Assembly (NCBI RefSeq): GCF_018137965.1
Contig: NZ_CP073100.1
Span: forward strand, 4,785,754-4,849,753
Direction: 5' to 3'
DNA length: 64,000 bases
Source of the DNA: Luteolibacter ambystomatis
GTDB taxonomy: Bacteria; Verrucomicrobiota; Verrucomicrobiia; Verrucomicrobiales; Akkermansiaceae
Shown: positions 1-64,000 of the stretch, in pieces
How the letters are laid out: every line of letters starts with the position of its first letter
How positions within the stretch are numbered: position 1 is the stretch's first letter
Program-made: the position numbers and the translations under genes
Notes under the pieces: generated by a model
What the model was told of the DNA's origin: nothing
Database searches by the model: none
Seen by the model: only the letters and a program-made list of their open reading frames with translations

Positions 1-582
1 GTCCGTCGCATTGCCGACGAGGGCCGCGCCGAACTTGGCGCCGAAGAAGCCGCCGCTGGCGAATTCCGCGGAGCTGTCCACAGCCACGAAGCCGGGGATG
101 TCCTGGTTGATGCGACCGCCGAGCTGGAGCACCCACGCCCCGAGCGCCGGGTGCTTGATGGTGCCACGCAGCGCGTAGCTGGTGTGCATGATGTAGGTGC
201 CTTGCTCGTGGGCACCCTGGGTGGAGTTCATCGAGTTGATGACGGTGATCTTGTCCATCATCGCGGCGGTCTTCGGCAGATGCTGCCCCACCTGGATGCC
301 ATCGACCTTGGTCGGGATCACTTCCATCGGCCCCATCACGTCCTTCTTCTTCGGCTTCGGATCGAAGGTGTCGAGGTGGCTCATGCCACCATTCATGTAA
401 AGGTAGATGACGTGCTTGGCCTTGCCTTTCGGTCCGGCGGCAGGAGCAGTGCCGGCGGCGGCAGCGGTCGCCGCGCTCAAGAAGGGCAGCACATGAACGC
501 CGAGACACATGCGGGCCGCGGTGGCCATGAAGCGGCGGCGGGTCGGCTCATCGCCGTGCGGGATGTCGTCGGGCAGGTTCAT
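1..582 (-). CDS. DUF1501 domain-containing protein, N-terminal part (runs off the window edge)
   Basis: The first 194 codons of a minus-strand gene are present; the C-terminus lies beyond base 1. The N-terminus carries a Tat-like signal (TRRRFM near residue 14, then a hydrophobic Ala-rich stretch), so export in folded form is likely. After it come HVIYLYMNGGMSHLDTFDPKP and GAHEQGTYIMHTSYALRG, which are characteristic of DUF1501, a sulfatase/phosphatase-fold family abundant in Planctomycetes and Verrucomicrobia. The ATG overlaps the stop codon of the upstream DUF1549 gene by four bases (ATGA), so the two are co-transcribed. DUF1549/DUF1553 and DUF1501 proteins commonly occur as such pairs; their biochemical role is unknown. 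Confidence 0.9.
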   Translation of the reverse strand, partial: MNLPDDIPHGDEPTRRRFMATAARMCLGVHVLPFLSAATAAAAGTAPAAGPKGKAKHVIYLYMNGGMSHLDTFDPKPKKKDVMGPMEVIPTKVDGIQVGQHLPKTAAMMDKITVINSMNSTQGAHEQGTYIMHTSYALRGTIKHPALGAWVLQLGGRINQDIPGFVAVDSSAEFASGGFFGAKFGAALVGNATD

Positions 583-2507
583 TGCAGGAAGAGGAATTCG
601 GAGGACATGACCAGGGCGGAGACGATGTTGCGGTAGCCCCGTTCCGGGGAACTCTTCACTTCATCGAGCATCCAGCCCATCTCCTGGTCGGTGGGCGGGC
701 GGCTGAGAATGGCGAGGTAGAGGCGGCGGATCTTCTCGTCGTTCGACGTGGCCCCCTCGAGGGTCTTGTAGAGCGCGGCCTTCGGGTTGTTCACGAGCTG
801 GCGCTGCACGAAGCCGTTCATGAGCGAGAGCACCTGGCCCACGTTCGGCTCGCGGCTGGAGGCATCCACCACCTCGCGGTTCGATTGGCCGAAGAGGTAG
901 AGGAAATGGTCGCCGGGCGCGGGCGAGGGCAGCTCCGAGGCGCGGACCTGGGCATCCTTGTTGTAGGTGTGGATGCCGCTCATCATCATCGATTCCCCAC
1001 CACCGCCGCCATCGGACTTCACGTCCTGAAGCAACTTTTGGAAGTAGGCGCGGACATCGGATTCTTTCTGCAGCGCCAGCACCTCCTTCGAGACCTGGAT
1101 CATGTTCTTCTTGCCGACGAGCACCGGCTTGCCACCCACATAGATACGATCGTCCAGCGTGCGGCGCGGTTTCAGATCGGGATTGCCACCGGAGAGAGTG
1201 ATGAGGGAATCCCAGATCTGCTCGGAGCTGAGACGTTCGATCTTGCGGCCGTGGAAGTCATCGCCGCCCGGAACGATGGACGTGTCCGGGTTGGTTGCGA
1301 ACTGGAAGGTGCGGGTGTAAAGCAGCACGCGCTGGTAAGCCTTCATGTCGAACTGGAGATCCACCATGAGCTGCTGGAGATAGCCCATCAGCTCCGGGTA
1401 GTTCGATTTCTCCGCCTCCACATAGGTATCGACCGGCTCATAGACGGCCTTGCCCATCACGCGCTTCCACATGCGATTGGCGATGTTCGAGGGGAACTGT
1501 GGGCCGGTTTTGGAAACAACCCAGTCGGCGAGCTTCTCGCGGCCGTTGTTCTCATCGCGGCGGTCGGACATCAGCACGATCTTTCCGAAGGGCGTGCGGC
1601 CACCCACCAAGTCGCCGGGTTTGCCGTTGTGATACTCGGCCTGGTAGTCCTGCGGCAGGGCGATACGGCCGGAGCCGCCGCCTGCGAGGCTCATCCCATA
1701 CACGCGGTCCCACATCACCTGGGCCACGGAGTATTCGGGGCCGCGGCGCTCGTCCTGCCGGGTGAGTTCGCTCCAGAGCGGCTGCATCAGCTTCTGGTTG
1801 AGTTCGCCCTGGCCGTTGGTGAAGGCGGCGAGCTCGTAGAAATCCTTGCGCTCCGGCTTCTCGTCCGGGCTGGCGTGGTTGTCGTGGCACTGGGCGCACT
1901 CCATCCGCGAGGCGAGGAAGATGCGCATCGAGTTCGCGATGTTGTCCAGCGGCATGCCGCGGTCGCGGGTGTAGTAGCCCACGGAAGCGGTCTGCGGATC
2001 CCAGCCATCGCCATTGCTGGCGAGCAGGCGGCGGACGAACTCATCCCACGGCATGTTGCTGTCCACGGCGCGGCGCACCCAGTCGCGATACGGGGCCATG
2101 CTGGCACCACCGCCGCCGATGCGCTGGTCGGTCAGGCGCAGCAGGTCGAAGGTCCAGTTCGTCAGATGGCTGCCATAGCCGGGCGAGTTGAGCAGGTAGT
2201 TCACCAGCTCCTGGCGCTTGTTCGGATCGGAAATGTCCAGGAAATCGCGGGCTTCCTCGCCAGTGGGGATGCGGCCGATGGTCACGAGGAAGACGCGGCG
2301 CAGGTAGGTGGCATCGTCCGTGGTGGCGGGGACGGGCAGCTTCTGCTTCCGATACCAGTTCGCCACGTGCTGGTCGATGGTGAGCGCGGCCTTCTTGAGG
2401 TAGGCCGGGTCATCCTTCGGAGCCTTCATGCCTTGGCCGCAGGCCAACGGCGCGGCCGCGACGAGGCCAAGCACGGCCATGGTCCATCGAACGAAAAGGG
2501 GTTTCAT
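579..2507 (-). CDS. DUF1549/DUF1553 domain-containing secreted protein
   Basis: A 642-residue protein with a cleavable signal peptide (hydrophobic core residues 8-22, ending ACG). The DUF1549 part covers roughly residues 35-240 (YLRRVFLVTIGRIPT, then FLASRMECAQCHDN) and contains one CxxCH motif near residue 202, so it may carry a c-type heme. The C-terminal half (IANRMWKRVMG, later LYLAILSRPPTDQEM) matches DUF1553. It is the promoter-proximal gene of the pair with the DUF1501 gene, which it overlaps by four bases. Such proteins belong to the planctomycete/verrucomicrobial cytochrome-like paralogues of unknown function. The family assignment is firm; heme binding is inferred from the motif only. 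Confidence 0.92.
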   Translation of the reverse strand: MKPLFVRWTMAVLGLVAAAPLACGQGMKAPKDDPAYLKKAALTIDQHVANWYRKQKLPVPATTDDATYLRRVFLVTIGRIPTGEEARDFLDISDPNKRQELVNYLLNSPGYGSHLTNWTFDLLRLTDQRIGGGGASMAPYRDWVRRAVDSNMPWDEFVRRLLASNGDGWDPQTASVGYYTRDRGMPLDNIANSMRIFLASRMECAQCHDNHASPDEKPERKDFYELAAFTNGQGELNQKLMQPLWSELTRQDERRGPEYSVAQVMWDRVYGMSLAGGGSGRIALPQDYQAEYHNGKPGDLVGGRTPFGKIVLMSDRRDENNGREKLADWVVSKTGPQFPSNIANRMWKRVMGKAVYEPVDTYVEAEKSNYPELMGYLQQLMVDLQFDMKAYQRVLLYTRTFQFATNPDTSIVPGGDDFHGRKIERLSSEQIWDSLITLSGGNPDLKPRRTLDDRIYVGGKPVLVGKKNMIQVSKEVLALQKESDVRAYFQKLLQDVKSDGGGGGESMMMSGIHTYNKDAQVRASELPSPAPGDHFLYLFGQSNREVVDASSREPNVGQVLSLMNGFVQRQLVNNPKAALYKTLEGATSNDEKIRRLYLAILSRPPTDQEMGWMLDEVKSSPERGYRNIVSALVMSSEFLFLQ

Positions 2508-2790
2508 GGGTTTCTGGGCTTTGCCAACGTAGTCAGGACCCTTGTTGGCGTCAACCAGACCCTACGGAATGGACCCGTTCCGCATTTCGGGTTTCTGCGT
2601 ATTTTTTCAGCTTTGTGTCACGGTTGCGAGTTGAGCGGCGGGTGGAGACTCGCCGGAAGACAGGGATTCGGGCAGATTCCCGCACCGTCCCGCAGCCGCG
2701 GGCAAGTATCGCCAAGGGCTCATGGTTTTCTGTTAGTGTCTTTCCGGAGCGCCCGTAGATCCTGCCCGTCTCATTGCATTCCACAAACCC

Positions 2791-5553
2791 ATGAAATTTT
2801 TCCAACCCTCGCTTCCCGCCGTCTTGCTCGCGGCAGTGGCGGGTGTCGCCCCGCTGGCGGCTCCAGCCGCGACCTTGCCCGCCGGATTCGCCGAAACCCG
2901 GATCGCCACCGGCCTGAATCCGGTTACCATGACCTTCGCTCCGGACGGGCGGCTGTTTCTCTGCGAAAAGCAGGGCCTGCTGCGCGTGATCGAGGGCGAA
3001 AAGCTGGTGGAGAAGCCGCTGCTCGACCTCACGGCGAAGGTGGATGGCTGGAACGAGCGCGGGTTGCTCAGCGTGTGCTTCGATCCCGACTACGCCCGCA
3101 ACGGCTGGATCTACGTCTATTACACCCACAACCGCAAACCGGAGGACACCAGCCACCAGTCCAGCAACAACCGCGTAAGCCGCTTCACCATCAAGGGCGG
3201 TGCGATCGACCCCGCCACGGAAACAGTGATCCTGGAGCTTACGGACCTTTCCAAGATCGGCTGGCACAACGGCGGCGGCCTCCGCTTTGGCAAGGACGGC
3301 AAGCTCTACGTCGGCACTGGCGAGAACGCCAATGGCGGCTACGCCCAGGACGGCGGCAACCTGCTCGGAAAACTGCTCCGCATCAACAAGGATGGCTCGA
3401 TCCCGAGCGACAATCCCTACTACCGCGAGTTCAAGGACCAGAACCGGGCGATCGTCGCGCTCGGCCTGCGGAATCCCTTCAGTATCGCGGTGCAGCCCGG
3501 CACGGGTCTGCTTTACCTGAGCATGGTCGGCGCGAACTTCGAGCAGATCGAACGCTACGAAACCGGCTCCGCTCCGGAGGCGGTGAATTACGGCTGGCCG
3601 GACATCGATGGCCCTCCGAAGAACAACCAGAAGCAGCCGCCCGGCTATCGTGCTCCGGCCTATGCCTACGATCACGGCAGCGGCAAGGGCGTGGCACTGT
3701 GTGCGGGGGATTTCTACAATCCCGCCAAGCCGGGCGCGGATGCGTTTCCCGCCGAATACACCGGGAAGTTTTTCTTCAGCGACTACGGCGGCTGGATCAA
3801 GCTGATCGATCCTGCAAAGCCGGAAACGCGGCTCGATTTCGCCACCGGCATCGACCGCCCCATCGCCGTCGCCACGGCACCGGATGGTGCGCTGTGGTAT
3901 ATCGAGCGCGCGGGCATTCCTGGTGGTTCGGATGCTTCCAATACCGCCAGCAAGAATGGCTCGTTGTGGCGCATCCGATGGAGCGGTGGGGGGCAACCGA
4001 CGAAGCTCGCGATGGTCCGCCAGCCGGGCGGAGCGAATGTCGGCACATCGCTCGGGGACATCCAGGTGGCCTTGCAAGGCGAGGATGGAAAGACGCTCAC
4101 TTCTGCAACGGACAGCATCACGATTTCGCTCAACGCGAATCCGGGGAACGGCAGGTTGATCGGCTCCACCACGGTGGCGGCGGTGAATGGTGTCGCCAGT
4201 TTCTCCGGGCTCTCCGTCGACCAAGCGGGGCGGGGCTACACGCTTCGTGCCAGCAATGGCAAAGGAGAAGTGACCAGCGCCGCGTTCGACATCGCGAATG
4301 GAACCGCAGCCCCAAGGATCGCACCCGGGAGCGGGAACTTCACCGGTCCGGTCACGGTGCGGATCGTAAGCGACACGCCGGGAGCCACGTTGCGTTACAC
4401 ACTGGATGGCAAGGACCCGACCGATGCTTCGCCGGTTTACAGCACGCCATTCCAAATCACCGCGAATCAGACGGTGAAGGCCATCGCCGGCAGGAAGGGT
4501 CTCACCGCCAGTGCCGTGGTCAGCGCGGATCTCAAGATCACTGGCAACAAACCCTATGGACTCGATGACCGTCCGCCGGTTGCCGGACTGAAACTTCCTG
4601 CCACTGCAGAGGCAGGCCTTCCCGCCACGCTCTCCGCCACCGGTATTTTCGCGGACCGGAATCTGACGCCGAAGCCGGGAGTGGTTCCATACTCGCTCAA
4701 TAGCGGCGCGTGGGCGGACGGCGCGCGCGTCCAGCGTTGGATCGCGCTGCCGCCTTCGGGCAGAATCAGCTTTTCATCGACTGGAGAGTTCACGTGGCCG
4801 GGCGGCACCGTGTTGGTGCAGCATTTCGAAATCGCTTCGCGTCGTCTGGATACCCGCGTGCTGGTGCTCGATACCACCGGGAAGTTCGGCTACGGAGCCA
4901 GCTATCGCTGGCGACCGGACAACAGCGATGCGGATCTCGTTCCGGAGGGCGGTCAGGAGGAAGTGCTGAAAGTCGCCGATGCTGCCGGAGCAACACGCGA
5001 ACAAACGTGGACCTATCCCGCGCGCGGCCTCTGCGTCATGTGCCACACGCCGAATGCGGGTTTCGTGCTCGGTCCCAAGGCGCGCCAGCTCAATGGCAAT
5101 CACGCTTACCCCGGTGGTCGCACGGACAACCAGCTCCGCACCTGGAGCTATCTCCAGATGTTCGAGAAGGCTTTGGATGAATCCGCGATCAAGGGCTACG
5201 CGCATACCGTTGCGATCAATGACGGCAGCGCCACGGTGGAAGCCCGCGTGCGTTCCTATCTCGATGCCAACTGCGCCCAGTGCCATCGCCCGAATGGAAC
5301 CGGTGCGCTGTGGGACGCCCGGCTTGACACGCCGCTGTCCGGACAGGGAATCCTTGGTGGAGAGGTGCGGAACACGCTCAACATTGAGGGAGCGAAGATC
5401 GTCGCCCAAGGCGATGTCGCGAAGTCGATCCTGCACCACCGCATGGCCTCGACCTCGCTCACCGAACAGATGCCTCCGCTCACCCGCAACGTGCCGGATG
5501 CCGAAGCGTTGAAGGTTCTGGAACAGTGGATCCGCGGCGAGGGGAAGAAATAG
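2791..5553 (+). CDS. Secreted PQQ-type sugar dehydrogenase (GSDH) fused to chitobiase-C-like and cytochrome c-like domains
   Basis: A 920-residue multidomain exported protein. Residues 1-26 are a signal peptide. Residues about 30-395 form a glucose/sorbosone dehydrogenase-type six-bladed propeller (FAPDGRLFLCEKQG, HNGGGLRFGKDGKLYVGTGE). Residues about 400-500 look like an Ig-type beta domain. Residues about 505-590 resemble the chitobiase/hexosaminidase C-terminal domain (TLRYTLDGKDPTDASPVY). The C-terminal third has two CxxCH heme sites (CVMCH near residue 748, CAQCH near 827) and a possible Met ligand in MPPLTRN. A heme domain beside a PQQ enzyme suggests the propeller passes substrate electrons directly to heme in the periplasm. 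The substrate cannot be read from sequence. It stands alone, divergent from the DUF1549 gene. Confidence 0.9.
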   Translation: MKFFQPSLPAVLLAAVAGVAPLAAPAATLPAGFAETRIATGLNPVTMTFAPDGRLFLCEKQGLLRVIEGEKLVEKPLLDLTAKVDGWNERGLLSVCFDPDYARNGWIYVYYTHNRKPEDTSHQSSNNRVSRFTIKGGAIDPATETVILELTDLSKIGWHNGGGLRFGKDGKLYVGTGENANGGYAQDGGNLLGKLLRINKDGSIPSDNPYYREFKDQNRAIVALGLRNPFSIAVQPGTGLLYLSMVGANFEQIERYETGSAPEAVNYGWPDIDGPPKNNQKQPPGYRAPAYAYDHGSGKGVALCAGDFYNPAKPGADAFPAEYTGKFFFSDYGGWIKLIDPAKPETRLDFATGIDRPIAVATAPDGALWYIERAGIPGGSDASNTASKNGSLWRIRWSGGGQPTKLAMVRQPGGANVGTSLGDIQVALQGEDGKTLTSATDSITISLNANPGNGRLIGSTTVAAVNGVASFSGLSVDQAGRGYTLRASNGKGEVTSAAFDIANGTAAPRIAPGSGNFTGPVTVRIVSDTPGATLRYTLDGKDPTDASPVYSTPFQITANQTVKAIAGRKGLTASAVVSADLKITGNKPYGLDDRPPVAGLKLPATAEAGLPATLSATGIFADRNLTPKPGVVPYSLNSGAWADGARVQRWIALPPSGRISFSSTGEFTWPGGTVLVQHFEIASRRLDTRVLVLDTTGKFGYGASYRWRPDNSDADLVPEGGQEEVLKVADAAGATREQTWTYPARGLCVMCHTPNAGFVLGPKARQLNGNHAYPGGRTDNQLRTWSYLQMFEKALDESAIKGYAHTVAINDGSATVEARVRSYLDANCAQCHRPNGTGALWDARLDTPLSGQGILGGEVRNTLNIEGAKIVAQGDVAKSILHHRMASTSLTEQMPPLTRNVPDAEALKVLEQWIRGEGKK

Positions 5554-5562
5554 AAACCACGT

Positions 5563-7284
5563 TCAGCTTTCCTGAGCCTGCGCATGCCGTCGGGCTTCGA
5601 GGATCGCACGGCGGGTGACGAGGCCGACGAGTTTCGGTGTTTCCGCACGGTCCACTACCGGCAGGCGGCCGATGCCATTGCGGATCATGCGATCGGCGGC
5701 ATCGGAGAGCGGTTCTTCCGGATGAATCGTCACCGGCCGGGTTACGCCGGCTTCCAGAATGGTGCTGTGGGGCGCGATCTCCAATGCGGCGAAGAGATCG
5801 GCACGGGTGATAATGCCGAGGAGCGTGCCATCCGTTGCGGTGATGGGGATCAAACGCACGTCGTGCCACGGCGAGCCGTGAGTGCCGAGTCGTGCGGCGA
5901 TTTCCGCCACCGTGTGCTGGGGTGCGGCGGTGAGAGGCTCGCGTTCCATCACCGCATCCACCTGCAGGGCGTGGAGGAAATCCGGCTCGTAGTCGCTGGG
6001 GATGCGCACGCCGCGGCGGGCGAGTTTTTCCGTCATGATCGTCTCCCGCATCAGCACGCGGGACACCAACACCGCCGCGCCGCAACCCAGCAGCAACGGC
6101 CCAAAGGCCCCGACCGCATGCGTTGCTTCAAAGGCGAAGGCCACGGACGCAAGGAATGCCCGCGAGGCTCCCGCGAACGTCGCCGCCATGCCGATCATCA
6201 CTCCGAGTCCCACTGGAAACGCCTCGAAGCCCGGTACTCCGTGCAGCGCATGGGCCGCCAATGCGCCGAAGGCTCCGCCGATGGTCATCAGGGGCGCGAG
6301 CGTGCCACCCGAGGTGCCGCTGCCGAGCGCCACCAACCATGAAATGAACTTCAGCACTGCCAGCGTGGCGATGGCCTTGAGGGCCATTTGTCCATCCAGC
6401 AGTTCGCGCAGGTTGTCATAGCCCACGCCGAGCGTGCGCGGTTCCATCCAGCCGATCGCACCGACGACGACTCCGCCGATGGCGGGCCACCACATCCAAT
6501 GGATGGGCAGTTTCTCAAATTCATCCTCCAGCGCATACACCGCCTTGGTGATGCCCACGGCCAGCAAGCCGCATACACCACCGATCACGAACGACCCGAA
6601 GGAAAGCGGCAGGTCCGGCGTTTGGTTGAACGCCAGCGGGAACATCGGCAGCGGTTCGTGGAAGAACGAGCGCAAGGCCATCGCCGTGCCCGTGGCCAGT
6701 GCCACCGGTAGGAAACTGCGGCCTCGGTATTCGAACAACAGCAGCTCGATCGCCAGCAGCACCGCCGCCAGAGGCGTGCCGAAAATCGCGGTCATGCCCG
6801 CCGCCGCTCCGGCTGCCAGCAGGATCTTCCGCTGCACCGGACTACTCGGCAGCCATTGACCGAGCAGGGAACCGATGGCACCGCCGGTGGCAATGATCGG
6901 TCCTTCCGCGCCGAACGGACCGCCGGTGCCAATGGACACTGCGGCGGAGAGCGGCTTGAAGATCGCCACCCGCGCCGGGATGCGGCTGTCCGCGGTGCCG
7001 ATCGCCTGCATCGCTTCCGGGATGCCGTGGCCGCGGATCGCCGGACTGCCCCAGCGTGCCATCACGCCGATGATGAGTCCGCCGATCACCGGCACGGCGA
7101 TGCCCCAGGCACCCCAGGTGGAGAAATCCGGCTTTGATTCCGCTGTGGAAAAGACGCCATGGAAGGCAAGATTCGTGCACAACCGGATCAGGGCGATCAG
7201 ACCAACGGCGGTGAGGGTGACGATGCCGCCGAGCAGCACGGAAAGAAGGGGCACGCGGGCGCGTGACCAGAGCGAAGGAATCAT
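5563..7284 (-). CDS. ClC-family chloride channel/antiporter with C-terminal CBS domains
   Basis: A 573-residue membrane protein of the voltage-gated chloride channel/transporter family. The ClC core (residues about 1-420) has GHGIPEAM (equivalent to the GSGIP selectivity segment, with His in place of Ser), GAEGPIIATGG, which keeps the gating glutamate, and GSGTSGGTLAPLMTIGG, equivalent to the GxFxP segment. Residues about 440-565 form two CBS domains (MEREPLTAAPQHTVAEIA and GVTRPVTIHPEEPLSDAA), which often sense adenine nucleotides. It is co-transcribed with and overlaps the marR gene by four bases (ATGA), so expression is probably MarR-controlled. Whether it is a channel or a Cl-/H+ exchanger cannot be decided here. 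Confidence 0.92.
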   Translation of the reverse strand: MIPSLWSRARVPLLSVLLGGIVTLTAVGLIALIRLCTNLAFHGVFSTAESKPDFSTWGAWGIAVPVIGGLIIGVMARWGSPAIRGHGIPEAMQAIGTADSRIPARVAIFKPLSAAVSIGTGGPFGAEGPIIATGGAIGSLLGQWLPSSPVQRKILLAAGAAAGMTAIFGTPLAAVLLAIELLLFEYRGRSFLPVALATGTAMALRSFFHEPLPMFPLAFNQTPDLPLSFGSFVIGGVCGLLAVGITKAVYALEDEFEKLPIHWMWWPAIGGVVVGAIGWMEPRTLGVGYDNLRELLDGQMALKAIATLAVLKFISWLVALGSGTSGGTLAPLMTIGGAFGALAAHALHGVPGFEAFPVGLGVMIGMAATFAGASRAFLASVAFAFEATHAVGAFGPLLLGCGAAVLVSRVLMRETIMTEKLARRGVRIPSDYEPDFLHALQVDAVMEREPLTAAPQHTVAEIAARLGTHGSPWHDVRLIPITATDGTLLGIITRADLFAALEIAPHSTILEAGVTRPVTIHPEEPLSDAADRMIRNGIGRLPVVDRAETPKLVGLVTRRAILEARRHAQAQES

Positions 7285-7694
7285 GAAGGATCGAGCGTGG
7301 AGAGAAAGTTCACGATTTCCGGGCCGAGGTGCTTCAGCTCGGTGCGATGCACGCGGCTGAGACGCTCGAGACGGGCGGAGCCTTCCAGGGTGAGCTCCAG
7401 CACCATCGCGCGGCGGTCTTCCGGAGACGGTCGCTTGGAGACGAGGCCGGCTGCTTCCAAGCGCTGTACCAGTTCCACGGTGGTGTGGTGGCGCAGTTTC
7501 AACCGTTCCGCCAGCACACCGACGGTGGTGGTGCCTGCCTCCCGGCCGCGGATGGCGAGCAAGGCTTGGTGCTGCTGCGGCTTCAGTCCCTCCTGGGCGG
7601 CAGCACGCTCACTGAAATGAAGGAAGCGGCGCAGGGCGTATCGGAAGTCCGCCAGTCGCTTGTAGTCGGAGTCTATGAGGAGCGGCTCGGTCAT
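7281..7694 (-). CDS. MarR-family transcriptional regulator
   Basis: A 137-residue winged-helix repressor of the MarR family. The helix-turn-helix and wing lie at about residues 50-95 (GVLAERLKLRHHTTVELVQRLEAAGLV, then RRAMVLELTLEGSARL). It is the first gene of a two-gene operon with the ClC transporter. A perfect 10-bp inverted repeat lies 11 bases upstream of its start codon and is the obvious autoregulatory operator. MarR proteins usually respond to small phenolic or oxidant ligands; the ligand here is unknown. There is no clear ribosome binding site, because the operator and -10 region leave only a very short leader. Confidence 0.93.
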   Translation of the reverse strand: MTEPLLIDSDYKRLADFRYALRRFLHFSERAAAQEGLKPQQHQALLAIRGREAGTTTVGVLAERLKLRHHTTVELVQRLEAAGLVSKRPSPEDRRAMVLELTLEGSARLERLSRVHRTELKHLGPEIVNFLSTLDPS

Positions 7695-7705
7695 TGGCGG
7701 GAGTC

Positions 7706-7730
7706 ATTTATATCGTAATGCGATATAAAT
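7706..7730. promoter_or_regulatory. Candidate MarR operator: perfect 10-bp inverted repeat, 5-bp spacer
   Basis: Half-sites ATTTATATCG (7706-7715) and CGATATAAAT (7721-7730) are exact reverse complements around taatg. Size and composition are typical of MarR-dimer sites. On the minus strand the site spans the gap between a TTGATT (-35-like, 7733-7728) and an ATAAAT (-10-like, 7711-7706), so binding would block the marR-clc promoter. Confidence 0.8.
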
Positions 7731-7829
7731 CAAGTGGGATATGTTACGGTGGGTCTTTAGCTCCTGCCGTGCCAGTGCGGAAAGTTCCCGGTCCTTGACG
7801 AGTCCGCGACCACCACGACAGTCGCGGGC

Positions 7830-8618
7830 ATGAGTGCTCCGCAGATTCCGCGTGATCAGGGGACGACGGCCTTTTCCGGAAAGGCAGGAGACTATCAGGC
7901 GGCTCGTCCTTCCTATCCGCAGGCGTGGTTTGCGGCTTTGGAAGGGGAAGGTTTGCTCGGGCCGGGGGAGGTGATCGCAGACATCGGCGCAGGCACTGGT
8001 TTGCTCACAGCGGGTTTGCTGGATCGGGGCGCGATCGTTACAGCGGTGGAGCCAAATGACGCGATGCGATACGCGTGTGATGAATGGCTTGGAGGGCGCG
8101 AGAGCTACAGCAGCGTCTCCGGCACGGCGGAAAACACTTCCCTGCTGGATGCGTCCGTGGATCTCATCACGGCGGCACAAGCGTTCCATTGGTTCCAGAT
8201 CGAGGAAGCGCGGCGCGAGTTCCTGCGCATCCTGAAGCCCGCCGGCCTGGTGGCCCTGATCTGGAATGACCGCATTCCTGAAGACCCGCTCCAGCAAGCT
8301 CTGGCGGAAATCATGGAGGAGCTCGGCGGGGTGATGCGGAATGCCGTGCTGTCCCAGGAAAACAAGGCAGGGGTGCCCGCGTTCTTCAATGGGCCGTATC
8401 GCACGCTGGAGTTTTCCAACGAACAACTGCTCACCCGCGAAGGATTACATGGCCTGTTGTTCTCGCGCTCGTACATGCCGCGCCGCGATAGCGTGGAAGG
8501 CGCGCGGGTGGTCGTGGAAACGGACCGCGTCTTCGACCGCTTTGTGGAAGCGGAGACAGTGCGGATTCGTTACCGCACCGTCACGATGCTTGGTCGGCCG
8601 GTTACGGCAGGATCATGA
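7830..8618 (+). CDS. Class I SAM-dependent methyltransferase
   Basis: A 262-residue protein of the methyltransferase_11 type. The SAM-binding motif I is near residues 50-60 (VIADIGAGTGLLTAGLL), followed by the acidic end of beta-2 in TAVEPNDAMR and motif IV-like DLITAAQAFHWFQ. The N-terminal FSGKAGDYQAARPSYP is typical of small soluble methyltransferases acting on small molecules; the substrate is unknown. A TTGACG hexamer (7795-7800) lies exactly 35 bases before the ATG, consistent with a leaderless mRNA, although the -10 position (ACAGTC) is weak. The gene ends 17 bases inside the 3' end of the convergent C39-like protease gene. Confidence 0.88.
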   Translation: MSAPQIPRDQGTTAFSGKAGDYQAARPSYPQAWFAALEGEGLLGPGEVIADIGAGTGLLTAGLLDRGAIVTAVEPNDAMRYACDEWLGGRESYSSVSGTAENTSLLDASVDLITAAQAFHWFQIEEARREFLRILKPAGLVALIWNDRIPEDPLQQALAEIMEELGGVMRNAVLSQENKAGVPAFFNGPYRTLEFSNEQLLTREGLHGLLFSRSYMPRRDSVEGARVVVETDRVFDRFVEAETVRIRYRTVTMLGRPVTAGS

Positions 8619-10041
8619 ACAGGCCGCCGCTGCTGGCCCAGTTGGCGATCTTGGTCGGCACCCAGCGGCGCTCGAAGCTCGGACCCCACGAATCGCTCAC
8701 CGCGAGTTCATCGGTCTTCTCGTTGTAGCCGATGATCATGCAGATGTGGCCGTTCTTGTCGGGCTTCGGCAGCTTGGCGATCTCGGCGGCCTTGGTGGAG
8801 ATCTGCGTGATGTAGGCGCTCCAGTCGGACACCAGCTTGCGGTTGGAGGTGTTGTCGTTGGCAGCCTTCGCATACTCGTCCACCGCATGCATGGTCCACA
8901 TGACCGGCACGCCTTCGTCGATGTAGCGCTTCACGTCGCGGATGCGCAGTTCCTTCACCGGTTCGTCCTTGGTACGGCGGCCCTTGCTGTAAACGGCGCG
9001 GCGGACGTTCTCGAGGAGCTTCTCCACGGAGGTTCCGCCGCCCACGCCGGTCCCGCCGATCATGGCCAGCAGATACATGTCCGCGTCGATGCCCATGGTA
9101 CGCATGGCGCGCTCGAAGGTGGCGGGCACGCAGTAGCCCTTCGGCCCCTGGTCCACCATCGGGATCTGGGTGGCATAGACATCGCCGTTGGATTCGCGGA
9201 CCACGCTTTCCTTGCGGTGGCGGCGCACGATCTCGCCCTTGGTCGCGATGGTCTTGCCTCCGGCGGCGGCGAAGTCGAGCGGCACCATCTGTAGTGAAAC
9301 GTACTCGCCCTCCTCGGAGGACAGCAGCAGCGACTGGCCATTCCAGTCCCAGCGCTTGATCTGGCGGCGGGTCTTGCCTTCGCCGAAGCGCTGGATCACC
9401 GGTGCGCCGAGAGCCTCCGAGATGGATTTTTCAATCGCGGCTTCGTCCCGCTTCATCGCGGCTTCCAGTGTGTTCGCGGTGGCCTCGGTGCCACCCTCGA
9501 AGTGATCCTGGCCGGTGCCGGCCTTGCTTCCGAAATCACCCTTGTTCGCATAGACGATCGAGAGGCTGGTCGCGTGGCCTTCGCCATCCGCATAGAGCGC
9601 CACCGAGTAGGGGCGCGCATCGAACAGCCGGTAGCTGTCGCCCGCATAGAGCCGCCAGCTTTTGCTGTCATTGGTGGAGGATTCCTCGCGCAGGGAAAGT
9701 GCGGAGGCGATCCCATTGGCGGCGCGGGCCTCGAAGGGGGCGCCGCTGAAAAGCTTGTGACCGGCGGTGCCGTTCAGCTTGGTGATCTCCTGCTCGAGTA
9801 ATCCGGCGGCTTCGTCGAAGTATTTCTGGTCGGCGGGGAGGAGGAAATCCGGCTTTACCTCGAACAGCCTGCCATCCGCACGACGGCGCAGGAGGTAGAT
9901 GCCGTCCGCCTTTCCTTCGAAGCGGACGTCGATTTTCGCACCGCTGCCATCGCCTAGCTGCCGCCAGTCACCGACGGCAGCCCCGGCAGGGGAGAAAGGA
10001 AGAAGCGCCAAGGCGCAAACAGGCAATGAACGGAATCGCAT
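8602..10041 (-). CDS. Secreted C39-like papain-fold cysteine peptidase family protein
   Basis: A 479-residue exported protein when started at the ATG at 10041, which gives a clean signal peptide (MRFRSLPVCALALLPFSPAGAA); a TTG four codons upstream is less likely. The C-terminal half (about residues 290-479) has a C39-like fold: catalytic Cys in QGPKGYCVPATF, His in NGHICMIIGYN, and a following Asp in AVSDSWGP. The N-terminal half is an unassigned beta-rich region specific to this group. C39-like proteins cleave after double-glycine leaders or act as general peptidases; no substrate is evident nearby. A weak TTGCGC-17-TTGGTT pair ends six bases before the ATG. Confidence 0.82.
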   Translation of the reverse strand: MRFRSLPVCALALLPFSPAGAAVGDWRQLGDGSGAKIDVRFEGKADGIYLLRRRADGRLFEVKPDFLLPADQKYFDEAAGLLEQEITKLNGTAGHKLFSGAPFEARAANGIASALSLREESSTNDSKSWRLYAGDSYRLFDARPYSVALYADGEGHATSLSIVYANKGDFGSKAGTGQDHFEGGTEATANTLEAAMKRDEAAIEKSISEALGAPVIQRFGEGKTRRQIKRWDWNGQSLLLSSEEGEYVSLQMVPLDFAAAGGKTIATKGEIVRRHRKESVVRESNGDVYATQIPMVDQGPKGYCVPATFERAMRTMGIDADMYLLAMIGGTGVGGGTSVEKLLENVRRAVYSKGRRTKDEPVKELRIRDVKRYIDEGVPVMWTMHAVDEYAKAANDNTSNRKLVSDWSAYITQISTKAAEIAKLPKPDKNGHICMIIGYNEKTDELAVSDSWGPSFERRWVPTKIANWASSGGLFMILP

Positions 10042-10092
10042 CCCTGCAACCAACCCGTTTTCAGCCGGATGCGCAACCCGGCTTCGCGGAAT

Positions 10093-10596
10093 TTACGCGA
10101 GCGCAAGGCGGGAATCCTCGGCGAGCTTCGCGGAGAGTTCCGGCCAGCCGCCCGGCACCTGCATGTTGAAGCAGTGGAGGTAGACGGCGACCAGCTTCGG
10201 GTCGAAGCCGCCCTCGACCAAGCGGTCCACGGCGGTGTTGAGGCGTTCGGCGTCGATCTTCTTCGGCAGGTCGCCGACCACGGAGCCCTTGCCGTCGTGC
10301 GGGATGCCCATGCCGTCGCAGAAGGCGGCCAGCATGCCCTGGTTGCCAGCCATCAGCCAGGCTTGCAGCAGGTGCTCGCCGATGGTGTCGCAGGCTTTGA
10401 TCTGGAGGGTCTTGGCGATCCACGCGTATTGCTCGGCCATCGATTTCTTCTCGACGAAGACCGGGCGCAGCTTGCGGTTCTGAGCCAGGGTGGCCACGGC
10501 GGAACGATAGACGTTGCGGTCGTTGGCGCGGAACCAGTCCAGCATCTGGGTGATGAGGGCGGGATCGACGGCGGAGTAAAGTTCGTGGGATCTCAC
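10093..10596 (-). CDS. Conserved hypothetical protein (167 aa)
   Basis: An all-helical-looking soluble protein without signal peptide or membrane segment (SHELYSAVDPALITQMLDWF at the start, DAERLNTAVDRLVEGGFDP near residue 120). No domain is recognised. It lies about 50 bases upstream of the C39-like protease gene on the same strand and could be co-transcribed with it. The start at 10596 is the first in-frame candidate and gives a natural N-terminus. Coding potential is judged from its ordinary amino acid composition and the absence of a competing reading frame. Confidence 0.7.
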   Translation of the reverse strand: MRSHELYSAVDPALITQMLDWFRANDRNVYRSAVATLAQNRKLRPVFVEKKSMAEQYAWIAKTLQIKACDTIGEHLLQAWLMAGNQGMLAAFCDGMGIPHDGKGSVVGDLPKKIDAERLNTAVDRLVEGGFDPKLVAVYLHCFNMQVPGGWPELSAKLAEDSRLALA

Positions 10597-10703
10597 GGCG
10601 GGAAATTCGGTCCGGCAGTCAAGACGGGCTGTCTGCCGGTGGCAAGGGCGGAAAAAACGGACCCGGTGCGGGGAGAAGGGCTGTTGCCGCCTCCCGCCCG
10701 CGC

Positions 10704-10732
10704 TTGTCCGTCCTCCGGTCCTCTGTTGGAAT
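10704..10732 (+). promoter_or_regulatory. Candidate promoter of the first DUF4190 gene (leaderless spacing)
   Basis: TTGTCC (10704-10709), 17 bases, TGGAAT (10727-10732), then six bases to the ATG at 10739. Transcription would start at the start codon itself. The hexamers are only moderately similar to the sigma-70 consensus; support comes from the same spacing at many genes in the window. Confidence 0.5.
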
Positions 10733-10738
10733 CGGCTG

Positions 10739-11086
10739 ATGTCGAACGATCCCTATCGGACTCCCGCCGCGCCGCCTCCGTTGCCACCACCGTCATCCGG
10801 GCGGATCGGGGATGACATGGGGATGAGGCTGCTGCTTCCGGTTGGGCGGTCCATGTGGGCGGTAGCGGCTGGATATTTAGGTCTGTTTTCCTTTTTCATC
10901 TTACCTGCACCGTTTTCCCTGCTGGTTTCGCTGATCGCGATCCGGAAGATCAAGGAGAGTCGGCAAACCGCGAAACCCCTCCACGGCATGGGACGTGCGG
11001 TATTCGGATTGGTGATGGGGATCCTTGGGACTTTGGCGCTGCTCTTTGCCCTCTACCTCAACTTTGTTGCCCGGAGTCGTCTCTGA
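10739..11086 (+). CDS. DUF4190-like small membrane protein
   Basis: A 115-residue inner-membrane protein. A Pro-rich cytoplasmic N-terminus (residues 8-20) is followed by two hydrophobic segments (about 40-62 and 87-108) joined by IRKIKESRQTAKPLHGMG, the layout and linker of DUF4190 proteins. A second member of the same type occurs at 24560-25084. The function of the family is unknown. No ribosome binding site is seen, and the candidate promoter predicts a leaderless transcript. Confidence 0.8.
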   Translation: MSNDPYRTPAAPPPLPPPSSGRIGDDMGMRLLLPVGRSMWAVAAGYLGLFSFFILPAPFSLLVSLIAIRKIKESRQTAKPLHGMGRAVFGLVMGILGTLALLFALYLNFVARSRL

Positions 11087-11150
11087 GGATGGAATCTCCG
11101 CCCCGATCCGGAATGGCAGCCGGTGGGCGATTTTGCTAACAAGGTTTGCC

Positions 11151-11627
11151 ATGATACGCTGCCTGCCCCGCGGGATCTGTTCCCCATCCTACCACCTCGA
11201 AGGCGAAGGTCATCAGGCAGAGATCCTGTTCAATGCCTTCGGTGAAGGTGGTGAACTGGTGATCGATGGCCGGAGTCTCACGGTCGAGAAGCAGGGCTTT
11301 CTCAGTGGGAGTTGGGCGCTCGTGGACGGCGGACGGGTCATGGCTACGGCCGGCAAGACCTCCGCTTTCACCCGCACGATCGAGGGCGAGGGACCGTCCG
11401 GCGCTTTCCGGTTGAACGCGGAATCGGTTTTCGGACGGACGATGTTGCTGGAAACCCGAAACGGCACGGCGGTGATTTCACCGGATCATGCCTTCACCCG
11501 CCGGGCGTCGATTGGTGGTCCTGCGGCGGATTTCACCACCGCCTGCTTCGCGTTCTGGCTCACCGGGATGCTCTGGCGGCGTGCCGCGAAGAATTCCTCC
11601 ACGGCTCATAGTCATCCCGTGGGGTGA
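11151..11627 (+). CDS. Hypothetical protein (158 aa)
   Basis: The start at 11151 is chosen because AAGG lies eight bases upstream and the upstream extension overlaps the DUF4190 gene. The protein is beta-rich (EILFNAFGEGGELVIDGRSL, LLETRNGTAVISP) and ends in a hydrophobic stretch near residues 128-145 (FTTACFAFWLTGMLW), so it may be anchored in the membrane by its C-terminus. No domain is recognised. It follows the DUF4190 gene by 64 bases in the same direction, so co-transcription is possible. Confidence 0.65.
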   Translation: MIRCLPRGICSPSYHLEGEGHQAEILFNAFGEGGELVIDGRSLTVEKQGFLSGSWALVDGGRVMATAGKTSAFTRTIEGEGPSGAFRLNAESVFGRTMLLETRNGTAVISPDHAFTRRASIGGPAADFTTACFAFWLTGMLWRRAAKNSSTAHSHPVG

Positions 11628-11701
11628 GGTGGCGGTCGGTGTGGAATGGTGCCACGGGATTGTAGTTTGCGCATCGGCGCATCCGGGTCATCTTCGCGGC
11701 G

Positions 11702-12355
11702 ATGCCCCATCGCGTGGAAATGTGGCGCACGCTGCGCTGGCTCGGAATCGCCGCGGTGCTGACCGTCGCGCTTTACCTGTTCGTGCTGCGGCCGTTCGAG
11801 CGCGCCGCGGCGGGTGCCAGCGCCACGCTGGAACACAGCCTCGACAAGGTGCTGGCCGCGGTCACCAATTCGAATACCCGCGTCGTCGAGGGACGGGCCG
11901 AGATCGCGGAGACCTCGGAGATCACGGAGCTTTCGCTGCTGGAGATGCGGATGAGCGCCACCCGTTCGTTCGAGAAAGAGGACTTCATGCTGAAGTATTT
12001 CCCGCTGGGCACCAAGAAGGTGATTCTGCGCGGGCATTACCGGGTGAAGGCCGGTTACAAGCTCAAGCCCGGCGTTTCCCTGCGGATCGAGAAGGGGGAG
12101 CCTGTGGCCAGCTTTCCCCGTGCGGAGATCCTCTCGGTGGAGCTGATCGACTTCGACGTGCTCAACGAGGAGAACGGTTGGTTGAACAAGGTCACGCCCG
12201 TGGACCGTGCCGCCGTGTTGCGTGAGTTGCGCGAGCAAATGCGCCAGGAGGCGGAACGCAGCGGCATTCTGGAAACGGCGGAGTCCACCTTGAAGACCCG
12301 CCTGCGCGATCTGCTCGGCACCGACTCCGTGCGGGTCGAACGCCAGGAGCGGTAG
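11702..12355 (+). CDS. DUF4230-like membrane-anchored protein
   Basis: A 217-residue protein with one N-terminal transmembrane segment (about residues 12-30) and an extracytoplasmic part. The order of elements resembles DUF4230: ITELSLLEMRMSATRSF, then GTKKVILRGHYRVKAGYKL, then a conserved acidic-basic C-terminal helix (REQMRQEAERSGILETAEST). The function of DUF4230 is unknown. It precedes the ECF sigma factor gene by 74 bases on the same strand, but a run of T and a GTAACC motif in the gap suggest the sigma gene has its own promoter. Confidence 0.72.
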   Translation: MPHRVEMWRTLRWLGIAAVLTVALYLFVLRPFERAAAGASATLEHSLDKVLAAVTNSNTRVVEGRAEIAETSEITELSLLEMRMSATRSFEKEDFMLKYFPLGTKKVILRGHYRVKAGYKLKPGVSLRIEKGEPVASFPRAEILSVELIDFDVLNEENGWLNKVTPVDRAAVLRELREQMRQEAERSGILETAESTLKTRLRDLLGTDSVRVERQER

Positions 12356-12395
12356 GCGTGCGTCCTCCTTTTTTTCGTGCCGCCCGCAAAAAGTT

Positions 12396-12401
12396 GTAAC
12401 C
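12396..12401 (+). promoter_or_regulatory. GTAACC motif upstream of the ECF sigma gene (possible autoregulatory -35)
   Basis: GTAACC, followed by CTTTCGG, lies 28 bases before the sigma factor start. ECF sigma factors often recognise a -35 containing AAC and drive their own gene. This is inference from position and motif only; no -10 partner is convincing. Confidence 0.3.
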
Positions 12402-12429
12402 TTTCGGCCGCCTTTTTCGGAGGGTGGGC

Positions 12430-13014
12430 ATGGAAAGCACGCCGACGAATGCCTCCGATCCCGATGACGCGACCTTGCTCGGCCGCTGGTCCCGCGATTG
12501 CTGCGAGCGTTCGTTCCACCTGCTGGTGACGAAATATGCCGCGTTGGTCCATCAGGCCGCCCGGCGCCTCGGCGTGGATGACACCATTGCGGAGGAAGCC
12601 GCGCAGGCGACCTTCATTCTGCTCGCGCGCAAGGCTTGCACCCTCGCGGACCGCCACTCTTTGGCCGGATGGCTTCACGTCACCGCCATGCACCAGTCCC
12701 GCAACCTGAAACGCCGCCAGATCCGCGAATACCGGAAGCGCCACCGTTATGGAAACGAGTTCGATGGTCCCTCCATCCCCACGTGGGATGACGGGCAACC
12801 CGAACTGGCCCGCGCGATGGCCGCCCTGCGCCCGGGGGACAGGGAGATCCTGTTGCTCCGCTTTTACCGAGCCCTGAGCGTGAAGGAAATGGCCGGTGTC
12901 ACTGGCCTTTCCGTGGAGGCCGCCCAGAAGCGGCTGACCCGTGCGGTGGAGCGGCTGCGTCTCAGCTTGTGCGAACGGGGTGGGGTGTCCTCTTCGGCCG
13001 CCCTCGCCGCGTGA
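12430..13014 (+). CDS. RNA polymerase sigma-70 family (ECF-type) sigma factor
   Basis: A 194-residue sigma factor with regions 2 and 4 only. Region 2 is near residues 22-95 (SFHLLVTKYAALVHQAARRLGVDD, EEAAQATFILLARK, AGWLHVTAMHQSRNLKRR). Region 4 is near residues 125-180 (ALRPGDREILLLRFYRALSVKEMAGVTG then AAQKRLTRAVERLRLSL). The ATG at 12430 follows a GGAGGGTGGG purine run and is preferred over a GTG two codons upstream. It is followed 22 bases later by a membrane-anchored coiled-coil protein, the position usually taken by an anti-sigma factor. The signal it responds to is unknown. Confidence 0.93.
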   Translation: MESTPTNASDPDDATLLGRWSRDCCERSFHLLVTKYAALVHQAARRLGVDDTIAEEAAQATFILLARKACTLADRHSLAGWLHVTAMHQSRNLKRRQIREYRKRHRYGNEFDGPSIPTWDDGQPELARAMAALRPGDREILLLRFYRALSVKEMAGVTGLSVEAAQKRLTRAVERLRLSLCERGGVSSSAALAA

Positions 13015-13036
13015 TCCCGACCGCCCTCTTTTCCTT

Positions 13037-13948
13037 ATGACCAAAAAGACCGCCCTCATCGCTTCCGCCGCCGCCATCGTAGCCGGAGCTGGCATTTGTG
13101 CCCTCCTGCAGCCATCCGCCGCGACGAAAAACAATACCGTTCCCTCGCTGGCGACCAGCAGGGACAAATCCGTTACTGATCCCGGGAAGGGCGATGGATC
13201 TTCCGCGCCCGGCCGGGCCAACCGCGAGCGCCCCGCCACGACGCTGTGGCCGGATCTTGCCGCGAAATACGGTGAATCCCGTACCAATCTTTCCCGCCAT
13301 ACCATCGACGGATTCCTCGGCCTGCTCGATGAAGTCCTCGTGCTGGCGGAATCCGCGGATGATCTCGGCACGCTTGCCGGAAAGAAACCGGGCGACGACC
13401 CGGATCTGGGAGATCTGCCCGAGAAGCTGAAACTCACCGCCGAACAGAAAGCCGCAGCCGCCAAGCTGGTGGCCGAGAGCCAGAAGCGGCAGGTGGAGGA
13501 ACTCCGCAAGTTGTCCTCGGATCTCCGCAAGGAGCCCAAGCCGTTGGTCGAGCTGGCTCTCGTCGCGGATGCCGCGGCCCGCAAGCAGATCACGCAGGAG
13601 GAGTACCAAGCGAAGGTAAAGGAGGTGGATGCCGCGCTGAAATCTTCGTTGGGAAGACCCTCGTTGAAGCTTCAGGCCGGAAATGGCGGGGATCAGGATG
13701 CCCTGCTCCGCGATCCGACCGCCCGCGCCGGATTTGAGAAGCTGCTCGATCCCACCCAGTCTGAAGCGTTCCAGGAGATGGTTGCCGCCCAGCCCCAGGG
13801 AGAGAATCCGGAGGAGAGCATTGCCGACACCTTCAAGCCGATGGAGTTGGAGAAGCTCGACCAAACCCTCACTTCCACCAAGTCGATGATGGAGGGCGTC
13901 CGGAAGATGATGGAGGGCATGAAGACCCTGCCGAAGGAGGCGCAATAA
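13037..13948 (+). CDS. Membrane-anchored helical protein, partner of the ECF sigma factor
   Basis: A 303-residue protein with an N-terminal signal anchor (about residues 5-25, ALIASAAAIVAGAGICALL) and a long charged helical region (about 130-200, including EKLKLTAEQKAAAAKLVAES and LRKLSSDLRK-type heptads). No zinc-finger anti-sigma motif is present in the N-terminal cytoplasmic part, which is only about four residues long, so a classical anti-sigma role is unlikely. The 22-base spacing from the sigma gene suggests one operon. The function is unknown; it could be an effector controlled by the sigma factor rather than its inhibitor. Confidence 0.78.
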   Translation: MTKKTALIASAAAIVAGAGICALLQPSAATKNNTVPSLATSRDKSVTDPGKGDGSSAPGRANRERPATTLWPDLAAKYGESRTNLSRHTIDGFLGLLDEVLVLAESADDLGTLAGKKPGDDPDLGDLPEKLKLTAEQKAAAAKLVAESQKRQVEELRKLSSDLRKEPKPLVELALVADAAARKQITQEEYQAKVKEVDAALKSSLGRPSLKLQAGNGGDQDALLRDPTARAGFEKLLDPTQSEAFQEMVAAQPQGENPEESIADTFKPMELEKLDQTLTSTKSMMEGVRKMMEGMKTLPKEAQ

Positions 13949-13951
13949 CAG

Positions 13952-13965
13952 CCTGCCGCGGCAGG
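13952..13965. repeat. 14-bp perfect palindrome after the sigma-operon
   Basis: CCTGCCG followed by its exact reverse complement CGGCAGG, three bases after the stop codon at 13948. There is no T-run, so it is not a convincing intrinsic terminator. It could be a weak hairpin or a chance GC palindrome. Confidence 0.45.
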
Positions 13966-14141
13966 GGTACGGGACGTGGGGTAGGAGATCCCAGTGATTC
14001 GTGTGTAAACGCGCTCCCGTATGCCCTGCCGCTGGCATGGGCGGAATCATGACTTCGTTTCATGCCGGTGGCGTGTTCGGCGGGTCGGGACTGCGGGATC
14101 TGCGTAAGTTCACGGAGGTCTAACAGGGCAATTTGCATCCG

Positions 14142-14155
14142 CCCGAGATCTCGGG
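14142..14155. promoter_or_regulatory. 14-bp palindrome about 90 bases upstream of the RND permease gene
   Basis: CCCGAGA directly followed by TCTCGGG. It sits in the 297-base region (13949-14245) between the sigma operon and the RND operon, which otherwise holds no gene. A palindrome of this size is a plausible dimeric-repressor site for efflux control, but no regulator gene lies next to it. Confidence 0.4.
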
Positions 14156-14245
14156 TGGACATTCGGGAAAGAGAGGCTTCGTTGGGCGCGTCTCCACCTT
14201 CGTGAATCCCCACGCCGTGACGGTGACGCCGCGGCCTCTCCTGCC

Positions 14246-17200
14246 ATGTGGATCGTCCTCTTTGCCCTCCGCTACAAGTACACCATCGGAGTCTTCGCCA
14301 TCCTGATCCTGCTGTTCGGGGTGATGTCCGGTAAGAAGATGTCCACGGACATCCTGCCGCGGGTGGAAAGCCCGGAGATCACGCTGGTATGGAACTACAC
14401 CGGCCTGAACGCCACCGAGATGGCATCCAAGATCACCTCGTTCTCCGAGATCGCCACGCTCAACAACGTGGATGACCTGGTGGAGGTCCGCTCGGAGACG
14501 TCCAATGGCGTGAGTCTGGTGAAGTTGAAATTCCAGCCCTATGCGGACATCAACACCGCATTGGCGCAGGTGACTTCTGTTTCGCAGACGATCCTGCGGC
14601 GCATGCCCACCGGCACCACGCCGCCGCTGATCATCCGCACCAGCCCGTCGAGTGTGCCGATCGTGCAGCTCGTGATGTCCTCGGACACGATGACGAACGG
14701 CCAGCTCTTCGACTACGCGCGCCTCTCACTGCGCGGCAAGATCCAGAGCATCCCCGGCTTGCGCCTTTCGCTGCCGTATGGTGGTGCCGCCCGGCAGGTG
14801 ATGGTGGATCTTGATCCGGACGCGCTCAATGCGTTCGGTCTTTCCGCCGCGGATGTGACCCGCGCGATCAGCACACAGAACCTGACGCTGCCCTCCGGCT
14901 CTCTGCGCGAAGGCGCGCGCGAACTGCCGGTGACGCTGAACGCCAGCCCGGACAACGTGCAGGCTTTCCTCGATCTCCCGATCCGCGCCGTGAACGGTAA
15001 GATGATCCTGCTGCGCGATGTGGCCAACGTTCGCGACGGCGAGGCGCTGCCCACCAATCCGGCACGCCTGAACGGCCAGAACGCCGTGATGGTGTCCGTG
15101 CTCAAGCTCGGCAGCGCGTCCACCGTGGATGTGGTGAACGGCATCCTCGAACGCATGGAGGAGATCCGCAGGGAAGCGCCTCCGGGCATGACCATCGAGC
15201 CGATCTTCGACCAATCGGTGTTCGTGAAGTCGGCGGTCGATGGCGTGCTGAAGGAGATCCTGCTGGTGGGCGGCCTCGTCGCGCTGGTAGTGCTGCTGTT
15301 CCTCGGCTCCTGGCGTTCCACGCTGATTGTGCTGACCTCCATCCCGTTGGCGCTGCTGTGCTCGATCATGGGCCTCTATCTGGTCGGCGCGACGTTCAAC
15401 CTGATGACGCTCGGTGGTCTCTCATTGGCGATCGGCATCCTCGTGGACAACGCGCTGGTGGAGATCGAGAACATCAAGCGGCAGATCGCGCTCGGGAAGG
15501 GCGTGAAGCAGGCGATCATCGATGGCGCGCGCCAGGTGGCGTTCCCGGAGTTCGTGTCCACGCTCAGCATCTGCATCGTGTTCCTTCCGATCTTCCTGCT
15601 CAGCGGCACGGCCTCGTATGTGTTCCGGCCGCTGGCGCTGGCGGTGGTGTTCTCGATGATCGCGAGCTACTTGCTCTCCCGTACTTTGGTGCCCACGCTG
15701 GCCTCGTTGATGCTGCCGGCGGAGGCGCGGAAGGAAGCGGAACTCCGCGCGCGGACGACGAAACGCTTCGGTCTTTTCAGCATCCATCACGGCATCGAGC
15801 ACGGCGTGGACCGGCTCGGGGAGGTGCAGGGCGGCATCCTCGGCTGGGTCTTGCGCCACCGCTGGGTGGTGATCATTCCAGTGCTGGTGGCGGTGGCCAT
15901 CGGCACGTTCTCCGGGATGCACGCGGGCCGTGAATTCTTCCCCCGCACGGACGCGGGCCTGATGCGCTTGTTCGTGCGTGTGCCGACCGGAGCGCGTGTC
16001 GAAGACACCGGCATCGTGATGGCAGAGATCCAGCGCGAGATCCGCAACATCATCCCGGCGGAGGATCTTGCTTTCGTTGTCGAGAACATCGGTGCGCCGA
16101 ACTCGGTGAACCTCGCGTGGGTGGAGAGTTCCTCGATCAGTTCCGCGGATGGCGAAATCCTCGTGCAGCTCGCTGAGAACCATCGCCCGACGATGGGCTA
16201 TGAGAAAGCGGTGCGCGAGATGCTGGCGGAAAAGTTTCCGAAGGTGCAGGCCTTCTTCCGTCCCGCCGATGCCACCAGCCAGACGCTCGCCTCCGGCTCA
16301 CCGACCACTTTCGAAGTCCGCTTCTCCGGCCGAGATGTGCCGGGTAACATCGCCCTTGCGAAAGAACTGCGCGAACGTTTCGCCAAGGTGCCCGGTGCCG
16401 TGGATGTCACGCTTCGAGAGGTGCTCGACCAGCCCGGCTACCTGATCCGCGTGGACCGTGCCCGCGCGGCCTATCTCGGCGTGACCGCTCAGGACGCGTC
16501 GAACGCCATCCTGGCCGCGCTCGGCAGCGGCGGCACCGTGGCGCCGAACTTCTGGGCGGATCCGGAAAAGGGCGCGTCCTATGACGTGCAGATCCTGGCC
16601 CAGCCCACGGCGCTGAACTCCTCCGAGCAACTGCTCAATCTTCCGATCCGTCCCAGTGCGGGAGGCGAGCCGGTGTTGCTCCGCGCCTTCGCAACCTTGG
16701 TCGAGCAACGCACGCCCGCGAGCGTGTCCCGCACCACCTTGCAGCCGACTTTCACCGTGGTGGGGAACGTGCAGGGGCGCGACCTCGGCAGCGTGACGAA
16801 CGAGCTGGAAAAGATTCTCGATGAGATGAAGCACCGGCTGAAGGAGCAGAAGAAGGTCGGCACGGACATCAAGCTTCAAGGCCAGGCCGCGCTGATGGAA
16901 TCCGCCTACTCCGAACTCATCGGCGGTCTTGGTCTCGCGGCCGTGCTGGTGTTCCTGGTGATGGTGATCAACTTCCAATCGTGGTCGCTGCCCTTCGTGG
17001 CGATCAGCGGTCTGCCGCTCGCCGTCTCCGGTGCCGTCGCCGGGCTTTATCTCACGAACACACCGCTCAGCGTGCCCGCGCTGATGGGCGTGATCATGGT
17101 GGTGGGTGTCTCCACCGCAAACAGCGTGCTGGTCAGCAGCTTCGCACGGGATCGCCAGGTGCTGGAAGGTGCCACCGCCGCGGAGGCCGCCATGGATGCG

Positions 17201-17458
17201 GCGACCACCCGCCTGCGCCCGGTGATGATGACCGCGCTGGCGATGATTCTTGGCGTGATTCCAATGGCTCTCGGCCACGGCGAAGGCGGCGAGCAAAATG
17301 CTCCGCTCGGCCGCGCGGTGATCGGTGGTCTGGTCTTCGGCACCTTCGCCTCGCTGTTCATCGTGCCCGTCATGTTCGCCATCGTCCGCCGCCGCTGGCA
17401 GCCGCCGGTGGAGGAAACCGTCCACATCGAACCGTCTCCGCTCGCCGATCCGGCTTGA
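14246..17458 (+). CDS. RND-family efflux transporter permease (AcrB/MdtB-like)
   Basis: A 1070-residue inner-membrane pump subunit with the duplicated RND layout: TM1 (about residues 10-28), a large periplasmic loop, TM2-TM6 near 330-480, a second periplasmic loop, and the last block near 890-1045. The TM4 proton-relay motif reads GILVDNALVEIENI, so one of the two AcrB aspartates (D407/D408) is Asn here. TM10 reads VGVSTANSVLVSSF and lacks the AcrB lysine. It is followed after 22 bases by its adaptor gene. No outer-membrane channel gene is in the operon, so one encoded elsewhere must be used. Substrates are unknown. Confidence 0.95.
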   Translation: MWIVLFALRYKYTIGVFAILILLFGVMSGKKMSTDILPRVESPEITLVWNYTGLNATEMASKITSFSEIATLNNVDDLVEVRSETSNGVSLVKLKFQPYADINTALAQVTSVSQTILRRMPTGTTPPLIIRTSPSSVPIVQLVMSSDTMTNGQLFDYARLSLRGKIQSIPGLRLSLPYGGAARQVMVDLDPDALNAFGLSAADVTRAISTQNLTLPSGSLREGARELPVTLNASPDNVQAFLDLPIRAVNGKMILLRDVANVRDGEALPTNPARLNGQNAVMVSVLKLGSASTVDVVNGILERMEEIRREAPPGMTIEPIFDQSVFVKSAVDGVLKEILLVGGLVALVVLLFLGSWRSTLIVLTSIPLALLCSIMGLYLVGATFNLMTLGGLSLAIGILVDNALVEIENIKRQIALGKGVKQAIIDGARQVAFPEFVSTLSICIVFLPIFLLSGTASYVFRPLALAVVFSMIASYLLSRTLVPTLASLMLPAEARKEAELRARTTKRFGLFSIHHGIEHGVDRLGEVQGGILGWVLRHRWVVIIPVLVAVAIGTFSGMHAGREFFPRTDAGLMRLFVRVPTGARVEDTGIVMAEIQREIRNIIPAEDLAFVVENIGAPNSVNLAWVESSSISSADGEILVQLAENHRPTMGYEKAVREMLAEKFPKVQAFFRPADATSQTLASGSPTTFEVRFSGRDVPGNIALAKELRERFAKVPGAVDVTLREVLDQPGYLIRVDRARAAYLGVTAQDASNAILAALGSGGTVAPNFWADPEKGASYDVQILAQPTALNSSEQLLNLPIRPSAGGEPVLLRAFATLVEQRTPASVSRTTLQPTFTVVGNVQGRDLGSVTNELEKILDEMKHRLKEQKKVGTDIKLQGQAALMESAYSELIGGLGLAAVLVFLVMVINFQSWSLPFVAISGLPLAVSGAVAGLYLTNTPLSVPALMGVIMVVGVSTANSVLVSSFARDRQVLEGATAAEAAMDAATTRLRPVMMTALAMILGVIPMALGHGEGGEQNAPLGRAVIGGLVFGTFASLFIVPVMFAIVRRRWQPPVEETVHIEPSPLADPA

Positions 17459-17480
17459 ACCTCCTGCCCCTCCTTATGCC

Positions 17481-18551
17481 GTGAAACGTTTCATTCCGCT
17501 TCCGCTCTTCATCGCCTGCGTCACTCCGGCCTTTGCCGACAAGGTCCAGGTCAAGGTGGTCACGCCCGCTGCGGCGACCGCGCCGCGTGCCTTCGAGGTG
17601 CCCGCCCGCACCGAGCCCGCCGAGTCCGCCACCATCTTCAGCCGAGCCACCGGTGTGATCCGCGAGCGCAAGGTGGACATCGGCGATCGCGTGAAGGCTG
17701 GCGACGTGCTGGCCGTGATCGATGCTCCGGAAATCGCGCTTCAGATCGAAGCCGCGCAAGCCGCCATCGACCAGGCCACCGCCAAGGCCAAGGTCGCTCG
17801 CACCGTTGCGGACCGTGCGGAGGGATTGCTCCGCGAAAAGGCCGTCTCGAAGGAGTCGTCCGAGCAACAGTCCGCCACGGCGGAGGAATTGGAGGCTTCG
17901 GTGCGTGCTTCGAAAGCGGAACTGGGTCGCCTCAAGGAACTCCAGGGCTTCATGATCATCCGCGCGCCGTTCGATGCCACCATCGCCGCGCGTAAGATCG
18001 ATCGTGGCGATCATGTCAACGGAGACCCTTCGTCGGCGGATGCCTGGCTCTTCCAGCTCTATCGCATCAATGAGCTGCGCGTGGTCGTGCAGGCCGCGCC
18101 GGACCTCGCGTTGCGGGTCGCGGAAGGCACGGAGGGCAAGGTGGGGTTCCCCGAGCTGCCCGGCCAGCGTTTCACCGCCAAGGTGACCCGCACCAGCCGC
18201 GCGCTCGAAACCACGTCCGGCACCATGCGCGTGGAGCTGATGTTGAAAAACGAGGACCGCACCCTGCCCTCCGGTCTCACCGGCAGCGTGACCTTCGATC
18301 TCGCGCCCGCGCCGGGCACTTTCCTCGTCCCGAACAACACGTTGCTTGTCCGTGGCGGCCGCACCTACGTCGCCGCCGTGCAGGATGGCAAGGTGAAGCT
18401 GGTGGAGGTCGCGCAAGGTCGCAATCTCGGCGAGCAGGTGGAGATCACCTCCGCGGGTCTCACCGGCCAGCCGGTGATCGTCAGTCCGAACGCGCTCATG
18501 CGCGAAGGTGATGAAGTGGAAGCCGTGCCGCTGCCGCCGAAGAAGAACTGA
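17481..18551 (+). CDS. RND efflux periplasmic adaptor subunit (HlyD/MFP family)
   Basis: A 356-residue protein starting with GTG at 17481, which gives a signal peptide (VKRFIPLPLFIACVTPAFA). It shows the adaptor order: barrel-sandwich half (IRERKVDIGDRVKAGDVLAVIDAPE), a coiled-coil hairpin (about residues 80-150, with Ala/Glu-rich heptads), the second half (MIIRAPFDATIAARKIDRGDHV), then beta-barrel and membrane-proximal domains (LTGQPVIVSPNALMREGDEV). It links the permease to an outer-membrane channel. It is the second and last gene of the operon; permease before adaptor is the less common gene order. Confidence 0.93.
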   Translation: MKRFIPLPLFIACVTPAFADKVQVKVVTPAAATAPRAFEVPARTEPAESATIFSRATGVIRERKVDIGDRVKAGDVLAVIDAPEIALQIEAAQAAIDQATAKAKVARTVADRAEGLLREKAVSKESSEQQSATAEELEASVRASKAELGRLKELQGFMIIRAPFDATIAARKIDRGDHVNGDPSSADAWLFQLYRINELRVVVQAAPDLALRVAEGTEGKVGFPELPGQRFTAKVTRTSRALETTSGTMRVELMLKNEDRTLPSGLTGSVTFDLAPAPGTFLVPNNTLLVRGGRTYVAAVQDGKVKLVEVAQGRNLGEQVEITSAGLTGQPVIVSPNALMREGDEVEAVPLPPKKN

Positions 18552-18641
18552 GATTCCTCTTCTTCGTAGCCGGAGTCGTGAGACTTCGGGCGGGGGGGGG
18601 ATGTGGATCATTCCCGTTAGCTACGATCCATCTCGTAGTTG

Positions 18642-19262
18642 TCAGGCCTTTCCTATGGAAAGCGCGGCTTCCCATTCGACGTGCTCGCCGGGCAGCCCGT
18701 GCTCCATCAGTGACGCGCGGACTTTCTCGAACGACGGCTCGATGATCCCCTCGCGTTCGATCTGCACCTGATCCGCCTCCCATTCGGGATTCACGTGCTT
18801 CGCCAGCACCCAGCACGCCCACGCCCGCGCGGTGCGGCGCTCGATTGCATGACCGCTCATGCGGGTGGCCAGATGCTGGTAGTGGCGGCGGGGATTGCCG
18901 AGGAAGCCGCCACGATCCTCCTGGCGGAGAATCCACCCGACAGCCCGGTACGGAATCGGATGATTCTCGAGAACCGCTGCATCCTGCGTGCCGCACAATG
19001 TGGCACCCATCGCACGATTCAACATCAGCAGCGCCTGCGCGGGCAGGCCTTCCAACCATCGGGATTGTCCGCACAGCAGAGCTTGCCGGTAAAACTCCGC
19101 GCCGCGATTCCCATCGCGATGCTCAGCCAGTCGCGATGCCGGATGGCGCTCGCCACCGATGTCCGGCAGATGCGGACACGGGGTGGTGATCGTCGTATCG
19201 ACGGGCTTGGCCATGGTCGGCAGCTTCGCCGGATTCGCGGCCCATGCAAGCGGTGGCTCCAA
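18642..19262 (-). CDS. Hypothetical protein (206 aa)
   Basis: A soluble protein with no signal peptide or recognised domain. A TTG start at 19262 is supported by AGGAG nine to ten bases upstream on the minus strand; an ATG at 19214 is the alternative and would remove 16 residues. The middle reads RWLEGLPAQALLMLNRAMGA and YRAVGWILRQEDRGGF, and the C-terminal part is rich in charged residues. It is divergent from the WYL regulator gene, with 66 bases between the starts. Confidence 0.65.
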   Translation of the reverse strand: MEPPLAWAANPAKLPTMAKPVDTTITTPCPHLPDIGGERHPASRLAEHRDGNRGAEFYRQALLCGQSRWLEGLPAQALLMLNRAMGATLCGTQDAAVLENHPIPYRAVGWILRQEDRGGFLGNPRRHYQHLATRMSGHAIERRTARAWACWVLAKHVNPEWEADQVQIEREGIIEPSFEKVRASLMEHGLPGEHVEWEAALSIGKA

Positions 19263-19328
19263 CGGTTATAGCTCCTGCGGCTTTTGCTGGCCTCCACGGG
19301 ACTGTTCTGATGAACTGGTCTCCGCGCC

Positions 19329-20315
19329 ATGAACCGCATCGACCGCCTTACCGGCATCATCCTGCTGTTGCAGAGCCACCGCGTGATCACCGCGGAGCAG
19401 ATCGCCGCGCATTATGAGATCAGCGTGCGCACGGTGTATCGTGATCTGGCGGCGCTGGGGGAGGCGGGCGTGCCGATCATCGCGGAGGCGGGTATGGGCT
19501 ACAGCCTGATGCGTGGCTACCACATGCCGCCGGTGATGTTTACGGAGGATGAAGCGGCGGCCCTTTTCATGAGCGGCGAGATCGCCGAGCAGATCGCGGA
19601 CGAGTCCTTGCGCGACTCGCTGCGCGCGGCCTTGCTGAAGGTGCGCTCGGTCCTGCCTGCGGATCGCCGCGACTATCTCGACCGGCTTTCCGAGCGAACC
19701 AAGGTGTGGCTGAGCCGCCGGTCCGTGCAGGAGGACGAGGAATGCCATCAGGCGTTGATGCGCTTGCAAGAGGCCGTGGTCCGCCGCCGTTGCACCGCAC
19801 TGCGTTATGATGCGGGCAACCGTGGCGAGATCACCACCCGCATGGTGGAACCGTTGGGAGTCGTTTTCTACGCTCGCCAGTGGCATCTCATCGCCTGGTG
19901 CCGGATGCGGAAGGCGATGCGTGATTTCCGGCTCGACCGGCTGGTCGACTGGGAAGTGACGGACGAGTCCTTCCTAGGGCACGAGGATTTCTCCCTCAGC
20001 GAGTTTTTGGAGGAAGCGATCCGCGGGCGGGAGCTGGTTCCGGCCACGGTGATCTTCCACCCGCAGGTCATGGAACGGGTGCGCGGCGAGATGATGTGCG
20101 CCCGGACCCGCGAGACGCGGCTGCCCGACGGACGCTACCAGGTCGATACGTTGACGGGTTCTCTGGAGTGGCTGGCCGGATGGTTGATGAGCTTTGGAAC
20201 GACGGTGGAGGTGGCGGAGCCGCTGGAACTGCGGTCGATGGTCCGGAACCTCGCCTTCCAGATCGCGGAGGCCCATGCAGGAGCTTTTGAAAATATTCCA
20301 ACACTCCTGACATAG
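19329..20315 (+). CDS. WYL-domain transcriptional regulator (YafY/DeoR-type HTH)
   Basis: A 328-residue regulator. The N-terminal winged HTH (about residues 1-60) includes LQSHRVITAEQIAAHYEISVRTVYRDLAAL, typical of HTH_11 regulators. The WYL domain lies near residues 135-220 (VEPLGVVFYARQWHLIAWCRM), where the characteristic W-Y-L region is degenerate, followed by a WCX-type C-terminal extension (residues 230-315). WYL domains bind ligands, often nucleic acids or nucleotides. The next gene encodes a VOC-superfamily protein, a pairing seen widely in bacteria. A perfect 6-bp inverted repeat overlaps its stop codon. Confidence 0.92.
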   Translation: MNRIDRLTGIILLLQSHRVITAEQIAAHYEISVRTVYRDLAALGEAGVPIIAEAGMGYSLMRGYHMPPVMFTEDEAAALFMSGEIAEQIADESLRDSLRAALLKVRSVLPADRRDYLDRLSERTKVWLSRRSVQEDEECHQALMRLQEAVVRRRCTALRYDAGNRGEITTRMVEPLGVVFYARQWHLIAWCRMRKAMRDFRLDRLVDWEVTDESFLGHEDFSLSEFLEEAIRGRELVPATVIFHPQVMERVRGEMMCARTRETRLPDGRYQVDTLTGSLEWLAGWLMSFGTTVEVAEPLELRSMVRNLAFQIAEAHAGAFENIPTLLT

Positions 20316-20324
20316 GGTTGTCAG
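20307..20324. promoter_or_regulatory. Inverted repeat CTGACA-N6-TGTCAG between the WYL and VOC genes
   Basis: CTGACA (20307-20312) and TGTCAG (20319-20324) are exact reverse complements separated by TAGGGT. The left half and spacer overlap the end of the WYL gene, and the repeat lies about 73 bases before the VOC start. It is a plausible operator for the WYL regulator acting on the VOC gene. Confidence 0.6.
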
Positions 20325-20396
20325 TGGCATGGGTTTGGATGTGGACGTCCTCCGATGAGCGGGGACGAAACCATCACCTCAAACGAATCCAACCCT

Positions 20397-20771
20397 ATGA
20401 AAAAGAACGCCCTGAACTGGTTCGAAATCCACGTCGCCGACCTCGCCCGCGCCAAGCGCTTCTATGACACGATCCTGGACACCACGCTCCAGACCGTGGA
20501 GTGCGAAACGGGCTGCCAGATGGCCATTTTTCCTCACGAGCAGGGACAGGGCATCGGTGGTGCGCTGACGAAGATGGACGAATGCGGCCCGGCGGCCGGT
20601 GGCACCGTGGTCTATCTGAATGTCGAGGGTGACCTCGATGGAGTGTTGTCCCGTGTCGTTGCCGCGGGAGGCAAGATCGTCCGCGAGCGCATGGCCATCC
20701 CGCCGCACGGTTTCATCGGCATCATCGGTGACACCGAGGGCAACGTCGTCGGTCTCCACAGCATGGTGTGA
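20397..20771 (+). CDS. VOC-superfamily protein (glyoxalase/bleomycin-resistance fold)
   Basis: A 124-residue protein with the beta-alpha-beta-beta-beta repeat of the VOC fold: NWFEIHVADLARAKRFYDTIL at the start and MAIPPHGFIGIIGDTEGNVVGLHS at the end. Such proteins are metal-dependent lyases, isomerases or dioxygenases, or binding proteins without catalysis; the function here is not known. The ATG at 20397 gives the normal family length; an in-frame upstream ATG at 20355 would add 14 unrelated residues. It follows the WYL regulator on the same strand and ends just before a strong terminator. Confidence 0.9.
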   Translation: MKKNALNWFEIHVADLARAKRFYDTILDTTLQTVECETGCQMAIFPHEQGQGIGGALTKMDECGPAAGGTVVYLNVEGDLDGVLSRVVAAGGKIVRERMAIPPHGFIGIIGDTEGNVVGLHSMV

Positions 20772-20783
20772 ACCTGTGGCTGA

Positions 20784-20825
20784 TCCCTGCTTCCGGAATA
20801 TTTCCGGAGGCAGGGATGCTTTTTG
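20784..20825 (+). terminator. Rho-independent terminator after the WYL-VOC unit
   Basis: A 16-bp stem (20784-20799 with 20803-20818, one G-U pair) around a three-base loop, followed by GCTTTTT. It begins 12 bases after the VOC stop codon. It separates the WYL-VOC unit from the TIR gene, whose own promoter must therefore lie between 20826 and 20914. Confidence 0.88.
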
Positions 20826-20914
20826 CCAGCGGAGGACAAATGATCCCGGCGTTTCCCATTGCCATCCTAACCGCTTTACCCTTCGCGCTCCGTCGGCTTG
20901 CATGTCTCCGGATC

Positions 20915-23524
20915 ATGGAGACGCAACCCCCTGCGCGTACATTCTGGTGCTTCATCAGCTACCGCCACGCCGATAACAAGGATTCCGGCCGCCAGTGGGC
21001 GACGTGGCTGCACCAGCAGATCGAGACCTACGAGGTGCCGTCCGATCTGGTCGGCACCGTCAATGGACGGGGCGATACGATCCCCGAGCGGATCTTTCCC
21101 GTCTTCCGTGATGAGGACGAGTTGCCCGCGAACGCTGATCTGGCCTCGCCGATCTACCGCGCGCTGGATGCCTCGAAGTTCCTCGTCGTGCTGTGTTCGC
21201 CGCGGGCGGTGCAGTCGAGCTACGTTGCGGACGAGATCGTGTACTACAAGAAGATCGGCCGCAGCGACCGGGTACTCGCGGCGATCCTCGATGGCGATCC
21301 GCGCGACAGCTTTCCAAGACCCCTGCAACATCCCGTCGATGCGAATGGAGTGTTGATTGAAAACGAGCACGCCGAACCCATCGCCGCGGATTTCCGTCTC
21401 GTCGATGACACGCAGGGGTGGACCAGTCCGGAGGCTTACCGGCAGGCCTTGGAAGGCAATGGCGTGGCGCGCAAGGAAATCGACCGCCTTGTGACCGACT
21501 ACAAGGGCCGCCTCGAACTTGGGAAACTCAAGATCATCGCTGGTGTGCTCGGCCTGCCGCTCGGCACGCTGACGCAGCGTGACAAGGTCTATCAGCTAGA
21601 GAAAGAGCGCCGCCGCGCCCGCATTTTCCGCCGGGTGACGGCAGCCATGTCGGTGCTGCTCGTTGCCGCGATTGCCGGCGGCGTGTTTGCCTCGATCAAG
21701 CAGCGCGAGGCGGAAGCCCAGAGGCTGGCGGCCGTTTCAGCCCGTGACGCGGAGGCCACGGCGCGTTCGCTGGCGGAATCGCGGCGTGTCGAGGCGGAGG
21801 ATGCGCGGGGTGTCGCGGAAACGCGCCGGACCGAGGCGGAACAGGCGAAGACGCTCGCGGAGCAGCGCCGCGTGGAATCCGAGTCCCGCCTCGCGAAGAG
21901 CAACATCCTGCTCGCGGACCGCCTCACCCGCGAGGGCAACACCATCGATGCGGCGAGCGCCTTGTGGGAGGTGCCGGAGCACGAGCGCCAGTGGGACTGG
22001 GGCTATCTGCTCGGCCGCGCGTATCCGGAGACGGGCTATTTCCAGATCTCGAATGCGGATGGCGTTCCCCTTGCGGCGCAGGCCTGCGCGCTCGATCCTT
22101 CCGGGCGCCAGGCGGCGTTCTGGGGCGGGGATTTGTTGAAGCGCATCCGCATCCAGCCGGACGGTGCTGCTACGATGGATACCGTAGCCGTGAAAAACGG
22201 CGTGGCGCAGGCGGTGGTGAGCCGCTCCGGTGCCATGGCATTTCTGGATGGCAACGTGGTGCGCGTGATTTTGCCGGACGGCAGGGAGGCACCCCCGCTG
22301 GAACTCGCGGACCAGGAGCCGGAGATTTTCCCGCCACTTGCCTTCCTGGACGATGCCGGAACGATGCTGGTGCTGAAGTCCGGCGAGTCCTGGCGGATTC
22401 TCCGTGCGTCCGAGCAGGGTGTGGCTGAGTTCGGGCGGATCGAGGAGAATTTCGAATCGGAACGTTTCTGCGGCAGTTCGGCGGACGGGCATCGCTGGCT
22501 CGCCGCATCCTCGGATACGGGAGTGACCGTGTACGATGAGGAAGGCCGCATCGTGGACAAGATTCCCGGCGTCTGGCAGGGAAGCGCGGCCATTTCGGAG
22601 GATGGGACGGTGGCGGTCGGAGACATCACCGAGTCGGTGGAACTGCGCATGCCCGATGGCAAGCACCGCAAGCTCTTCACCGGCGAAGAGGGAGCGATCT
22701 CCCACTTGGCCACCGGTTGCACGTTGCGGTGGATGGGCAAGCGGCTCTTTGTCCGTACCGCGCATCAGGTGCGGATGTGGGATCTGCGGATGAAGCCGCC
22801 GAAGGGAGAAGAGCTTTCGCCGGGAGTGTGGGAAATCCCCGGTGAGAGCACGGTGCGCATGGCAGTCGGCGATGCGTGGATCGCCGTGACCCTGGTGGAT
22901 GGCTCCATCGCCATCGCCTCGACCGATGATATGACCGAGATCCAGCGTTTCCGCGGGCATTCCGGAGAGGTGCGGGATCTGCGCTTTCCATTCGATCATC
23001 TCCTCGCCAGTGCGGCGACGGATGGCACCCTGCGCTATTGGACGCCCGGAACTCACACGCGGATGGGCACGCAGACCGCGGAGATCAAGGATTCCCTCTT
23101 CAAGGGGAATCCCGATGTGTGGCCGGGCCTGGCCAAGGAAAACTCCGATGTCGGCCTACTGCCGGTGGGACCTGGAGTTCCGCCAGGGACGACCATCAAG
23201 GTGTCGTCTCCGGACGGGCGCTTTCATGCCACCACCGGCGAAGACGGACAGGTGCGTCTTTGGAAAGGCGATGGCACGGAGCCGTCGATCGTGTTGCCTG
23301 CACTTGGCAAGCGCGGCATCGGACTGGCCTTTTCGAAGGACGGTCGCAGCTTGGGCGCGGAATCGTTCGTGCCAGGGGAGTTTCTGGATTTCGAGCAGGA
23401 GTGGAACACCGAGCCGTGGACGCGTGTGCAGCTCGGGATTGATGCGTCGGCCGATTGGCGGAAGGCATACGAGCAGGTTTTCGAGAAGCGCTTCGAGGCC
23501 GCTTGGAAGACGCAGGGGAGGTGA
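20915..23524 (+). CDS. TIR-domain protein with transmembrane segment, coiled coil and C-terminal beta-propeller
   Basis: An 869-residue protein. The N-terminal TIR domain (about residues 8-140) has the box 1-like WCFISYRHAD, then FPVFRDEDELPANADLASPI and SSYVADEIVYYKK; Glu107 sits where the catalytic glutamate of NAD-cleaving TIR domains is found. One transmembrane segment (about 241-261) is followed by an Ala/Glu/Arg-rich coiled coil (about 262-340), a short helical block around RQWDWGYLLGRAYPE, and a WD40-like propeller (about 365-860) with units such as HSGEVRDLRFPFDHLLASAATDGTLRYW. The start at 20915 is chosen because upstream in-frame codons run through the terminator. It is a single-gene unit; no partner effector is adjacent. 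NADase activity and a defence or signalling role are inference. Confidence 0.88.
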   Translation: METQPPARTFWCFISYRHADNKDSGRQWATWLHQQIETYEVPSDLVGTVNGRGDTIPERIFPVFRDEDELPANADLASPIYRALDASKFLVVLCSPRAVQSSYVADEIVYYKKIGRSDRVLAAILDGDPRDSFPRPLQHPVDANGVLIENEHAEPIAADFRLVDDTQGWTSPEAYRQALEGNGVARKEIDRLVTDYKGRLELGKLKIIAGVLGLPLGTLTQRDKVYQLEKERRRARIFRRVTAAMSVLLVAAIAGGVFASIKQREAEAQRLAAVSARDAEATARSLAESRRVEAEDARGVAETRRTEAEQAKTLAEQRRVESESRLAKSNILLADRLTREGNTIDAASALWEVPEHERQWDWGYLLGRAYPETGYFQISNADGVPLAAQACALDPSGRQAAFWGGDLLKRIRIQPDGAATMDTVAVKNGVAQAVVSRSGAMAFLDGNVVRVILPDGREAPPLELADQEPEIFPPLAFLDDAGTMLVLKSGESWRILRASEQGVAEFGRIEENFESERFCGSSADGHRWLAASSDTGVTVYDEEGRIVDKIPGVWQGSAAISEDGTVAVGDITESVELRMPDGKHRKLFTGEEGAISHLATGCTLRWMGKRLFVRTAHQVRMWDLRMKPPKGEELSPGVWEIPGESTVRMAVGDAWIAVTLVDGSIAIASTDDMTEIQRFRGHSGEVRDLRFPFDHLLASAATDGTLRYWTPGTHTRMGTQTAEIKDSLFKGNPDVWPGLAKENSDVGLLPVGPGVPPGTTIKVSSPDGRFHATTGEDGQVRLWKGDGTEPSIVLPALGKRGIGLAFSKDGRSLGAESFVPGEFLDFEQEWNTEPWTRVQLGIDASADWRKAYEQVFEKRFEAAWKTQGR

Positions 23525-23550
23525 GGCGCTACGTAAGAAGATGCGAAGCC

Positions 23551-24453
23551 TCAATTTCTGCAGAGCCCGATCGCCCTTCGCACGACCTCGGCGGAGTGAC
23601 GGAAAGCAGTTGCCTCGGCATCATTCAGCACGGGTTTCAGCACTTTCTCGATTCCGCCGCGACCCACCACGACGGGCAGGCTCAGGCAGACATCGCTGAC
23701 GCCTTCATAGCCATCCACCCGTACGCTGAGAGGCATCGTCCGTTTGTCGTCCAGCGCGATGGACTCGAGAATGGCGGAGGCGGACATGGCGATGCCGTAG
23801 CTGGTGTGACCCTTGCGGCGGTAGATTTCCTGGCCCATGGTCGCAGCTTGTTGGAACATCGCGCGCCGTTCCGGGGTGTCCGCGATCCGTTCCGCGCCCG
23901 CATGGGCCATGCTCATGGCGGGGAACTGCGTGTCACCGTGTTCGCCGAGGATGTAGGCGCGGAGATCGTCCGGATAGATGCCGAGCTCGCGCGAGAGCAG
24001 GTGCCGGAAACGCATCGAGTCCAGCAGTGTGCCGGTGCCGAAAACCCGCGAGGCCGGCCATCCGGTGATACGCAGCGCCTGCCAGGTGAGAACATCCACC
24101 GGGTTCGTCACCATCAACAACAGCGCGTTTGGCGAGGCTTCCACCAGCGGAGGCAGCATCTTTTCGAGCAGTCGCGTGTTCGCCGGTCCCAATGCGAGGC
24201 GGTCTTCCACTTCCTGCGTTGCCGAGGCGCAAAAGACGATCACGTCTGAGCCCGCTGTATCCGCTACCTCTCCGGCACGGATCTTCACCGGCGCGGGATA
24301 GAACGATTCGCCATGCGCGAGATCCAGTGCCTCGCCGTGCATGCGATCGAGATCACGTCCGACCAGCACCAGTTCGCGGGCGAAGCCGCGCAGTGTCACG
24401 GCAAACGCGAGGGCCATGCCAACCTTTCCCGGCCCGATGATGGAGAGCTTCAT
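23551..24453 (-). CDS. L-lactate dehydrogenase-like enzyme (LDH/MDH superfamily)
   Basis: A 300-residue NAD-dependent 2-hydroxyacid dehydrogenase. The Rossmann GxGxxG is GPGKVG (residues 7-12), the proton-relay His is in GEHGDTQ, and substrate-binding Arg171 and Asp168 equivalents are in LLDSMRFRHL. The substrate-specificity loop reads SATQEVEDRLAL; Gln at the position that is Gln in lactate and Arg in malate dehydrogenases favours lactate, and the loop appears one residue shorter than usual. The gene stands alone. TAGGCT on the minus strand (24466-24461) ends seven bases before the ATG, consistent with a leaderless mRNA. Confidence 0.85.
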   Translation of the reverse strand: MKLSIIGPGKVGMALAFAVTLRGFARELVLVGRDLDRMHGEALDLAHGESFYPAPVKIRAGEVADTAGSDVIVFCASATQEVEDRLALGPANTRLLEKMLPPLVEASPNALLLMVTNPVDVLTWQALRITGWPASRVFGTGTLLDSMRFRHLLSRELGIYPDDLRAYILGEHGDTQFPAMSMAHAGAERIADTPERRAMFQQAATMGQEIYRRKGHTSYGIAMSASAILESIALDDKRTMPLSVRVDGYEGVSDVCLSLPVVVGRGGIEKVLKPVLNDAEATAFRHSAEVVRRAIGLCRN

Positions 24454-24523
24454 GACAGTGAGCCTAACTGCTGCGACATCCGATGAAAGACCGGGATGGG
24501 ACGGAGATGAAACTCAACAAACA

Positions 24524-24552
24524 TTGACCATCTGTATTTTCCGTGGATGTAT
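24524..24552 (+). promoter_or_regulatory. Candidate promoter of the second DUF4190 gene (leaderless spacing)
   Basis: TTGACC (24524-24529), 17 bases, ATGTAT (24547-24552), then seven bases to the ATG at 24560. The -35 matches five of six consensus bases; the -10 is weak. Confidence 0.55.
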
Positions 24553-24559
24553 CGCGGAT

Positions 24560-25084
24560 ATGACAATGCAACAACAGCAGTATCCCCGGACTTCCGGTCT
24601 TGCGATCGCCAGTTTGGTGACGGGGCTTCTGGGCCTGGGGTTGGTGGCCGTGATCTGCGGACACATCGCCCTCTCACAGATCAAGAAGTCCGCGGGCGCG
24701 CTCACTGGAAAGGGCATGGCGGTCACGGGTCTGGTCGTCGGCTACGTGACGATCGCGCTGGTGATGCTGCTCATGGTTCCGATGCTGTTCATCGGTGCCA
24801 GGGCTTGGAAGAAAGGTTCCGATCGCGCCGGCTGCATCATGTATCAGCGCAATGTCCAACAGGCGGTCCGCACCTATGAGGTCGCCAACCGTCTCAAGCC
24901 CGGTGCCCGGATCGATTGGGGCAAGGTCACCCTGCCCACCGGCACCAGCCTCACCCAACCCTGCCCGGCGGGTGGAGCCTATGTCATCAGCGAGACGATT
25001 CCTTCCGTGGGTGACATGGTGGTGGAATGCCCGCACGCGGGTGTGCCGGACAAGCATGAGCCGGCCGATCACCACGATTGGTGA
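24560..25084 (+). CDS. DUF4190 domain-containing membrane protein
   Basis: A 174-residue protein. Residues about 10-35 and 52-76 are two transmembrane segments separated by HIALSQIKKSAGALTGKGMA, the characteristic DUF4190 linker. The C-terminal 95 residues are extracytoplasmic and pseudopilin-like in composition (CIMYQRNVQQAVRTYEVANR, then a Pro/Gly-rich tail ending in His/Asp-rich residues). The ATG at 24560 is chosen because the candidate promoter ends seven bases before it; a second ATG two codons later is possible. The function is unknown; it is related in type to the protein at 10739-11086. Confidence 0.8.
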   Translation: MTMQQQQYPRTSGLAIASLVTGLLGLGLVAVICGHIALSQIKKSAGALTGKGMAVTGLVVGYVTIALVMLLMVPMLFIGARAWKKGSDRAGCIMYQRNVQQAVRTYEVANRLKPGARIDWGKVTLPTGTSLTQPCPAGGAYVISETIPSVGDMVVECPHAGVPDKHEPADHHDW

Positions 25085-25111
25085 CCGGCATTCCCGCCGG
25101 GTGGCGGTTCC

Positions 25112-26515
25112 TCAGCGGGCCGCCACCAGATCGTAGCCGCGCCAGTCGCCGATGGTCACATCGGCGAAGCTGCCCACCGGAATGGTCTCGTCCACATGGA
25201 CGGAGCCATCGATTTCCGGCGCGTCCCATTCGGTGCGGGCGATGCCGGGTTCTTCAACGAGGACGCGGACCTGCTTGCCGACCTGGGCCTGGTTGGTCTC
25301 ACCAGCCACCTTCTGGAGTTCCTGCATCGCACGGGACCAGCGGCTCTTGCGGGTCATGTGGTGGACGTGGTCGCCCATCTTGTAGGCGCGGGTGCCTTCC
25401 TCCTTCGAGTAGGAGAACACGCCGGCGCGCTCGAAGCGGAACTCACGGATGAACTGGAGAAGCTCTTCGAAGTCCTCTTCGGTTTCACCGGGGAAGCCGA
25501 CGATGAAAGTGGTGCGGATGCCGAGATTCGGGATGCCCGCGCGCATGCGGCGGAGCAGGTCGCGGATGTAGTCGCCGTTGGTCTGGCGCTGCATCAGCTT
25601 GAGCATGTTGTCCGAGATGTGCTGGAGCGGGATGTCCACGTACTTCGCGACCTTGTCGCACTCGGCGATGGTCTGGATGAGTTCGTCGGACCAATGCGCC
25701 GGATGGGTGTAGAGCAGGCGCACCCAGAACTCGCCTTCGATCTTGTTAATCTCGCGCAGCAACGTGGCCAGCGATTCGCCCTTGGTGGAATCGACCGGGG
25801 ACTTCGGGTTCGGGCGGGACTCGGTCCACTTGTCCATGCCGAAGTAGGTGGTGTCCTGGGAGATCAGGTTGATCTCCTTCACGCCGGATTTCACCAGAGC
25901 TTCCACTTCCTTCACCACGGACTCCTGTGTGCGGGAACGGTGGCGGCCGCGGATCTGGGGGATGATGCAGAAGGTGCAGGTGTGGTTGCAGCCCTCGGCG
26001 ATCTTCACGTAGGCGAAGTGCTCGGGAGTGAGGCGGAAGCGCGGCGTGGTGTAGTCCGGCACGTACTGCGGCTTCAGCGTCACGAAGTCGCGCGGGTCTT
26101 CCGTGGCGGCGGGGCCTTCGGTTTTCTGGACCTCGGCGTCGTTCTTCTTGCCGAGCAGGTTTTCGATGATGGGCGCGACCTTGGTGATCTGGTCGAGGCC
26201 GATGAAGGCGTCCACTTCCGGCATGATGCCGGGCAGGTCCTTGGCGAAGCGCTGCGACAGGCAGCCCGCGACGATGATCTTCTGGCGGGCGCGCTCCGGA
26301 TTGGTGCCGCGCTCGTTGACCGCGCCGAACACCGTGTCGATCGACTCCTGCTTCGCCATGTCGATGAACGAGCAGGTGTTCACGATCAGCACGTCCGCCA
26401 GATCGGCCTCGGAGGTGAGCGTCATCCCGGCTTCAGCCAGATGGCCCATCATGACTTCGGAGTCGATGAGGTTCTTGGCGCAGCCGAGCGAGATGAGACC
26501 GACGGTGGTGGACAT
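25112..26515 (-). CDS. rimO: Ribosomal protein uS12 methylthiotransferase RimO
   Basis: A 467-residue radical-SAM enzyme that methylthiolates an aspartate of ribosomal protein S12. The N-terminal UPF0004 domain begins VGLISLGCAKNLIDSEVMMG with the expected cysteines (also NTCSFI and GCLSQRF). The radical-SAM CxxxCxxC is in CNHTCTFCIIP, and a C-terminal TRAM domain covers about the last 65 residues. The start at 26515 is chosen over an upstream in-frame start because it begins at the conserved N-terminus. An intrinsic terminator lies only 27 bases upstream of the start, between rimO and the preceding gene on the same strand. Confidence 0.95.
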   Translation of the reverse strand: MSTTVGLISLGCAKNLIDSEVMMGHLAEAGMTLTSEADLADVLIVNTCSFIDMAKQESIDTVFGAVNERGTNPERARQKIIVAGCLSQRFAKDLPGIMPEVDAFIGLDQITKVAPIIENLLGKKNDAEVQKTEGPAATEDPRDFVTLKPQYVPDYTTPRFRLTPEHFAYVKIAEGCNHTCTFCIIPQIRGRHRSRTQESVVKEVEALVKSGVKEINLISQDTTYFGMDKWTESRPNPKSPVDSTKGESLATLLREINKIEGEFWVRLLYTHPAHWSDELIQTIAECDKVAKYVDIPLQHISDNMLKLMQRQTNGDYIRDLLRRMRAGIPNLGIRTTFIVGFPGETEEDFEELLQFIREFRFERAGVFSYSKEEGTRAYKMGDHVHHMTRKSRWSRAMQELQKVAGETNQAQVGKQVRVLVEEPGIARTEWDAPEIDGSVHVDETIPVGSFADVTIGDWRGYDLVAAR

Positions 26516-26542
26516 GGTGGAAAGGGGTTCGGAAATCAGGGC

Positions 26543-26562
26543 AAAAAACCGCCCGCGGCGGT
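26543..26562 (-). terminator. Rho-independent terminator immediately upstream of rimO
   Basis: On the minus strand, ACCGCC-GCG-GGCGGT is followed by a run of T (total TTTTTT including the last stem base). It lies after the gene at 26622-27287 and only 27 bases before the rimO ATG, leaving almost no room for a separate rimO promoter downstream. Confidence 0.75.
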
Positions 26563-26621
26563 GATGGTCCGGCGCGGGCGCGGATGAAAGGGGAAATATG
26601 GTCCCCGGGCAATCCAACAGT

Positions 26622-27287
26622 TCAGAACTGGGGCGGCACGATCAATTCGTCGCCCGGCTGCGGCTTGAACTCGCCGAAGCTGGCCATCGGACTGCCGATC
26701 GCGCCTTCCGGCGTGATGTCGGTGATCTTGATCTGGCCGAGGATGCCGGTCTTCTTGCGGATGCCAAGGACGGAGCCGACCTGGACATAGGCTGGCATCT
26801 TGATGTCCATGACGACCACTCCGCCGAGCTGCGGGTCTTCCTGGTATTCCTTCACCACGGCCATGACGAGGGCGTCGGAAATCTCCCGGGCGCGGCGCAT
26901 CTCCTGATTGCGGGATTCGAGTTCGCGGCGGTTGATCAGCAGGTTCTCGTCATCCGCCACGCGGGCCTTGCGCTCGGCCTTGCTCTTGTCATTGGCGAGC
27001 TGCTGGAGTTCGGCATCCTTGGCGGCGAGCTGGGCCTTCGCTTCCTCCAGTTCGGCGGCGGAGGGTGCGGGTGTGGGAGCGGGTGCCACGGGGCGGGCGG
27101 TGAGGGCCTCCCGTTCGGCTTTCAGGCGCTGCATTTCGAGGTTCAGTTCCTCGATCTGCTGCTTCATGCGGAGCTGATCGTCCGGCGGGGCAGTGGCGAC
27201 GCCCTGTTTCATGCCGTTCCACGACATGGCCAGGGCCCCGATGAGGAGGGCCACGGTGGCGCCGAGGAGGATTTTCATCGTATCCAT
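26622..27287 (-). CDS. Membrane-anchored coiled-coil protein of unknown function
   Basis: A 221-residue protein with an N-terminal signal anchor (about residues 5-22, ILLGATVALLIGALAM), a long coiled coil (about 38-135, interrupted by a Pro/Ala-rich stretch at 65-80), and a globular C-terminal domain (about 140-221) containing GVVVMDIKMPAYVQVGSVLGI and ending GDELIVPPQF. No known domain is recognised. It lies on the same strand between the L,D-transpeptidase gene and rimO, with its own terminator downstream. An envelope role is suggested only by its anchor and neighbours. Confidence 0.8.
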   Translation of the reverse strand: MDTMKILLGATVALLIGALAMSWNGMKQGVATAPPDDQLRMKQQIEELNLEMQRLKAEREALTARPVAPAPTPAPSAAELEEAKAQLAAKDAELQQLANDKSKAERKARVADDENLLINRRELESRNQEMRRAREISDALVMAVVKEYQEDPQLGGVVVMDIKMPAYVQVGSVLGIRKKTGILGQIKITDITPEGAIGSPMASFGEFKPQPGDELIVPPQF

Positions 27288-27320
27288 GGCGGGGGAAGGT
27301 GGTGGGGCGTCCGGCGAATG

Positions 27321-27920
27321 TCAACGCGCCGGGTGAGCGGGTTTCAGCCCGCCGCCCGCCTCGCCGGTGATCTCCACCCGCGTTCCCACCCGGCACTTCT
27401 CGAAGATCAGCGGCTGGATGGCGGCGGGGATCCGGATGCAGCCGTAGCTCAGCGCGGACCGGGGCACGACGTAGCCGACGTGCAGCCCGACGCCGTCCCA
27501 GGTCAACCGCATCCAGTAGGGCATGGAATAGCCCTCATAGACGGCGTCCTTCGGCGGTTTCGGCAGATCCGTGGAAGGGCCGAGATCGGCTCCGGATTTC
27601 GAATCCCTGTAACGACCGTAGCGATTCGAGCGCTTGTCCGCGATTTTTTCCGTGATCCGGAAGGAGCCGGTCGGCGTTTCGTGGCCGGGCTTGCCGGTGG
27701 AGACGTCGGTTTCGACCACCACCGCATCGTGGGCATCGAGAATCCGTGCCTTTTGCTCGGTCAGGTCGATTTGAACGTGGGTGTCCTTCGGATGAAGGGC
27801 GTCGTAGCGGGCCCGGTCGACGTGGAACACCGGCTTCGGTGGCTCCGGTGGCGGCGGGGTCTTCCACGTGCAGGCAGACAGCAGGAGGGGCGAGAGACAG
27901 AAAACGGTGCGACGAATCAC
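27321..27920 (-). CDS. L,D-transpeptidase (YkuD) lipoprotein
   Basis: A 199-residue protein beginning with GTG. The N-terminus is a lipoprotein signal (hydrophobic core, lipobox LLSAC with Cys17). The YkuD domain (about residues 45-190) has HVGYVVPRSALSYGCIRIP, in which the catalytic Cys is present but the usual SHGC reads SYGC, so the residue before Gly-Cys is Tyr; the first conserved His is in GLHVGY. The enzyme would cross-link peptidoglycan stems or attach proteins to peptidoglycan from the membrane. A leaderless promoter is proposed directly upstream. Confidence 0.88.
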   Translation of the reverse strand: MIRRTVFCLSPLLLSACTWKTPPPPEPPKPVFHVDRARYDALHPKDTHVQIDLTEQKARILDAHDAVVVETDVSTGKPGHETPTGSFRITEKIADKRSNRYGRYRDSKSGADLGPSTDLPKPPKDAVYEGYSMPYWMRLTWDGVGLHVGYVVPRSALSYGCIRIPAAIQPLIFEKCRVGTRVEITGEAGGGLKPAHPAR

Positions 27921-27927
27921 GCCCGCG

Positions 27928-27957
27928 ACGTTAGGAAGACGGCGCGCGCGTTGGCAA
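27928..27957 (-). promoter_or_regulatory. Candidate promoter of the L,D-transpeptidase gene (leaderless spacing)
   Basis: On the minus strand TTGCCA (27957-27952), 18 bases, TAACGT (27933-27928), then seven bases to the GTG start at 27920. Both hexamers resemble others proposed in this window. Confidence 0.55.
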
Positions 27958-27989
27958 GTGGAGCGGAGCGCCGCCTTTGTATCCGCTTG

Positions 27990-28027
27990 GGGAAAGAGAA
28001 AGCCGGAAACCTTGCGGCTTCCGGCTT
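27990..28027 (-). terminator. Terminator-like hairpin after the large surface-protein gene
   Basis: AAGCCGGAA and TTCCGGCTT form a perfect 9-bp stem (28000-28008 with 28019-28027). On the minus strand it is followed by the pyrimidine tail TCTCTTTCC. It lies about 33 bases after the stop codon of the gene at 28061-30748. Confidence 0.65.
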
Positions 28028-28060
28028 CCTGATGCGCGGGTTTTTGGAAACGGGTCGGAA

Positions 28061-30748
28061 TCAGGGATTCAGGATCACGCGGTAGAAGGCTTTGCCCGCC
28101 GGGGGCTCCGGATCCATGTAGAAGGTCGCGCCAGCCTCACCCGCCACGACCGCGATGGTCTGCCAGCTTCCGGCTGCAAGCGTGGTGCTGCGCTGCACCG
28201 TGAAGGTGAATCCCGCGGCGCTGGTCCAGTAGATGCCGCCGCCGCTGAGCAAGGCCATGAAGCGGGAGGTGCCGTCATTCGGGATCATGCCGAGACGGTA
28301 TTCGGTCAGGTTGTCCGTACCATCGCGGTCGTAGTCACCGCCGGGGATCTGATCGAGATTGCCGAAGTAGGCGGTTTCCCAAGCGTCCGGCAGTCCGTCT
28401 CCATCGCTGTCGCCTTCCGTGAAGCGGGTGGTGGCGATGAATTCGGAGGCATCAAGCACCCGACTGCTGATGCGGATCTCATCCAGATCGCCGGTGAAGC
28501 TGTCGAAGCCCGTGAAATTGCCCGCTGCATTGTATTCCGTTTGTCCGATCACCCAGGAGGCATTGGCCACGGTGGTGGGGAAGGCTCCGCTGATCGTGGT
28601 GCTGCCTTCCAGCACATAGGCATTGTCACCGGGTGCCTTGAGCCACAGCGAGAGGGTGTCCGCGCTGATGGTGACCGCGGCGGAGTACCAACTTCCCGCG
28701 CTGATGGTGCGGGTGCTGACGACTTCATGTGCGGCGGGTGCGGCATCCACCATCCCCGCCACCACCTTGTTCGCCGCATTCAGTTTCAGCGTGAAGGGCG
28801 CCTGGTAGGGGGCGGTGGCGCCGGTGGGGTTGCCTCCCTTGCCGATGATGCCCTGAGCGGTGCCGGTCAGGGTGGTGCGGAACGAGGCCTCCACCGTGTA
28901 GGCGCTGAAGACCATCGTATTGATGGGGGCGGTGCCGGGTGTGTAGATATTGTCGCAGGTGTAGCGGTTTCCGGCCACGGCGGTGAAATTGAGCGAGGCC
29001 CGGTTCATCGCCCGCGTGTTGGGAACGGTCCAATCGGCCGCCCGTGTGGTGTAGGTCGGCGCGGTGTAGTCGGCGTAGGTGATCATGTCATTGCCGCTGC
29101 CGCTCACATCCTTCACTGCTCCCGCGACTTGCGGATAGGGAACGAGGCCGGCGGTCAGCTCCTCAAAGCGCCAGTAGGCGAGGGTGGGCGGGGCGGTGTC
29201 CGCCGCCTTGGGATTGGTGCCCGCGTGATATTCGATCAGATCCGAGCGACCATCGCCGTCGCTGTCCGCGGTGCCGTCCACATGGGCGATGGCTTGGGCG
29301 AGGCTCTCGTTTGCCAGGCCGAAGTAGTGGATCTCCCAGCCGTCCGGCAATCCATCGCCATCCTGATCCGGGGACGAATACAGGTTGGTGGGATTGGTGT
29401 TGGCGGTGAACTCGGCCAGATTGCTGTAGAGATCGCCATCCGCATCGACTCCCGGTTCGCAGGAAGCCGGACTGCCGAAGAAATGCGTCTCCCATCCATC
29501 CGCCATCTGATCGGTATCGGCATCCGGGAAGCTGAGGCGGCTCGCGGGATCGGTCTGGGCGGTGAACTCCTCGAGGTTGGTGTTGTAGTCGCCGTCCGGA
29601 TCGTCGGTCGGGAGGCTGGCAAGGCTGCCGAAGTAGTGCCTTTCCCAGCCGTCCGGAAGGCCATCGGTATCCGTATCCGGGAAGGAGTTCCGGGCATTCG
29701 GGTTGGTGGAGGCTGCGAACTCCTCGGCATTCGTGCACCAGTCATTGTCCGGATCACCGGTGCCGGTTTGGTCGAGATTGCCGAAGTAAGCGGTTTCCCA
29801 GGAGTCCGGGAGGCCGTCGTGATCCGAGTCGGTGGGAATGACTGTCAGCAGTCCGGTGGCGGTGGAGAAGCTGTAGTTTCCATCCGGGGAGACCCAGACA
29901 TTGCCTGCCTGAAACCAATCCTGCACCGCGAAGGTGGTGCCGAAGGTGGCGGCCATGCTGTTCACCACCAGCAGCGGGTAGGTCGTGCCCACCGTGGTGG
30001 AGGCACCGGTCAGGTTGATGGTGAAGATGCCATTGAAGGCGAATGGCGTGGCGGTTCCGGTGCCTGACACCGTGTTATACGCGCCCGAGGTGCCGAGCGC
30101 GAAGGCCAGCTTGCCGGTGGTCGCGGTGAGCACCGCGCCGCTGAGGCCGTTCACCTGGATATTGCCGGTGTAGGTATTGGCTCCGCTCAGAACCACTTGG
30201 CGACCGGAGGTGGAACCGTTTGAAGACAGCACAAGCGTGCCGCTGCTGCCGACGACGGGGGCATTGAGCGTGATCGTGGCGTTGTTCGCGAAAACAGTGG
30301 AGGTGCCCGTGCCTGCGACCGTGATCTGGTTCCCCGCGATGATGAAGGCGGTGGAGCTGTTGCTGGCGTTGTTGATGGTCGCACCATTCCACGTGAAGTT
30401 GTTCACGGTGATGGTGTTGATGTTGGTGCCCCCCTTGTAGACGAGGGAGGAGCCGTTCAGAGTCAGTGAATCTCCGCCGAAGGTGAAGTTCGTGGTGGCG
30501 TCCGCGGGAGTGCGCAGGCTGAGCCCGGTGGGAACGATGTAGGCATTCCCCGCCGCCGGGGCCTGGTTGTTCGACCAGGACAGCGCCGCGTTGAAGGAAC
30601 TGGTGTTGATGGCGTTAGTGGCGGTGAGGGTGACATCCGCCGCGAAGGCCGGGGAGACCGTGGCCATCGCTGCGGCAAGCATTGTCCTAAAATAGCGTTT
30701 TTTGACGGATTTCAGACAACCGAGAGGGGTTCTATGAGTCGACTTCAT
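28061..30748 (-). CDS. Large secreted surface protein: autotransporter-like strand region, type 3 repeats, LamG-like domain
   Basis: An 895-residue exported protein (hydrophobic signal core about residues 22-36, ending AFA). Residues about 40-300 are a Thr/Asn/Gly-rich beta-helix-like region resembling autotransporter-associated strand repeats (VVLSGANTYTGNIQVNGLSG). Residues about 305-510 hold five repeats of the thrombospondin type 3 kind, each near DxDxDGLPDxWExxYFG, probably Ca-binding. Residues about 520-770 resemble a concanavalin/LamG lectin domain (YWRFEELTAGLVP, GDLDEIRISSRVLD). One further type 3 repeat follows near 780. The C-terminus is not a PEP-CTERM signal. It is a single-gene unit; adhesion or polysaccharide binding is inferred from the domains. 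Confidence 0.88.
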   Translation of the reverse strand: MKSTHRTPLGCLKSVKKRYFRTMLAAAMATVSPAFAADVTLTATNAINTSSFNAALSWSNNQAPAAGNAYIVPTGLSLRTPADATTNFTFGGDSLTLNGSSLVYKGGTNINTITVNNFTWNGATINNASNSSTAFIIAGNQITVAGTGTSTVFANNATITLNAPVVGSSGTLVLSSNGSTSGRQVVLSGANTYTGNIQVNGLSGAVLTATTGKLAFALGTSGAYNTVSGTGTATPFAFNGIFTINLTGASTTVGTTYPLLVVNSMAATFGTTFAVQDWFQAGNVWVSPDGNYSFSTATGLLTVIPTDSDHDGLPDSWETAYFGNLDQTGTGDPDNDWCTNAEEFAASTNPNARNSFPDTDTDGLPDGWERHYFGSLASLPTDDPDGDYNTNLEEFTAQTDPASRLSFPDADTDQMADGWETHFFGSPASCEPGVDADGDLYSNLAEFTANTNPTNLYSSPDQDGDGLPDGWEIHYFGLANESLAQAIAHVDGTADSDGDGRSDLIEYHAGTNPKAADTAPPTLAYWRFEELTAGLVPYPQVAGAVKDVSGSGNDMITYADYTAPTYTTRAADWTVPNTRAMNRASLNFTAVAGNRYTCDNIYTPGTAPINTMVFSAYTVEASFRTTLTGTAQGIIGKGGNPTGATAPYQAPFTLKLNAANKVVAGMVDAAPAAHEVVSTRTISAGSWYSAAVTISADTLSLWLKAPGDNAYVLEGSTTISGAFPTTVANASWVIGQTEYNAAGNFTGFDSFTGDLDEIRISSRVLDASEFIATTRFTEGDSDGDGLPDAWETAYFGNLDQIPGGDYDRDGTDNLTEYRLGMIPNDGTSRFMALLSGGGIYWTSAAGFTFTVQRSTTLAAGSWQTIAVVAGEAGATFYMDPEPPAGKAFYRVILNP

Positions 30749-31091
30749 GGGAGGTTTGAATTTGTATTAAAGCGATAATAACAATATTCCGGACTGTGGC
30801 GCACTCGCTGGGTCGCACCTCGTTAAAAGATTGATACATAAGGTAATTTTCGATTTTCACCGTAGGCTCGAAGCGGGTAATTAGATTGTATGATTACGAC
30901 TAGTGCGTCGGCATCCTCCCGGTGAAATGCAATTCTCGTAGTCTCACGTAGGCCGGTTTTCCGTGGAAAACCGCTCATGGGGCCAAGCGTGATTTGGGAA
31001 AGGGAAGGGGGTGCCGGAAGGCACGGGATGGTGTCGCGGAGGTGCGTCCGCCACCTCGGATGCCCCGGAAATCACCGGGGTTCCCCGGTAG
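30749..31091. other. Gene-free, partly AT-rich divergent intergenic region
   Basis: About 340 bases separate the surface-protein gene (minus) from the ileS promoter (plus). Bases about 30755-30910 are markedly richer in A and T than the rest of the window and contain TTGTTA on the minus strand (30784-30779), a possible -35 for the surface-protein gene. No open reading frame, RNA gene or strong hairpin was recognised in it. Confidence 0.6.
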
Positions 31092-31120
31092 TTGACCCGT
31101 CCGGGACCCGTTGCTAGCGT
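31092..31120 (+). promoter_or_regulatory. Candidate ileS promoter
   Basis: TTGACC (31092-31097), 17 bases, TAGCGT (31115-31120); the ileS ATG lies 13 bases further on, so the leader would be about seven bases. No T-box is possible in so short a leader. Confidence 0.6.
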
Positions 31121-31133
31121 CCGCCCCCTTCCC

Positions 31134-33884
31134 ATGAGCGCGGACGCCCCGAACTACAAAGACACGCTGACCCTGCCGCAGACGACTTTCCCGATGCGCG
31201 GGGATCTCGTTGAGAACGAGCCGAAGCGTTTGGCGAAGTGGGAGGAGTCCGGGCTCTATCAGCGGATCATTGCCCGCCGCCAGGAGCAGAAGGCCCCGAA
31301 GTTCATCCTCCATGATGGCCCGCCGTTCGCGAACGGTGATGTCCACATGGGCACCGCCCTCAACAAGGTGCTCAAGGATCTCGTCGTGAAGTCGAAGACG
31401 ATGGCGGGTTATGAAGCCCCGTTCATCCCGGGTTGGGACTGCCATGGTCTGCCGATCGAGTTCAAGGTGGTGAAGCAGGCCGCCGGGCTGGAGCCCGCGG
31501 AGATCCGCCGCCGTTGCACCGAATTCGCGGAGAAGTTCATCGATATCCAGCGCGGCTCGTTCCGCCGTCTCGGCGTGTTCGGAGACTGGTATAATCCCTA
31601 CGTCACCATGGCCCCGGGCTATGAAGCGGAGATCCTGCGCGTCTTCGCGAAGCTGGTGGAGAGCGGTAGCGTCTATCAGTCGAAGAAGCCCGTGCAATGG
31701 TCCTATGGCGCTCACACCGCGCTGGCCGAGGCCGAGGTGGAGTACAAGGAAAAGGAAAGCCCGGCGATCTTCGTGAAGTTCCCGCTTTCCGCCGAGGCCG
31801 CGTGCAACCTGGGCGCCGCTGGTGCCTCGATGGTCATCTGGACCACCACCCCGTGGACGCTGCCCGCGAACCTCGGCGTGGCCCTGCATCCCGATTTCAC
31901 CTACATCGTCGGCCGTTTCGAGCGCGATGGCCACGAGGAGACCCTCGTCGTGGTCCGCGAGCTGGTGGAGACCTTCGAGCAGAAGACCGGCGTGAAGCTG
32001 GTGGAAACGCTCCAGGAGCGGAAGGGCCGCGAGTTCGAGAACCTCGAAGCGCACCATCCGTTCCTCGACCGCACCTCGAAGCTGATCCTCGGCCAGTTCG
32101 TCACCACCGAGACCGGTTCCGGTGCGGTTCACATCGCTCCCGGCCACGGTGCGGACGACTATGTCGCCGGCCAGCAATACGGCCTCGGCCTGCTTTCGCC
32201 GGTCGATGACGATGGCAATTTCACCGTCGAGGTCGGCGTGCCGGAACTCGTCGGCCAGCACGTTTTCAAATCGAACGACCGCGTCATCGAGATCCTTGAG
32301 GAGAAGGGCGCGCTGCTTGGCCGCGAGAAATACATCCACTCCTATCCGCACTGCTGGCGCTCGAAGACCCCGATCATCTTCCGCGCGGTGGAGCAGTTCT
32401 TCATCTCGCTGGAAACCCTGCGTGGCGAGGCGCTGAAGGCCATCGACGGCGTCGAGTGGCTGCCCGCGTGGGGGCGCAACCGCATCTACGGCACCGTGGA
32501 ATCGCGCCCGGACTGGTGCATCTCGCGCCAGCGCACCTGGGGCGTGCCGCTGCCGGTGTTCTTTGATGAGAACAACGTCGCCATCCTTTCCTCGGATCTC
32601 GCCTGCAAGGTCGCCGATCTCGTCGAGAAGGAAGGCACCAACGTGTGGTTCGAGAAGACCGATGCCGAACTCGCCGAACTGCTGGGACTCCCGGCGGGCG
32701 TGAAGAAGTGCAAGGACACGCTCGATGTCTGGATCGACTCCGGTTGTTCGCACGTCGCGGTGATGGAGAAGCGCCCCGAGCTGCACGCTCCGGCGGATCT
32801 TTACCTCGAAGCCACCGACCAGCACCGCGGCTGGTTCCAGAGCTCGCTCATGATGAGCATCGCCTGGCGCAAGGCCGCGCCCTACAAGGCCGTGCTCACC
32901 CACGGCTTCGTGGTGGACAAGGACAAGAAGGGCAAGCTCTCCAAGTCCGAGGCCGAGAAGGCCGGCAAGCCGATCGACGCCGCCCACTTCTACAACAAGT
33001 ACGGTGCGGACATCGTGCGCCTGTGGGTGTCCTCCGTGGACTGGCAGAATGAAGTGCCGTTCAGCGAGGATCTCTTCAAGCAGGTGGCCGAGCCCTACCG
33101 CCGCCTCCGCAACACGCTGCGCATCCTGCTCGGCAATCTCGATGGCTTTGATCCGGAGGCTGACCGCGTCGCGCCGGAGGATATGCCGTTGCTGGACCGC
33201 TGGATCTTGGAGCGCCTCCACTCCGTGGTGGCCGAGTGCCGCAAGGCCTACGAGGGCTACGAGTTCCGCAAGGTCTTCAACGCTCTCAACCAGTTCTGCA
33301 CCACCGATCTCTCCGCCGTTTACGTGGACGTGACCAAGGATCGCATGTACTGCGATGCCCGTAGTTCGCTGCGCCGCCGCGCTTCGCAGACGGCGATGTT
33401 CGATGTCTTCAACGCGCTGGCGAAGCTGCTCGCGCCGATCCTCGCCTACACCGCGGACGAGGCGTGGGAGCATGCCGGGTTCTGCGACAAGAGTGTTCAC
33501 GAGCACGACTTCCCGGAGCCGGATGCGGCCTACGCGCCGGGCAAGGCGACGGAGGACGTCGAGCGGTTGTTCCAGATCAAGGCGCTCATCCAGACCGCGA
33601 TTGAAAAGAGCATCCAGGCCAAGGAATTCACCCGCAACAACGAGGCGGAGGTCGATCTCATCGTTCCTACGGGAGAGTCCGTAATTGCCTTGCTGAAGGA
33701 CAAGGAGCTGGCCAACGAGTTCTTCATCCTCGCCGGATTGAATGTCACCGAAGGCGCGGAACTCTCCGCCATCGCCCGCAAGACCAGCCTCTGCCTCTGC
33801 CCGCGCTGCCGCCGCCACGAGCCGTTGCTTGAAAGCGGTCTGTGCGAACGCTGCGATGAGGTGATCGCCGTGGTGAACGCCTGA
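31134..33884 (+). CDS. ileS: Isoleucine-tRNA ligase
   Basis: A 916-residue class Ia aminoacyl-tRNA synthetase. The HIGH-type signature is in GPPFANGDVHMGTALNKVLKD (about residue 65), the editing domain spans about 180-400, the KMSKS motif reads KLSKS (about residue 605), and the C-terminus has a zinc finger of four cysteines (CPRC and CERC). The start at 31134 gives the expected N-terminus. It is followed after 11 bases by lspA, the pairing also found in E. coli, so the two are probably one operon. Confidence 0.97.
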   Translation: MSADAPNYKDTLTLPQTTFPMRGDLVENEPKRLAKWEESGLYQRIIARRQEQKAPKFILHDGPPFANGDVHMGTALNKVLKDLVVKSKTMAGYEAPFIPGWDCHGLPIEFKVVKQAAGLEPAEIRRRCTEFAEKFIDIQRGSFRRLGVFGDWYNPYVTMAPGYEAEILRVFAKLVESGSVYQSKKPVQWSYGAHTALAEAEVEYKEKESPAIFVKFPLSAEAACNLGAAGASMVIWTTTPWTLPANLGVALHPDFTYIVGRFERDGHEETLVVVRELVETFEQKTGVKLVETLQERKGREFENLEAHHPFLDRTSKLILGQFVTTETGSGAVHIAPGHGADDYVAGQQYGLGLLSPVDDDGNFTVEVGVPELVGQHVFKSNDRVIEILEEKGALLGREKYIHSYPHCWRSKTPIIFRAVEQFFISLETLRGEALKAIDGVEWLPAWGRNRIYGTVESRPDWCISRQRTWGVPLPVFFDENNVAILSSDLACKVADLVEKEGTNVWFEKTDAELAELLGLPAGVKKCKDTLDVWIDSGCSHVAVMEKRPELHAPADLYLEATDQHRGWFQSSLMMSIAWRKAAPYKAVLTHGFVVDKDKKGKLSKSEAEKAGKPIDAAHFYNKYGADIVRLWVSSVDWQNEVPFSEDLFKQVAEPYRRLRNTLRILLGNLDGFDPEADRVAPEDMPLLDRWILERLHSVVAECRKAYEGYEFRKVFNALNQFCTTDLSAVYVDVTKDRMYCDARSSLRRRASQTAMFDVFNALAKLLAPILAYTADEAWEHAGFCDKSVHEHDFPEPDAAYAPGKATEDVERLFQIKALIQTAIEKSIQAKEFTRNNEAEVDLIVPTGESVIALLKDKELANEFFILAGLNVTEGAELSAIARKTSLCLCPRCRRHEPLLESGLCERCDEVIAVVNA

Positions 33885-33895
33885 CTCCCACCACC

Positions 33896-34489
33896 ATGCC
33901 CTCCCTGAAGAAGCTCCTGCTTTTCATCACCCTGCCGCTCTACATCCTCGACCAGTGGTCGAAGTGGTGGATCGTGCTGAATTTCCCGGCTCCCGTCCGG
34001 GATCTGGAGGGGAATCTCCATTGCTATGCGGAGGTGAAGATCCCGGGCTTCTTCAGCCTTTCCCGCGTGCATAACCAAGGCGTCGCCTGGGGCATGGGCA
34101 ACGGCTCGGACTGGGCGCCGATCGTCTTCCTGTTCGTGCCGCTGATCGCCCTGACCCTGATCCGGGTGTTCTGGAAGAAGGGCCTCTTCAACAACCTGTT
34201 CTCGCGGATTGCGGTGGCCCTGCTGGTGTCCGGAATTCTCGGAAACCTGACCGACCGGCTGACCCAGGGCTTTTTCCTGGAGGAGTTGAAGGGGGCTCCT
34301 TTCTTCCACCGCCTTGCCGCCGGGTATGTCGTGGACTTCCTCGATTTCACCATTCCGGTCGTCAATTACCAGTGGCCGTCCTTCAATGTGGCGGATTCCT
34401 GCATCTGCGTGGCCGCCACCCTGTTGTTCATCAGCGGGCTGAGGGAAGAGAAGGCGAAGGAGCGCAAGAAGGCCGCTGCCTCGGCCTGA
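33896..34489 (+). CDS. lspA: Lipoprotein signal peptidase (signal peptidase II)
   Basis: A 197-residue inner-membrane aspartyl protease that removes signal peptides from prolipoproteins. Four transmembrane segments are visible. The N-terminal DQWSKWWI, the conserved RVHNQGVAWGM, and the blocks around the catalytic aspartates (GNLTDRL and FNVADS) are all present, as is VDFLDF. The C-terminus has a Lys/Glu-rich tail. It lies 11 bases downstream of ileS. Lipoproteins nearby, such as the L,D-transpeptidase at 27321-27920, would be its substrates. Confidence 0.96.
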   Translation: MPSLKKLLLFITLPLYILDQWSKWWIVLNFPAPVRDLEGNLHCYAEVKIPGFFSLSRVHNQGVAWGMGNGSDWAPIVFLFVPLIALTLIRVFWKKGLFNNLFSRIAVALLVSGILGNLTDRLTQGFFLEELKGAPFFHRLAAGYVVDFLDFTIPVVNYQWPSFNVADSCICVAATLLFISGLREEKAKERKKAAASA

Positions 34490-34537
34490 CTTGCCAGTTG
34501 TCCGTTGTTAGGGCATGATCCCGCAGTGGCGACCGGC

Positions 34538-35332
34538 GTGAGAACCATCGGATGGGCGGCGTGGCTGTGGATTTTCCTGGCCATGATGCCGCTGGCCCGT
34601 GGCCAGGTGATGGCCGGTTTCTCCGAAGACGGCGCGCCGCCGCCGCGACCGGCTTTCAATGTCCAGGATGATGCCGGGCTTTTCACCCGCAATCCGGAGG
34701 TGCTGCGCGGCATCTCGGACCGGTTGCGGGCGCTCGAGCAGAAGCACCAGTTCCGGATGTATGTCCTCATCGAATCCGTGGTCATCGGAGCCACGCCGGT
34801 GGATCTGGCGGCGAAGCTCCAGCAGGCCTGGCTTCCGGATGGGGATGGGGTGGTGCTGGTCTATGAGGTGGACACGAAGACCTTTGGCATGGGGCGTCCC
34901 TACGACTCGGGGGATGTGACCCGCCCCGGCAAGGGCATGCGCATTCCCTCGTTTGTGGCGGCGGATGCCGTGGAGCGTATCCGCAGCCAGCTCACCGCCA
35001 GCCAGCAGGATACCTCGTCCGATCCGGCGGAATTGCTCGACCGCCTGACGACGCTCTTCGTCCAGGAGTTCGGAACGTATCTCGACCGCAGCACCCAGCC
35101 GACTCCCGGGGATGCCTCGACGGAGAAGTTCTTTTGGATCGGCGGCGGCTTGGTTTGTGTCCTCGGCGGTGCGGTCTGGTGGACGGCACGGCGCTTCCGC
35201 AGGTCGGAGCAGGTGCTGCGCCGGGTGTTCCGGTTTCCGCCGGTGCCGGACGAACAGAGGCTCGGAGCCCCGTTTGGCGCGATGGTCAGTTCGCGCCCGT
35301 TTTCCCCGCCCGGGTCAGCGAATCGACCTTGA
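34538..35332 (+). CDS. TPM-domain membrane protein
   Basis: A 264-residue protein when started with GTG at 34538; a GTG at 34526 or TTG at 34505 are also possible, since no ribosome binding site decides. The N-terminus is a signal peptide (about residues 3-22). A TPM domain follows (about 35-165), with VQDDAGLFTRNPEVLRGISD and the Asp-rich DGDGVVLVYEV segment. A transmembrane segment lies near 200-218, and a basic cytoplasmic tail follows. TPM domains are found in thylakoid and bacterial envelope proteins of uncertain role. It converges on the DUF2062 gene, with a 47-base overlap of the 3' ends. Confidence 0.78.
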   Translation: MRTIGWAAWLWIFLAMMPLARGQVMAGFSEDGAPPPRPAFNVQDDAGLFTRNPEVLRGISDRLRALEQKHQFRMYVLIESVVIGATPVDLAAKLQQAWLPDGDGVVLVYEVDTKTFGMGRPYDSGDVTRPGKGMRIPSFVAADAVERIRSQLTASQQDTSSDPAELLDRLTTLFVQEFGTYLDRSTQPTPGDASTEKFFWIGGGLVCVLGGAVWWTARRFRRSEQVLRRVFRFPPVPDEQRLGAPFGAMVSSRPFSPPGSANRP

Positions 35333-35855
35333 GCGGGGTTTTCCGCACCGGCAGATGGTGAGGAAGCAGCGCGGAGAACAGGTGGATGAGCGGAAAGGTG
35401 GCCAGCGCCAGCAACAGGCCCAGCACGATCGCGCCGAGGATGAAGTTCCCGGCATGCACGGTGCCCACGACCGGGAAATTTTTCTCCATGCTCAGGATTT
35501 CCGGCAGCGGCAGGTGGAAGTGCTTCTGCACCCAGTTGCCCAGGAACAGTTGGGCGGCCCACATCGGCGCGTAGGTGAAAGGGTTGCTCAGCCAGCAGGC
35601 GGCCATCGCAAACGGCACATTCGCCCGCATCCGCATCGCCACGATGGCGGCGAACAGCGACTGCGCCGGGATCGGCAGCACTGCGAAGAACATCCCGACC
35701 GAAAGGCCGGTTGCGACCGTGTCCCGGCAGGGCTTCCACAGCCGCCGCTCGAACAGCGGATGGGTCATTTTCCGCCACCATCCACGGTGCCGGAGCTTCG
35801 GATGGCGGAGGGCACGATACATCTTCCGGACCATCCGGAGGTAGCGATGTTTCAT
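35286..35855 (-). CDS. DUF2062 domain-containing membrane protein
   Basis: A 189-residue membrane protein. The core reads RDTVATGLSVGMFFAVLPIPAQS and ANVPFAMAACWLSNPFTYAPMW, hallmarks of DUF2062, followed by a further membrane pair near residues 140-165 and a basic tail. Its function is unknown; family members often sit beside envelope or glycosyltransferase genes. Starting at 35855 is supported by the strongly basic family-typical N-terminus. It is divergent from uppP and convergent with the TPM gene. Confidence 0.88.
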   Translation of the reverse strand: MKHRYLRMVRKMYRALRHPKLRHRGWWRKMTHPLFERRLWKPCRDTVATGLSVGMFFAVLPIPAQSLFAAIVAMRMRANVPFAMAACWLSNPFTYAPMWAAQLFLGNWVQKHFHLPLPEILSMEKNFPVVGTVHAGNFILGAIVLGLLLALATFPLIHLFSALLPHHLPVRKTPLKVDSLTRAGKTGAN

Positions 35856-35952
35856 TCCCGTTCGCACGGCCGGAACATCCGTCCTTCCCGACCGTGACGC
35901 AACCGCAAATCCCTTGCCGGACGCAGGCAACATCGTCACGGTGCCACCGCAC

Positions 35953-36837
35953 ATGGAACATTGGCAATCGCTCCTCCTCGGCCTGATCGAAGGCATCACC
36001 GAGTTCCTCCCGATCAGCTCCACGGGACATCTGATTGTCGCCCAGCGCCTCATGGGCATCGGCACGATCTCTCCGGCGGACAAGGAAGCGGCGGACGCCT
36101 TCGCCATCTGTATCCAGGGCGGGGCCATTCTTGCGGTGCTCGGACTCTACTGGAAGCACGTGAAACAGATGCTGCTTGGCTTGATCGGGAAGGATCCCGG
36201 AGGCCTGAAGCTGCTCTTTAATCTCATCGCCGGATTCCTGCCAGCTGCCGTGGTCGGGCTGGTGCTGCATCATTGGATCGAGGACCACCTGTTCGGCCTG
36301 TGGCCGGTGGTAACCTCCTGGATGGTGGGAGGCGTGGCGATCCTTGCCGCCGTCTGGTGGCGGAAGAAGAATCCGGACACGAGTAACAAGCGCGAGCTCG
36401 GCCACCTCACTTGGCAGCTCGCCCTCATCATCGGCCTGCTCCAGTGCGTGGCCATGTGGCCGGGCACCAGCCGCAGCCTGATGACCATCGCCGGCGGCCT
36501 GCTGGTCGGTCTTACGGTCCGCGCCGCGGTGGAATATTCCTTCCTGCTCGGCGTCCTCACCCTCACCGCGGCCACCGCCAAGACCGCCCTCGACAAGGCC
36601 CATGCCAGCGGCCCGGAGTTCGCGCACCACTTCGGCACCGCCAAGCTGATGCTGCACCAGTTCGGCGCGGCGAATCTCGCCATCGGTGGCATCGCCGCGA
36701 TGGTGTCCGCCTTCCTCGCGGTGAAGTGGCTGGTGGGCTATCTCCAGCGCCACGGGTTGGCCGTGTTCGGCATCTATCGCGTCGCCATCGGGGGGATCGT
36801 GGCCGCCTTGATCCTGACCCACACCTTTTCCGCCTGA
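35953..36837 (+). CDS. uppP: Undecaprenyl-diphosphate phosphatase
   Basis: A 294-residue membrane enzyme that recycles the lipid carrier for peptidoglycan and other envelope polymers. The N-terminal EGITEFLPISSTGHL contains the conserved glutamates and the serine pair, and the second signature WPGTSRSLMTI is near residue 175. The ATG at 35953 is chosen; an in-frame GTG lies four codons upstream. The following membrane-protein gene begins 19 bases after the stop codon, so they may be one operon. Confidence 0.96.
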   Translation: MEHWQSLLLGLIEGITEFLPISSTGHLIVAQRLMGIGTISPADKEAADAFAICIQGGAILAVLGLYWKHVKQMLLGLIGKDPGGLKLLFNLIAGFLPAAVVGLVLHHWIEDHLFGLWPVVTSWMVGGVAILAAVWWRKKNPDTSNKRELGHLTWQLALIIGLLQCVAMWPGTSRSLMTIAGGLLVGLTVRAAVEYSFLLGVLTLTAATAKTALDKAHASGPEFAHHFGTAKLMLHQFGAANLAIGGIAAMVSAFLAVKWLVGYLQRHGLAVFGIYRVAIGGIVAALILTHTFSA

Positions 36838-36856
36838 GCGGCGGAAACCTCCCGGA

Positions 36857-37546
36857 ATGTCCGACTCCGAAGCCCCGGTTTACTCGCCATGGCGGGCGGG
36901 GTGGTATGCCGCCAAGGCGAACCTGATTCCGGGTCTGATTCTCCAGGCCGCGGCCATCGCCCTGCTGGTGGCTTATTACCAGAGCCAGACCCTGCGCGAG
37001 GCTCTCGGCCATGTGGAGCAGTGGAAGGCGGCGGGCGGGTACGCCTATTCCGCCACCAGCAGCGCGTTTTTCTGCGGCCTGCTGCCGTGGTTGTTCCGGA
37101 TGGCGATCCCATCGCTGCGGCCGCGTTCGCCTTTGTCGGAACTGATCTTCGGCCTCGTTTGGTGGGCGGTTTCCGGGATCATCGTCGATGTCTTCTACAC
37201 CGCCCAAGGACGTTGGTGGGGCACCGGCACCTCGGTTGGTGTCATTGCGGTGAAGATGCTCATCGACATGGGGATCTACACGCCGCTGTGGGCCGCGCCC
37301 GCCAATGCTTTGCTGCATCTTTGGAAGGCCCGCGGGTTTCCGCTGAAAGGCCGCATTTTTGCTCCCGGCTGGTATCGCCGCATCGTCCTGCCTAACCTCC
37401 TGCCGAACTGGATGGTGTGGATCCCGGGTGTGGCGGTCGTTTACAGCCTGCCGCCGCTGCTGCAACTGCCGGTGGCAAACCTGATCTGCTGCTTCTGGGC
37501 GCTGCTATGCATCAGCATCGCGGGGGAGACGACGGAAGGGCCATAG
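36857..37546 (+). CDS. Multi-pass membrane protein of unknown function, distantly Mpv17/PMP22-like
   Basis: A 229-residue protein with about four hydrophobic segments (near residues 23-40, 65-85, 98-115 and 190-222). The C-terminal NLLPNWMVWIPGVAVVYSLP with LICCFWALLCISIA loosely resembles the C-terminal signature of the Mpv17/PMP22 family of membrane proteins, but the match is weak and made by eye. It follows uppP by 19 bases and is closed by a strong terminator. Confidence 0.7.
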   Translation: MSDSEAPVYSPWRAGWYAAKANLIPGLILQAAAIALLVAYYQSQTLREALGHVEQWKAAGGYAYSATSSAFFCGLLPWLFRMAIPSLRPRSPLSELIFGLVWWAVSGIIVDVFYTAQGRWWGTGTSVGVIAVKMLIDMGIYTPLWAAPANALLHLWKARGFPLKGRIFAPGWYRRIVLPNLLPNWMVWIPGVAVVYSLPPLLQLPVANLICCFWALLCISIAGETTEGP

Positions 37547-37560
37547 TGCCTTGTATGGTT

Positions 37561-37594
37561 TCCCTGAATATCACGTCTTCAGGGAGGGTTTTTT
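37561..37594 (+). terminator. Rho-independent terminator after the uppP operon
   Basis: TCCCTGAA (37561-37568) and TTCAGGGA (37578-37585) form a perfect 8-bp stem around a nine-base loop, followed by GGG and six T (37589-37594). It begins 15 bases after the preceding stop codon. Confidence 0.88.
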
Positions 37595-37632
37595 GATTGC
37601 TCCTGCGTGGGTGGAGGAATGCAATCGCGGGG

Positions 37633-38301
37633 ATGATTCTCCGCGGCACCCGAACCGGCCTCCGCCTCGCCTTCATGCTGGCGTTGGCAGTGCTGATGCT
37701 CTCCGGAGTCGTGCGCGCCCAGTCCACCGTGCGCATGCCGCTGGCAGATGGGTTCGATTTCCCGGTGGGGAAACCGAATGGCGCGGGCTACTACATCGCG
37801 CGCGGTGTGCGCCTCACGTCCCCCATTCACTTCGGCGAGGACTGGAATGGCCGCAATGGCGGCGATACCGATCTCGGCGATCCCGTCTATAGCTGCGGCG
37901 ACGGCGTCGTGACCTGGGCCTACAACGTCCACCAGGGCTGGGGGAACGTGGTGCTCATCCGCCATGCCTACCGCGACCCCGCCAATGGCCAGGTGAAGTA
38001 CTGCGATTCCCTCTACGGCCACCTCAACGAGATCATGGTCAAGGTGGGCCAGACGGTGAAGCGCGGAACCCAGATCGGCACCATCGGCAGCAACTTCGGC
38101 ATGTATCCCGCGCACCTTCACTTCGAAATCCGCCACAACATCGCCATCGGCATGCAGCGTGAGTCCGTGAACCGCGATTGGGTGAACTGGGCCGTGCCGA
38201 CCGACTTCATCAACAAGTACCGCCGCCTGAACCGCGAGTGGGGCCAGGTGTCCGTGCCAACCGGCACCTACACCGAGTATCAGGGCTTCAAAGGACTCTG
38301 A
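37633..38301 (+). CDS. M23-family metallopeptidase (peptidoglycan endopeptidase-like)
   Basis: A 222-residue exported protein starting at ATG 37633, which gives a signal peptide (LRLAFMLALAVLMLSGVVRAQ). The LytM/M23 zinc site is complete: HFGEDWNG supplies His and Asp (HxxxD), and HLHFEIRH supplies the catalytic and third ligand histidines. It would cleave peptide cross-links in the cell wall, or be a binding protein of that fold. Only one base separates its stop codon from the start of the nuclease gene, so the two are co-transcribed. Confidence 0.9.
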   Translation: MILRGTRTGLRLAFMLALAVLMLSGVVRAQSTVRMPLADGFDFPVGKPNGAGYYIARGVRLTSPIHFGEDWNGRNGGDTDLGDPVYSCGDGVVTWAYNVHQGWGNVVLIRHAYRDPANGQVKYCDSLYGHLNEIMVKVGQTVKRGTQIGTIGSNFGMYPAHLHFEIRHNIAIGMQRESVNRDWVNWAVPTDFINKYRRLNREWGQVSVPTGTYTEYQGFKGL

Positions 38302-38302
38302 G

Positions 38303-39004
38303 ATGGCGATCCGAGCCCGACAAAGCACCGGGTCCAGCGTATTGCTGGTGATCGTGGTTGCCTGCCTGTGGGGCTGGGGGCAATGGAAAAAGTCCCATCC
38401 TTCCGCGGACGCGCCGCCTGCCACCAAGTCGTCCTCCGTTCCCACCAAGACCGCTCCTTCCCCGGCTTCCACCGACCGACAGGGGCGCTACGACGTCTAT
38501 CGTGGCTGCACCTTGGCAAACGAGAAGCACAACGATGGCGACAGCTTCGAGGTGCGTCTCCCGGACGGCCGCACCGAGGTGTTCCGCCTCTACTTTATTG
38601 ATACTCCGGAAAGCCAGTTCCGCACCTATCGCGGTGGCGATGACAATCACACCCGCATCAAACAGCAGGGCGATTACTTCGGTATCAGCTCGGAGCAGGC
38701 GGTGGACATCGGGCGCCGGGCGAAGGAGTTCATCCTGCCCCTGCTGGCGAAGCGCCCGTTCACGCTCTACACCGTCTGGGACAGCCCTTTCAACGACCAG
38801 CGTTACCATGCATTCATCGAGGTGGAGCAGGAAGGAAAGACGCGCTGGCTGGACGAGTTGCTGATCGAACGCGGCTTCTGCCGGATCTTCACCAAGGGCG
38901 CGGACATGCCGGACGGTACGCCACTGAACCGCCGTAAGGATCAGCTCCACGCCATGGAGCGCGAGGCGAAAGCCCGCCGTGCCGGGGCTTGGGGATTGCG
39001 TTGA
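38303..39004 (+). CDS. Thermonuclease-family (SNase-like) protein, membrane-anchored
   Basis: A 233-residue protein with an N-terminal membrane anchor or uncleaved signal (about residues 10-28), a Ser/Pro/Ala-rich linker (about 32-60), and a staphylococcal-nuclease domain (about 62-232). Active-site elements are present: Asp in NDGDSFEV, the FRLYFIDTPES block that supplies Arg, Asp and Glu, and RYHAFIEV for the second Arg. It would hydrolyse nucleic acid outside the cytoplasm. It starts one base after the M23 gene. Confidence 0.88.
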   Translation: MAIRARQSTGSSVLLVIVVACLWGWGQWKKSHPSADAPPATKSSSVPTKTAPSPASTDRQGRYDVYRGCTLANEKHNDGDSFEVRLPDGRTEVFRLYFIDTPESQFRTYRGGDDNHTRIKQQGDYFGISSEQAVDIGRRAKEFILPLLAKRPFTLYTVWDSPFNDQRYHAFIEVEQEGKTRWLDELLIERGFCRIFTKGADMPDGTPLNRRKDQLHAMEREAKARRAGAWGLR

Positions 39005-39030
39005 TTCGGTTGGCCCGGTTGAGTTGCGGG

Positions 39031-39759
39031 GTGTCCGCCGCCGCTTTGATCGACTCGTCCCGCCGCCTTGAGTCCGCTCTCCATGGAGCCCGGTTTTCTC
39101 CACCGGTTTCCCATGCCTACAATCCGCTGGAATACGCCCGCGTCCCACATGAGCTCTATCTGTCGAAGTACGGAAAGGGGAAAAAGCGGGTGCTTTTCCT
39201 CGGGATGAATCCGGGACCCTTCGGCATGGCCCAGACCGGCGTGCCCTTTGGCGAAATTGCTGCGGTGCGTGATTGGATGGGGATCGAAGCGCCGGTTGGC
39301 AAGCCGGTACCGGAACACCTGAAGCGCCCGATCGAAGGCTTCGCTTGTCCGAAGTCCGAGGTCAGCGGCCGACGCCTGTGGGGCCTTTTCGCCGAGCGCT
39401 TTGGCACGGCGGAAGCGTTCTTCAAGGATCACTTCGTGGCGAACTACTGCCCGCTGGTGTGGATGAGTTCCACCGGCGCGAATCTCACGCCGGACAAACT
39501 TTCCTCCGCTGAGATGGAGCCGGTGGAGCAGGCTTGTCTCGCCCACCTTGCGGAAGTGATCGGGATTCTCCAGCCGGAGTGGCTGGTCGGAGTCGGCGCG
39601 TTTGCGGAGGAGCGCTTGCGCCGTGCGGCGGCAAAGGCGGGCGGGGAGTTCAAGATCGGCCGCGTCCTGCATCCGTCGCCCGCTTCGCCCGCCGCCAACC
39701 GCGGCTGGTCGGAAGCCGCCACGAAGCAACTCGTGGCCCAGGGTGTCTGGAGCGCATAG
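39031..39759 (+). CDS. SMUG1-like single-strand-selective uracil-DNA glycosylase
   Basis: A 242-residue base-excision-repair enzyme if started with GTG at 39031; a TTG at 38989 overlapping the nuclease gene is the alternative, and no ribosome binding site decides. The SMUG1 signature is clear: LFLGMNPGPFGMAQTGVPFGE (motif 1, with Asn as the catalytic-side residue), FVANYCPLVWM, and the C-terminal loop HPSPASPAANRGW. It removes uracil and oxidised pyrimidines from DNA. It closes the M23-nuclease-SMUG1 series. Ten bases after its stop codon the first copy of the structured repeat begins. Confidence 0.9.
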   Translation: MSAAALIDSSRRLESALHGARFSPPVSHAYNPLEYARVPHELYLSKYGKGKKRVLFLGMNPGPFGMAQTGVPFGEIAAVRDWMGIEAPVGKPVPEHLKRPIEGFACPKSEVSGRRLWGLFAERFGTAEAFFKDHFVANYCPLVWMSSTGANLTPDKLSSAEMEPVEQACLAHLAEVIGILQPEWLVGVGAFAEERLRRAAAKAGGEFKIGRVLHPSPASPAANRGWSEAATKQLVAQGVWSA

Positions 39760-39769
39760 ACGCTGGTGT

Positions 39770-39937
39770 GTATAAAAGCAGAGTCGGGCGATTATCGAAT
39801 CTCCACTCCTCCCCTATGCCAGCGGGATTTCGTGTTTTTTGTGAGACTCGATTTCGTCCGACTCTTGGAAACAAAGTCGTCCGGAAAAGCAGAACCGCAA
39901 CCGTCCTTACGGAACTATTAGAGTGTTCGGTGGAGCA
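39770..39937. repeat. Structured direct repeat, copy A (3' of the SMUG1-like gene)
   Basis: About 168 bases aligning over their whole length with copy B at 40812-40980. Shared blocks include GTAYAAAAG, GGGCGATT, TTCGTGTTTTT, TCGTCCGRCTCTTGGAAA, GCAAC and AACTATT. AGAGTCGGGCGA (39780-39791) pairs with TCGTCCGACTCT (39854-39865) in a 12-bp stem with one G-U pair, across a loop of 62 bases. It starts ten bases after a stop codon. The rest of 39760-40064 holds no gene; its last part is the leader of the PEP-CTERM gene. Confidence 0.75.
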
Positions 39938-40064
39938 TCGGTTTCGGCCGAAAAGACAGAGGGCGGAAAATAAAATGTGAGATCGCGGGCGGGGAGGCAC
40001 ACCCCGGGGAGTGGACGTGCTCATCGTCCCCGATTGCTTCTCTCACCATCCTCCCCGGGAAACC

Positions 40065-40805
40065 ATGACGTCCTGCCCTCTCGTTGCTTCGTGCCTTTTC
40101 GCCGCCGCCTCCATTGCCCAAGGAGCGGTGGTTCTCAACAACGGCAATTTCGAAAACACCGGCGGCACCTTCCCGACCGGGTGGACCACGCAAACCGGCT
40201 TCGGCACGCCCACCGCCACCACAGGGCTTGTTGTGGGAAGCACCACCGCCGCCAATCTCTCCGGTGGCAGTGGCACGACCAATCAATCCATCTACCAGGA
40301 TTTCGCCCCGACCACCGCGGACTCTCCCGCGAATTTCCAGTTGGATCTCGCCTTCCGTATTTCCGCGGAGGCCCAGACCGCGCGCATCCGCTTCCGAGGC
40401 AACAACAACGCCACCGATATCATGGCGATCCGGTTCACCGCCACCAACACCGGCACCACTGATTCCGTGGACGTGTACAACGGGGCCTTTGTCACTGGTG
40501 TGAGCGGCATCACCATCACCGCGGGAGCGACCAATTTTCTCCGCATCACCGGTAGCAATTTCGGAACCGCGTCCGCGACCTATACCATCGGGTTTTCCAC
40601 GGATGGCGTGAACTACGTGACGGGAGCCGCCTCCACCGCGTTCTTTTCCGGGAACCGCGCCGTGCCCATCGAGACGCTGGTGTTCGAGGGGGGCACCACC
40701 GCGGGCACCAGTTTCCGGGTGGACAATGTGTCACTCATCCCTGAGCCATCCATCGTGGGGTTGGGAGGGCTCGGGATGCTGCTCGTGCTGCGCCGCCGCC
40801 GTTGA
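40065..40805 (+). CDS. PEP-CTERM sorting-signal secreted protein (copy 1 of 3)
   Basis: A 246-residue exported protein. Residues 1-20 are a signal peptide, and the body is Thr/Asn/Gly/Ser-rich beta structure (NNGNFENTGGTFPTGWT at the start, of the kind seen in carbohydrate-binding-like sheets). The C-terminus is a full PEP-CTERM signal: IPEPSIVG, a hydrophobic stretch, then RRRR. Exosortase would recognise it and the protein would be exported to the surface or extracellular polymer. It is flanked on both sides by the structured repeat. The start at 40065 is the first ATG giving a signal peptide. Confidence 0.9.
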   Translation: MTSCPLVASCLFAAASIAQGAVVLNNGNFENTGGTFPTGWTTQTGFGTPTATTGLVVGSTTAANLSGGSGTTNQSIYQDFAPTTADSPANFQLDLAFRISAEAQTARIRFRGNNNATDIMAIRFTATNTGTTDSVDVYNGAFVTGVSGITITAGATNFLRITGSNFGTASATYTIGFSTDGVNYVTGAASTAFFSGNRAVPIETLVFEGGTTAGTSFRVDNVSLIPEPSIVGLGGLGMLLVLRRRR

Positions 40806-40811
40806 ATCCGG

Positions 40812-40980
40812 GTACAAAAGGAGAGCCGGGCGATTTTCTTGATCTTCACTCCTTCCTTCAAACCTGAGTTCGGAATTCGTGTTTTTACAGACCAGTTCGT
40901 CCGGCTCTTGGAAAGACAGTCGCGCGGGAATGACTCCGCGCAACTGGTTTTCAGAAACTATTCCGCTGTTCAGCGGAGCA
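40812..40980. repeat. Structured direct repeat, copy B (3' of the PEP-CTERM gene)
   Basis: About 169 bases aligning with copy A. AGAGCCGGGCGA (40822-40833) pairs with TCGTCCGGCTCT (40897-40908); relative to copy A, T-A has become C-G, a compensatory change that keeps the stem. It begins six bases after the PEP-CTERM stop codon. Its last bases form a hairpin (TCCGCT-GTTC-AGCGGA) that covers the leuA stop codon on the other strand; copy A keeps a degenerate version of this end. Confidence 0.75.
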
Positions 40981-42652
40981 GGTTCCATGCGCTGACCAGC
41001 GCCTTCAGGCCGGCCATCTCGATGGAGGGATCGACTCCGCAGCCCCAGACGATGCGGCCGTCATCGTGCTGCACCTGGACATAGGCGGCGGCATTCGCGT
41101 CCGATCCGCCACGCACGGCGTGGGAACGGTAGTCGGTCACCTTGAAGTCCTTCAGACCGATGCTTTCCAATGCGTGTACGAAGGCGTTGATCGGGCCGTT
41201 GCCGGTGCCCTTGATCTGCTTTTCATCGCCATCCAGGCGCACGGTGGCCTTGCACTCCACATTGCCGCGCGTCTCGGTGTGGTGACCCAGTTCGTAGTCC
41301 ACGACCGTCAGCGGTGAGGTGAGGTTGGTGAAGCGCAGATAGAAGGCATCGCGGATCTCGTCCGGGGTCAGCTCGCGGCCCAGTTGATCGGCCAGATCAT
41401 AGACATACTTGCCGACCTGCGGGTGCATGGCCTTCGGCAGATCCAGGCCATGCTCGCGGTCGAGGATGTAGGCGATGCCGCCTTTCCCGGACTGCGAGTT
41501 GATACGGATGATCGCCTCGTAGGAGCGACCGATGTCCTGCGGATCGATGGTCAGATACGGAACGCCCCACGGCACCGCGGGATCGATGGCGGTTTCCTTT
41601 TCACGACGGTCCAGGCCCTTCTTGATCGCGTCCTGGTGGGAACCGGAGAAGGCGGTGAAGACCAGCTCACCCGCATACGGCTGGCGTTCGGAGACGATCA
41701 TCTTGGTGATGCGCTCGTACACCGCGCGGATCGCAGGCAGGTCGGAGAAATCCAAACCGGTCTCGATGCCGTGGCCGTTCATGTTCAGCGCCACGTTCAC
41801 GATGTCCAGATTGCCGGTGCGCTCGCCATTGCCGAAGAGCGTGCCTTCCACGCGGTCCGCGCCGGCCATCAGGCCCAGCTCGGTGGCGGCGGTGCCGGTG
41901 CCGCGGTCATTGTGGGTGTGCAGCGAGACGATGACCGAATCGCGGCGGTCCAGATGACGGATCATCCACTCGATCATGTCTGCATGGATGTTCGGCGTGG
42001 TCCACTGGACGGTGTCCGGCAGGTTCACGATCATCTTCTTCTCCGGCGTCGGTTGCCAGACACCGATGACCGCGTTGCAGATCTCCGCGGCGAAATCGAG
42101 TTCGGTGTCCGAGAACGATTCCGGCGAGTATTGCAGGATCACCTCGGTCTGCGGAATGGTGGGCACCAGCTCCTTGACCAGCTTCGCACCATCGACCGCC
42201 AGCTTCTTGATGTCCTCGCGCGAGGCATCGCTGAAGGTCACGCGGCGTTGCAGCGGCGAGGTCGAGTTGTAGATGTGGACGATCGCGCGCTTCGCTCCGG
42301 CGATGGCTTCGAAGGAACGGCGGATCAGGTGCTCACGGGTCTGTACCAGGATCTGGATGGTCACATCCTCCGGGATGCGGTCCTCCTCGATCAGGCGGCG
42401 CAGGAAATTGAACTCGGTGTCCGCGGCGGACGGAAAGCCGACCTCGATCTGCTTGAAGCCGATCCGGCACAGCAGGTCGAAGAACTCGAGCTTCTCCTCG
42501 ACCGACATCGGCTGGGGCAGCGCCTGGTTTCCGTCGCGGAGGTCGACGGAACACCAGATCGGGGCCTTGGTGATGGTTTGGTCCGGCCAGGTGCGGTCAG
42601 GCAGCCGGACGGGCGGGAAAGGTCGGTATTTGGAAATCGCGGTGGAATTCAT
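40970..42652 (-). CDS. leuA: 2-isopropylmalate synthase (long LeuA form)
   Basis: A 560-residue enzyme condensing acetyl-CoA and 2-oxoisovalerate, the first committed step of leucine synthesis. The HMGL-like TIM barrel (about residues 25-310) contains IWCSVDLRDGNQALPQPM, the HxHNDRG metal site in SLHTHNDRGTGTAATE, and GNGERTGNLD. The C-terminal LeuA dimer/allosteric domain (about 430-555) would bind leucine. The start at 42652 gives the conserved YRPFPPVRLPDRTWPD N-terminus. A leucine-rich leader peptide and alternative hairpins precede it, indicating attenuation. No other leu gene is next to it. Confidence 0.95.
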   Translation of the reverse strand: MNSTAISKYRPFPPVRLPDRTWPDQTITKAPIWCSVDLRDGNQALPQPMSVEEKLEFFDLLCRIGFKQIEVGFPSAADTEFNFLRRLIEEDRIPEDVTIQILVQTREHLIRRSFEAIAGAKRAIVHIYNSTSPLQRRVTFSDASREDIKKLAVDGAKLVKELVPTIPQTEVILQYSPESFSDTELDFAAEICNAVIGVWQPTPEKKMIVNLPDTVQWTTPNIHADMIEWMIRHLDRRDSVIVSLHTHNDRGTGTAATELGLMAGADRVEGTLFGNGERTGNLDIVNVALNMNGHGIETGLDFSDLPAIRAVYERITKMIVSERQPYAGELVFTAFSGSHQDAIKKGLDRREKETAIDPAVPWGVPYLTIDPQDIGRSYEAIIRINSQSGKGGIAYILDREHGLDLPKAMHPQVGKYVYDLADQLGRELTPDEIRDAFYLRFTNLTSPLTVVDYELGHHTETRGNVECKATVRLDGDEKQIKGTGNGPINAFVHALESIGLKDFKVTDYRSHAVRGGSDANAAAYVQVQHDDGRIVWGCGVDPSIEMAGLKALVSAWNLLR

Positions 42653-42680
42653 GGAAAAATGGAAAGCGGGAAAGTAGTTG

Positions 42681-42783
42681 GTTCGTGCCGGGTGGCGGAA
42701 ACAAGATCCGGCCCGCGAACAAATGCGGGACAACGGATGACCGAAGATAGTAAGAGGGTAAAGTTCAGCGGGAGGCCAACCCT
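42681..42783 (-). promoter_or_regulatory. Candidate leucine attenuator: alternative hairpins between leader peptide and leuA
   Basis: Three pairings are visible. AGGGT/ACCCT (42755-42759 with 42779-42783) covers the end of the leader coding region. CCCGC/GCGGG (42712-42716 with 42725-42729) forms a compact hairpin. A longer one joins GTTCG and GCCGG (42681-42685, 42687-42691) to CCGGC and CGAAC (42708-42712, 42716-42720). The last two share 42712-42720 and exclude each other. No T-run follows either, so the control could act through Rho or through access to the leuA start rather than an intrinsic terminator. Confidence 0.55.
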
Positions 42784-42830
42784 AGAAGGAGGTGGCCGAG
42801 CAGAAGGAGCTCGCTGGACTTGATGGTCAC
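42765..42830 (-). CDS. leuA leader peptide (21 aa, 8 leucines)
   Basis: A short open frame upstream of leuA on the same strand: GTG, then MTIKSSELLLLGHLLLGLASR and a TGA stop. Eight of 21 residues are leucine, in runs of four and three plus one, using CTC, CTT, CTG, CTA and TTG codons. Consecutive regulatory codons followed by alternative hairpins are the hallmark of amino-acid biosynthetic attenuators: leucine shortage would stall the ribosome in the runs. A TTGACA -35 is placed so that transcription would start at the GTG itself, so the leader is probably leaderless. The name leuL would fit by analogy, but the function has not been shown. Confidence 0.72.
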   Translation of the reverse strand: MTIKSSELLLLGHLLLGLASR

Positions 42831-42836
42831 GGCGGG

Positions 42837-42865
42837 AAGTTGGGAGATCGGACCGGGGCTGTCAA
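42837..42865 (-). promoter_or_regulatory. Candidate promoter of the leuA leader
   Basis: On the minus strand a perfect TTGACA (42865-42860), 17 bases, CAACTT (42842-42837), then six bases to the GTG of the leader peptide. The -35 is consensus; the -10 is weak. Confidence 0.6.
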
Positions 42866-42941
42866 GCCACCCCCGCCAGGATTCTCAGCGCCACTGTCGC
42901 TCCGAACTTGATCGGAATCTTCCTGCCCCTACGCTCCCCGC

Positions 42942-43304
42942 GTGTTCCAGATCGTCTTCAACGAAATCAGCGCGGCTGAAATTTCCCAGCTCGGCACGCT
43001 CGAACAGCTCGAATTGCTCGATGAGTTCAAGGTTTCCGAAAAGGATCTGGAGAATCTCGATGGCGACCGCTTCGGCAAGATCGAGCGCGATGGCAAGACG
43101 CTCTACCGCTTCCGTTCGAAGGACTACCGCTTTTATTTCATCGTGAAGGATGGCTCGGTCATCGTCCATCGCGTCCTGCACAAGGGCACGTTGTCCGATT
43201 TCCTGTTCCGCTCGAAAATGCCCGTCGGCGAGGACGAGGAACTGGCGAAATCCAAGCACTTCTGGAAGCTCATCGACGAGGGCCGCAATGCGAAGCGGGT
43301 CTGA
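42942..43304 (+). CDS. RelE-like small protein without a partner antitoxin
   Basis: A 120-residue protein starting with GTG. FGKIERDGKTLYRFRSKDYRFYFIVKDGSVIVHRVLHKGTL has the order of strands and basic residues of the RelE/ParE toxin fold. A longer N-terminal helix (SAAEISQLGTLEQLELLDEF) and a C-terminal tail (KHFWKLIDEGRNAKR) extend it. No antitoxin gene is adjacent on either side: the neighbours are the leuA leader (divergent) and a TPR protein. It may be a domesticated member with a housekeeping role. Function not shown; the fold assignment is by eye. Confidence 0.65.
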   Translation: MFQIVFNEISAAEISQLGTLEQLELLDEFKVSEKDLENLDGDRFGKIERDGKTLYRFRSKDYRFYFIVKDGSVIVHRVLHKGTLSDFLFRSKMPVGEDEELAKSKHFWKLIDEGRNAKRV

Positions 43305-43361
43305 GGGACAGTCAGATTTTACTTCCGCCGCCGGGAACCCGTCCGATAGGTTCCGGTAACG

Positions 43362-44051
43362 ATGAAATGGGCGATTTATTTGGTTCTGGCAGTGCTCGTG
43401 GCGGGCGGGTGGATGTATCATTTGAAGCCCGATTCCGCGATCGCCCCTCTTCAGGAGAAGATTGCCCACGCGGAGGCCTCCGGTGAGAGCGAGGAGCTTG
43501 AGAAAATCGACAAGTGGCGTGCCGACATCAAAGGCAAGGAGGATGAGAAGACCTTCACTGGCATCCTGCTGGCATTCCTTTCGGCCGGTCTGGTCGGAGT
43601 CGTGGTCGTCATGGAGGTACTGCCCGCCGTGGCCCACCGCTTCACCCACGCGGTTTACGACAGCGCTGAAGAGGTGGAGGTGGACGTGATGCACGACGCC
43701 CGCTCGAAGGTCGCCCAGGGCGATTACCACGGTGCGATCGAAGCCTTCCGCACGGCGGCTGCGGCCGATCCGATGAACCGCCTGCCATGGGTGGAAATCG
43801 CCAAGATCCAGCGCGAAAACCTGGATGACCCGATGGGCGCGATCCAAACCTTCCGCACGGCGCTCGAAAGCCAGGAATGGGAGCTCAATGACGCCGCCTA
43901 CCTTCTGTTCCGCCTTGCCGAGCTTTACGATGAAGATGCCAAGGACCGCATGACCGCAGCTTCCATCCTCAACCAGGTGATGGAGCAGTTCCCGAACACC
44001 CGCCACTCGGCCAACGCGCGCCACCGCCTGCACGAGTGGGGCCTGATCTGA
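43362..44051 (+). CDS. TPR-containing inner-membrane protein
   Basis: A 229-residue protein with two transmembrane segments (about residues 4-20 and 68-88) and between them a charged helical hairpin. The C-terminal part (about 110-225) is made of tetratricopeptide-like repeats (SKVAQGDYHGAIEAFRTAAAADP, DDPMGAIQTFRTALESQEW). TPR proteins mediate protein contacts. It ends four bases before comEC and is likely co-transcribed with it; a direct role in DNA uptake is not established. Confidence 0.82.
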   Translation: MKWAIYLVLAVLVAGGWMYHLKPDSAIAPLQEKIAHAEASGESEELEKIDKWRADIKGKEDEKTFTGILLAFLSAGLVGVVVVMEVLPAVAHRFTHAVYDSAEEVEVDVMHDARSKVAQGDYHGAIEAFRTAAAADPMNRLPWVEIAKIQRENLDDPMGAIQTFRTALESQEWELNDAAYLLFRLAELYDEDAKDRMTAASILNQVMEQFPNTRHSANARHRLHEWGLI

Positions 44052-44055
44052 TGCC

Positions 44056-46281
44056 ATGCAGCGGCGGTTGGGCGGCTTTTTCCGGCTGAACCCGCTGTTC
44101 GGTGGTGCATTGGCCGCGGTGATCGTCATCGCGGCTTGTGGTGCCGGGCTGGCGTGGGGAATCGCCGCCGCCTTGGTCATCGCCGCGTTCGCTTGGTGGC
44201 TTACCGGCTGGCGCGGCGCGTTGTTTGCTCTCCTTTGTGGTCTCGCGGCGGAAGGTTCCCTCTGGAAACGGGAAGCCGATCGCACGGCGGCCACCCGCGC
44301 TTTGACCAGTCAGGTGCGACCCACCGTGGCGGGACGCTTGCTGGCGGACGCCCGTCCGACCACCGGCGGCTGGTCCGCGCCGGTCAAGCTGGAGAACGGT
44401 GGCGCGAAAGTCTGGTGGCTGGGAATTGGCGTTCCCCCTGTGGAGGACTCCCGGGTTGAGTCCCGTGGCAAGTTTTCCGATGCGGAAGCGCCGCGTAATC
44501 CGGGGGAGTTCGACCAGATCCAGTGGTTCCGGCAGCAAGGCCTCTCGGCGATGTTCTCGGCGGAACCGGGAACCATCACGACGGACAAGTGGGCGGAGGC
44601 CGCCGCGTGGTGGCGTCGGAAATTCCGCGAGGCGGTGACTGTCGGCCTGCAGGAGGACAGCCAGGAAGCGCAGGTGATCCGGGCCGTGGTGGTGGGTGAG
44701 TATCCGCGCGGCGAGGATGAGTTGATTGCCGCCTATCGGGACAGCGGCGCGCTGCACGCGTTTTCCGTCAGCGGCATGCATGTGGCCTTGGCGGGCATCA
44801 TCGCGTGGTGGCTGCTCGGTCGTCTGCGGGTGAGTCGCCGTGTAGCCGTTCCGCTGCTGATCGTGTTGATGTTCGGCTACTCGTGGATCAGTGGGAATAG
44901 TCCGCCAGCGCTGAGATCCGCGTGGATGGGGGCGGTCTTTCTCAGCGCGTTCCTGTTTCGTCGCGAGCCTCGTTTGCTGAACTCGCTCGGGCTGGTGCTT
45001 CTGGTGACGGCGCTATGGGAAGGGCGTCTGTTGTTCCTGCCCGGTGTGCAACTTTCCTATGGAGTCGTCGCTGTGATCGGTCTGCTCGGAGGCCCGTTGT
45101 GCGAATGGCTGGGCCGCTTTGCGAAACACGATCCCTATATCCCCGGCGTCTTGCTCACCGATGGCCAGCGGAAGTGGTATTCCTTTCTCCGCAAAGGAAC
45201 CGACAACATAGCGGTGGCCGCCGTGGCCTGGCTGGGATCGACCCCACTCACTCTCTGGCATTTCCGAATGAGCACGCCGGTCGCGGTGCTGGCCGCGATT
45301 CCGATGTCACTCGGGATCTTCGCGCTGATGGTGCTGGCGGCGTTTTCGACCTTTCTGTTTCCCTTTTCGAAAAGCGCCGCCGCATGGGTGAATCAACTCA
45401 ACGGTCGGGTGGCGTATGGCTGCACCTCGATGGCGGGAACTTTCGCCAGCCTGCCGCTCGGAAACACCCACTTCGACCGCGTCCCGAAGCCGTTCCTGCT
45501 GGTCTACGATCTGGAATATGGAGCAGGAGCCACCTGCTTCGCATCCGATTCCGGCTCGGTGCTGATCGATTGCGGCGACCGCCGGACCTTCCACCGCACC
45601 ATCGCCTCCTCGTTGAAGAACCTCGAAGTGAGCCCGGACGCCGTCGTCCTCAGCCACGCCGATGGCGGCCATGTCGGCGGCGGTGTGGAGCTGCTTCAAA
45701 CCGCGAAGATCCGCCAGGTGGTCATGCCGGTCGAGAAGGCCCGCAGTTCCCTCTACAAGGTCTGGCAAACGGAAGCACCTGCCGCCGGGGTGAAACTCCT
45801 CGCCGCCCGCGATGGCATGCGGCTGCCCTTTCCCGCGGGCGCGGAATTGGAGGTCGTCTCCGCGCCCGATCCGGCGGGGAAAGACGGTGTGGCGGACGAT
45901 CGCGTGGCCATCTACCGCCTCCATTGGCAGGGCTGGCGCATTCTTCTCGTGAACGATGCCGGAGAGAAAACCGAACGCCGCCTCTTGGAAGCCGGAACCG
46001 ATCTGAAAGCAGATGTCTTGATCGCCGGGCATCACCGCACGGATCTCTCGCTGAGCGATGACTTCATCCAAGCCGTCGCGCCGAGGGCCATCATCGCCAG
46101 CAACTCGGTGTTCCCCGTCTCCGAGCTTCTCGATCCGGACAAGGTCGCTTGGTGGCGGGAGAGGGGAATCGCGGTCTTCGACCAACGCGAAAGCGGCGGC
46201 GTGACCGTCCGGGTGGAGAGCGATGGCGCGTTGGTGATCGAGGGCTTCGCCAACCACGCGGAGCGCAGGTTCACCCGATGA
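44056..46281 (+). CDS. comEC: ComEC/Rec2-family DNA internalisation protein
   Basis: A 741-residue protein of the DNA-uptake channel family. An N-terminal DUF4131 region (about residues 20-190) is followed by the Competence membrane domain (about 215-470, with AFSVSGMHVALAGIIAWWLLG and the multi-helix core) and a metallo-beta-lactamase-like C-terminal domain (about 480-735). In the latter the motif HxDxDH reads HADGGH, so its central Asp is missing and nuclease activity may be reduced or absent. Length and order match full-length ComEC. It follows the TPR gene with a four-base gap. Confidence 0.92.
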   Translation: MQRRLGGFFRLNPLFGGALAAVIVIAACGAGLAWGIAAALVIAAFAWWLTGWRGALFALLCGLAAEGSLWKREADRTAATRALTSQVRPTVAGRLLADARPTTGGWSAPVKLENGGAKVWWLGIGVPPVEDSRVESRGKFSDAEAPRNPGEFDQIQWFRQQGLSAMFSAEPGTITTDKWAEAAAWWRRKFREAVTVGLQEDSQEAQVIRAVVVGEYPRGEDELIAAYRDSGALHAFSVSGMHVALAGIIAWWLLGRLRVSRRVAVPLLIVLMFGYSWISGNSPPALRSAWMGAVFLSAFLFRREPRLLNSLGLVLLVTALWEGRLLFLPGVQLSYGVVAVIGLLGGPLCEWLGRFAKHDPYIPGVLLTDGQRKWYSFLRKGTDNIAVAAVAWLGSTPLTLWHFRMSTPVAVLAAIPMSLGIFALMVLAAFSTFLFPFSKSAAAWVNQLNGRVAYGCTSMAGTFASLPLGNTHFDRVPKPFLLVYDLEYGAGATCFASDSGSVLIDCGDRRTFHRTIASSLKNLEVSPDAVVLSHADGGHVGGGVELLQTAKIRQVVMPVEKARSSLYKVWQTEAPAAGVKLLAARDGMRLPFPAGAELEVVSAPDPAGKDGVADDRVAIYRLHWQGWRILLVNDAGEKTERRLLEAGTDLKADVLIAGHHRTDLSLSDDFIQAVAPRAIIASNSVFPVSELLDPDKVAWWRERGIAVFDQRESGGVTVRVESDGALVIEGFANHAERRFTR

Positions 46282-46304
46282 ACCTTGGGGACACTCCATT
46301 CTGA

Positions 46305-46332
46305 TTGAAGGTCCCCGGAGGCTCCGTATCAT
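46305..46332 (+). promoter_or_regulatory. Candidate promoter of the WD40-like gene (leaderless spacing)
   Basis: TTGAAG (46305-46310), 16 bases, TATCAT (46327-46332), then seven bases to the ATG at 46340. Confidence 0.5.
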
Positions 46333-46339
46333 CCGCATC

Positions 46340-47668
46340 ATGATATCTCCCCGGTCGTGGGTTTGGATGATGTGCCTGATGAGCCAGGCTGGTGCGACGC
46401 CACTCTCCGACCAAAGGAGCATCCATCACGCTTGGTTCGCTTCCTCGGGCGACCGGATCGTTACCTGCGCCGCAGAAACCCGGTTTCGGTTCTGGGATTC
46501 CACCACGGGAGAGCCGGTTCCGACCGAGATCGACCAATTTGCGGGCGGAAGGGATTCCTGGAGCCACGTCGATCTGGCGGGCAAGTGGATCCTCACCGGC
46601 TCGAAGCAAACCGGCAGCCGGTTGTACGATTTCCAAACCGGGAAGGCACTGTCTCCGATGATCTCCGCATTCTTCAGCCGTGAAGAAGCCAACGCGGTGC
46701 TTTCGCCTGGAGGCTTCCGCCTGATCGCTTTCGAGCGACCGGATGTGGCTGGAATCTACGATACCAAGACGGGGCGGAAGCTCACGGAAATCCCTCTTTC
46801 TCTATCCTCCGATGATGGCGATTCCCTCCCGGAAGGTGTCTTTGAGGAAAACGGCAAGCGGGCGTGGATACTCGACACCGGCGGAGTGATCCGTTGCCTT
46901 GATACCACGACTTGGAAGGCATTGGGAGAGACCATCTGGCATCCCGGGGAAGGATATTTCAAGGGGCTGGAGATCAGCGCGGATGGCCGTTACGTGCTCG
47001 CCTATAGCGACGTTGCCGATTGTGGGGGCAAGGGAGTGGCGTGTGTCTGGGATGCGCTCACCCGTCGTCCGGCCGGCAAGCCGGTTGAGCGATCCTGGGG
47101 TGCTGCTGCGGAGTTCGTCGAGGGCGGGAAACGGGTCCGGTTCTCTTTCGGGCGTGGAGCCAGCTATGTCGCACAGTTGCCCTCATTGAACCCCGACTAC
47201 TATCTCCCGGTGGATGATGAAATAGGTAGTCCAGGGGTGCTGTCCGCCGATGGAGGGAGCACATTCGTCAGTTGGGGACGGGATGAAACCATTGTCTTCA
47301 CCGATGCCGCCACCGGCGCCTCGCGAGGTAACTATCACACCCATCAGCCCATCGTTGCCGTGGTGGCCAGCCCTGTGAAGGATCGCGCGGTGGCGTTGCT
47401 GGGGCAGACCCCGAAGCTGGGCGAAAAGCCCTCTTCGTTCACCTTGGAGAGGGTGGATCGGAGAGAGGGAGCCGTGCCGGGAGAGCCGCTTTCATGCTCG
47501 GCTTCCGCCACACTGATGAACGAGGATGGCTCGCTGGACTCTTGGGTGCCCATGCAAATGTCCCCGGATGGGACGCGGGTGATGCTCCTCGCCAATGGCC
47601 GGGTCAGAATTTTCCAAGTTGCGGACCTGAAGGAACTCGCTTCCACCGCCCCCGTTTCCACGCCGTAG
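46340..47668 (+). CDS. WD40-like beta-propeller protein
   Basis: A 442-residue protein starting with a likely signal peptide (SWVWMMCLMSQAGA). Repeated units such as FASSGDRIVTCAAETRFRFWDSTTG, LEISADGRYVLAYSD and MSPDGTRVMLLANGRVRIFQ are WD40-type blades, spaced over the whole protein. It resembles the propeller half of the TIR protein at 20915-23524 in type, but has no N-terminal effector. The function is unknown. It converges with trmB, leaving nine bases between the stop codons. Confidence 0.8.
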   Translation: MISPRSWVWMMCLMSQAGATPLSDQRSIHHAWFASSGDRIVTCAAETRFRFWDSTTGEPVPTEIDQFAGGRDSWSHVDLAGKWILTGSKQTGSRLYDFQTGKALSPMISAFFSREEANAVLSPGGFRLIAFERPDVAGIYDTKTGRKLTEIPLSLSSDDGDSLPEGVFEENGKRAWILDTGGVIRCLDTTTWKALGETIWHPGEGYFKGLEISADGRYVLAYSDVADCGGKGVACVWDALTRRPAGKPVERSWGAAAEFVEGGKRVRFSFGRGASYVAQLPSLNPDYYLPVDDEIGSPGVLSADGGSTFVSWGRDETIVFTDAATGASRGNYHTHQPIVAVVASPVKDRAVALLGQTPKLGEKPSSFTLERVDRREGAVPGEPLSCSASATLMNEDGSLDSWVPMQMSPDGTRVMLLANGRVRIFQVADLKELASTAPVSTP

Positions 47669-47677
47669 TCGATGCGT

Positions 47678-48307
47678 TCAGGCGGTTGCCGGTTTCCGCA
47701 CCTGCAGCCGCCACATGCATTTCCCTTCCGCCTCCCACTGGATCTGGAAGTCGGTCTTCGGGTAGAAAAACGAATCCTCCTGCCACTCCAGCCGTTCGAA
47801 GCGGCCGAATTTCCCCATCTCCTCCACGCCCCACTCATAGTATTCCGGGTGGTCGGTCATGAAGAGGAACTCGCCGCCGGGCTGGAGAGCAGTCCAGATG
47901 GCCTCCAGAAACGGCTGCTGGATCAGGCGGCGGCGGTGGTGCTTCGCCTTCGGCCACGGGTCGGGGCACAGCAGGTGCAGGCGGCTTACGGATGCGGGCG
48001 GCAGCAGCCACTCCACCGTATAGCGGCTTTCCAGCCGCAGCACCTTGGCATTGGGGAGCCCGGCCTTGCCAATCCGCTTGCTCACCTTGCGGACACGGCC
48101 CAGCAGGCGCTCCACTCCGAGAAAATTACGCTCCGGGAATTGCTCCGCCATTCCGAGCAAGAACGAGCCATCGCCGCAGCCGAGATCGATCTCCAGCGGC
48201 TGGCCGTTTTCGAACACGTCCCGGGGCTCCCAGCGCTGGAAATAGTCCGCAGGGACGAACTCGGCGGAAAACGCGGTGCGGGAACGGGGTGGCTCGGCGG
48301 CGGTCAC
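47678..48307 (-). CDS. trmB: tRNA (guanine-N7-)-methyltransferase
   Basis: A 209-residue SAM-dependent enzyme that makes m7G46 in tRNA. The SAM site is EIDLGCGDGSFLLGMAEQFP (about residues 39-58), and the signature SRLHLLCPDPWPKAKHHRRRLIQ (about 108-130) is the TrmB motif; TDFQIQWEAEGK is the C-terminal conserved block. The N-terminus is short and lacks an extension. It is a single gene, divergent from accB. Confidence 0.95.
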   Translation of the reverse strand: MTAAEPPRSRTAFSAEFVPADYFQRWEPRDVFENGQPLEIDLGCGDGSFLLGMAEQFPERNFLGVERLLGRVRKVSKRIGKAGLPNAKVLRLESRYTVEWLLPPASVSRLHLLCPDPWPKAKHHRRRLIQQPFLEAIWTALQPGGEFLFMTDHPEYYEWGVEEMGKFGRFERLEWQEDSFFYPKTDFQIQWEAEGKCMWRLQVRKPATA

Positions 48308-48378
48308 AGGCCGGATCGCAAACCGGCCCGGGGCCGTCCGGCAAGCCGATTTGCGCCTGTTGGAAAGGTGGGTTCGAC

Positions 48379-48408
48379 TTGACGCTGTTTCCCGTGCGTC
48401 CCTAGCCT
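48379..48408 (+). promoter_or_regulatory. Candidate accB promoter
   Basis: TTGACG (48379-48384), 18 bases, TAGCCT (48403-48408). Here the accB start lies 60 bases further on, so this transcript would have a real leader. Confidence 0.5.
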
Positions 48409-48468
48409 GCCGGAACGCAACCGGGGCCGCCGCCCTGCCACCCGATCAACCAAACCACCTTTCCGACC

Positions 48469-48927
48469 GTGGACCTTCAGGAAATCCGCAAGATCGTCGA
48501 GCTCATGAACGAGCACGGCCTGACCTATTTCGACCTCACCGGTGAGGATTTCCACATCAAGATGAAGAAGGGCCCGGATCTCGAGGCCCTGCGCGGCCTG
48601 ATCGGTTCGATCCCCGCCGCCGCTCCGGCTGCTGTTGCCGCTCCTGTTGCCGCCGCTGGTGCTCCGGCTGCCGCAGCCGCTCCCGCCGCCGAAGGCGCGG
48701 AAATCACCTCGCCGATGGTCGGCACCTTCTATCGCAAGCCCGCTCCGGACGCCGCGAACTTCGTGGAAGTCGGCACCGCCGTTTCCGAAGGCCAGACCCT
48801 CTGCATCATTGAGGCGATGAAGGTCATGAACGAGATCAAGGCCGAGCGCTCCGGCACCATCTGCGCGCTGGTGGCCGAAGACGGCAATCCGGTCCAGTTC
48901 GGCGACGTCCTCTTCCGCATCAAGTGA
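48469..48927 (+). CDS. accB: Biotin carboxyl carrier protein of acetyl-CoA carboxylase
   Basis: A 152-residue protein starting with GTG. The N-terminal helical part (DLQEIRKIVELMNEHGLTYFDL) is family-typical, followed by an Ala/Pro-rich linker (about residues 50-75) and the biotinyl domain (about 76-152), with the biotinylated lysine in EAMKVMNEI. It carries CO2 for the first step of fatty acid synthesis. It is followed after 47 bases by accC; the carboxyltransferase genes are not in this window. Confidence 0.96.
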   Translation: MDLQEIRKIVELMNEHGLTYFDLTGEDFHIKMKKGPDLEALRGLIGSIPAAAPAAVAAPVAAAGAPAAAAAPAAEGAEITSPMVGTFYRKPAPDAANFVEVGTAVSEGQTLCIIEAMKVMNEIKAERSGTICALVAEDGNPVQFGDVLFRIK

Positions 48928-48974
48928 TCGGTTTCCGTTCGGAAAACTGAATCCTGCAACTCGCAAACCTCCTC

Positions 48975-50327
48975 ATGTTCAAGCGCGTCCTGGTCGCCAA
49001 CCGCGGCGAAATCGCCCTCCGCATCATCCGCGCCTGCCGTGAGCTCGGCGTCGAGTCCGTGGCCGTCTATTCCGAGGCGGACGTGGATTCCATGCACGTC
49101 CACCTCGCCGATGAGGCAGTCTGCATCGGACCCGCTTCCAGCAAGGAGAGCTACCTGAAGCCGGACCGCATCATCGCCGCCGCGGAGATCACCGGCGCGG
49201 ATGCCATCCACCCCGGCTACGGCTTCCTTTCGGAGAACGCCCGCTTCGCGGAAATCTGCGCCACCTCCGGCATCAAGTTCATCGGGCCGTCCGCTTCCGT
49301 CATCTCGATGATGGGTGACAAGGCCACCGCCCGCGCCACTGCGGTGGCAAATGGCGTGCCGGTCACTCCGGGCTCCGGCATCATGGTCGATGCCGAGTCC
49401 GCGCTGAAGGAAGCGAAGAAGATCGGCCTGCCGGTCATGATCAAGGCGACCGCCGGTGGCGGTGGCCGCGGCATGCGCCCCTGCTTCAAGGAAGAGGACT
49501 TCATTTCCCTGTTCCGCGCCGCCTCGAATGAAGCCCTCGCGGCCTTCGGCAATGGCGAGTGCTACCTCGAAAAACTGGTGCTCAACCCGCATCACATCGA
49601 GTTCCAGGTCATCGCGGACACCCACGGCAATTTCATCCACCTCGGCGAGCGCGATTGCTCCATGCAGCGCCGCAACCAGAAGATCATCGAGGAATGCCCC
49701 TCACCGCTGCTTTCCCCGGAACTGCGCGAGCGCATGGGCAAGGCTTCCGTCGATCTCATCAGCGCCATCGGTTACGAGAATGCCGGCACCATTGAGTACC
49801 TCGTCGATGAAGCGGGCGAGAACTTCTACTTTATGGAGATGAACACCCGCATCCAGGTGGAGCATCCCGTGACCGAGGAAGTGATGGGCTGTGAGCTCAT
49901 CAAGGAGCAGATCCGCGTCGCCGCCGGCGAACCGCTCTCCCGCCACGTGCTGGATGCTTCCCCGCGCGGCCACTCCATCGAGTGCCGCATCAATGCGGAA
50001 GATCCCTACAACAACTTCTGCCCCAGCCCGGGCAAGATCGACCTCTGGTACGCTCCGGGCGGCAAGGGCGTGCGCGTGGACACCCACGTCTACTCCGGCT
50101 ACACCGTGCCCCCGCACTACGACTCGATGATCGCCAAGCTCATCGTGACCGGCGCCACCCGTGAGATCGCCATCGCCCGCATGAAGCGCGCCCTCGGCGA
50201 GTTCATGATCCGCGGCATCAAGACCACCATTCCCTTCCAGCTCGAAATCATGAACCATCCGGATTTCGTCAACGGCACCTACGACATCGGCTGGGTGACC
50301 CGCTACCTGGAAGAGAAGAAGGCCTGA
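48975..50327 (+). CDS. accC: Biotin carboxylase subunit of acetyl-CoA carboxylase
   Basis: A 450-residue ATP-grasp enzyme that carboxylates biotin on AccB. It begins [24 protein letters not shown], has the glycine-rich ATP loop ([11 protein letters not shown] near residue 160), the catalytic [13 protein letters not shown], and [13 protein letters not shown] near residue 290. Length and motifs are those of a stand-alone bacterial AccC. It is the middle gene of accB-accC-thiE, with thiE starting 12 bases after its stop codon. Confidence 0.97.
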
Positions 50328-50339
50328 GAAGGCGGCAGC

Positions 50340-50963
50340 ATGTTCGCCAGCGCGAAACTCTACGCCATCCTCGATCTCGGCTATGTCCGGCCGGAGGATG
50401 CGGCCAAAGTGACCGCCGGGCTCCTGTCCGGCGGTGCTCATCTTCTCCAGCTCCGCGCCAAGGGCCGCGATCGAGCTACGATCACCGCAGTAGCTCGCGA
50501 ATTGATCCCGCTGTGCCGCGCCGCCGGGGTGCCGTTCATCCTGAACGACTATCCCGATCTCGCCGCCGGGCTGGATACCGATGGCGTCCACATCGGCCAG
50601 GACGACGGCCCGCTCGCTGATGCGCGGGCCATTGTGGGTGAGGGAAAGATCATTGGCCGCTCGACCCATTCCCTGGAGCAGGCCGAGGCAGCCCTGGCGG
50701 AAGGATTCGACTACATCGGGTTCGGCCCGCTGTTCCCGACCCCGACCAAACTGGGCCGTCCCGGCATCGGCATGGAAAACGTTGCCGAGATGGAACGCCG
50801 CGTCGGGTCGAAGATCCCGGCCTTCTGCATCGGCGGCATCAAGCGCTCGAATCTTCCCGAAGTGCTCGCCGCAGGCGCGCGCCGCGTGGTGATCGTGTCC
50901 GATCTCCTCACCGCCGAGGACGTGGCCGCAGCCACCCGTTCGGTGGTGGCCAGGCTCTTCTGA
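50340..50963 (+). CDS. thiE: Thiamine-phosphate synthase
   Basis: A 207-residue TIM-barrel enzyme that joins the pyrimidine and thiazole halves of thiamine phosphate. Conserved blocks include LLQLRAKGRDRATI (phosphate-side LQLR), FILNDYPDLA, GVHIGQDDGPLADAR (HxGQxD), IIGRSTHSLEQA, FGPLFPTPTK and AFCIGGIKRSNL. It is the third gene of the accBC operon, an unusual partner; coupling is suggested by the 12-base spacing. A weak terminator follows. Confidence 0.93.
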   Translation: MFASAKLYAILDLGYVRPEDAAKVTAGLLSGGAHLLQLRAKGRDRATITAVARELIPLCRAAGVPFILNDYPDLAAGLDTDGVHIGQDDGPLADARAIVGEGKIIGRSTHSLEQAEAALAEGFDYIGFGPLFPTPTKLGRPGIGMENVAEMERRVGSKIPAFCIGGIKRSNLPEVLAAGARRVVIVSDLLTAEDVAAATRSVVARLF

Positions 50964-50983
50964 GCTTCCCGGCGGATCTTTCG

Positions 50984-51000
50984 CCCTTCCAAAGGGTTTT
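50984..51000 (+). terminator. Weak terminator-like hairpin after thiE
   Basis: CCCTT (50984-50988) and AAGGG (50992-50996) form a 5-bp stem with a three-base loop, followed by TTTT. It is short and may not act alone. Confidence 0.4.
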
Positions 51001-51082
51001 CCCTTGAGCCTTCCGCCTGCGTGTACTCTCATCGCGGCTCTGGTCGGTTAGATCCTTCCAGATCAATCATTCTTCTTTTCTC

Positions 51083-52042
51083 ATGGCCACTCCCTCTGCT
51101 GTCCTCGTTGGTGGAACGATCGCGATCGACCACGTCAAAACCCCGGCGGCGGAAGCGGAGAATCTGCTGGGTGGCTCGGCTTCGTATGCCGCCTTGGCCG
51201 CGTCCTATTTCACCTCGCCCGTCCACCTCGTAGGCATCGTCGGCCAGGATTTCCCACCGCAGCACCTCACGATGCTGGAATCGCACGGCGTGACCCTCGA
51301 TGGCGTCGAGCGATCGCAAGGAGACTCCTTCGCCTGGTCCGGCGAGTATCATGAGAACATGAACGACCGCACGACCCACAGCGTCTCGGTCAATGTGCTC
51401 GAGGACTGGGAGGTCAAGGTGCCCGCCGCGCTGGCCGCCAGCCCGATCGTCGTGCTCGCGAACATGTCCCCGGACAACCAGCTCCAGTTGCTCGACCAAT
51501 GCACCGCGCCGGAGCGGTTCGTCGTTGCGGACACCATGGACCTCTGGATCAACATCGCCCGTGGGCGCCTGCACGAGGTCCTGAAGCGGATCGATCTGCT
51601 GGTTATCAATGAAGGAGAAGCCCGCGATTTCATGGGGACCTCCAACCTGATCCTGGCGGGTCGCCGCCTTCTCGAAACCGGCCCCCGCAATGTGGTGATC
51701 AAGCTTGGCGAATTCGGAGCCATGCTCTTCTCCGAACAGGAAACCGGCTCCGCCGATTGGGCGCTTTCCGAGAATACCTTTTTCCGCTGCGCCGCTTTCC
51801 CGCTTCGCGAGGTGGCCGATCCCACCGGGGCTGGCGACACCTTTCTGGGCGGTCTTGCCGGCCATTTGGCTTCCACGGGCAAAACCCGTTTCGGCTTCGA
51901 GGACATCCGTCGCGCGGTCGTCCAGGGTTCCGTGGTGGCATCGTTCACCTGCGAGGCATTCTCCACCCGCCGTCTGGAGACGCTCGATACTGCGGAAATC
52001 GCCCGCCGTCTCGATCTCTTCAAGCGTATGAGCGATTGGTGA
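51083..52042 (+). CDS. PfkB-family carbohydrate/nucleoside kinase
   Basis: A 319-residue ribokinase-fold kinase. The N-terminal GGTIAIDHVKTP and LLGGSASYAALAASYF match the first PfkB signature region, and the second signature with the catalytic Asp is in DPTGAGDTFLGGLAGHL (about residues 250-265). Substrate-side residues do not decide between sugars and nucleosides. It stands alone after the accBC-thiE operon. Confidence 0.9.
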   Translation: MATPSAVLVGGTIAIDHVKTPAAEAENLLGGSASYAALAASYFTSPVHLVGIVGQDFPPQHLTMLESHGVTLDGVERSQGDSFAWSGEYHENMNDRTTHSVSVNVLEDWEVKVPAALAASPIVVLANMSPDNQLQLLDQCTAPERFVVADTMDLWINIARGRLHEVLKRIDLLVINEGEARDFMGTSNLILAGRRLLETGPRNVVIKLGEFGAMLFSEQETGSADWALSENTFFRCAAFPLREVADPTGAGDTFLGGLAGHLASTGKTRFGFEDIRRAVVQGSVVASFTCEAFSTRRLETLDTAEIARRLDLFKRMSDW

Positions 52043-52441
52043 ATTCAGGGACACGCTTTGCGGATCGCAGTTGCATGCCTAAAAAGTTTTGCGGTGTCCT
52101 CAATTTCGGCCTTCCGGCCTCCCGGGAAGCTCCCACGGCATCCCTAACAAGGAGGATTTTTGCCTTTTGCGGCATAAATTTTTAGGCTCGTTCTTCAAAA
52201 TTTGTATGATTGTAACCATCTTAAAATAAATGGTTTGTATTCAACTGGGCTGTTGGGGGGCCTAGGGTTCCTAAAATGCACCCGGAAATCCGCAGAATTT
52301 CCTTGCGCAGAGGACCCGCTCCCTGTTCTTTGGCTACGAAACCTACTGCTCCGTGGTCGCCGTGTGCGTGACGATTGCGTCACGGGCCCACTGGGTTAAA
52401 TCCTCGACGTCCCTCCAAACCGACCTTAAATCCAACCCGTC
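52043..52441. other. 399-base intergenic region upstream of the TIGR02597-type gene
   Basis: No open frame or RNA gene is recognised. GGACAC and GTGTCC near its left end could close a hairpin after the PfkB gene. The central part (about 52160-52230) is AT-rich. CGTGACG-ATTG-CGTCACG (52367-52384) is a perfect 7-bp hairpin. TTAAATCC occurs twice, near 52396 and 52426. TCGACG (52404-52409) and TTAAAT (52426-52431), 16 bases apart, could be the promoter, with a leader of about four bases. Confidence 0.5.
52367..52384. repeat. 7-bp inverted repeat CGTGACG-ATTG-CGTCACG
   Basis: A perfect 7-bp inverted repeat with a 4-base loop, about 57 bases upstream of the TIGR02597-type start and just upstream of its candidate promoter. 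It could be an operator or an RNA hairpin; no T-run follows. Confidence 0.5.
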
Positions 52442-53416
52442 ATGAAACCATTTCACTCCTTCGCCATGCTCGCCGCGATCGCCGCGGTCGGTCAGGCATT
52501 TGCTGTTGACGCCACCACCACGCCGGTTGGCTATGAATCCCTGCCTTTGACTGCAGGCTTCAACTACGTTGGCCTGCGTCTGCAGTCGCCGGTGGTTGTT
52601 GCTGGCAAGCTCACGGCGGTGACGGCAACTTCGATCAGCGATTCCAGCGTGAATTTCGGAACCCTGCTGACCGGAACCTCCACTTACATTCTTGAAGTGA
52701 CGAACGCCAATGGCGTCACCCAGGAATTCTTGGGTTCGAGCGCGAGCGGCAGCACCATCACTCTTCCGGTGGACCTGACCTCCAAGGCTGCGGTCAATGA
52801 CTCTTACAAGATTCGTGCTGCGGCGACCCTCAATTCCGTCTTCGGTGCCAGCAATTCCGCTGGGCTTGGCACGGGTTTCTTCGGTCCCGGCACGGACTTG
52901 GTTTACCTTCCGAACGGTGCGGGTGGTTTCGACCAGTATTATTATGACGATGGCCAGGCAACTTGGGCGGACATCAACGCCAATCCGGTGAACGGTGCTC
53001 AGGTGGCAATCCCATACAGCGATAGCGTTATTCTCAGCCTTGGCGCCCCGGTTAATCTGGTTGTCAGCGGCGAGGTGAAGACGACCGCGACTGCCTACGC
53101 CCTTACTGCGAATTCCTTCAACTACACCGGCAGTGTTTATCCCGCCGGCTCGACCCTTGCGTCGGCCTTTAACGCGGCTCTGCCGAACATCGACAAGGGC
53201 TTCTTCGGTCCTGCGGGCGACATCTTCTACGTTTCGAACGGAGCGGGTGGCTTTAACCAATATTACTACGACGATGGTCAGGCCTCCTGGGCCGACATCA
53301 ATGCCAATCCGGTGGATGCAACCACCATCTCCCTGCCTTCCGGTGTTGTGATCTACAACGATGGCGCTGCTGCCAACCTTGTGGCTTCCGCTCCGGCCAG
53401 CTATTCCTCCCTCTGA
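52442..53416 (+). CDS. TIGR02597-type secreted protein with internal duplication
   Basis: A 324-residue exported protein with signal peptide (HSFAMLAAIAAVGQAFA). It follows the pattern of the TIGR02597 family known from Verrucomicrobia: TTPVGYESLPLTAGFNYVGL at the start and two copies of a block near residues 150-180 and 255-285, reading YLPNGAGGFDQYYYDDG and YVSNGAGGFNQYYYDDG, each followed by ADINANPV. The function is unknown. It is followed after 37 bases by a PEP-CTERM gene, and one terminator closes both, so they form an operon. Confidence 0.85.
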   Translation: MKPFHSFAMLAAIAAVGQAFAVDATTTPVGYESLPLTAGFNYVGLRLQSPVVVAGKLTAVTATSISDSSVNFGTLLTGTSTYILEVTNANGVTQEFLGSSASGSTITLPVDLTSKAAVNDSYKIRAAATLNSVFGASNSAGLGTGFFGPGTDLVYLPNGAGGFDQYYYDDGQATWADINANPVNGAQVAIPYSDSVILSLGAPVNLVVSGEVKTTATAYALTANSFNYTGSVYPAGSTLASAFNAALPNIDKGFFGPAGDIFYVSNGAGGFNQYYYDDGQASWADINANPVDATTISLPSGVVIYNDGAAANLVASAPASYSSL

Positions 53417-53453
53417 TTTTTACGAAGCCAACATTCCAAGCGATTTTTGATCT

Positions 53454-54086
53454 ATGAAATTAACCGCCTTTTTTGCCGCCCTTGTGGCTACCGTTTCGAT
53501 GGCAAATGCCGCTGTCACGGTGACCGTTCGTAACTTCAGCAGCGCTACCGTGGGTGTTCCGATCGTGAACTCCGCTGGCGTGCCGCTTGACCAAGGTCAG
53601 GCCTTTGCTTCTGCCGGTATTTTCACCTCCGTGCCGAATTTCAGCACCGCGACTGCCGCTCAGATTCTTGCCGCATTCACTCCGCTTGACTCCACTCCGG
53701 TGGCTTTGAATGCGACGTTCGACGGTCTGTTCAGTGCTGCTGACATGAGCGGTGGTGCCTATCCCGGTGGTTTCTCCGGTTCGAACGCTTACATTGTTGT
53801 GGGTAACAACGCGACCCTCGCGAGCTCCACCGCAGTTGCCGTCTATTTCGTGTCTGGCAACGTGTTCACGCCTGTTGACGGTGTGGGTAACGCCAGCGTG
53901 ACCCTCAGCGGCACCACCACTGCCGGTTGGGTGTATGGAACGCTTACGCCTGTGACCGTGCAGCCGAGCTTGGCGAATGCGGCGTTCACCACGGGTGTCC
54001 AGCTGATTTCCGCTCCTGTGCCGGAGCCTTCCGCCGCCCTCTTGGGTGTCTTTGGCGCTCTTGGCCTTCTCCGCCGCCGTCGCTAA
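53454..54086 (+). CDS. PEP-CTERM sorting-signal secreted protein (copy 2 of 3)
   Basis: A 210-residue protein with signal peptide (residues 1-19) and a small beta-rich domain (VTVTVRNFSSATVGVPIVNS at the start, SNAYIVVGNNATLAS in the middle). The C-terminus is VPEPSAALLG, a hydrophobic segment, then RRRR, the PEP-CTERM signal. It is the second gene of an operon with the TIGR02597-type gene, suggesting the two secreted proteins work together. A 12-bp-stem terminator follows within 25 bases. Confidence 0.9.
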   Translation: MKLTAFFAALVATVSMANAAVTVTVRNFSSATVGVPIVNSAGVPLDQGQAFASAGIFTSVPNFSTATAAQILAAFTPLDSTPVALNATFDGLFSAADMSGGAYPGGFSGSNAYIVVGNNATLASSTAVAVYFVSGNVFTPVDGVGNASVTLSGTTTAGWVYGTLTPVTVQPSLANAAFTTGVQLISAPVPEPSAALLGVFGALGLLRRRR

Positions 54087-54110
54087 TACGGTTTCTGAGA
54101 AGAATTTTCA

Positions 54111-54142
54111 AAAGGGGCGGGTTTTACCCGCCCCTTTTTTTT
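54111..54142 (+). terminator. Strong rho-independent terminator after the secreted-protein operon
   Basis: AAAGGGGCGGGT (54111-54122) pairs perfectly with ACCCGCCCCTTT (54126-54137) around a three-base loop, followed by a T-run to 54142. It is the strongest intrinsic terminator seen in the window. Confidence 0.95.
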
Positions 54143-54238
54143 GGCGAAAGAGAAGGAAAGAAGAGAAGCTCGAATCATTTCGTGGGAATTCGTTTCCGGA
54201 GTGGCGCGTTTCGGCGGCTGTTGCCCCAATAGTCCCAC

Positions 54239-54266
54239 TTGAATCGAGATGAGAAGCCGGTAGCTT
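54239..54266 (+). promoter_or_regulatory. Candidate promoter of the gene at 54283
   Basis: TTGAAT (54239-54244), 16 bases, TAGCTT (54261-54266), with the ATG at 54283 about ten bases after the expected transcript start. This placement favours the ATG over the TTG at 54265, which would overlap the -10. Confidence 0.5.
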
Positions 54267-54282
54267 GAATCCAACGGATCAG

Positions 54283-54801
54283 ATGCGAAAGGAAACCTTG
54301 TTGATGGGGGCGGGAGGGCTTGTGGTGGTCGTCACTGGATTCTATTTCCTGCGACCTCCAGCCACGGAGGTCAATTCAGGCAGCGGAGTGGCAGCGGATG
54401 GTCATTCTGCCGGGCGACCCAAAGCTGCAGCCGCTACCGAGACCCAGCCTCGGCCGCTGGTAGGAGGGAAACTGGTGGTCGTGGAAGGGCGGGTGGGACC
54501 CAAGGCAAGCCAGGGAACAGTCAGGCTGAAGCGTTTGGACGGAGCCCTCATTTCCGCCCAGGAGCTGACCATTGAAGAAGATGGCGGAGTCATCTTGATG
54601 GCCCCGGTGACAGTAGTAATGGAAAATGGAGGAGAAGCCATTCTGCGGGAAGGCTCCGTGACGGTGGACTTGGATGGCCTGATGAAGCCCTCGGGTGGAA
54701 AATTCGAAGTGGTCCGGCAACCAGCGAACCATAAGGGCGCCCCGGGCAAAGCTCCCGAGCTCCCGGCGCTGCCGCCATTACCTGAAAAGCGTTCGGAGTG
54801 A
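54283..54801 (+). CDS. Hypothetical membrane-anchored protein (172 aa)
   Basis: A single N-terminal transmembrane segment (about residues 5-24, LLMGAGGLVVVVTGFYFL) is followed by a low-complexity linker (about 28-55) and a small beta domain with GKLVVVEGRVGPKASQGTVRLKR and REGSVTVDLDGL, then a Pro/Lys-rich tail. No family is recognised. It is a single-gene unit lying between the secreted-protein operon and the DUF1802 gene, on which it converges. Confidence 0.7.
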   Translation: MRKETLLMGAGGLVVVVTGFYFLRPPATEVNSGSGVAADGHSAGRPKAAAATETQPRPLVGGKLVVVEGRVGPKASQGTVRLKRLDGALISAQELTIEEDGGVILMAPVTVVMENGGEAILREGSVTVDLDGLMKPSGGKFEVVRQPANHKGAPGKAPELPALPPLPEKRSE

Positions 54802-54857
54802 CGGCTTCAACCCATCAGGGGTCTTCATCTTCGTGGTGCCCTCGCCCGGGGCCCCGG

Positions 54858-55406
54858 CTACATGGAGATCAGTTCAAGGAGTCGATTCGAAGGGATCGGC
54901 CTTGCGGAGGTGAGAATATCTTCAGGAGGTGGCGGCAGATTCACCCAGCTCCGGCAGCCACCGTATTTTGGAGCATAGGGGAATTCCCAAGGTTCGGCGA
55001 GTTGGCTGACTTGGACGAGCGCCACGTGGATGCTGCCTGCTGTCATGCCTTTGCCTTCCCAGTCGAAGCGCTCGCGGACAAGGTCGGGAGCATAGATGTG
55101 ATAAGGTGCCAGAGCTTCGACCTGCGACCAATCGGCCAAGGTCTTCGCCCAAATGGCTTTGGCGTGGTGCGTGATGCGAACGAGGTCGCCGGGCTGCCAC
55201 TCGGGCATGGGACTCACCGAGCCCTCGGTCACATGATCGCCCTGGGCATGGAATCGGGTCGGGAAGAGAAAGAAGGATTCGTGGGCGAAGGAAAAACCGG
55301 CGCGCCCTTCATGAATGCCACCCTTGCGCAGGATTACCGTCTGGCGGCCGGACGCGAGCGCGTCACAAACCACCTGCCATTCCTTGAAGCCGATCGCGTC
55401 TGACAT
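54858..55406 (-). CDS. DUF1802 family protein
   Basis: A 182-residue soluble protein matching DUF1802: AIGFKEWQVVCDALASGRQTVILRKGGIHEG at the N-terminus and FFLFPTRFHAQGDHV, both conserved in the family. The function is unknown; the GxGE-like RKGGI element resembles proteins that handle nucleic acids or nucleotides, but nothing can be claimed. The start at 55406 is the family-typical one. It is divergent from metX, with 108 bases between the starts. Confidence 0.88.
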   Translation of the reverse strand: MSDAIGFKEWQVVCDALASGRQTVILRKGGIHEGRAGFSFAHESFFLFPTRFHAQGDHVTEGSVSPMPEWQPGDLVRITHHAKAIWAKTLADWSQVEALAPYHIYAPDLVRERFDWEGKGMTAGSIHVALVQVSQLAEPWEFPYAPKYGGCRSWVNLPPPPEDILTSARPIPSNRLLELISM

Positions 55407-55419
55407 GGGTGAAGACTCC

Positions 55420-55433
55420 GGAATCCGGATTCC
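55420..55433. promoter_or_regulatory. 14-bp palindrome between the DUF1802 and metX genes
   Basis: GGAATCC directly followed by GGATTCC, with further GGATTC-like half-sites on the metX side (TCCAGAATCCAGAG). It lies 14 bases upstream of the DUF1802 start and could be an operator for either divergent gene. Confidence 0.4.
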
Positions 55434-55478
55434 AGAATCCAGAGAAGAAATCGGGGATGGGTAGGGGAGGATGTGCTC

Positions 55479-55507
55479 TGGACTCCGGAGGGCGGGGCTA
55501 CTAGCGT
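55479..55507 (+). promoter_or_regulatory. Candidate metX promoter (leaderless spacing)
   Basis: TGGACT (55479-55484), 17 bases, TAGCGT (55502-55507), then seven bases to the ATG at 55515. The same TAGCGT occurs before ileS. Confidence 0.55.
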
Positions 55508-55514
55508 CCCGCCC

Positions 55515-56666
55515 ATGTCGAACGTCACCACCCGCTTTTTCCATACGGGAAGCGCCACCGATCCGATCCGTTTACGCGACGGCGGAGAGATGGAGGAGGT
55601 GACGCTGGCCTATGAAACCTGGGGTGAACTGAATGAGGATCGTTCCAATGCGATCCTGCTGTTTCACGCTCTTTCCGGTTCGCATCATGCCGCCGGCTTC
55701 AATCCGGATATTGAGGCGATCAACGGCATCTGGCAGCCGGAGCTGCATGAAGGCTGGTGGTCCGACATGATCGGGCCGGGCCTCGCGCTCGATACGAACC
55801 GCTATTTCATCATCTGTGCCAACTACCTCGGCGGCTGCTATGGTTCCAGTGGCCCCGCGTCGTTGGACCCGGAAACGGGCAAGCCGTGGGGCTCCAGGTT
55901 TCCTCATGTGACTGCCGCCGATCAGGTGGAGATCCAGGCCCGCTTGCTGGACGACTTCGGCATCGGGAAACTGGTGGCCGTGATCGGACCTTCCGTCGGT
56001 GGCCTTCTGGCACTGGCCTTCGCCACAAGATTCCCGCACCGCGTGGCAAACGTGGTTTCCATCGCTTCCGGCTATAAAACCACGGTGCTCAACCGTCTGG
56101 TGCTGTTCGAGCAGATTCTCGCCATCGAGAACGATCCGAACTTCAATGGCGGTGACTACTACGAAGGTGCTCCGCCGCTCTACGGCCTGGCACTGGCCCG
56201 TATGATCTCCCACAAGACCTTCGTCCACCTCGATGCGATCGAGCGCCGCGCCCGTCAGGACGTGGTGCAGCCGGATGACGTGCTGGCATGGTACCGTGTG
56301 CGGGACCAGTTTCAGAGCTATATGCTGCATCAGGGGAAGAAGTTCGTGAAACGCTTCGATGCGAATACCTATCTCCGGATCAATGACATGTGGTCGCGGT
56401 TCGATGGTGCGCAGGAAGGGGATGCCGGTTCTCCGGAGGATCTTTTCGCCCGGGTGAAGGATGCGGGCCAGAAGTGGCTGGTTTTCTCCATCGACTCGGA
56501 CTTCTGCTTTTATCCCGAGGAGCAAACGGAACTCGTCACCCACCTTGAGAAGGCCAAGGTGGATGTGATGCACATCACCGTGCATTCGGACAAGGGTCAC
56601 GACTCGTTCCTGCTGGAACCGAATCTGTACACGCCCCATATCGCGTGGGTGCTGGGTCGCGCCTGA
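55515..56666 (+). CDS. metX: Homoserine O-acyltransferase (MetX, HAT/HST type)
   Basis: A 383-residue alpha/beta-hydrolase of methionine synthesis that activates homoserine with an acyl-CoA. The N-terminal part reads LAYETWGELNEDRSNAILLFHALSGSHHAAG. The nucleophile elbow near residue 160 reads GPSVGG rather than the more usual GGSMGG. The catalytic Asp is in FSIDSDFCFYP (about 326) and the His in SDKGHDSFLLE (about 360). Acetyl versus succinyl specificity cannot be settled from sequence alone. No other methionine gene is adjacent. Confidence 0.92.
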   Translation: MSNVTTRFFHTGSATDPIRLRDGGEMEEVTLAYETWGELNEDRSNAILLFHALSGSHHAAGFNPDIEAINGIWQPELHEGWWSDMIGPGLALDTNRYFIICANYLGGCYGSSGPASLDPETGKPWGSRFPHVTAADQVEIQARLLDDFGIGKLVAVIGPSVGGLLALAFATRFPHRVANVVSIASGYKTTVLNRLVLFEQILAIENDPNFNGGDYYEGAPPLYGLALARMISHKTFVHLDAIERRARQDVVQPDDVLAWYRVRDQFQSYMLHQGKKFVKRFDANTYLRINDMWSRFDGAQEGDAGSPEDLFARVKDAGQKWLVFSIDSDFCFYPEEQTELVTHLEKAKVDVMHITVHSDKGHDSFLLEPNLYTPHIAWVLGRA

Positions 56667-56775
56667 GCAGACCCGGTTCGGTGGAAGAGCTGCTGCAACA
56701 CATCCCGCTTCCACCAGGAGAGCGTTGGGGTGGGTTGTGCCTTCGTTCCTCTCCCGCGAAATGCCGCATGTTCCT

Positions 56776-56829
56776 ACGTAAAAACCAGTTACGTGATGGG
56801 ATATACGCGATCTCGTTAAGCTTGCTTAA
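56776..56829. repeat. Two small inverted repeats in the metX-PEP-CTERM gap
   Basis: ACGTAA (56776-56781) with TTACGT (56789-56794), and TTAAGC (56816-56821) with GCTTAA (56824-56829). Both lie in the AT-rich centre of the 273-base gene-free region 56667-56939. They could be regulatory sites for the PEP-CTERM gene that starts at 56940; no gene or RNA is recognised there. Confidence 0.35.
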
Positions 56830-56939
56830 GGATTTTTAATTGTGCGCCGACCTGTTGTGGCCGATTTTGTGCCCGCGCGATTCGGCCTCCCAAGTCCCCC
56901 ACATGGCGGGCCGCCGTTCAAAGTTCACTCCCCCTCCCT

Positions 56940-57650
56940 ATGAAAAATATCTCCCTCGCGGGACTACTGTGTCGTCGTGCCCTCGTTCTGCTGGCCCTGA
57001 CTCCGGCAGCCATGGCGGCCACCGTGTTCACGGAGAACTTCTCCAGCACGACCCTCGTTGACAAACCGAACTCCTATTTGGGCGGTTACTATGGCAACCC
57101 GGTGAATTTCGGTGAATGGGCCCGCTCTGGTCCGACCATCAGCCTGTCTTCCGGCACGCTCCAGGTCTCCAGCGACAGCGGCTACCGGGGTGCGGCGATC
57201 CTGCTTTCCCCATCGCTGTTTCCCTCCGCCGGAGCCTACACCCTTTCGTTCGATGTCGTCAGCTACACCGGTGATGCCAATGACACGGCCACCGTGGCCG
57301 TCTGGCAGGGTTCCGGCTACGATATGAGCCGCTCGAGCGGAAATGCGCTCATCCTTCACACCCAGACCGGCCAATTGCAGGCCCTCGGCTCGGCGAGTTC
57401 CAGCATGCTGGTTTCGGGCAGCTACAATGCCGCGGCAACCGGGGTGACACTCGATTTCAACTACGATGGAGTTAGTACTGTCGCTCTGTTTTTCGGAGCG
57501 ACCACCGGTGGTTATCCGTTCCCCACGGTGCGGTATGACAATATCTCCGTGACCTCGAAGGCTGTGAGCGCGGTGCCGGAACCTTCGGCCGTGGCCATCC
57601 TTGCGCTGCCGCTCGGGCTCGCCCTGTGGCGCCGCAACCGCCGCGCCTGA
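56940..57650 (+). CDS. PEP-CTERM sorting-signal secreted protein (copy 3 of 3)
   Basis: A 236-residue exported protein with a signal peptide that ends near residue 26 (LALTPAAMAA). The body is a beta-sandwich-like domain (VFTENFSSTTLVDKPNSYLGGYYG, SFDVVSYTGDANDTATVAVWQG). The C-terminus is VPEPSAVAILA, a hydrophobic segment, then WRRNRRA, a PEP-CTERM signal with a basic end. It is a single gene and ends one base before the convergent phosphoesterase gene. Confidence 0.88.
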   Translation: MKNISLAGLLCRRALVLLALTPAAMAATVFTENFSSTTLVDKPNSYLGGYYGNPVNFGEWARSGPTISLSSGTLQVSSDSGYRGAAILLSPSLFPSAGAYTLSFDVVSYTGDANDTATVAVWQGSGYDMSRSSGNALILHTQTGQLQALGSASSSMLVSGSYNAAATGVTLDFNYDGVSTVALFFGATTGGYPFPTVRYDNISVTSKAVSAVPEPSAVAILALPLGLALWRRNRRA

Positions 57651-57651
57651 G

Positions 57652-58452
57652 CTACAGCCTCCATCGTGCGAAGGGAGCCTCCAGAGTGCAGGCTTCCGCA
57701 CTCTCCAGTACGCGTGAGCAGGTCAGCCACCCGTCCCGGATCTCCACGCAAGTGGCTTTGCCGGGAGGGAGGAAGGCACCCGTATTGATCACCAGCCTGC
57801 CGCGTCGCTGCCAGATTCCGCCGAGGTGGAAATGGCCGATGACGACGATCTCGGCCTTTGGGAAAAACTGCTCTGCGAATTCGGCGGCAGCACCTCCCTG
57901 TGAAAGCCACGCGTAAAGCATGTTGAGCGCCCGTTGCGGCGGGTGGGCCGCTTCCCAGACGCGCTGCCACAGCTTCTTGCCCTTTGGGAACACCCGCGGC
58001 ACCAGATTGCGGGCGATTTCCCGCGCCAGCCGGAGCCGTTCTCCGGCATCGCACGCGGCGGCATGATGTTCCCGCCAGAGACGGCGGATCATCTCCTGGC
58101 CATGGATCGCTTCCCGGCTCCAGGGCGAGCCATCGAAGAACAATGCGTCGCCGTGGGTAATCAGGATACGACCACCGGCCAATTCCAGCCAACCGGTGCC
58201 CGGCCAGCCCGGATCATGGTTCCCGGAGAGGAAGACCGGCTCGGCACCTTCCTCCGTGCAGATCGTCCGCAGTTCTTCCAACATCTTGGCCGACCGCTCG
58301 CGGAATGGAATCGCCAGCTCCTGCCACGTGTCGCCATTGAAAATGACCGTGCCCGCTCCAGCGATGAGCGGCCGCAGCGATTCCACCTGTCCGATCCGTG
58401 ACACACGGTGACCCAGGTGCAGGTCGGACAGGATGCGGATGGGTTCCTTCAT
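57652..58452 (-). CDS. Calcineurin-like metallophosphoesterase
   Basis: A 266-residue protein with the dimetal-site motifs of the family: ILSDLHLGH (DxH), FNGDTWQ (GD), LSGNHDPGW (GNHD), a later His in [11 protein letters not shown], and VIGHFHLGG (GHxH). It would hydrolyse phosphomonoesters or diesters; the substrate is unknown, and the architecture is similar to UDP-diacylglucosamine-hydrolase or nucleotidase types. The ATG at 58452 overlaps the stop codon of the SpoU gene by four bases, so the two are co-transcribed. Confidence 0.9.
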
Positions 58453-59105
58453 TTGCCGCCGCCCCGGCGCTGGCGGACGGCTTCGTAGAGGCACACTCCG
58501 GTGGCCACGGAAACGTTCAGGCACTCGACTTTCCCGGCCATCGGAATGGAGGCCAGGAAATCGCAATTCTCCTCGGTCAGGCGGCGCATGCCTTTCTCCT
58601 CCGCGCCCAGCACCAATCCCAGCGGACCCTTCAAATCGAGCTCATAGATCGATTTGTCCGCACGGTCGGAAGTGCCTACCAGCCACAGCCCGCCGGCTTT
58701 CAGCTTCTCCATCGTGCGCGCCAGATTGGTGACTTGCACGAAGGGCACATGATCGGAAGCCCCTACTGAAATCCGGCGGACGGTATCGGTGATGCCCACC
58801 GCCTTGTCCTTTGGCGCGACCACGGCATGAACGCCCGCGCCATCGGCGGTGCGGAGGATCGCGCCGAGATTGTGGGGATCCTGCACACAGTCGAGGATCA
58901 GGACGAACGCATCCTTCTTGTCCGCGAGCAGGGCGTAGAGATCCTCTTCATCCATCGAGGGCGTGGTTTCCTCGGTTTCACGGACGTGGCGGTTTTCGCG
59001 TGCCTGGTGTTCGTGGCGGCCGGGGCCGCGCGGACGTTGCTTCATGCGCGCGAGCATGGGGAGGCGGGGGAAGCCGGGCAATCCCGGATCGGTGGATGCG
59101 TTCAT
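58449..59105 (-). CDS. SpoU/TrmH-family rRNA/tRNA ribose methyltransferase (RlmB-like)
   Basis: A 218-residue protein if started at ATG 59105; ATGs at 59057 and 59045 are alternatives. The SpoU knot domain (about residues 60-218) has [38 protein letters not shown] and [22 protein letters not shown], the three SPOUT motifs. The N-terminal substrate-binding domain of full-length RlmB is missing or reduced to a basic tail ([13 protein letters not shown]), so the target (23S rRNA G2251 or another) is uncertain. It is the first gene of an operon with the phosphoesterase. Confidence 0.87.
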
Positions 59106-59156
59106 GACTTGCCGAAAAACGCGGGACCGGCGAGGATGCGGGAAACCGGAAATCTC

Positions 59157-60005
59157 ATGAAACTGGACGACCTGCGGGAGAGCGAGAATGTGGATGACAA
59201 TCGGGGTAGGGGCGGTGGCCGCGGCGGACTGGCCCTGGGAGGTACGGGCACGATCATCGTGGTCGTCATCCTGCTGCTGATGGGGAAGGACCCTCGGGCG
59301 CTCCTCAATATGGCGGATCAAGGCGGGCCGGTTGCCTCCGCTCCGGCTTCACCAGCGGATGAAAAGATGGTGTCCTTCGTGAAGAAGGTGCTCGGCAGCA
59401 CCGAGGATGTCTGGACCGTGGAGTTCCAGAAGCTGGGCCGGAACTACGACAAGCCGCGCCTCGAAATCTTCACCCAGCGCACCCAGTCCGGCTGTGGCCT
59501 GGCGGATGCCGGGATGGGTCCCTTCTATTGTCCTGCCGACCAGAAGGTGTACATCGATCTCTCCTTTTACCGGGAGTTGAAGGAGCGCTTCGGCGCGCCC
59601 GGGGATTTCGCCCAAGCCTATGTGATCGCCCATGAGGTCGGCCATCACATCCAGCACGAGCTCGGCTTGTCCCGGCCGCTGGACGAGGCGCGGTCACGTG
59701 GTGCCAGCCAGTCCGAGCAGAACGCGCTCTCCGTGCGCCTGGAACTCCAGGCCGATTTCCTCGCAGGCCTGTGGGCGCGCAAGCAGGATGACAAGAACAA
59801 GTTCCTCGAACCCGGGGACATCGAGGAGGCGATGCGCTGTGCCCAGGCGATTGGCGATGATACGCTGCAGAAGCAGGCCCAAGGCCGGGTCGTGCCGGAT
59901 TCCTTCACCCACGGTTCGTCCGCGCAGCGGGTGAAGTGGTTCATGAAGGGCTACCAGACCGGAGATATCCGGCAGGGCGATACCTTCAGCGCGCGGGATT
60001 TGTGA
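59157..60005 (+). CDS. Neutral zinc metallopeptidase (YpfJ family), membrane-anchored
   Basis: A 282-residue protein. The N-terminal [18 protein letters not shown] and a following transmembrane segment (about residues 25-42) are the family pattern. The zinc site is [10 protein letters not shown] (HExxH, near residue 160), with a further conserved block [13 protein letters not shown]. The cysteines in [18 protein letters not shown] are also conserved. The start at 59157 gives the family N-terminus. It is divergent from the SpoU gene. Confidence 0.93.
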
Positions 60006-60014
60006 GAGGCGGAC

Positions 60015-60290
60015 CTACCGCTCGATGCTGAAGCCGCGCACGCCTTCCAGCAGCGGAATGCTTTCGCTGCGGACGTGTTGGATATGGTGCGCCACAGCGG
60101 ACTCCTCGGTGATCTCTTTGAGGAAGTCCTCGAGCTCGTCCTTCTCCCCCATCATCTGCATCTCCACCGTGCCATCGGGAAGATTCCGCACCCAGCCGCA
60201 GACTTCGAAACCGCGGGCGAGATCCTTGGTCGTGTAGCGGAAGCCCACACCTTGGACGCGGCCTTCGAAGATGACGCGTTTGGCAATCAT
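60015..60290 (-). CDS. acyP: Acylphosphatase
   Basis: A 91-residue enzyme that hydrolyses acyl phosphates. The signature GRVQGVGFRYTT holds the catalytic Arg, and the second, GWVRNLPDGTVEMQMMG, holds the catalytic Asn. The ATG at 60290 overlaps the marC stop codon by four bases (ATGA), so it is the second gene of a marC-acyP operon. Confidence 0.95.
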   Translation of the reverse strand: MIAKRVIFEGRVQGVGFRYTTKDLARGFEVCGWVRNLPDGTVEMQMMGEKDELEDFLKEITEESAVAHHIQHVRSESIPLLEGVRGFSIER

Positions 60291-60880
60291 GAGGGGCCAG
60301 CGTGGGTGTAGGCCGCGAGCCCGTCGAGGAACATCTGCACCGCGATGAGGATGAGCAGCAACCCCATCAGCCGCTCCAGCGCGGCCGTGCCCTTGTTGCC
60401 CAGCAGCTTCAGGATCAGCGGTGAGATCAACAGGATCAAGGCGGCTGCTCCCCATGCGATGCCGAGCGCCAGCGCGGATTGCGTGCGCTGGTCGGGATAT
60501 TTGTTCGCGAGCAGCAACAGCAAGGCAATGGACGAAGGACCTGCGATCAATGGCACGGCGAGAGGAACGATGAACGGTTCGTCGGTGGTCGCATCCGTCA
60601 GCATCGACTTCGCGGGAAAGACCATCCCGAGCGCGATCAGGAACAACAGGATGCCACCCGAAATGCTCAGAGTCGCCGGGCGTACTCCGAGAACCGAAAG
60701 AATGGTCGAGCCCGCGAGCAGAAACCCCAACAACACGATGAGGGCGAAGATCAACTCGCGGATCATCACGCGCCGCCGCTTCTCCGGGGCCACCTTGGCG
60801 AGAATGGTGTGGAAGATCACCATGTTGCCGAAGGGATCGAAGACGAGGAACAACGTGAGGGCGGTGGCCGCGAGATTCAT
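60287..60880 (-). CDS. MarC-family (UPF0056) membrane protein
   Basis: A 197-residue protein with six transmembrane segments and the family-typical FLVFDPFGNMVIFHTI near the N-terminus and VPLAVPLIAGPSSIALLL near residue 110. Despite the name, the multiple-antibiotic-resistance link of E. coli MarC has not held up, and the function is unknown. It is the first gene of the marC-acyP operon; a terminator separates it from the gene upstream. Confidence 0.92.
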   Translation of the reverse strand: MNLAATALTLFLVFDPFGNMVIFHTILAKVAPEKRRRVMIRELIFALIVLLGFLLAGSTILSVLGVRPATLSISGGILLFLIALGMVFPAKSMLTDATTDEPFIVPLAVPLIAGPSSIALLLLLANKYPDQRTQSALALGIAWGAAALILLISPLILKLLGNKGTAALERLMGLLLILIAVQMFLDGLAAYTHAGPS

Positions 60881-60889
60881 GACGATGAT

Positions 60890-60926
60890 GGAAAAGACAA
60901 AACACCCGTGGCCGCGGAGCCACGGG
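60890..60926 (-). terminator. Rho-independent terminator between the gene at 60965 and marC
   Basis: On the minus strand CCCGTGGC and GCCACGGG form a perfect 8-bp stem (60905-60912 with 60919-60926) around a six-base loop, followed by TGTTTTGTCTTTT. It lies about 39 bases after the stop codon of the gene at 60965-61549. Confidence 0.8.
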
Positions 60927-60964
60927 CGGGATACAAACGAACCGAAGAAAAAAGCTGTGGCGGC

Positions 60965-61549
60965 TCAACGGCGACCCGCCGGTTTTGCCGCCGGTTGGGC
61001 TCCCTTGAACGGGTTGTCTTCCGGCTTGAAGGGCGCGATCTTCAGCTTGCTGCCGAAGATGTCGTCGGCCGTGCCTCCCTTGACGCTGGTGTAGGAAATC
61101 GGAGCGCTGCGCTTGCCGTTGGAGTCGTAGGTATAGACCAGATAGCGGACCGGCATCTCCTTGCTCGGATTCTGTGGATCGAGGCGCTTCACCCGCGAGT
61201 CGAACATCTGCTCGGCCACGAGCTGGCCGTCACTCTTGCGGTAGCCGTAGCTGACCTTGAAAAGCTCCGTGCCCAGTCCGTCGAAAATCTTGCAGCTGAT
61301 CGGGTTGGTGTTCGCATCCATCCGATAGATGGTGCGGAGCTGCACGTCCCCCCGCGGCGAGAGATTCCGGGTTGTGAGCGTCTTGTTGTCCGGGCTGCGT
61401 TCGAAGACGGTTTTCGAGCCATCGTCCTGACGCATCACGCGGACGTTCGGGCCGTCCACCGCGTCGATGCCTTTCTCGGCGGAGAGGCCCGTGCCTGCCG
61501 CTGCGAAAACCAAAGCGAGAACCGAATTCCGGATTGTCAGGCTCATCAT
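60965..61549 (-). CDS. Hypothetical secreted protein (194 aa)
   Basis: A signal peptide (about residues 1-24, SLTIRNSVLALVFAAAGTGLSA) is followed by a small beta-rich domain (TVFERSPDNKTLTTRNLSPRGDV, FKVSYGYRKSDGQLVAEQMFD) and a Lys/Pro-rich tail. No family is recognised. The ATG at 61549 is chosen because a candidate promoter ends seven bases before it; the next ATG follows immediately. It is a single-gene unit between folP (divergent) and marC. Confidence 0.75.
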   Translation of the reverse strand: MMSLTIRNSVLALVFAAAGTGLSAEKGIDAVDGPNVRVMRQDDGSKTVFERSPDNKTLTTRNLSPRGDVQLRTIYRMDANTNPISCKIFDGLGTELFKVSYGYRKSDGQLVAEQMFDSRVKRLDPQNPSKEMPVRYLVYTYDSNGKRSAPISYTSVKGGTADDIFGSKLKIAPFKPEDNPFKGAQPAAKPAGRR

Positions 61550-61556
61550 GGAGCGC

Positions 61557-61585
61557 AAGCTAGAGGGAGCCGGGTGTTAGGGCAA
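61557..61585 (-). promoter_or_regulatory. Candidate promoter of the gene at 60965-61549 (leaderless spacing)
   Basis: On the minus strand TTGCCC (61585-61580), 17 bases, TAGCTT (61562-61557), then seven bases to the ATG at 61549. Confidence 0.6.
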
Positions 61586-61600
61586 GCGGCAGTTTTTCGC

Positions 61601-62437
61601 ATGAAATGGAGGATCAAAGGTCGCGGATTGGACCTCTCGCGGGGCGTGGTGATGGGGATTTTGAACGTCACTCCGGACTCCTTTTCCGATGGCGGACGTC
61701 ATGCCGCCGTGGAGTCGGCGCTTGAGCATGCACGCCGGATGATCGCGGAGGGCGCGGAAATCATCGATGTGGGAGGTGAATCGACCCGTCCCGGAGCGGC
61801 GGAGGTCTCCGCGGAAATCGAAATCGCCCGGACCACACCGTTGATCCGGGCGCTGCGGCGCGAATGGGACGGCTTCATTTCCATCGATACCTGGAAGGCG
61901 GCCGTGGCTGCGGAGGCCTTGGCCGCTGGTGCGGACATCGTGAACGACATCTCCGGACTGACCCGGGATCCCGGCATGCCGGATGTATGCCGGACCAGCG
62001 GCTGTGGCGTGGTGGTGATGCACATGCAGGGCACCCCGGGAACGATGCAGATCGCTCCACATTATGAGGACGTGGTGGAGGAAGTCCGCGCCTTCTTTGC
62101 GGAACGGCTGGAGACATTGGCGGCGGGAGGATTGGACCCGGCGGCCTTGTGCTTCGATCCCGGCATCGGCTTTGGGAAAAGCCATGAGCACAATCTGGCT
62201 TTGCTTCGGAATCTCCCGCGCCTTGCACCGGATGGCTTCCCGCTGCTGCTGGGAATCTCCCGGAAATCCTTCATCGGGCGCATTCTGGGCAGCAGCTACA
62301 TCGGAGAACGGGACTGGCCCACGGTCGCGATCACCGCGTACACCCGCAGGATGGGCGTGATGCTGCACCGCGTGCATGAGGTGCGGCCGAATGTCGAGGC
62401 GCTGCGGATGATCGAGGCCATTCTCGGCCCGCAGTGA
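61601..62437 (+). CDS. folP: Dihydropteroate synthase
   Basis: A 278-residue TIM-barrel enzyme of folate synthesis, the target of sulfonamides. Signatures are MGILNVTPDSFSDGGRH (pterin site), IIDVGGESTRPGAAEV, a VNDISGL loop, VVMHMQGTPGTMQ, LCFDPGIGFGKSHEHNL and GISRKSFIGR. The C-terminal RVHEV block has the phosphate-binding Arg. No folate genes are adjacent. The start at 61601 is the only ATG at the conserved N-terminus. Confidence 0.96.
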   Translation: MKWRIKGRGLDLSRGVVMGILNVTPDSFSDGGRHAAVESALEHARRMIAEGAEIIDVGGESTRPGAAEVSAEIEIARTTPLIRALRREWDGFISIDTWKAAVAAEALAAGADIVNDISGLTRDPGMPDVCRTSGCGVVVMHMQGTPGTMQIAPHYEDVVEEVRAFFAERLETLAAGGLDPAALCFDPGIGFGKSHEHNLALLRNLPRLAPDGFPLLLGISRKSFIGRILGSSYIGERDWPTVAITAYTRRMGVMLHRVHEVRPNVEALRMIEAILGPQ

Positions 62438-62461
62438 GTGGCCGGAGGATCTCCCGTCCGT

Positions 62462-63481
62462 TCAAGGAGCGGGCTTCTGGCTGACGGCGTAGCGGTATTT
62501 CACCACCGCGTCCACCAGACCGGCGGCCACCGCAGTGCGATAGTCGTCGTTTTCGATCAGGCGTGCCTCGTAAGGATGCGTCACGAATCCGCATTCCACG
62601 AGAATGGCGGGATGAAGCACACCGCTGAGTACGCTCCAACGGGCGCGCTTGATGCCGCGGTCGAAGGTGTTGGTGCCGAGCCGGCGCAGTACGGACCCAT
62701 GCGCCGCGGTCGCCAGCGCGATGTTGGCGGAGTCGTGCTCGTTGCCATTGAACATGCTGTAGTCGCTCGACTTCAGGCCCTTGCCGTAGTGGGCCACGCC
62801 TTGCGGGGAAAGTGCGAAGGTCTCGATGCCACGGGCGGCACGTCCGCCGGAATTGAAATGGATGCTGATGTAGATCGCGTTTTCCTTCACCGCATTGGCC
62901 ACGTTCACCCGCTCCTGGAGCGAGAGATACACGTCGCTGTTGCGGGTCATGACCACCTTGAAGCCTTTGGCCTCCAGCATGGTCTTGACCTTGGAGGCGA
63001 CCATCAGGGTGTAGCCGGCTTCAGTGCCGAGTGGATTGGTGGCGCCGTTGTCCTTGCCGCCGTGGCCGGCATCGAGGATCACCGTGCGGAAATCACCGCC
63101 GTTCTGGATGTAGTTCGGACGCAGGACCGGGTCGATGAGTTTCGCCAGATCCATCCGTGAAACCACGGCCTTCGCGCCGGAAGTGGCGACCGGATAGCTG
63201 AAGACGAACTTCACGCCGTTCATCACGCATTCCTGTGAGCCGACCTTCAGTTCCATGATGACCTTCGCATTCTCCAGCCGGATGGCATCTCCGGTACGGG
63301 TCATCTTGCCGAAGTTGTAGAACCCCTTCAGGCTGTCCACCGTCACGTAGTCGCGGTCATTCATCTTGATGACCTCCCATGGGCCTTGCATCTCGGCCCG
63401 TGCGGATGGGATGAATCCCAGCAACACGGCGGCCGCAAGGCAGCAGGGCTTGATGGCGGAGAGGAGGGATTTTCGCGGCAT
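62462..63481 (-). CDS. N-acetylmuramoyl-L-alanine amidase (amidase_3)
   Basis: A 339-residue exported cell-wall amidase. The signal peptide is about residues 1-29. An N-terminal domain of about 100 residues (AMIN-like or substrate-binding) precedes the catalytic amidase_3 domain (about 125-335), whose zinc ligands and catalytic Glu are visible: VILDAGHGGKDNGA, YISIHFNSGG and LVECGFVTHPYEARL. It cuts the bond between MurNAc and the stem peptide. It is a single gene, convergent with folP. Confidence 0.93.
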   Translation of the reverse strand: MPRKSLLSAIKPCCLAAAVLLGFIPSARAEMQGPWEVIKMNDRDYVTVDSLKGFYNFGKMTRTGDAIRLENAKVIMELKVGSQECVMNGVKFVFSYPVATSGAKAVVSRMDLAKLIDPVLRPNYIQNGGDFRTVILDAGHGGKDNGATNPLGTEAGYTLMVASKVKTMLEAKGFKVVMTRNSDVYLSLQERVNVANAVKENAIYISIHFNSGGRAARGIETFALSPQGVAHYGKGLKSSDYSMFNGNEHDSANIALATAAHGSVLRRLGTNTFDRGIKRARWSVLSGVLHPAILVECGFVTHPYEARLIENDDYRTAVAAGLVDAVVKYRYAVSQKPAP

Positions 63482-63605
63482 GGCGGCAGGGATTTTCGCG
63501 ATCGTCGCTGAGGGGCCGTATACGCCGATTCCCCGGCCATGACAACGTCATTTCCGCGGTCCTTCGGATGAACGAAACAACAGGTCAGGGAATGCCATCC
63601 AGCTC

Positions 63606-63635
63606 TCGACTTGGCAGCGGGCCGTCGCCTAGGCT
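63606..63635 (+). promoter_or_regulatory. Candidate promoter of the SMP-30-like gene (leaderless spacing)
   Basis: TCGACT (63606-63611), 18 bases, TAGGCT (63630-63635), then six bases to the ATG at 63642. TAGGCT at the same distance precedes the lactate dehydrogenase gene. Confidence 0.5.
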
Positions 63636-63641
63636 GCCCTC

Positions 63642-64000
63642 ATGCTGCATATCGAACCCGTTTCATCCGTCCGCGCCCGCTGGGGCGAGGGTGCGATCTG
63701 GTGGAAAAACGCTCTCTACTACGTGGATATCGAGGGCCACCAAGTCCATCGCTACGATCCCGCCAGCGGTGAGGAACGCTCTTGGAATGTCGGCCAGCGG
63801 GTCGGCACCGTGGTGCCAAGGGACGGCGGCGGACTAGTCATCGCCGGAGATCATGGATTGCTTTTTTTGACCGAGGAAACCGGTGAATTGACCCCCATCG
63901 CTGATCCGGAACCTGACAAACCGGACAATCGCTTCAACGACGGCAAGTGCTCCCCGGACGGCCGCTTTTTCGCTGGAACGATCAGTTTGGTGAAGAAAAC
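63642..64000 (+). CDS. SMP-30/gluconolactonase-like protein, N-terminal part (runs off the window edge)
   Basis: The first 119 codons are present. RARWGEGAIWWKNALYYVDIEG and NRFNDGKCSPDGRFFAGTIS are the first and second signatures of the SMP-30/gluconolaconase/LRE family; the Glu in WGEGAIW and the Asn in NRFNDGK are the calcium-binding positions. It would hydrolyse a sugar lactone. The C-terminal two thirds lie outside the window, so completeness is unknown. Confidence 0.9.
   Translation, partial: MLHIEPVSSVRARWGEGAIWWKNALYYVDIEGHQVHRYDPASGEERSWNVGQRVGTVVPRDGGGLVIAGDHGLLFLTEETGELTPIADPEPDKPDNRFNDGKCSPDGRFFAGTISLVKK

Follow-up and report, generated by a model that had tools for sequence, protein, structure and literature searches.

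The DNA upstream of leuA in Luteolibacter ambystomatis raises the question of whether a short leucine-rich open reading frame, predicted to begin at the very 5' end of its transcript, regulates leuA in response to leucine. We analyzed a 64,000-nt stretch (assembly GCF_018137965.1, contig NZ_CP073100.1, positions 4,785,754-4,849,753, forward strand), hereafter the window, whose features are collected in Table 1. A preliminary description had placed a 21-codon minus-strand frame with eight leucines between a TTGACA element and leuA, and rereading recovered the frame, its leucine runs, and its stop (GTG ACC ATC AAG TCC AGC GAG CTC CTT CTG CTC GGC CAC CTC CTT CTA GGG TTG GCC TCC CGC TGA). Leucines occupy codons 8-11, 14-16, and 18, and codons 8-11 are the likely first sites of ribosome stalling. 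In the leu, trp, and his attenuators of Proteobacteria, the leader ORF is enriched in the regulated amino acid and a hairpin precedes the structural gene; the position of the short Leu-rich ORF between promoter and leuA is the one that leu-type attenuators require. The identity of leuA is supported by the match of its product to NCBIfam TIGR00970 (E 9.4e-221). A frame at 40011..40805 (+) is convergent with leuA and ends in what we take to be a PEP-CTERM-like tail.

Table 1. Features of the leuA leader region, in window positions.
Feature	Position	Strand	Remarks
-35 element TTGACA	42865..42860	minus	read from sequence
-10 element CAACTT, weak	42842..42837	minus	17 nt after -35; 6 nt to GTG
Leader ORF	42830..42765	minus	GTG start, MTIKSSELLLLGHLLLGLASR, TGA stop; 21 codons, 8 Leu
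Leu codons 8-11 (CTC CTT CTG CTC)	42798..42809	minus	read from sequence
Leu codons 14-16 (CTC CTT CTA) and 18 (TTG)	42777..42791	minus	read from sequence
Leader self-hairpin GGCCACCTCC..GGGTTGGCC	42774..42797	minus	would be attenuator regions 1:2
Frozen block CTAGGGTTGGCCTCCCGC plus T of stop	42767..42785	minus	conserved beyond its coding
Terminator-like hairpin ATCCGTTGTCCCGC..GCGGGCCGGAT (ATCCG..CGGAT)	42706..42738	minus	-13.9 kcal/mol, z -3.0
Imperfect U-rich tail CTTGTTTCCGCC	42694..42705	minus	read with hairpin fold
leuA, 2-isopropylmalate synthase	40970..42652	minus	ATG 42652, 560 aa

Mononucleotide shuffling of the 230-nt upstream region never reproduced the leucine share of 8/21 in 2000 trials and reached a share of 0.30 in 24 of 2000. 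On both strands of the window, 7 of 1110 overlapping 230-nt stretches reach 0.30 leucine and 2 reach 0.38; these two, both on the minus strand, are taken to be those that cover the leader. Random 260-nt stretches from 80 related loci (960 in total) contained a frame with at least 30% leucine in 3 cases and at least 25% in 25.

Following the suggestion in the preliminary description to look for short Leu-rich frames before leuA in related Verrucomicrobiota, we found them in the same genus and in another family. Judged by its leuA, this genome lies close to Luteolibacter and Haloferula (Akkermansiaceae), with Luteolibacter marinus, Haloferula rosea, and Haloferula sp. BvORR071 as high-ranking named records among the best 80 of 182 loci. 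A scripted screen of these 80 loci, 75 of which have at least 200 nt of upstream DNA, returned 29 upstream frames with at least 25% leucine, which on reading yielded 17 leaders like that of the window (type A) and 12 of a second type (type B, MNSTTRSTLLPLSALLLGRVLLG-like; L107 included, L090 excluded). The L090 frame sits in repeats by reading and was judged to be a chance occurrence. An earlier search of 25 same-genus loci with upstream DNA, several of them on the same contigs as loci among the best 80 of 182, found the leader in six (L003, L004, L006, L007, L009, and L024); the other 19 lack it, L013 having a Leu-poor frame and the rest none that was seen.

A covariance model built from the 17 type A leaders, with 3 base pairs and so in effect a sequence model, matched 21 of 73 genus genomes, once per genome and each time directly before leuA (best 50 candidates scored per genome, with strict filters); nine of these matches are training sequences. 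The 12 others comprise nine Leu-rich frames, one locus lacking Leu codons (L128), and two relics of the 3' part (L130 and L131). With 12 candidates scored in each genome, 31 of 288 genomes across the order were matched. One further genus of the same family accounts for 12, and the leader stands before leuA in all 10 of those 12 that were read, four being training sequences. Of six weak matches examined in other families, five are located before leuA: four have frames of at least 29% leucine (e.g., MISAFNALLGLSLLLLGVATR) and one, G039, has 24%. The contig of the sixth (L161) stops short of any leuA start. The type B model matched 35 of the 288 order genomes, 27 of them at E < 1e-6; among 20 loci taken, 11 of which are training sequences, 19 matches lie before leuA and one locus was too short to tell. 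In family f4, where 57 of 59 genomes have leuA, 27 of the best 30 leuA loci have an upstream frame with at least 28% leucine (e.g., VTLPAQALLLLPLRLTLG), a cut chosen after the list was seen. A frame at L212, only 48 nt before leuA, was not counted as a leader.

No comparable leader was found at eight ilvB loci, where the one weak candidate was an ILV-rich frame in L136, or before trpE of the same genome in a limited screen. Among five trpE loci, Trp-containing frames occur in L142 and L144; all overlap the open trpE frame by coordinates, the screen having covered a few hundred bases before a profile match that starts inside the gene.

The leader is conserved as a coding sequence at the same gene. 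The 28 type A leaders (26 distinct peptides) have GTG or ATG starts at the same position and mostly end in LLLGLA(S/T/A)R. Single-base codon differences were synonymous in 83 of 142 cases in subgroup A1 (8 sequences; 0.300 expected), 38 of 85 in subgroup A2 (6 sequences, 20 codons; 0.305 expected), and 200 of 503 in type B (12 sequences; 0.305 expected), counts that were taken over sequence pairs and are therefore not independent. Of all residues, 33-36% are leucine in both type A and type B. The window and L123 encode an identical peptide and share identical leader DNA plus 14 nt more, with differences in places farther out on both sides.

A leuA tree of 76 rows, built by a quick method, shows that many rows of the sister clade lack the leader. 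All 9 rows of the window's clade (support 94) carry it, against 9 of 45 in the sister clade (36 without), and type B occurs in 12 of the 13 rows of its own clade; these counts alone do not separate gain from loss. We read the absences and relics as secondary losses because no row of the leuA clade that contains the window is without the leader. The preliminary description had counted against a leader any relatives that keep the bases and not the Leu codons or the frame; such a pattern was found in part, at L054/L128 and at L040 and L043-L046. In L040 and L043-L046 the 5' part of the leader is gone and a C/T-rich 3' tail before leuA is retained. L130 and L131 are relics too, without the 5' part of the leader and with the C/T-rich tail before leuA. 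L054 and L128 are the same locus, present in two collections; its bases are kept and so is an open frame of normal length, but this frame is shifted, so the Leu codons are absent. The shift may be genuine, or the metagenome bin may be misassembled here.

Bacterial transcription usually starts about 7 nt 3' of the -10 element, so the 5' end of the window transcript should lie at the GTG or within 1-2 nt of it. The start codon is GTG in 25 and ATG in 3 of the 28 type A leaders. A -35-like T[TCG]GAC motif was present in 27 of the 28, and a -10-like [TC]ANNNT hexamer ending 6-9 nt before the start in 25, with none found at such spacing in the remaining 3. The step into the start codon is from C to G in 21 of 28, and a single leader has a Shine-Dalgarno-like string before its start. 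This promoter spacing and the scarcity of Shine-Dalgarno-like strings are what a leaderless start would predict. A sigma-70 promoter scan of the window called nothing at the site of the leader promoter. The distance from the end of the hexamer to the ATG is 9-14 nt in type B, whose transcripts would carry a few untranslated bases. About 10% of transcription start sites in Akkermansia muciniphila are reported as leaderless (PMC4782308), and a 5' ATG or GTG is described as sufficient for leaderless translation in mycobacteria (PMC4633059).

The preliminary description had proposed alternative hairpins. A self-fold of the leader and a strong downstream hairpin do exist; folding of the window gives no mutual exclusion between the two. 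A hairpin lies 3' of the stop in all 28 type A leaders, with energy below the mononucleotide-shuffled mean in each (mean z -3.2, range -1.3 to -7.8, 12 shuffles each), the weakest being that of L074 (-4.8 kcal/mol). Its sequence varies between subgroups with the stem retained, and differs by one base between the window and L123. RNAalifold on 17 type A leaders found no covarying consensus structure (3 pairs without covariation), and Rfam, including T-boxes and known leu leaders, gave no matches up to E 5 in 42300..43300 and none at gathering score in six related loci. Type B leaders have a hairpin whose loop contains the stop codon (CTCGGC-TGATC-GCCGAG, CCGGGC-TGATCT-GCCCGG, CCAGGC-TGATCT-GCCTGG). 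All six pairs are formed in 10 of 13 loci (best offset picked per locus) and pair changes on both sides are present, while L104, L107, and L108 break one or two pairs. This covarying hairpin was seen in type B leaders L071-L110 and also in L028.

Folding with a stalled ribosome modeled a clear, classical textbook switch at L094, which has a canonical terminator (GAGCCCGCC..GGCGGGCTTTTTC): the terminator stands at 0.91 in the free RNA, at 0.05-0.13 for a ribosome whose A-site is on Leu codons 8 and 12-14, and at 0.88 and 0.91 with the ribosome further on at Leu 15 and at the stop. Pairing of GUUCGCGGG with the leader end and stop (CCCGC-U-GAAC) is possible in the window but loses to the full hairpin, and the full terminator stayed at 0.75-0.94 at every ribosome position tested, so that folding gives no antiterminator. 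A switch seen with the inner stem alone (0.99 free, 0.04-0.08 at codons 6-8, 0.04-0.09 at codons 15-16, and 0.99 at the stop, but 0.84-0.98 at codons 9-11) vanished with the full hairpin. A first test of 18 loci, in which the stalled state was 0.66 vs 0.75 with shuffled leaders (0/40), was superseded by synonymous re-coding; in 27 leaders (L074 left out), switching was no better than in the re-coded controls (3/25 and 8/25 control sets as low). Several leaders other than L094 switched partially; terminator minima near zero occurred in L094, L037, L048, L006, L119, and L124-L126, among which only those of L094, L037, and L048 were reached by at most 1 of 25 controls. Any antiterminator in the window's leader would have to be inferred by analogy; we claim none, because the switch vanished with the full hairpin and re-coding gave no significant difference.

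The 3' end of the leader is conserved beyond its coding. In 26 type A leaders (L074 and L094, with diverged 3' ends, are left out), the last codons are CTA in 24, GGG in 26, and NTG in 26, then GCC in 25, NCC in 26, and CG[CT] in 26. As background, the shares of these codons in 15 leuA genes from that group are 1.9% of leucine codons for CTA, 10% of glycine codons for GGG, and 61% of alanine codons for GCC. Alignment of 19 family f4 loci (2 of genus g43 and all 17 read from g8) shows the frame ending at a TAG inside the block (AGGG TAG GCGGCCCG); the block is near-invariant past this stop, and leader and spacer vary. Because the block stays near-invariant where a stop codon falls inside it, its conservation points to selection on RNA or DNA, beyond the peptide alone. 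A loose block pattern, devised after the block had been seen, occurs in 27 of 30 f4 loci and 0 of 9 f3 loci, and a second block, CTNCGACT, occurs in 32 of the 39 f4 and f3 loci. In the family f3 leaders L226-L232, CTNCGACT (Leu-Arg-Leu) lies about 140-180 nt before leuA; in L168/L169 it runs directly into terminator-like hairpins with T-runs. The frozen block lies about 45-68 nt from the predicted transcript start, and our guess is that it may be a pause or binding site for RNA polymerase. We tentatively raise the possibility, which we consider doubtful, that leuA leaders of at least two families of the order have an RNA element in common, CTAGGGNNGGCNNCCC (preceded in most f4 loci by CTKCGACT), on which selection acts as RNA and not through the peptide. 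Such an element could serve as a signal for RNA polymerase to pause, or as a protein or ribosome site, holding the polymerase until a leaderless 70S ribosome loads. If this is true, a conserved signal, beyond pair-switching alone, would couple leucine supply to leuA.

We consider it probable that this locus attenuates leuA in response to leucine by way of a leader ORF that is itself leaderless. Transcription would begin at or next to the leader GTG, and a ribosome would load on the bare 5' end by leaderless initiation and trail RNA polymerase. With ample leucyl-tRNA, the ribosome would reach the stop, the downstream hairpin would form, and transcription would end before leuA; with leucine short, the ribosome would stall at Leu codons 8-11, and the freed leader RNA would disturb the hairpin so that leuA is transcribed. 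The actual transcript start, termination at the hairpin, and the leucine response are what we infer here. The leucine-dependent attenuation proposed in the preliminary description gains from the conserved Leu-rich frame, its fixed start, the synonymous excess, the link to leuA, the promoter spacing, and the terminator-like hairpin; its weak point is that folding of the window yields no antiterminator.

Many relatives lack the leader, as might be expected of a functionless chance frame in the spacer. The excess of synonymous changes, model matches found only before leuA, the downstream hairpins, the shuffle test, the Leu-rich frames in another family, and the codon bias of the 3' block all speak against a chance frame, which we regard as extremely improbable and, in our view, refuted by conservation already. 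The same leader might instead act through Rho, or on the mRNA or its translation, and not through an intrinsic terminator; once translation ends at the stop, Rho (or S1/70S) would load onto the C/T-rich, G-poor stretch beyond it. Across 28 leaders, the 30 nt that follow the stop are indeed 39% C, 39% T, and 12% G, the U-tracts are imperfect, and the C/T-rich tail is the part that the leader-less loci L040 and L043-L046 retain. Hairpins below the shuffled mean after all 28 leaders and canonical terminators in L094 and, by reading, in L168/L169 run counter to control by Rho or translation, and we judge it rather unlikely.

The 3' block might also work as an RNA element on its own, as a tertiary motif or as a site for pausing or for a protein, in the way proposed for the actinobacterial LEU element, with the Leu codons of minor importance. 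The near-fixed GGG, CTA, and GCC codons, set against their background frequencies, and the passage of the block beyond the TAG stop in family f4 would fit such an element, and changes of Leu codons in actinobacteria are cited as without influence on regulation (PMC1262725). Leucine is nevertheless held at its high share in types A and B though the codons upstream of the block vary between species, and we take a stand-alone element to be distinctly unlikely. A leucine-responsive attenuator remains our preferred reading.

The closest known system is the leaderless LeuL before leuA in Streptomyces lividans. LeuL1 is likewise a short Leu-rich peptide before leuA, reported as leaderless by RNA-seq there; unlike the window's leader, it comes from another phylum, has 15 residues (MRFGLLLLSCRGEGL), and is described without a typical terminator (PMC8079986). 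The actinobacterial LEU element resembles the window in its leader peptide with a Leu run and in RNA conserved beyond the codons, and is described as a pseudoknot in which Leu codons and the Shine-Dalgarno box of leuA pair to form the base stem (PMC1262725). Reading found no purine-rich box before the ATG of the window's leuA (CTTTCCATTTTTCC), so the window's leader is not a LEU element by its Shine-Dalgarno pairing. It differs from the leu, trp, and his attenuators of Proteobacteria in its predicted leaderless start and in the lack of an antiterminator by folding. Leaderless polycysteine ORFs of mycobacteria are similar as short ORFs rich in the amino acid made downstream, and differ in the amino acid, in the phylum, and in a role called speculative in 2015 (PMC4633059). 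No report of a leucine leader in Verrucomicrobiota appeared among the titles and abstract openings listed, drawn from a collection with few subscription papers; one Akkermansia paper among them, searched by terms, mentions only ermB.

Through the leaders described here, the control of leuA by amino-acid leader peptides would extend to an order of Verrucomicrobiota. They would also provide a natural series of leaders predicted to start without a 5' untranslated region. Such a series lets one ask how, in an attenuator, leaderless ribosomes match the pace of RNA polymerase. The frozen 3' block hints at an additional RNA signal, a hint that can be tested, and the apparent losses inside one genus offer ready-made comparisons.
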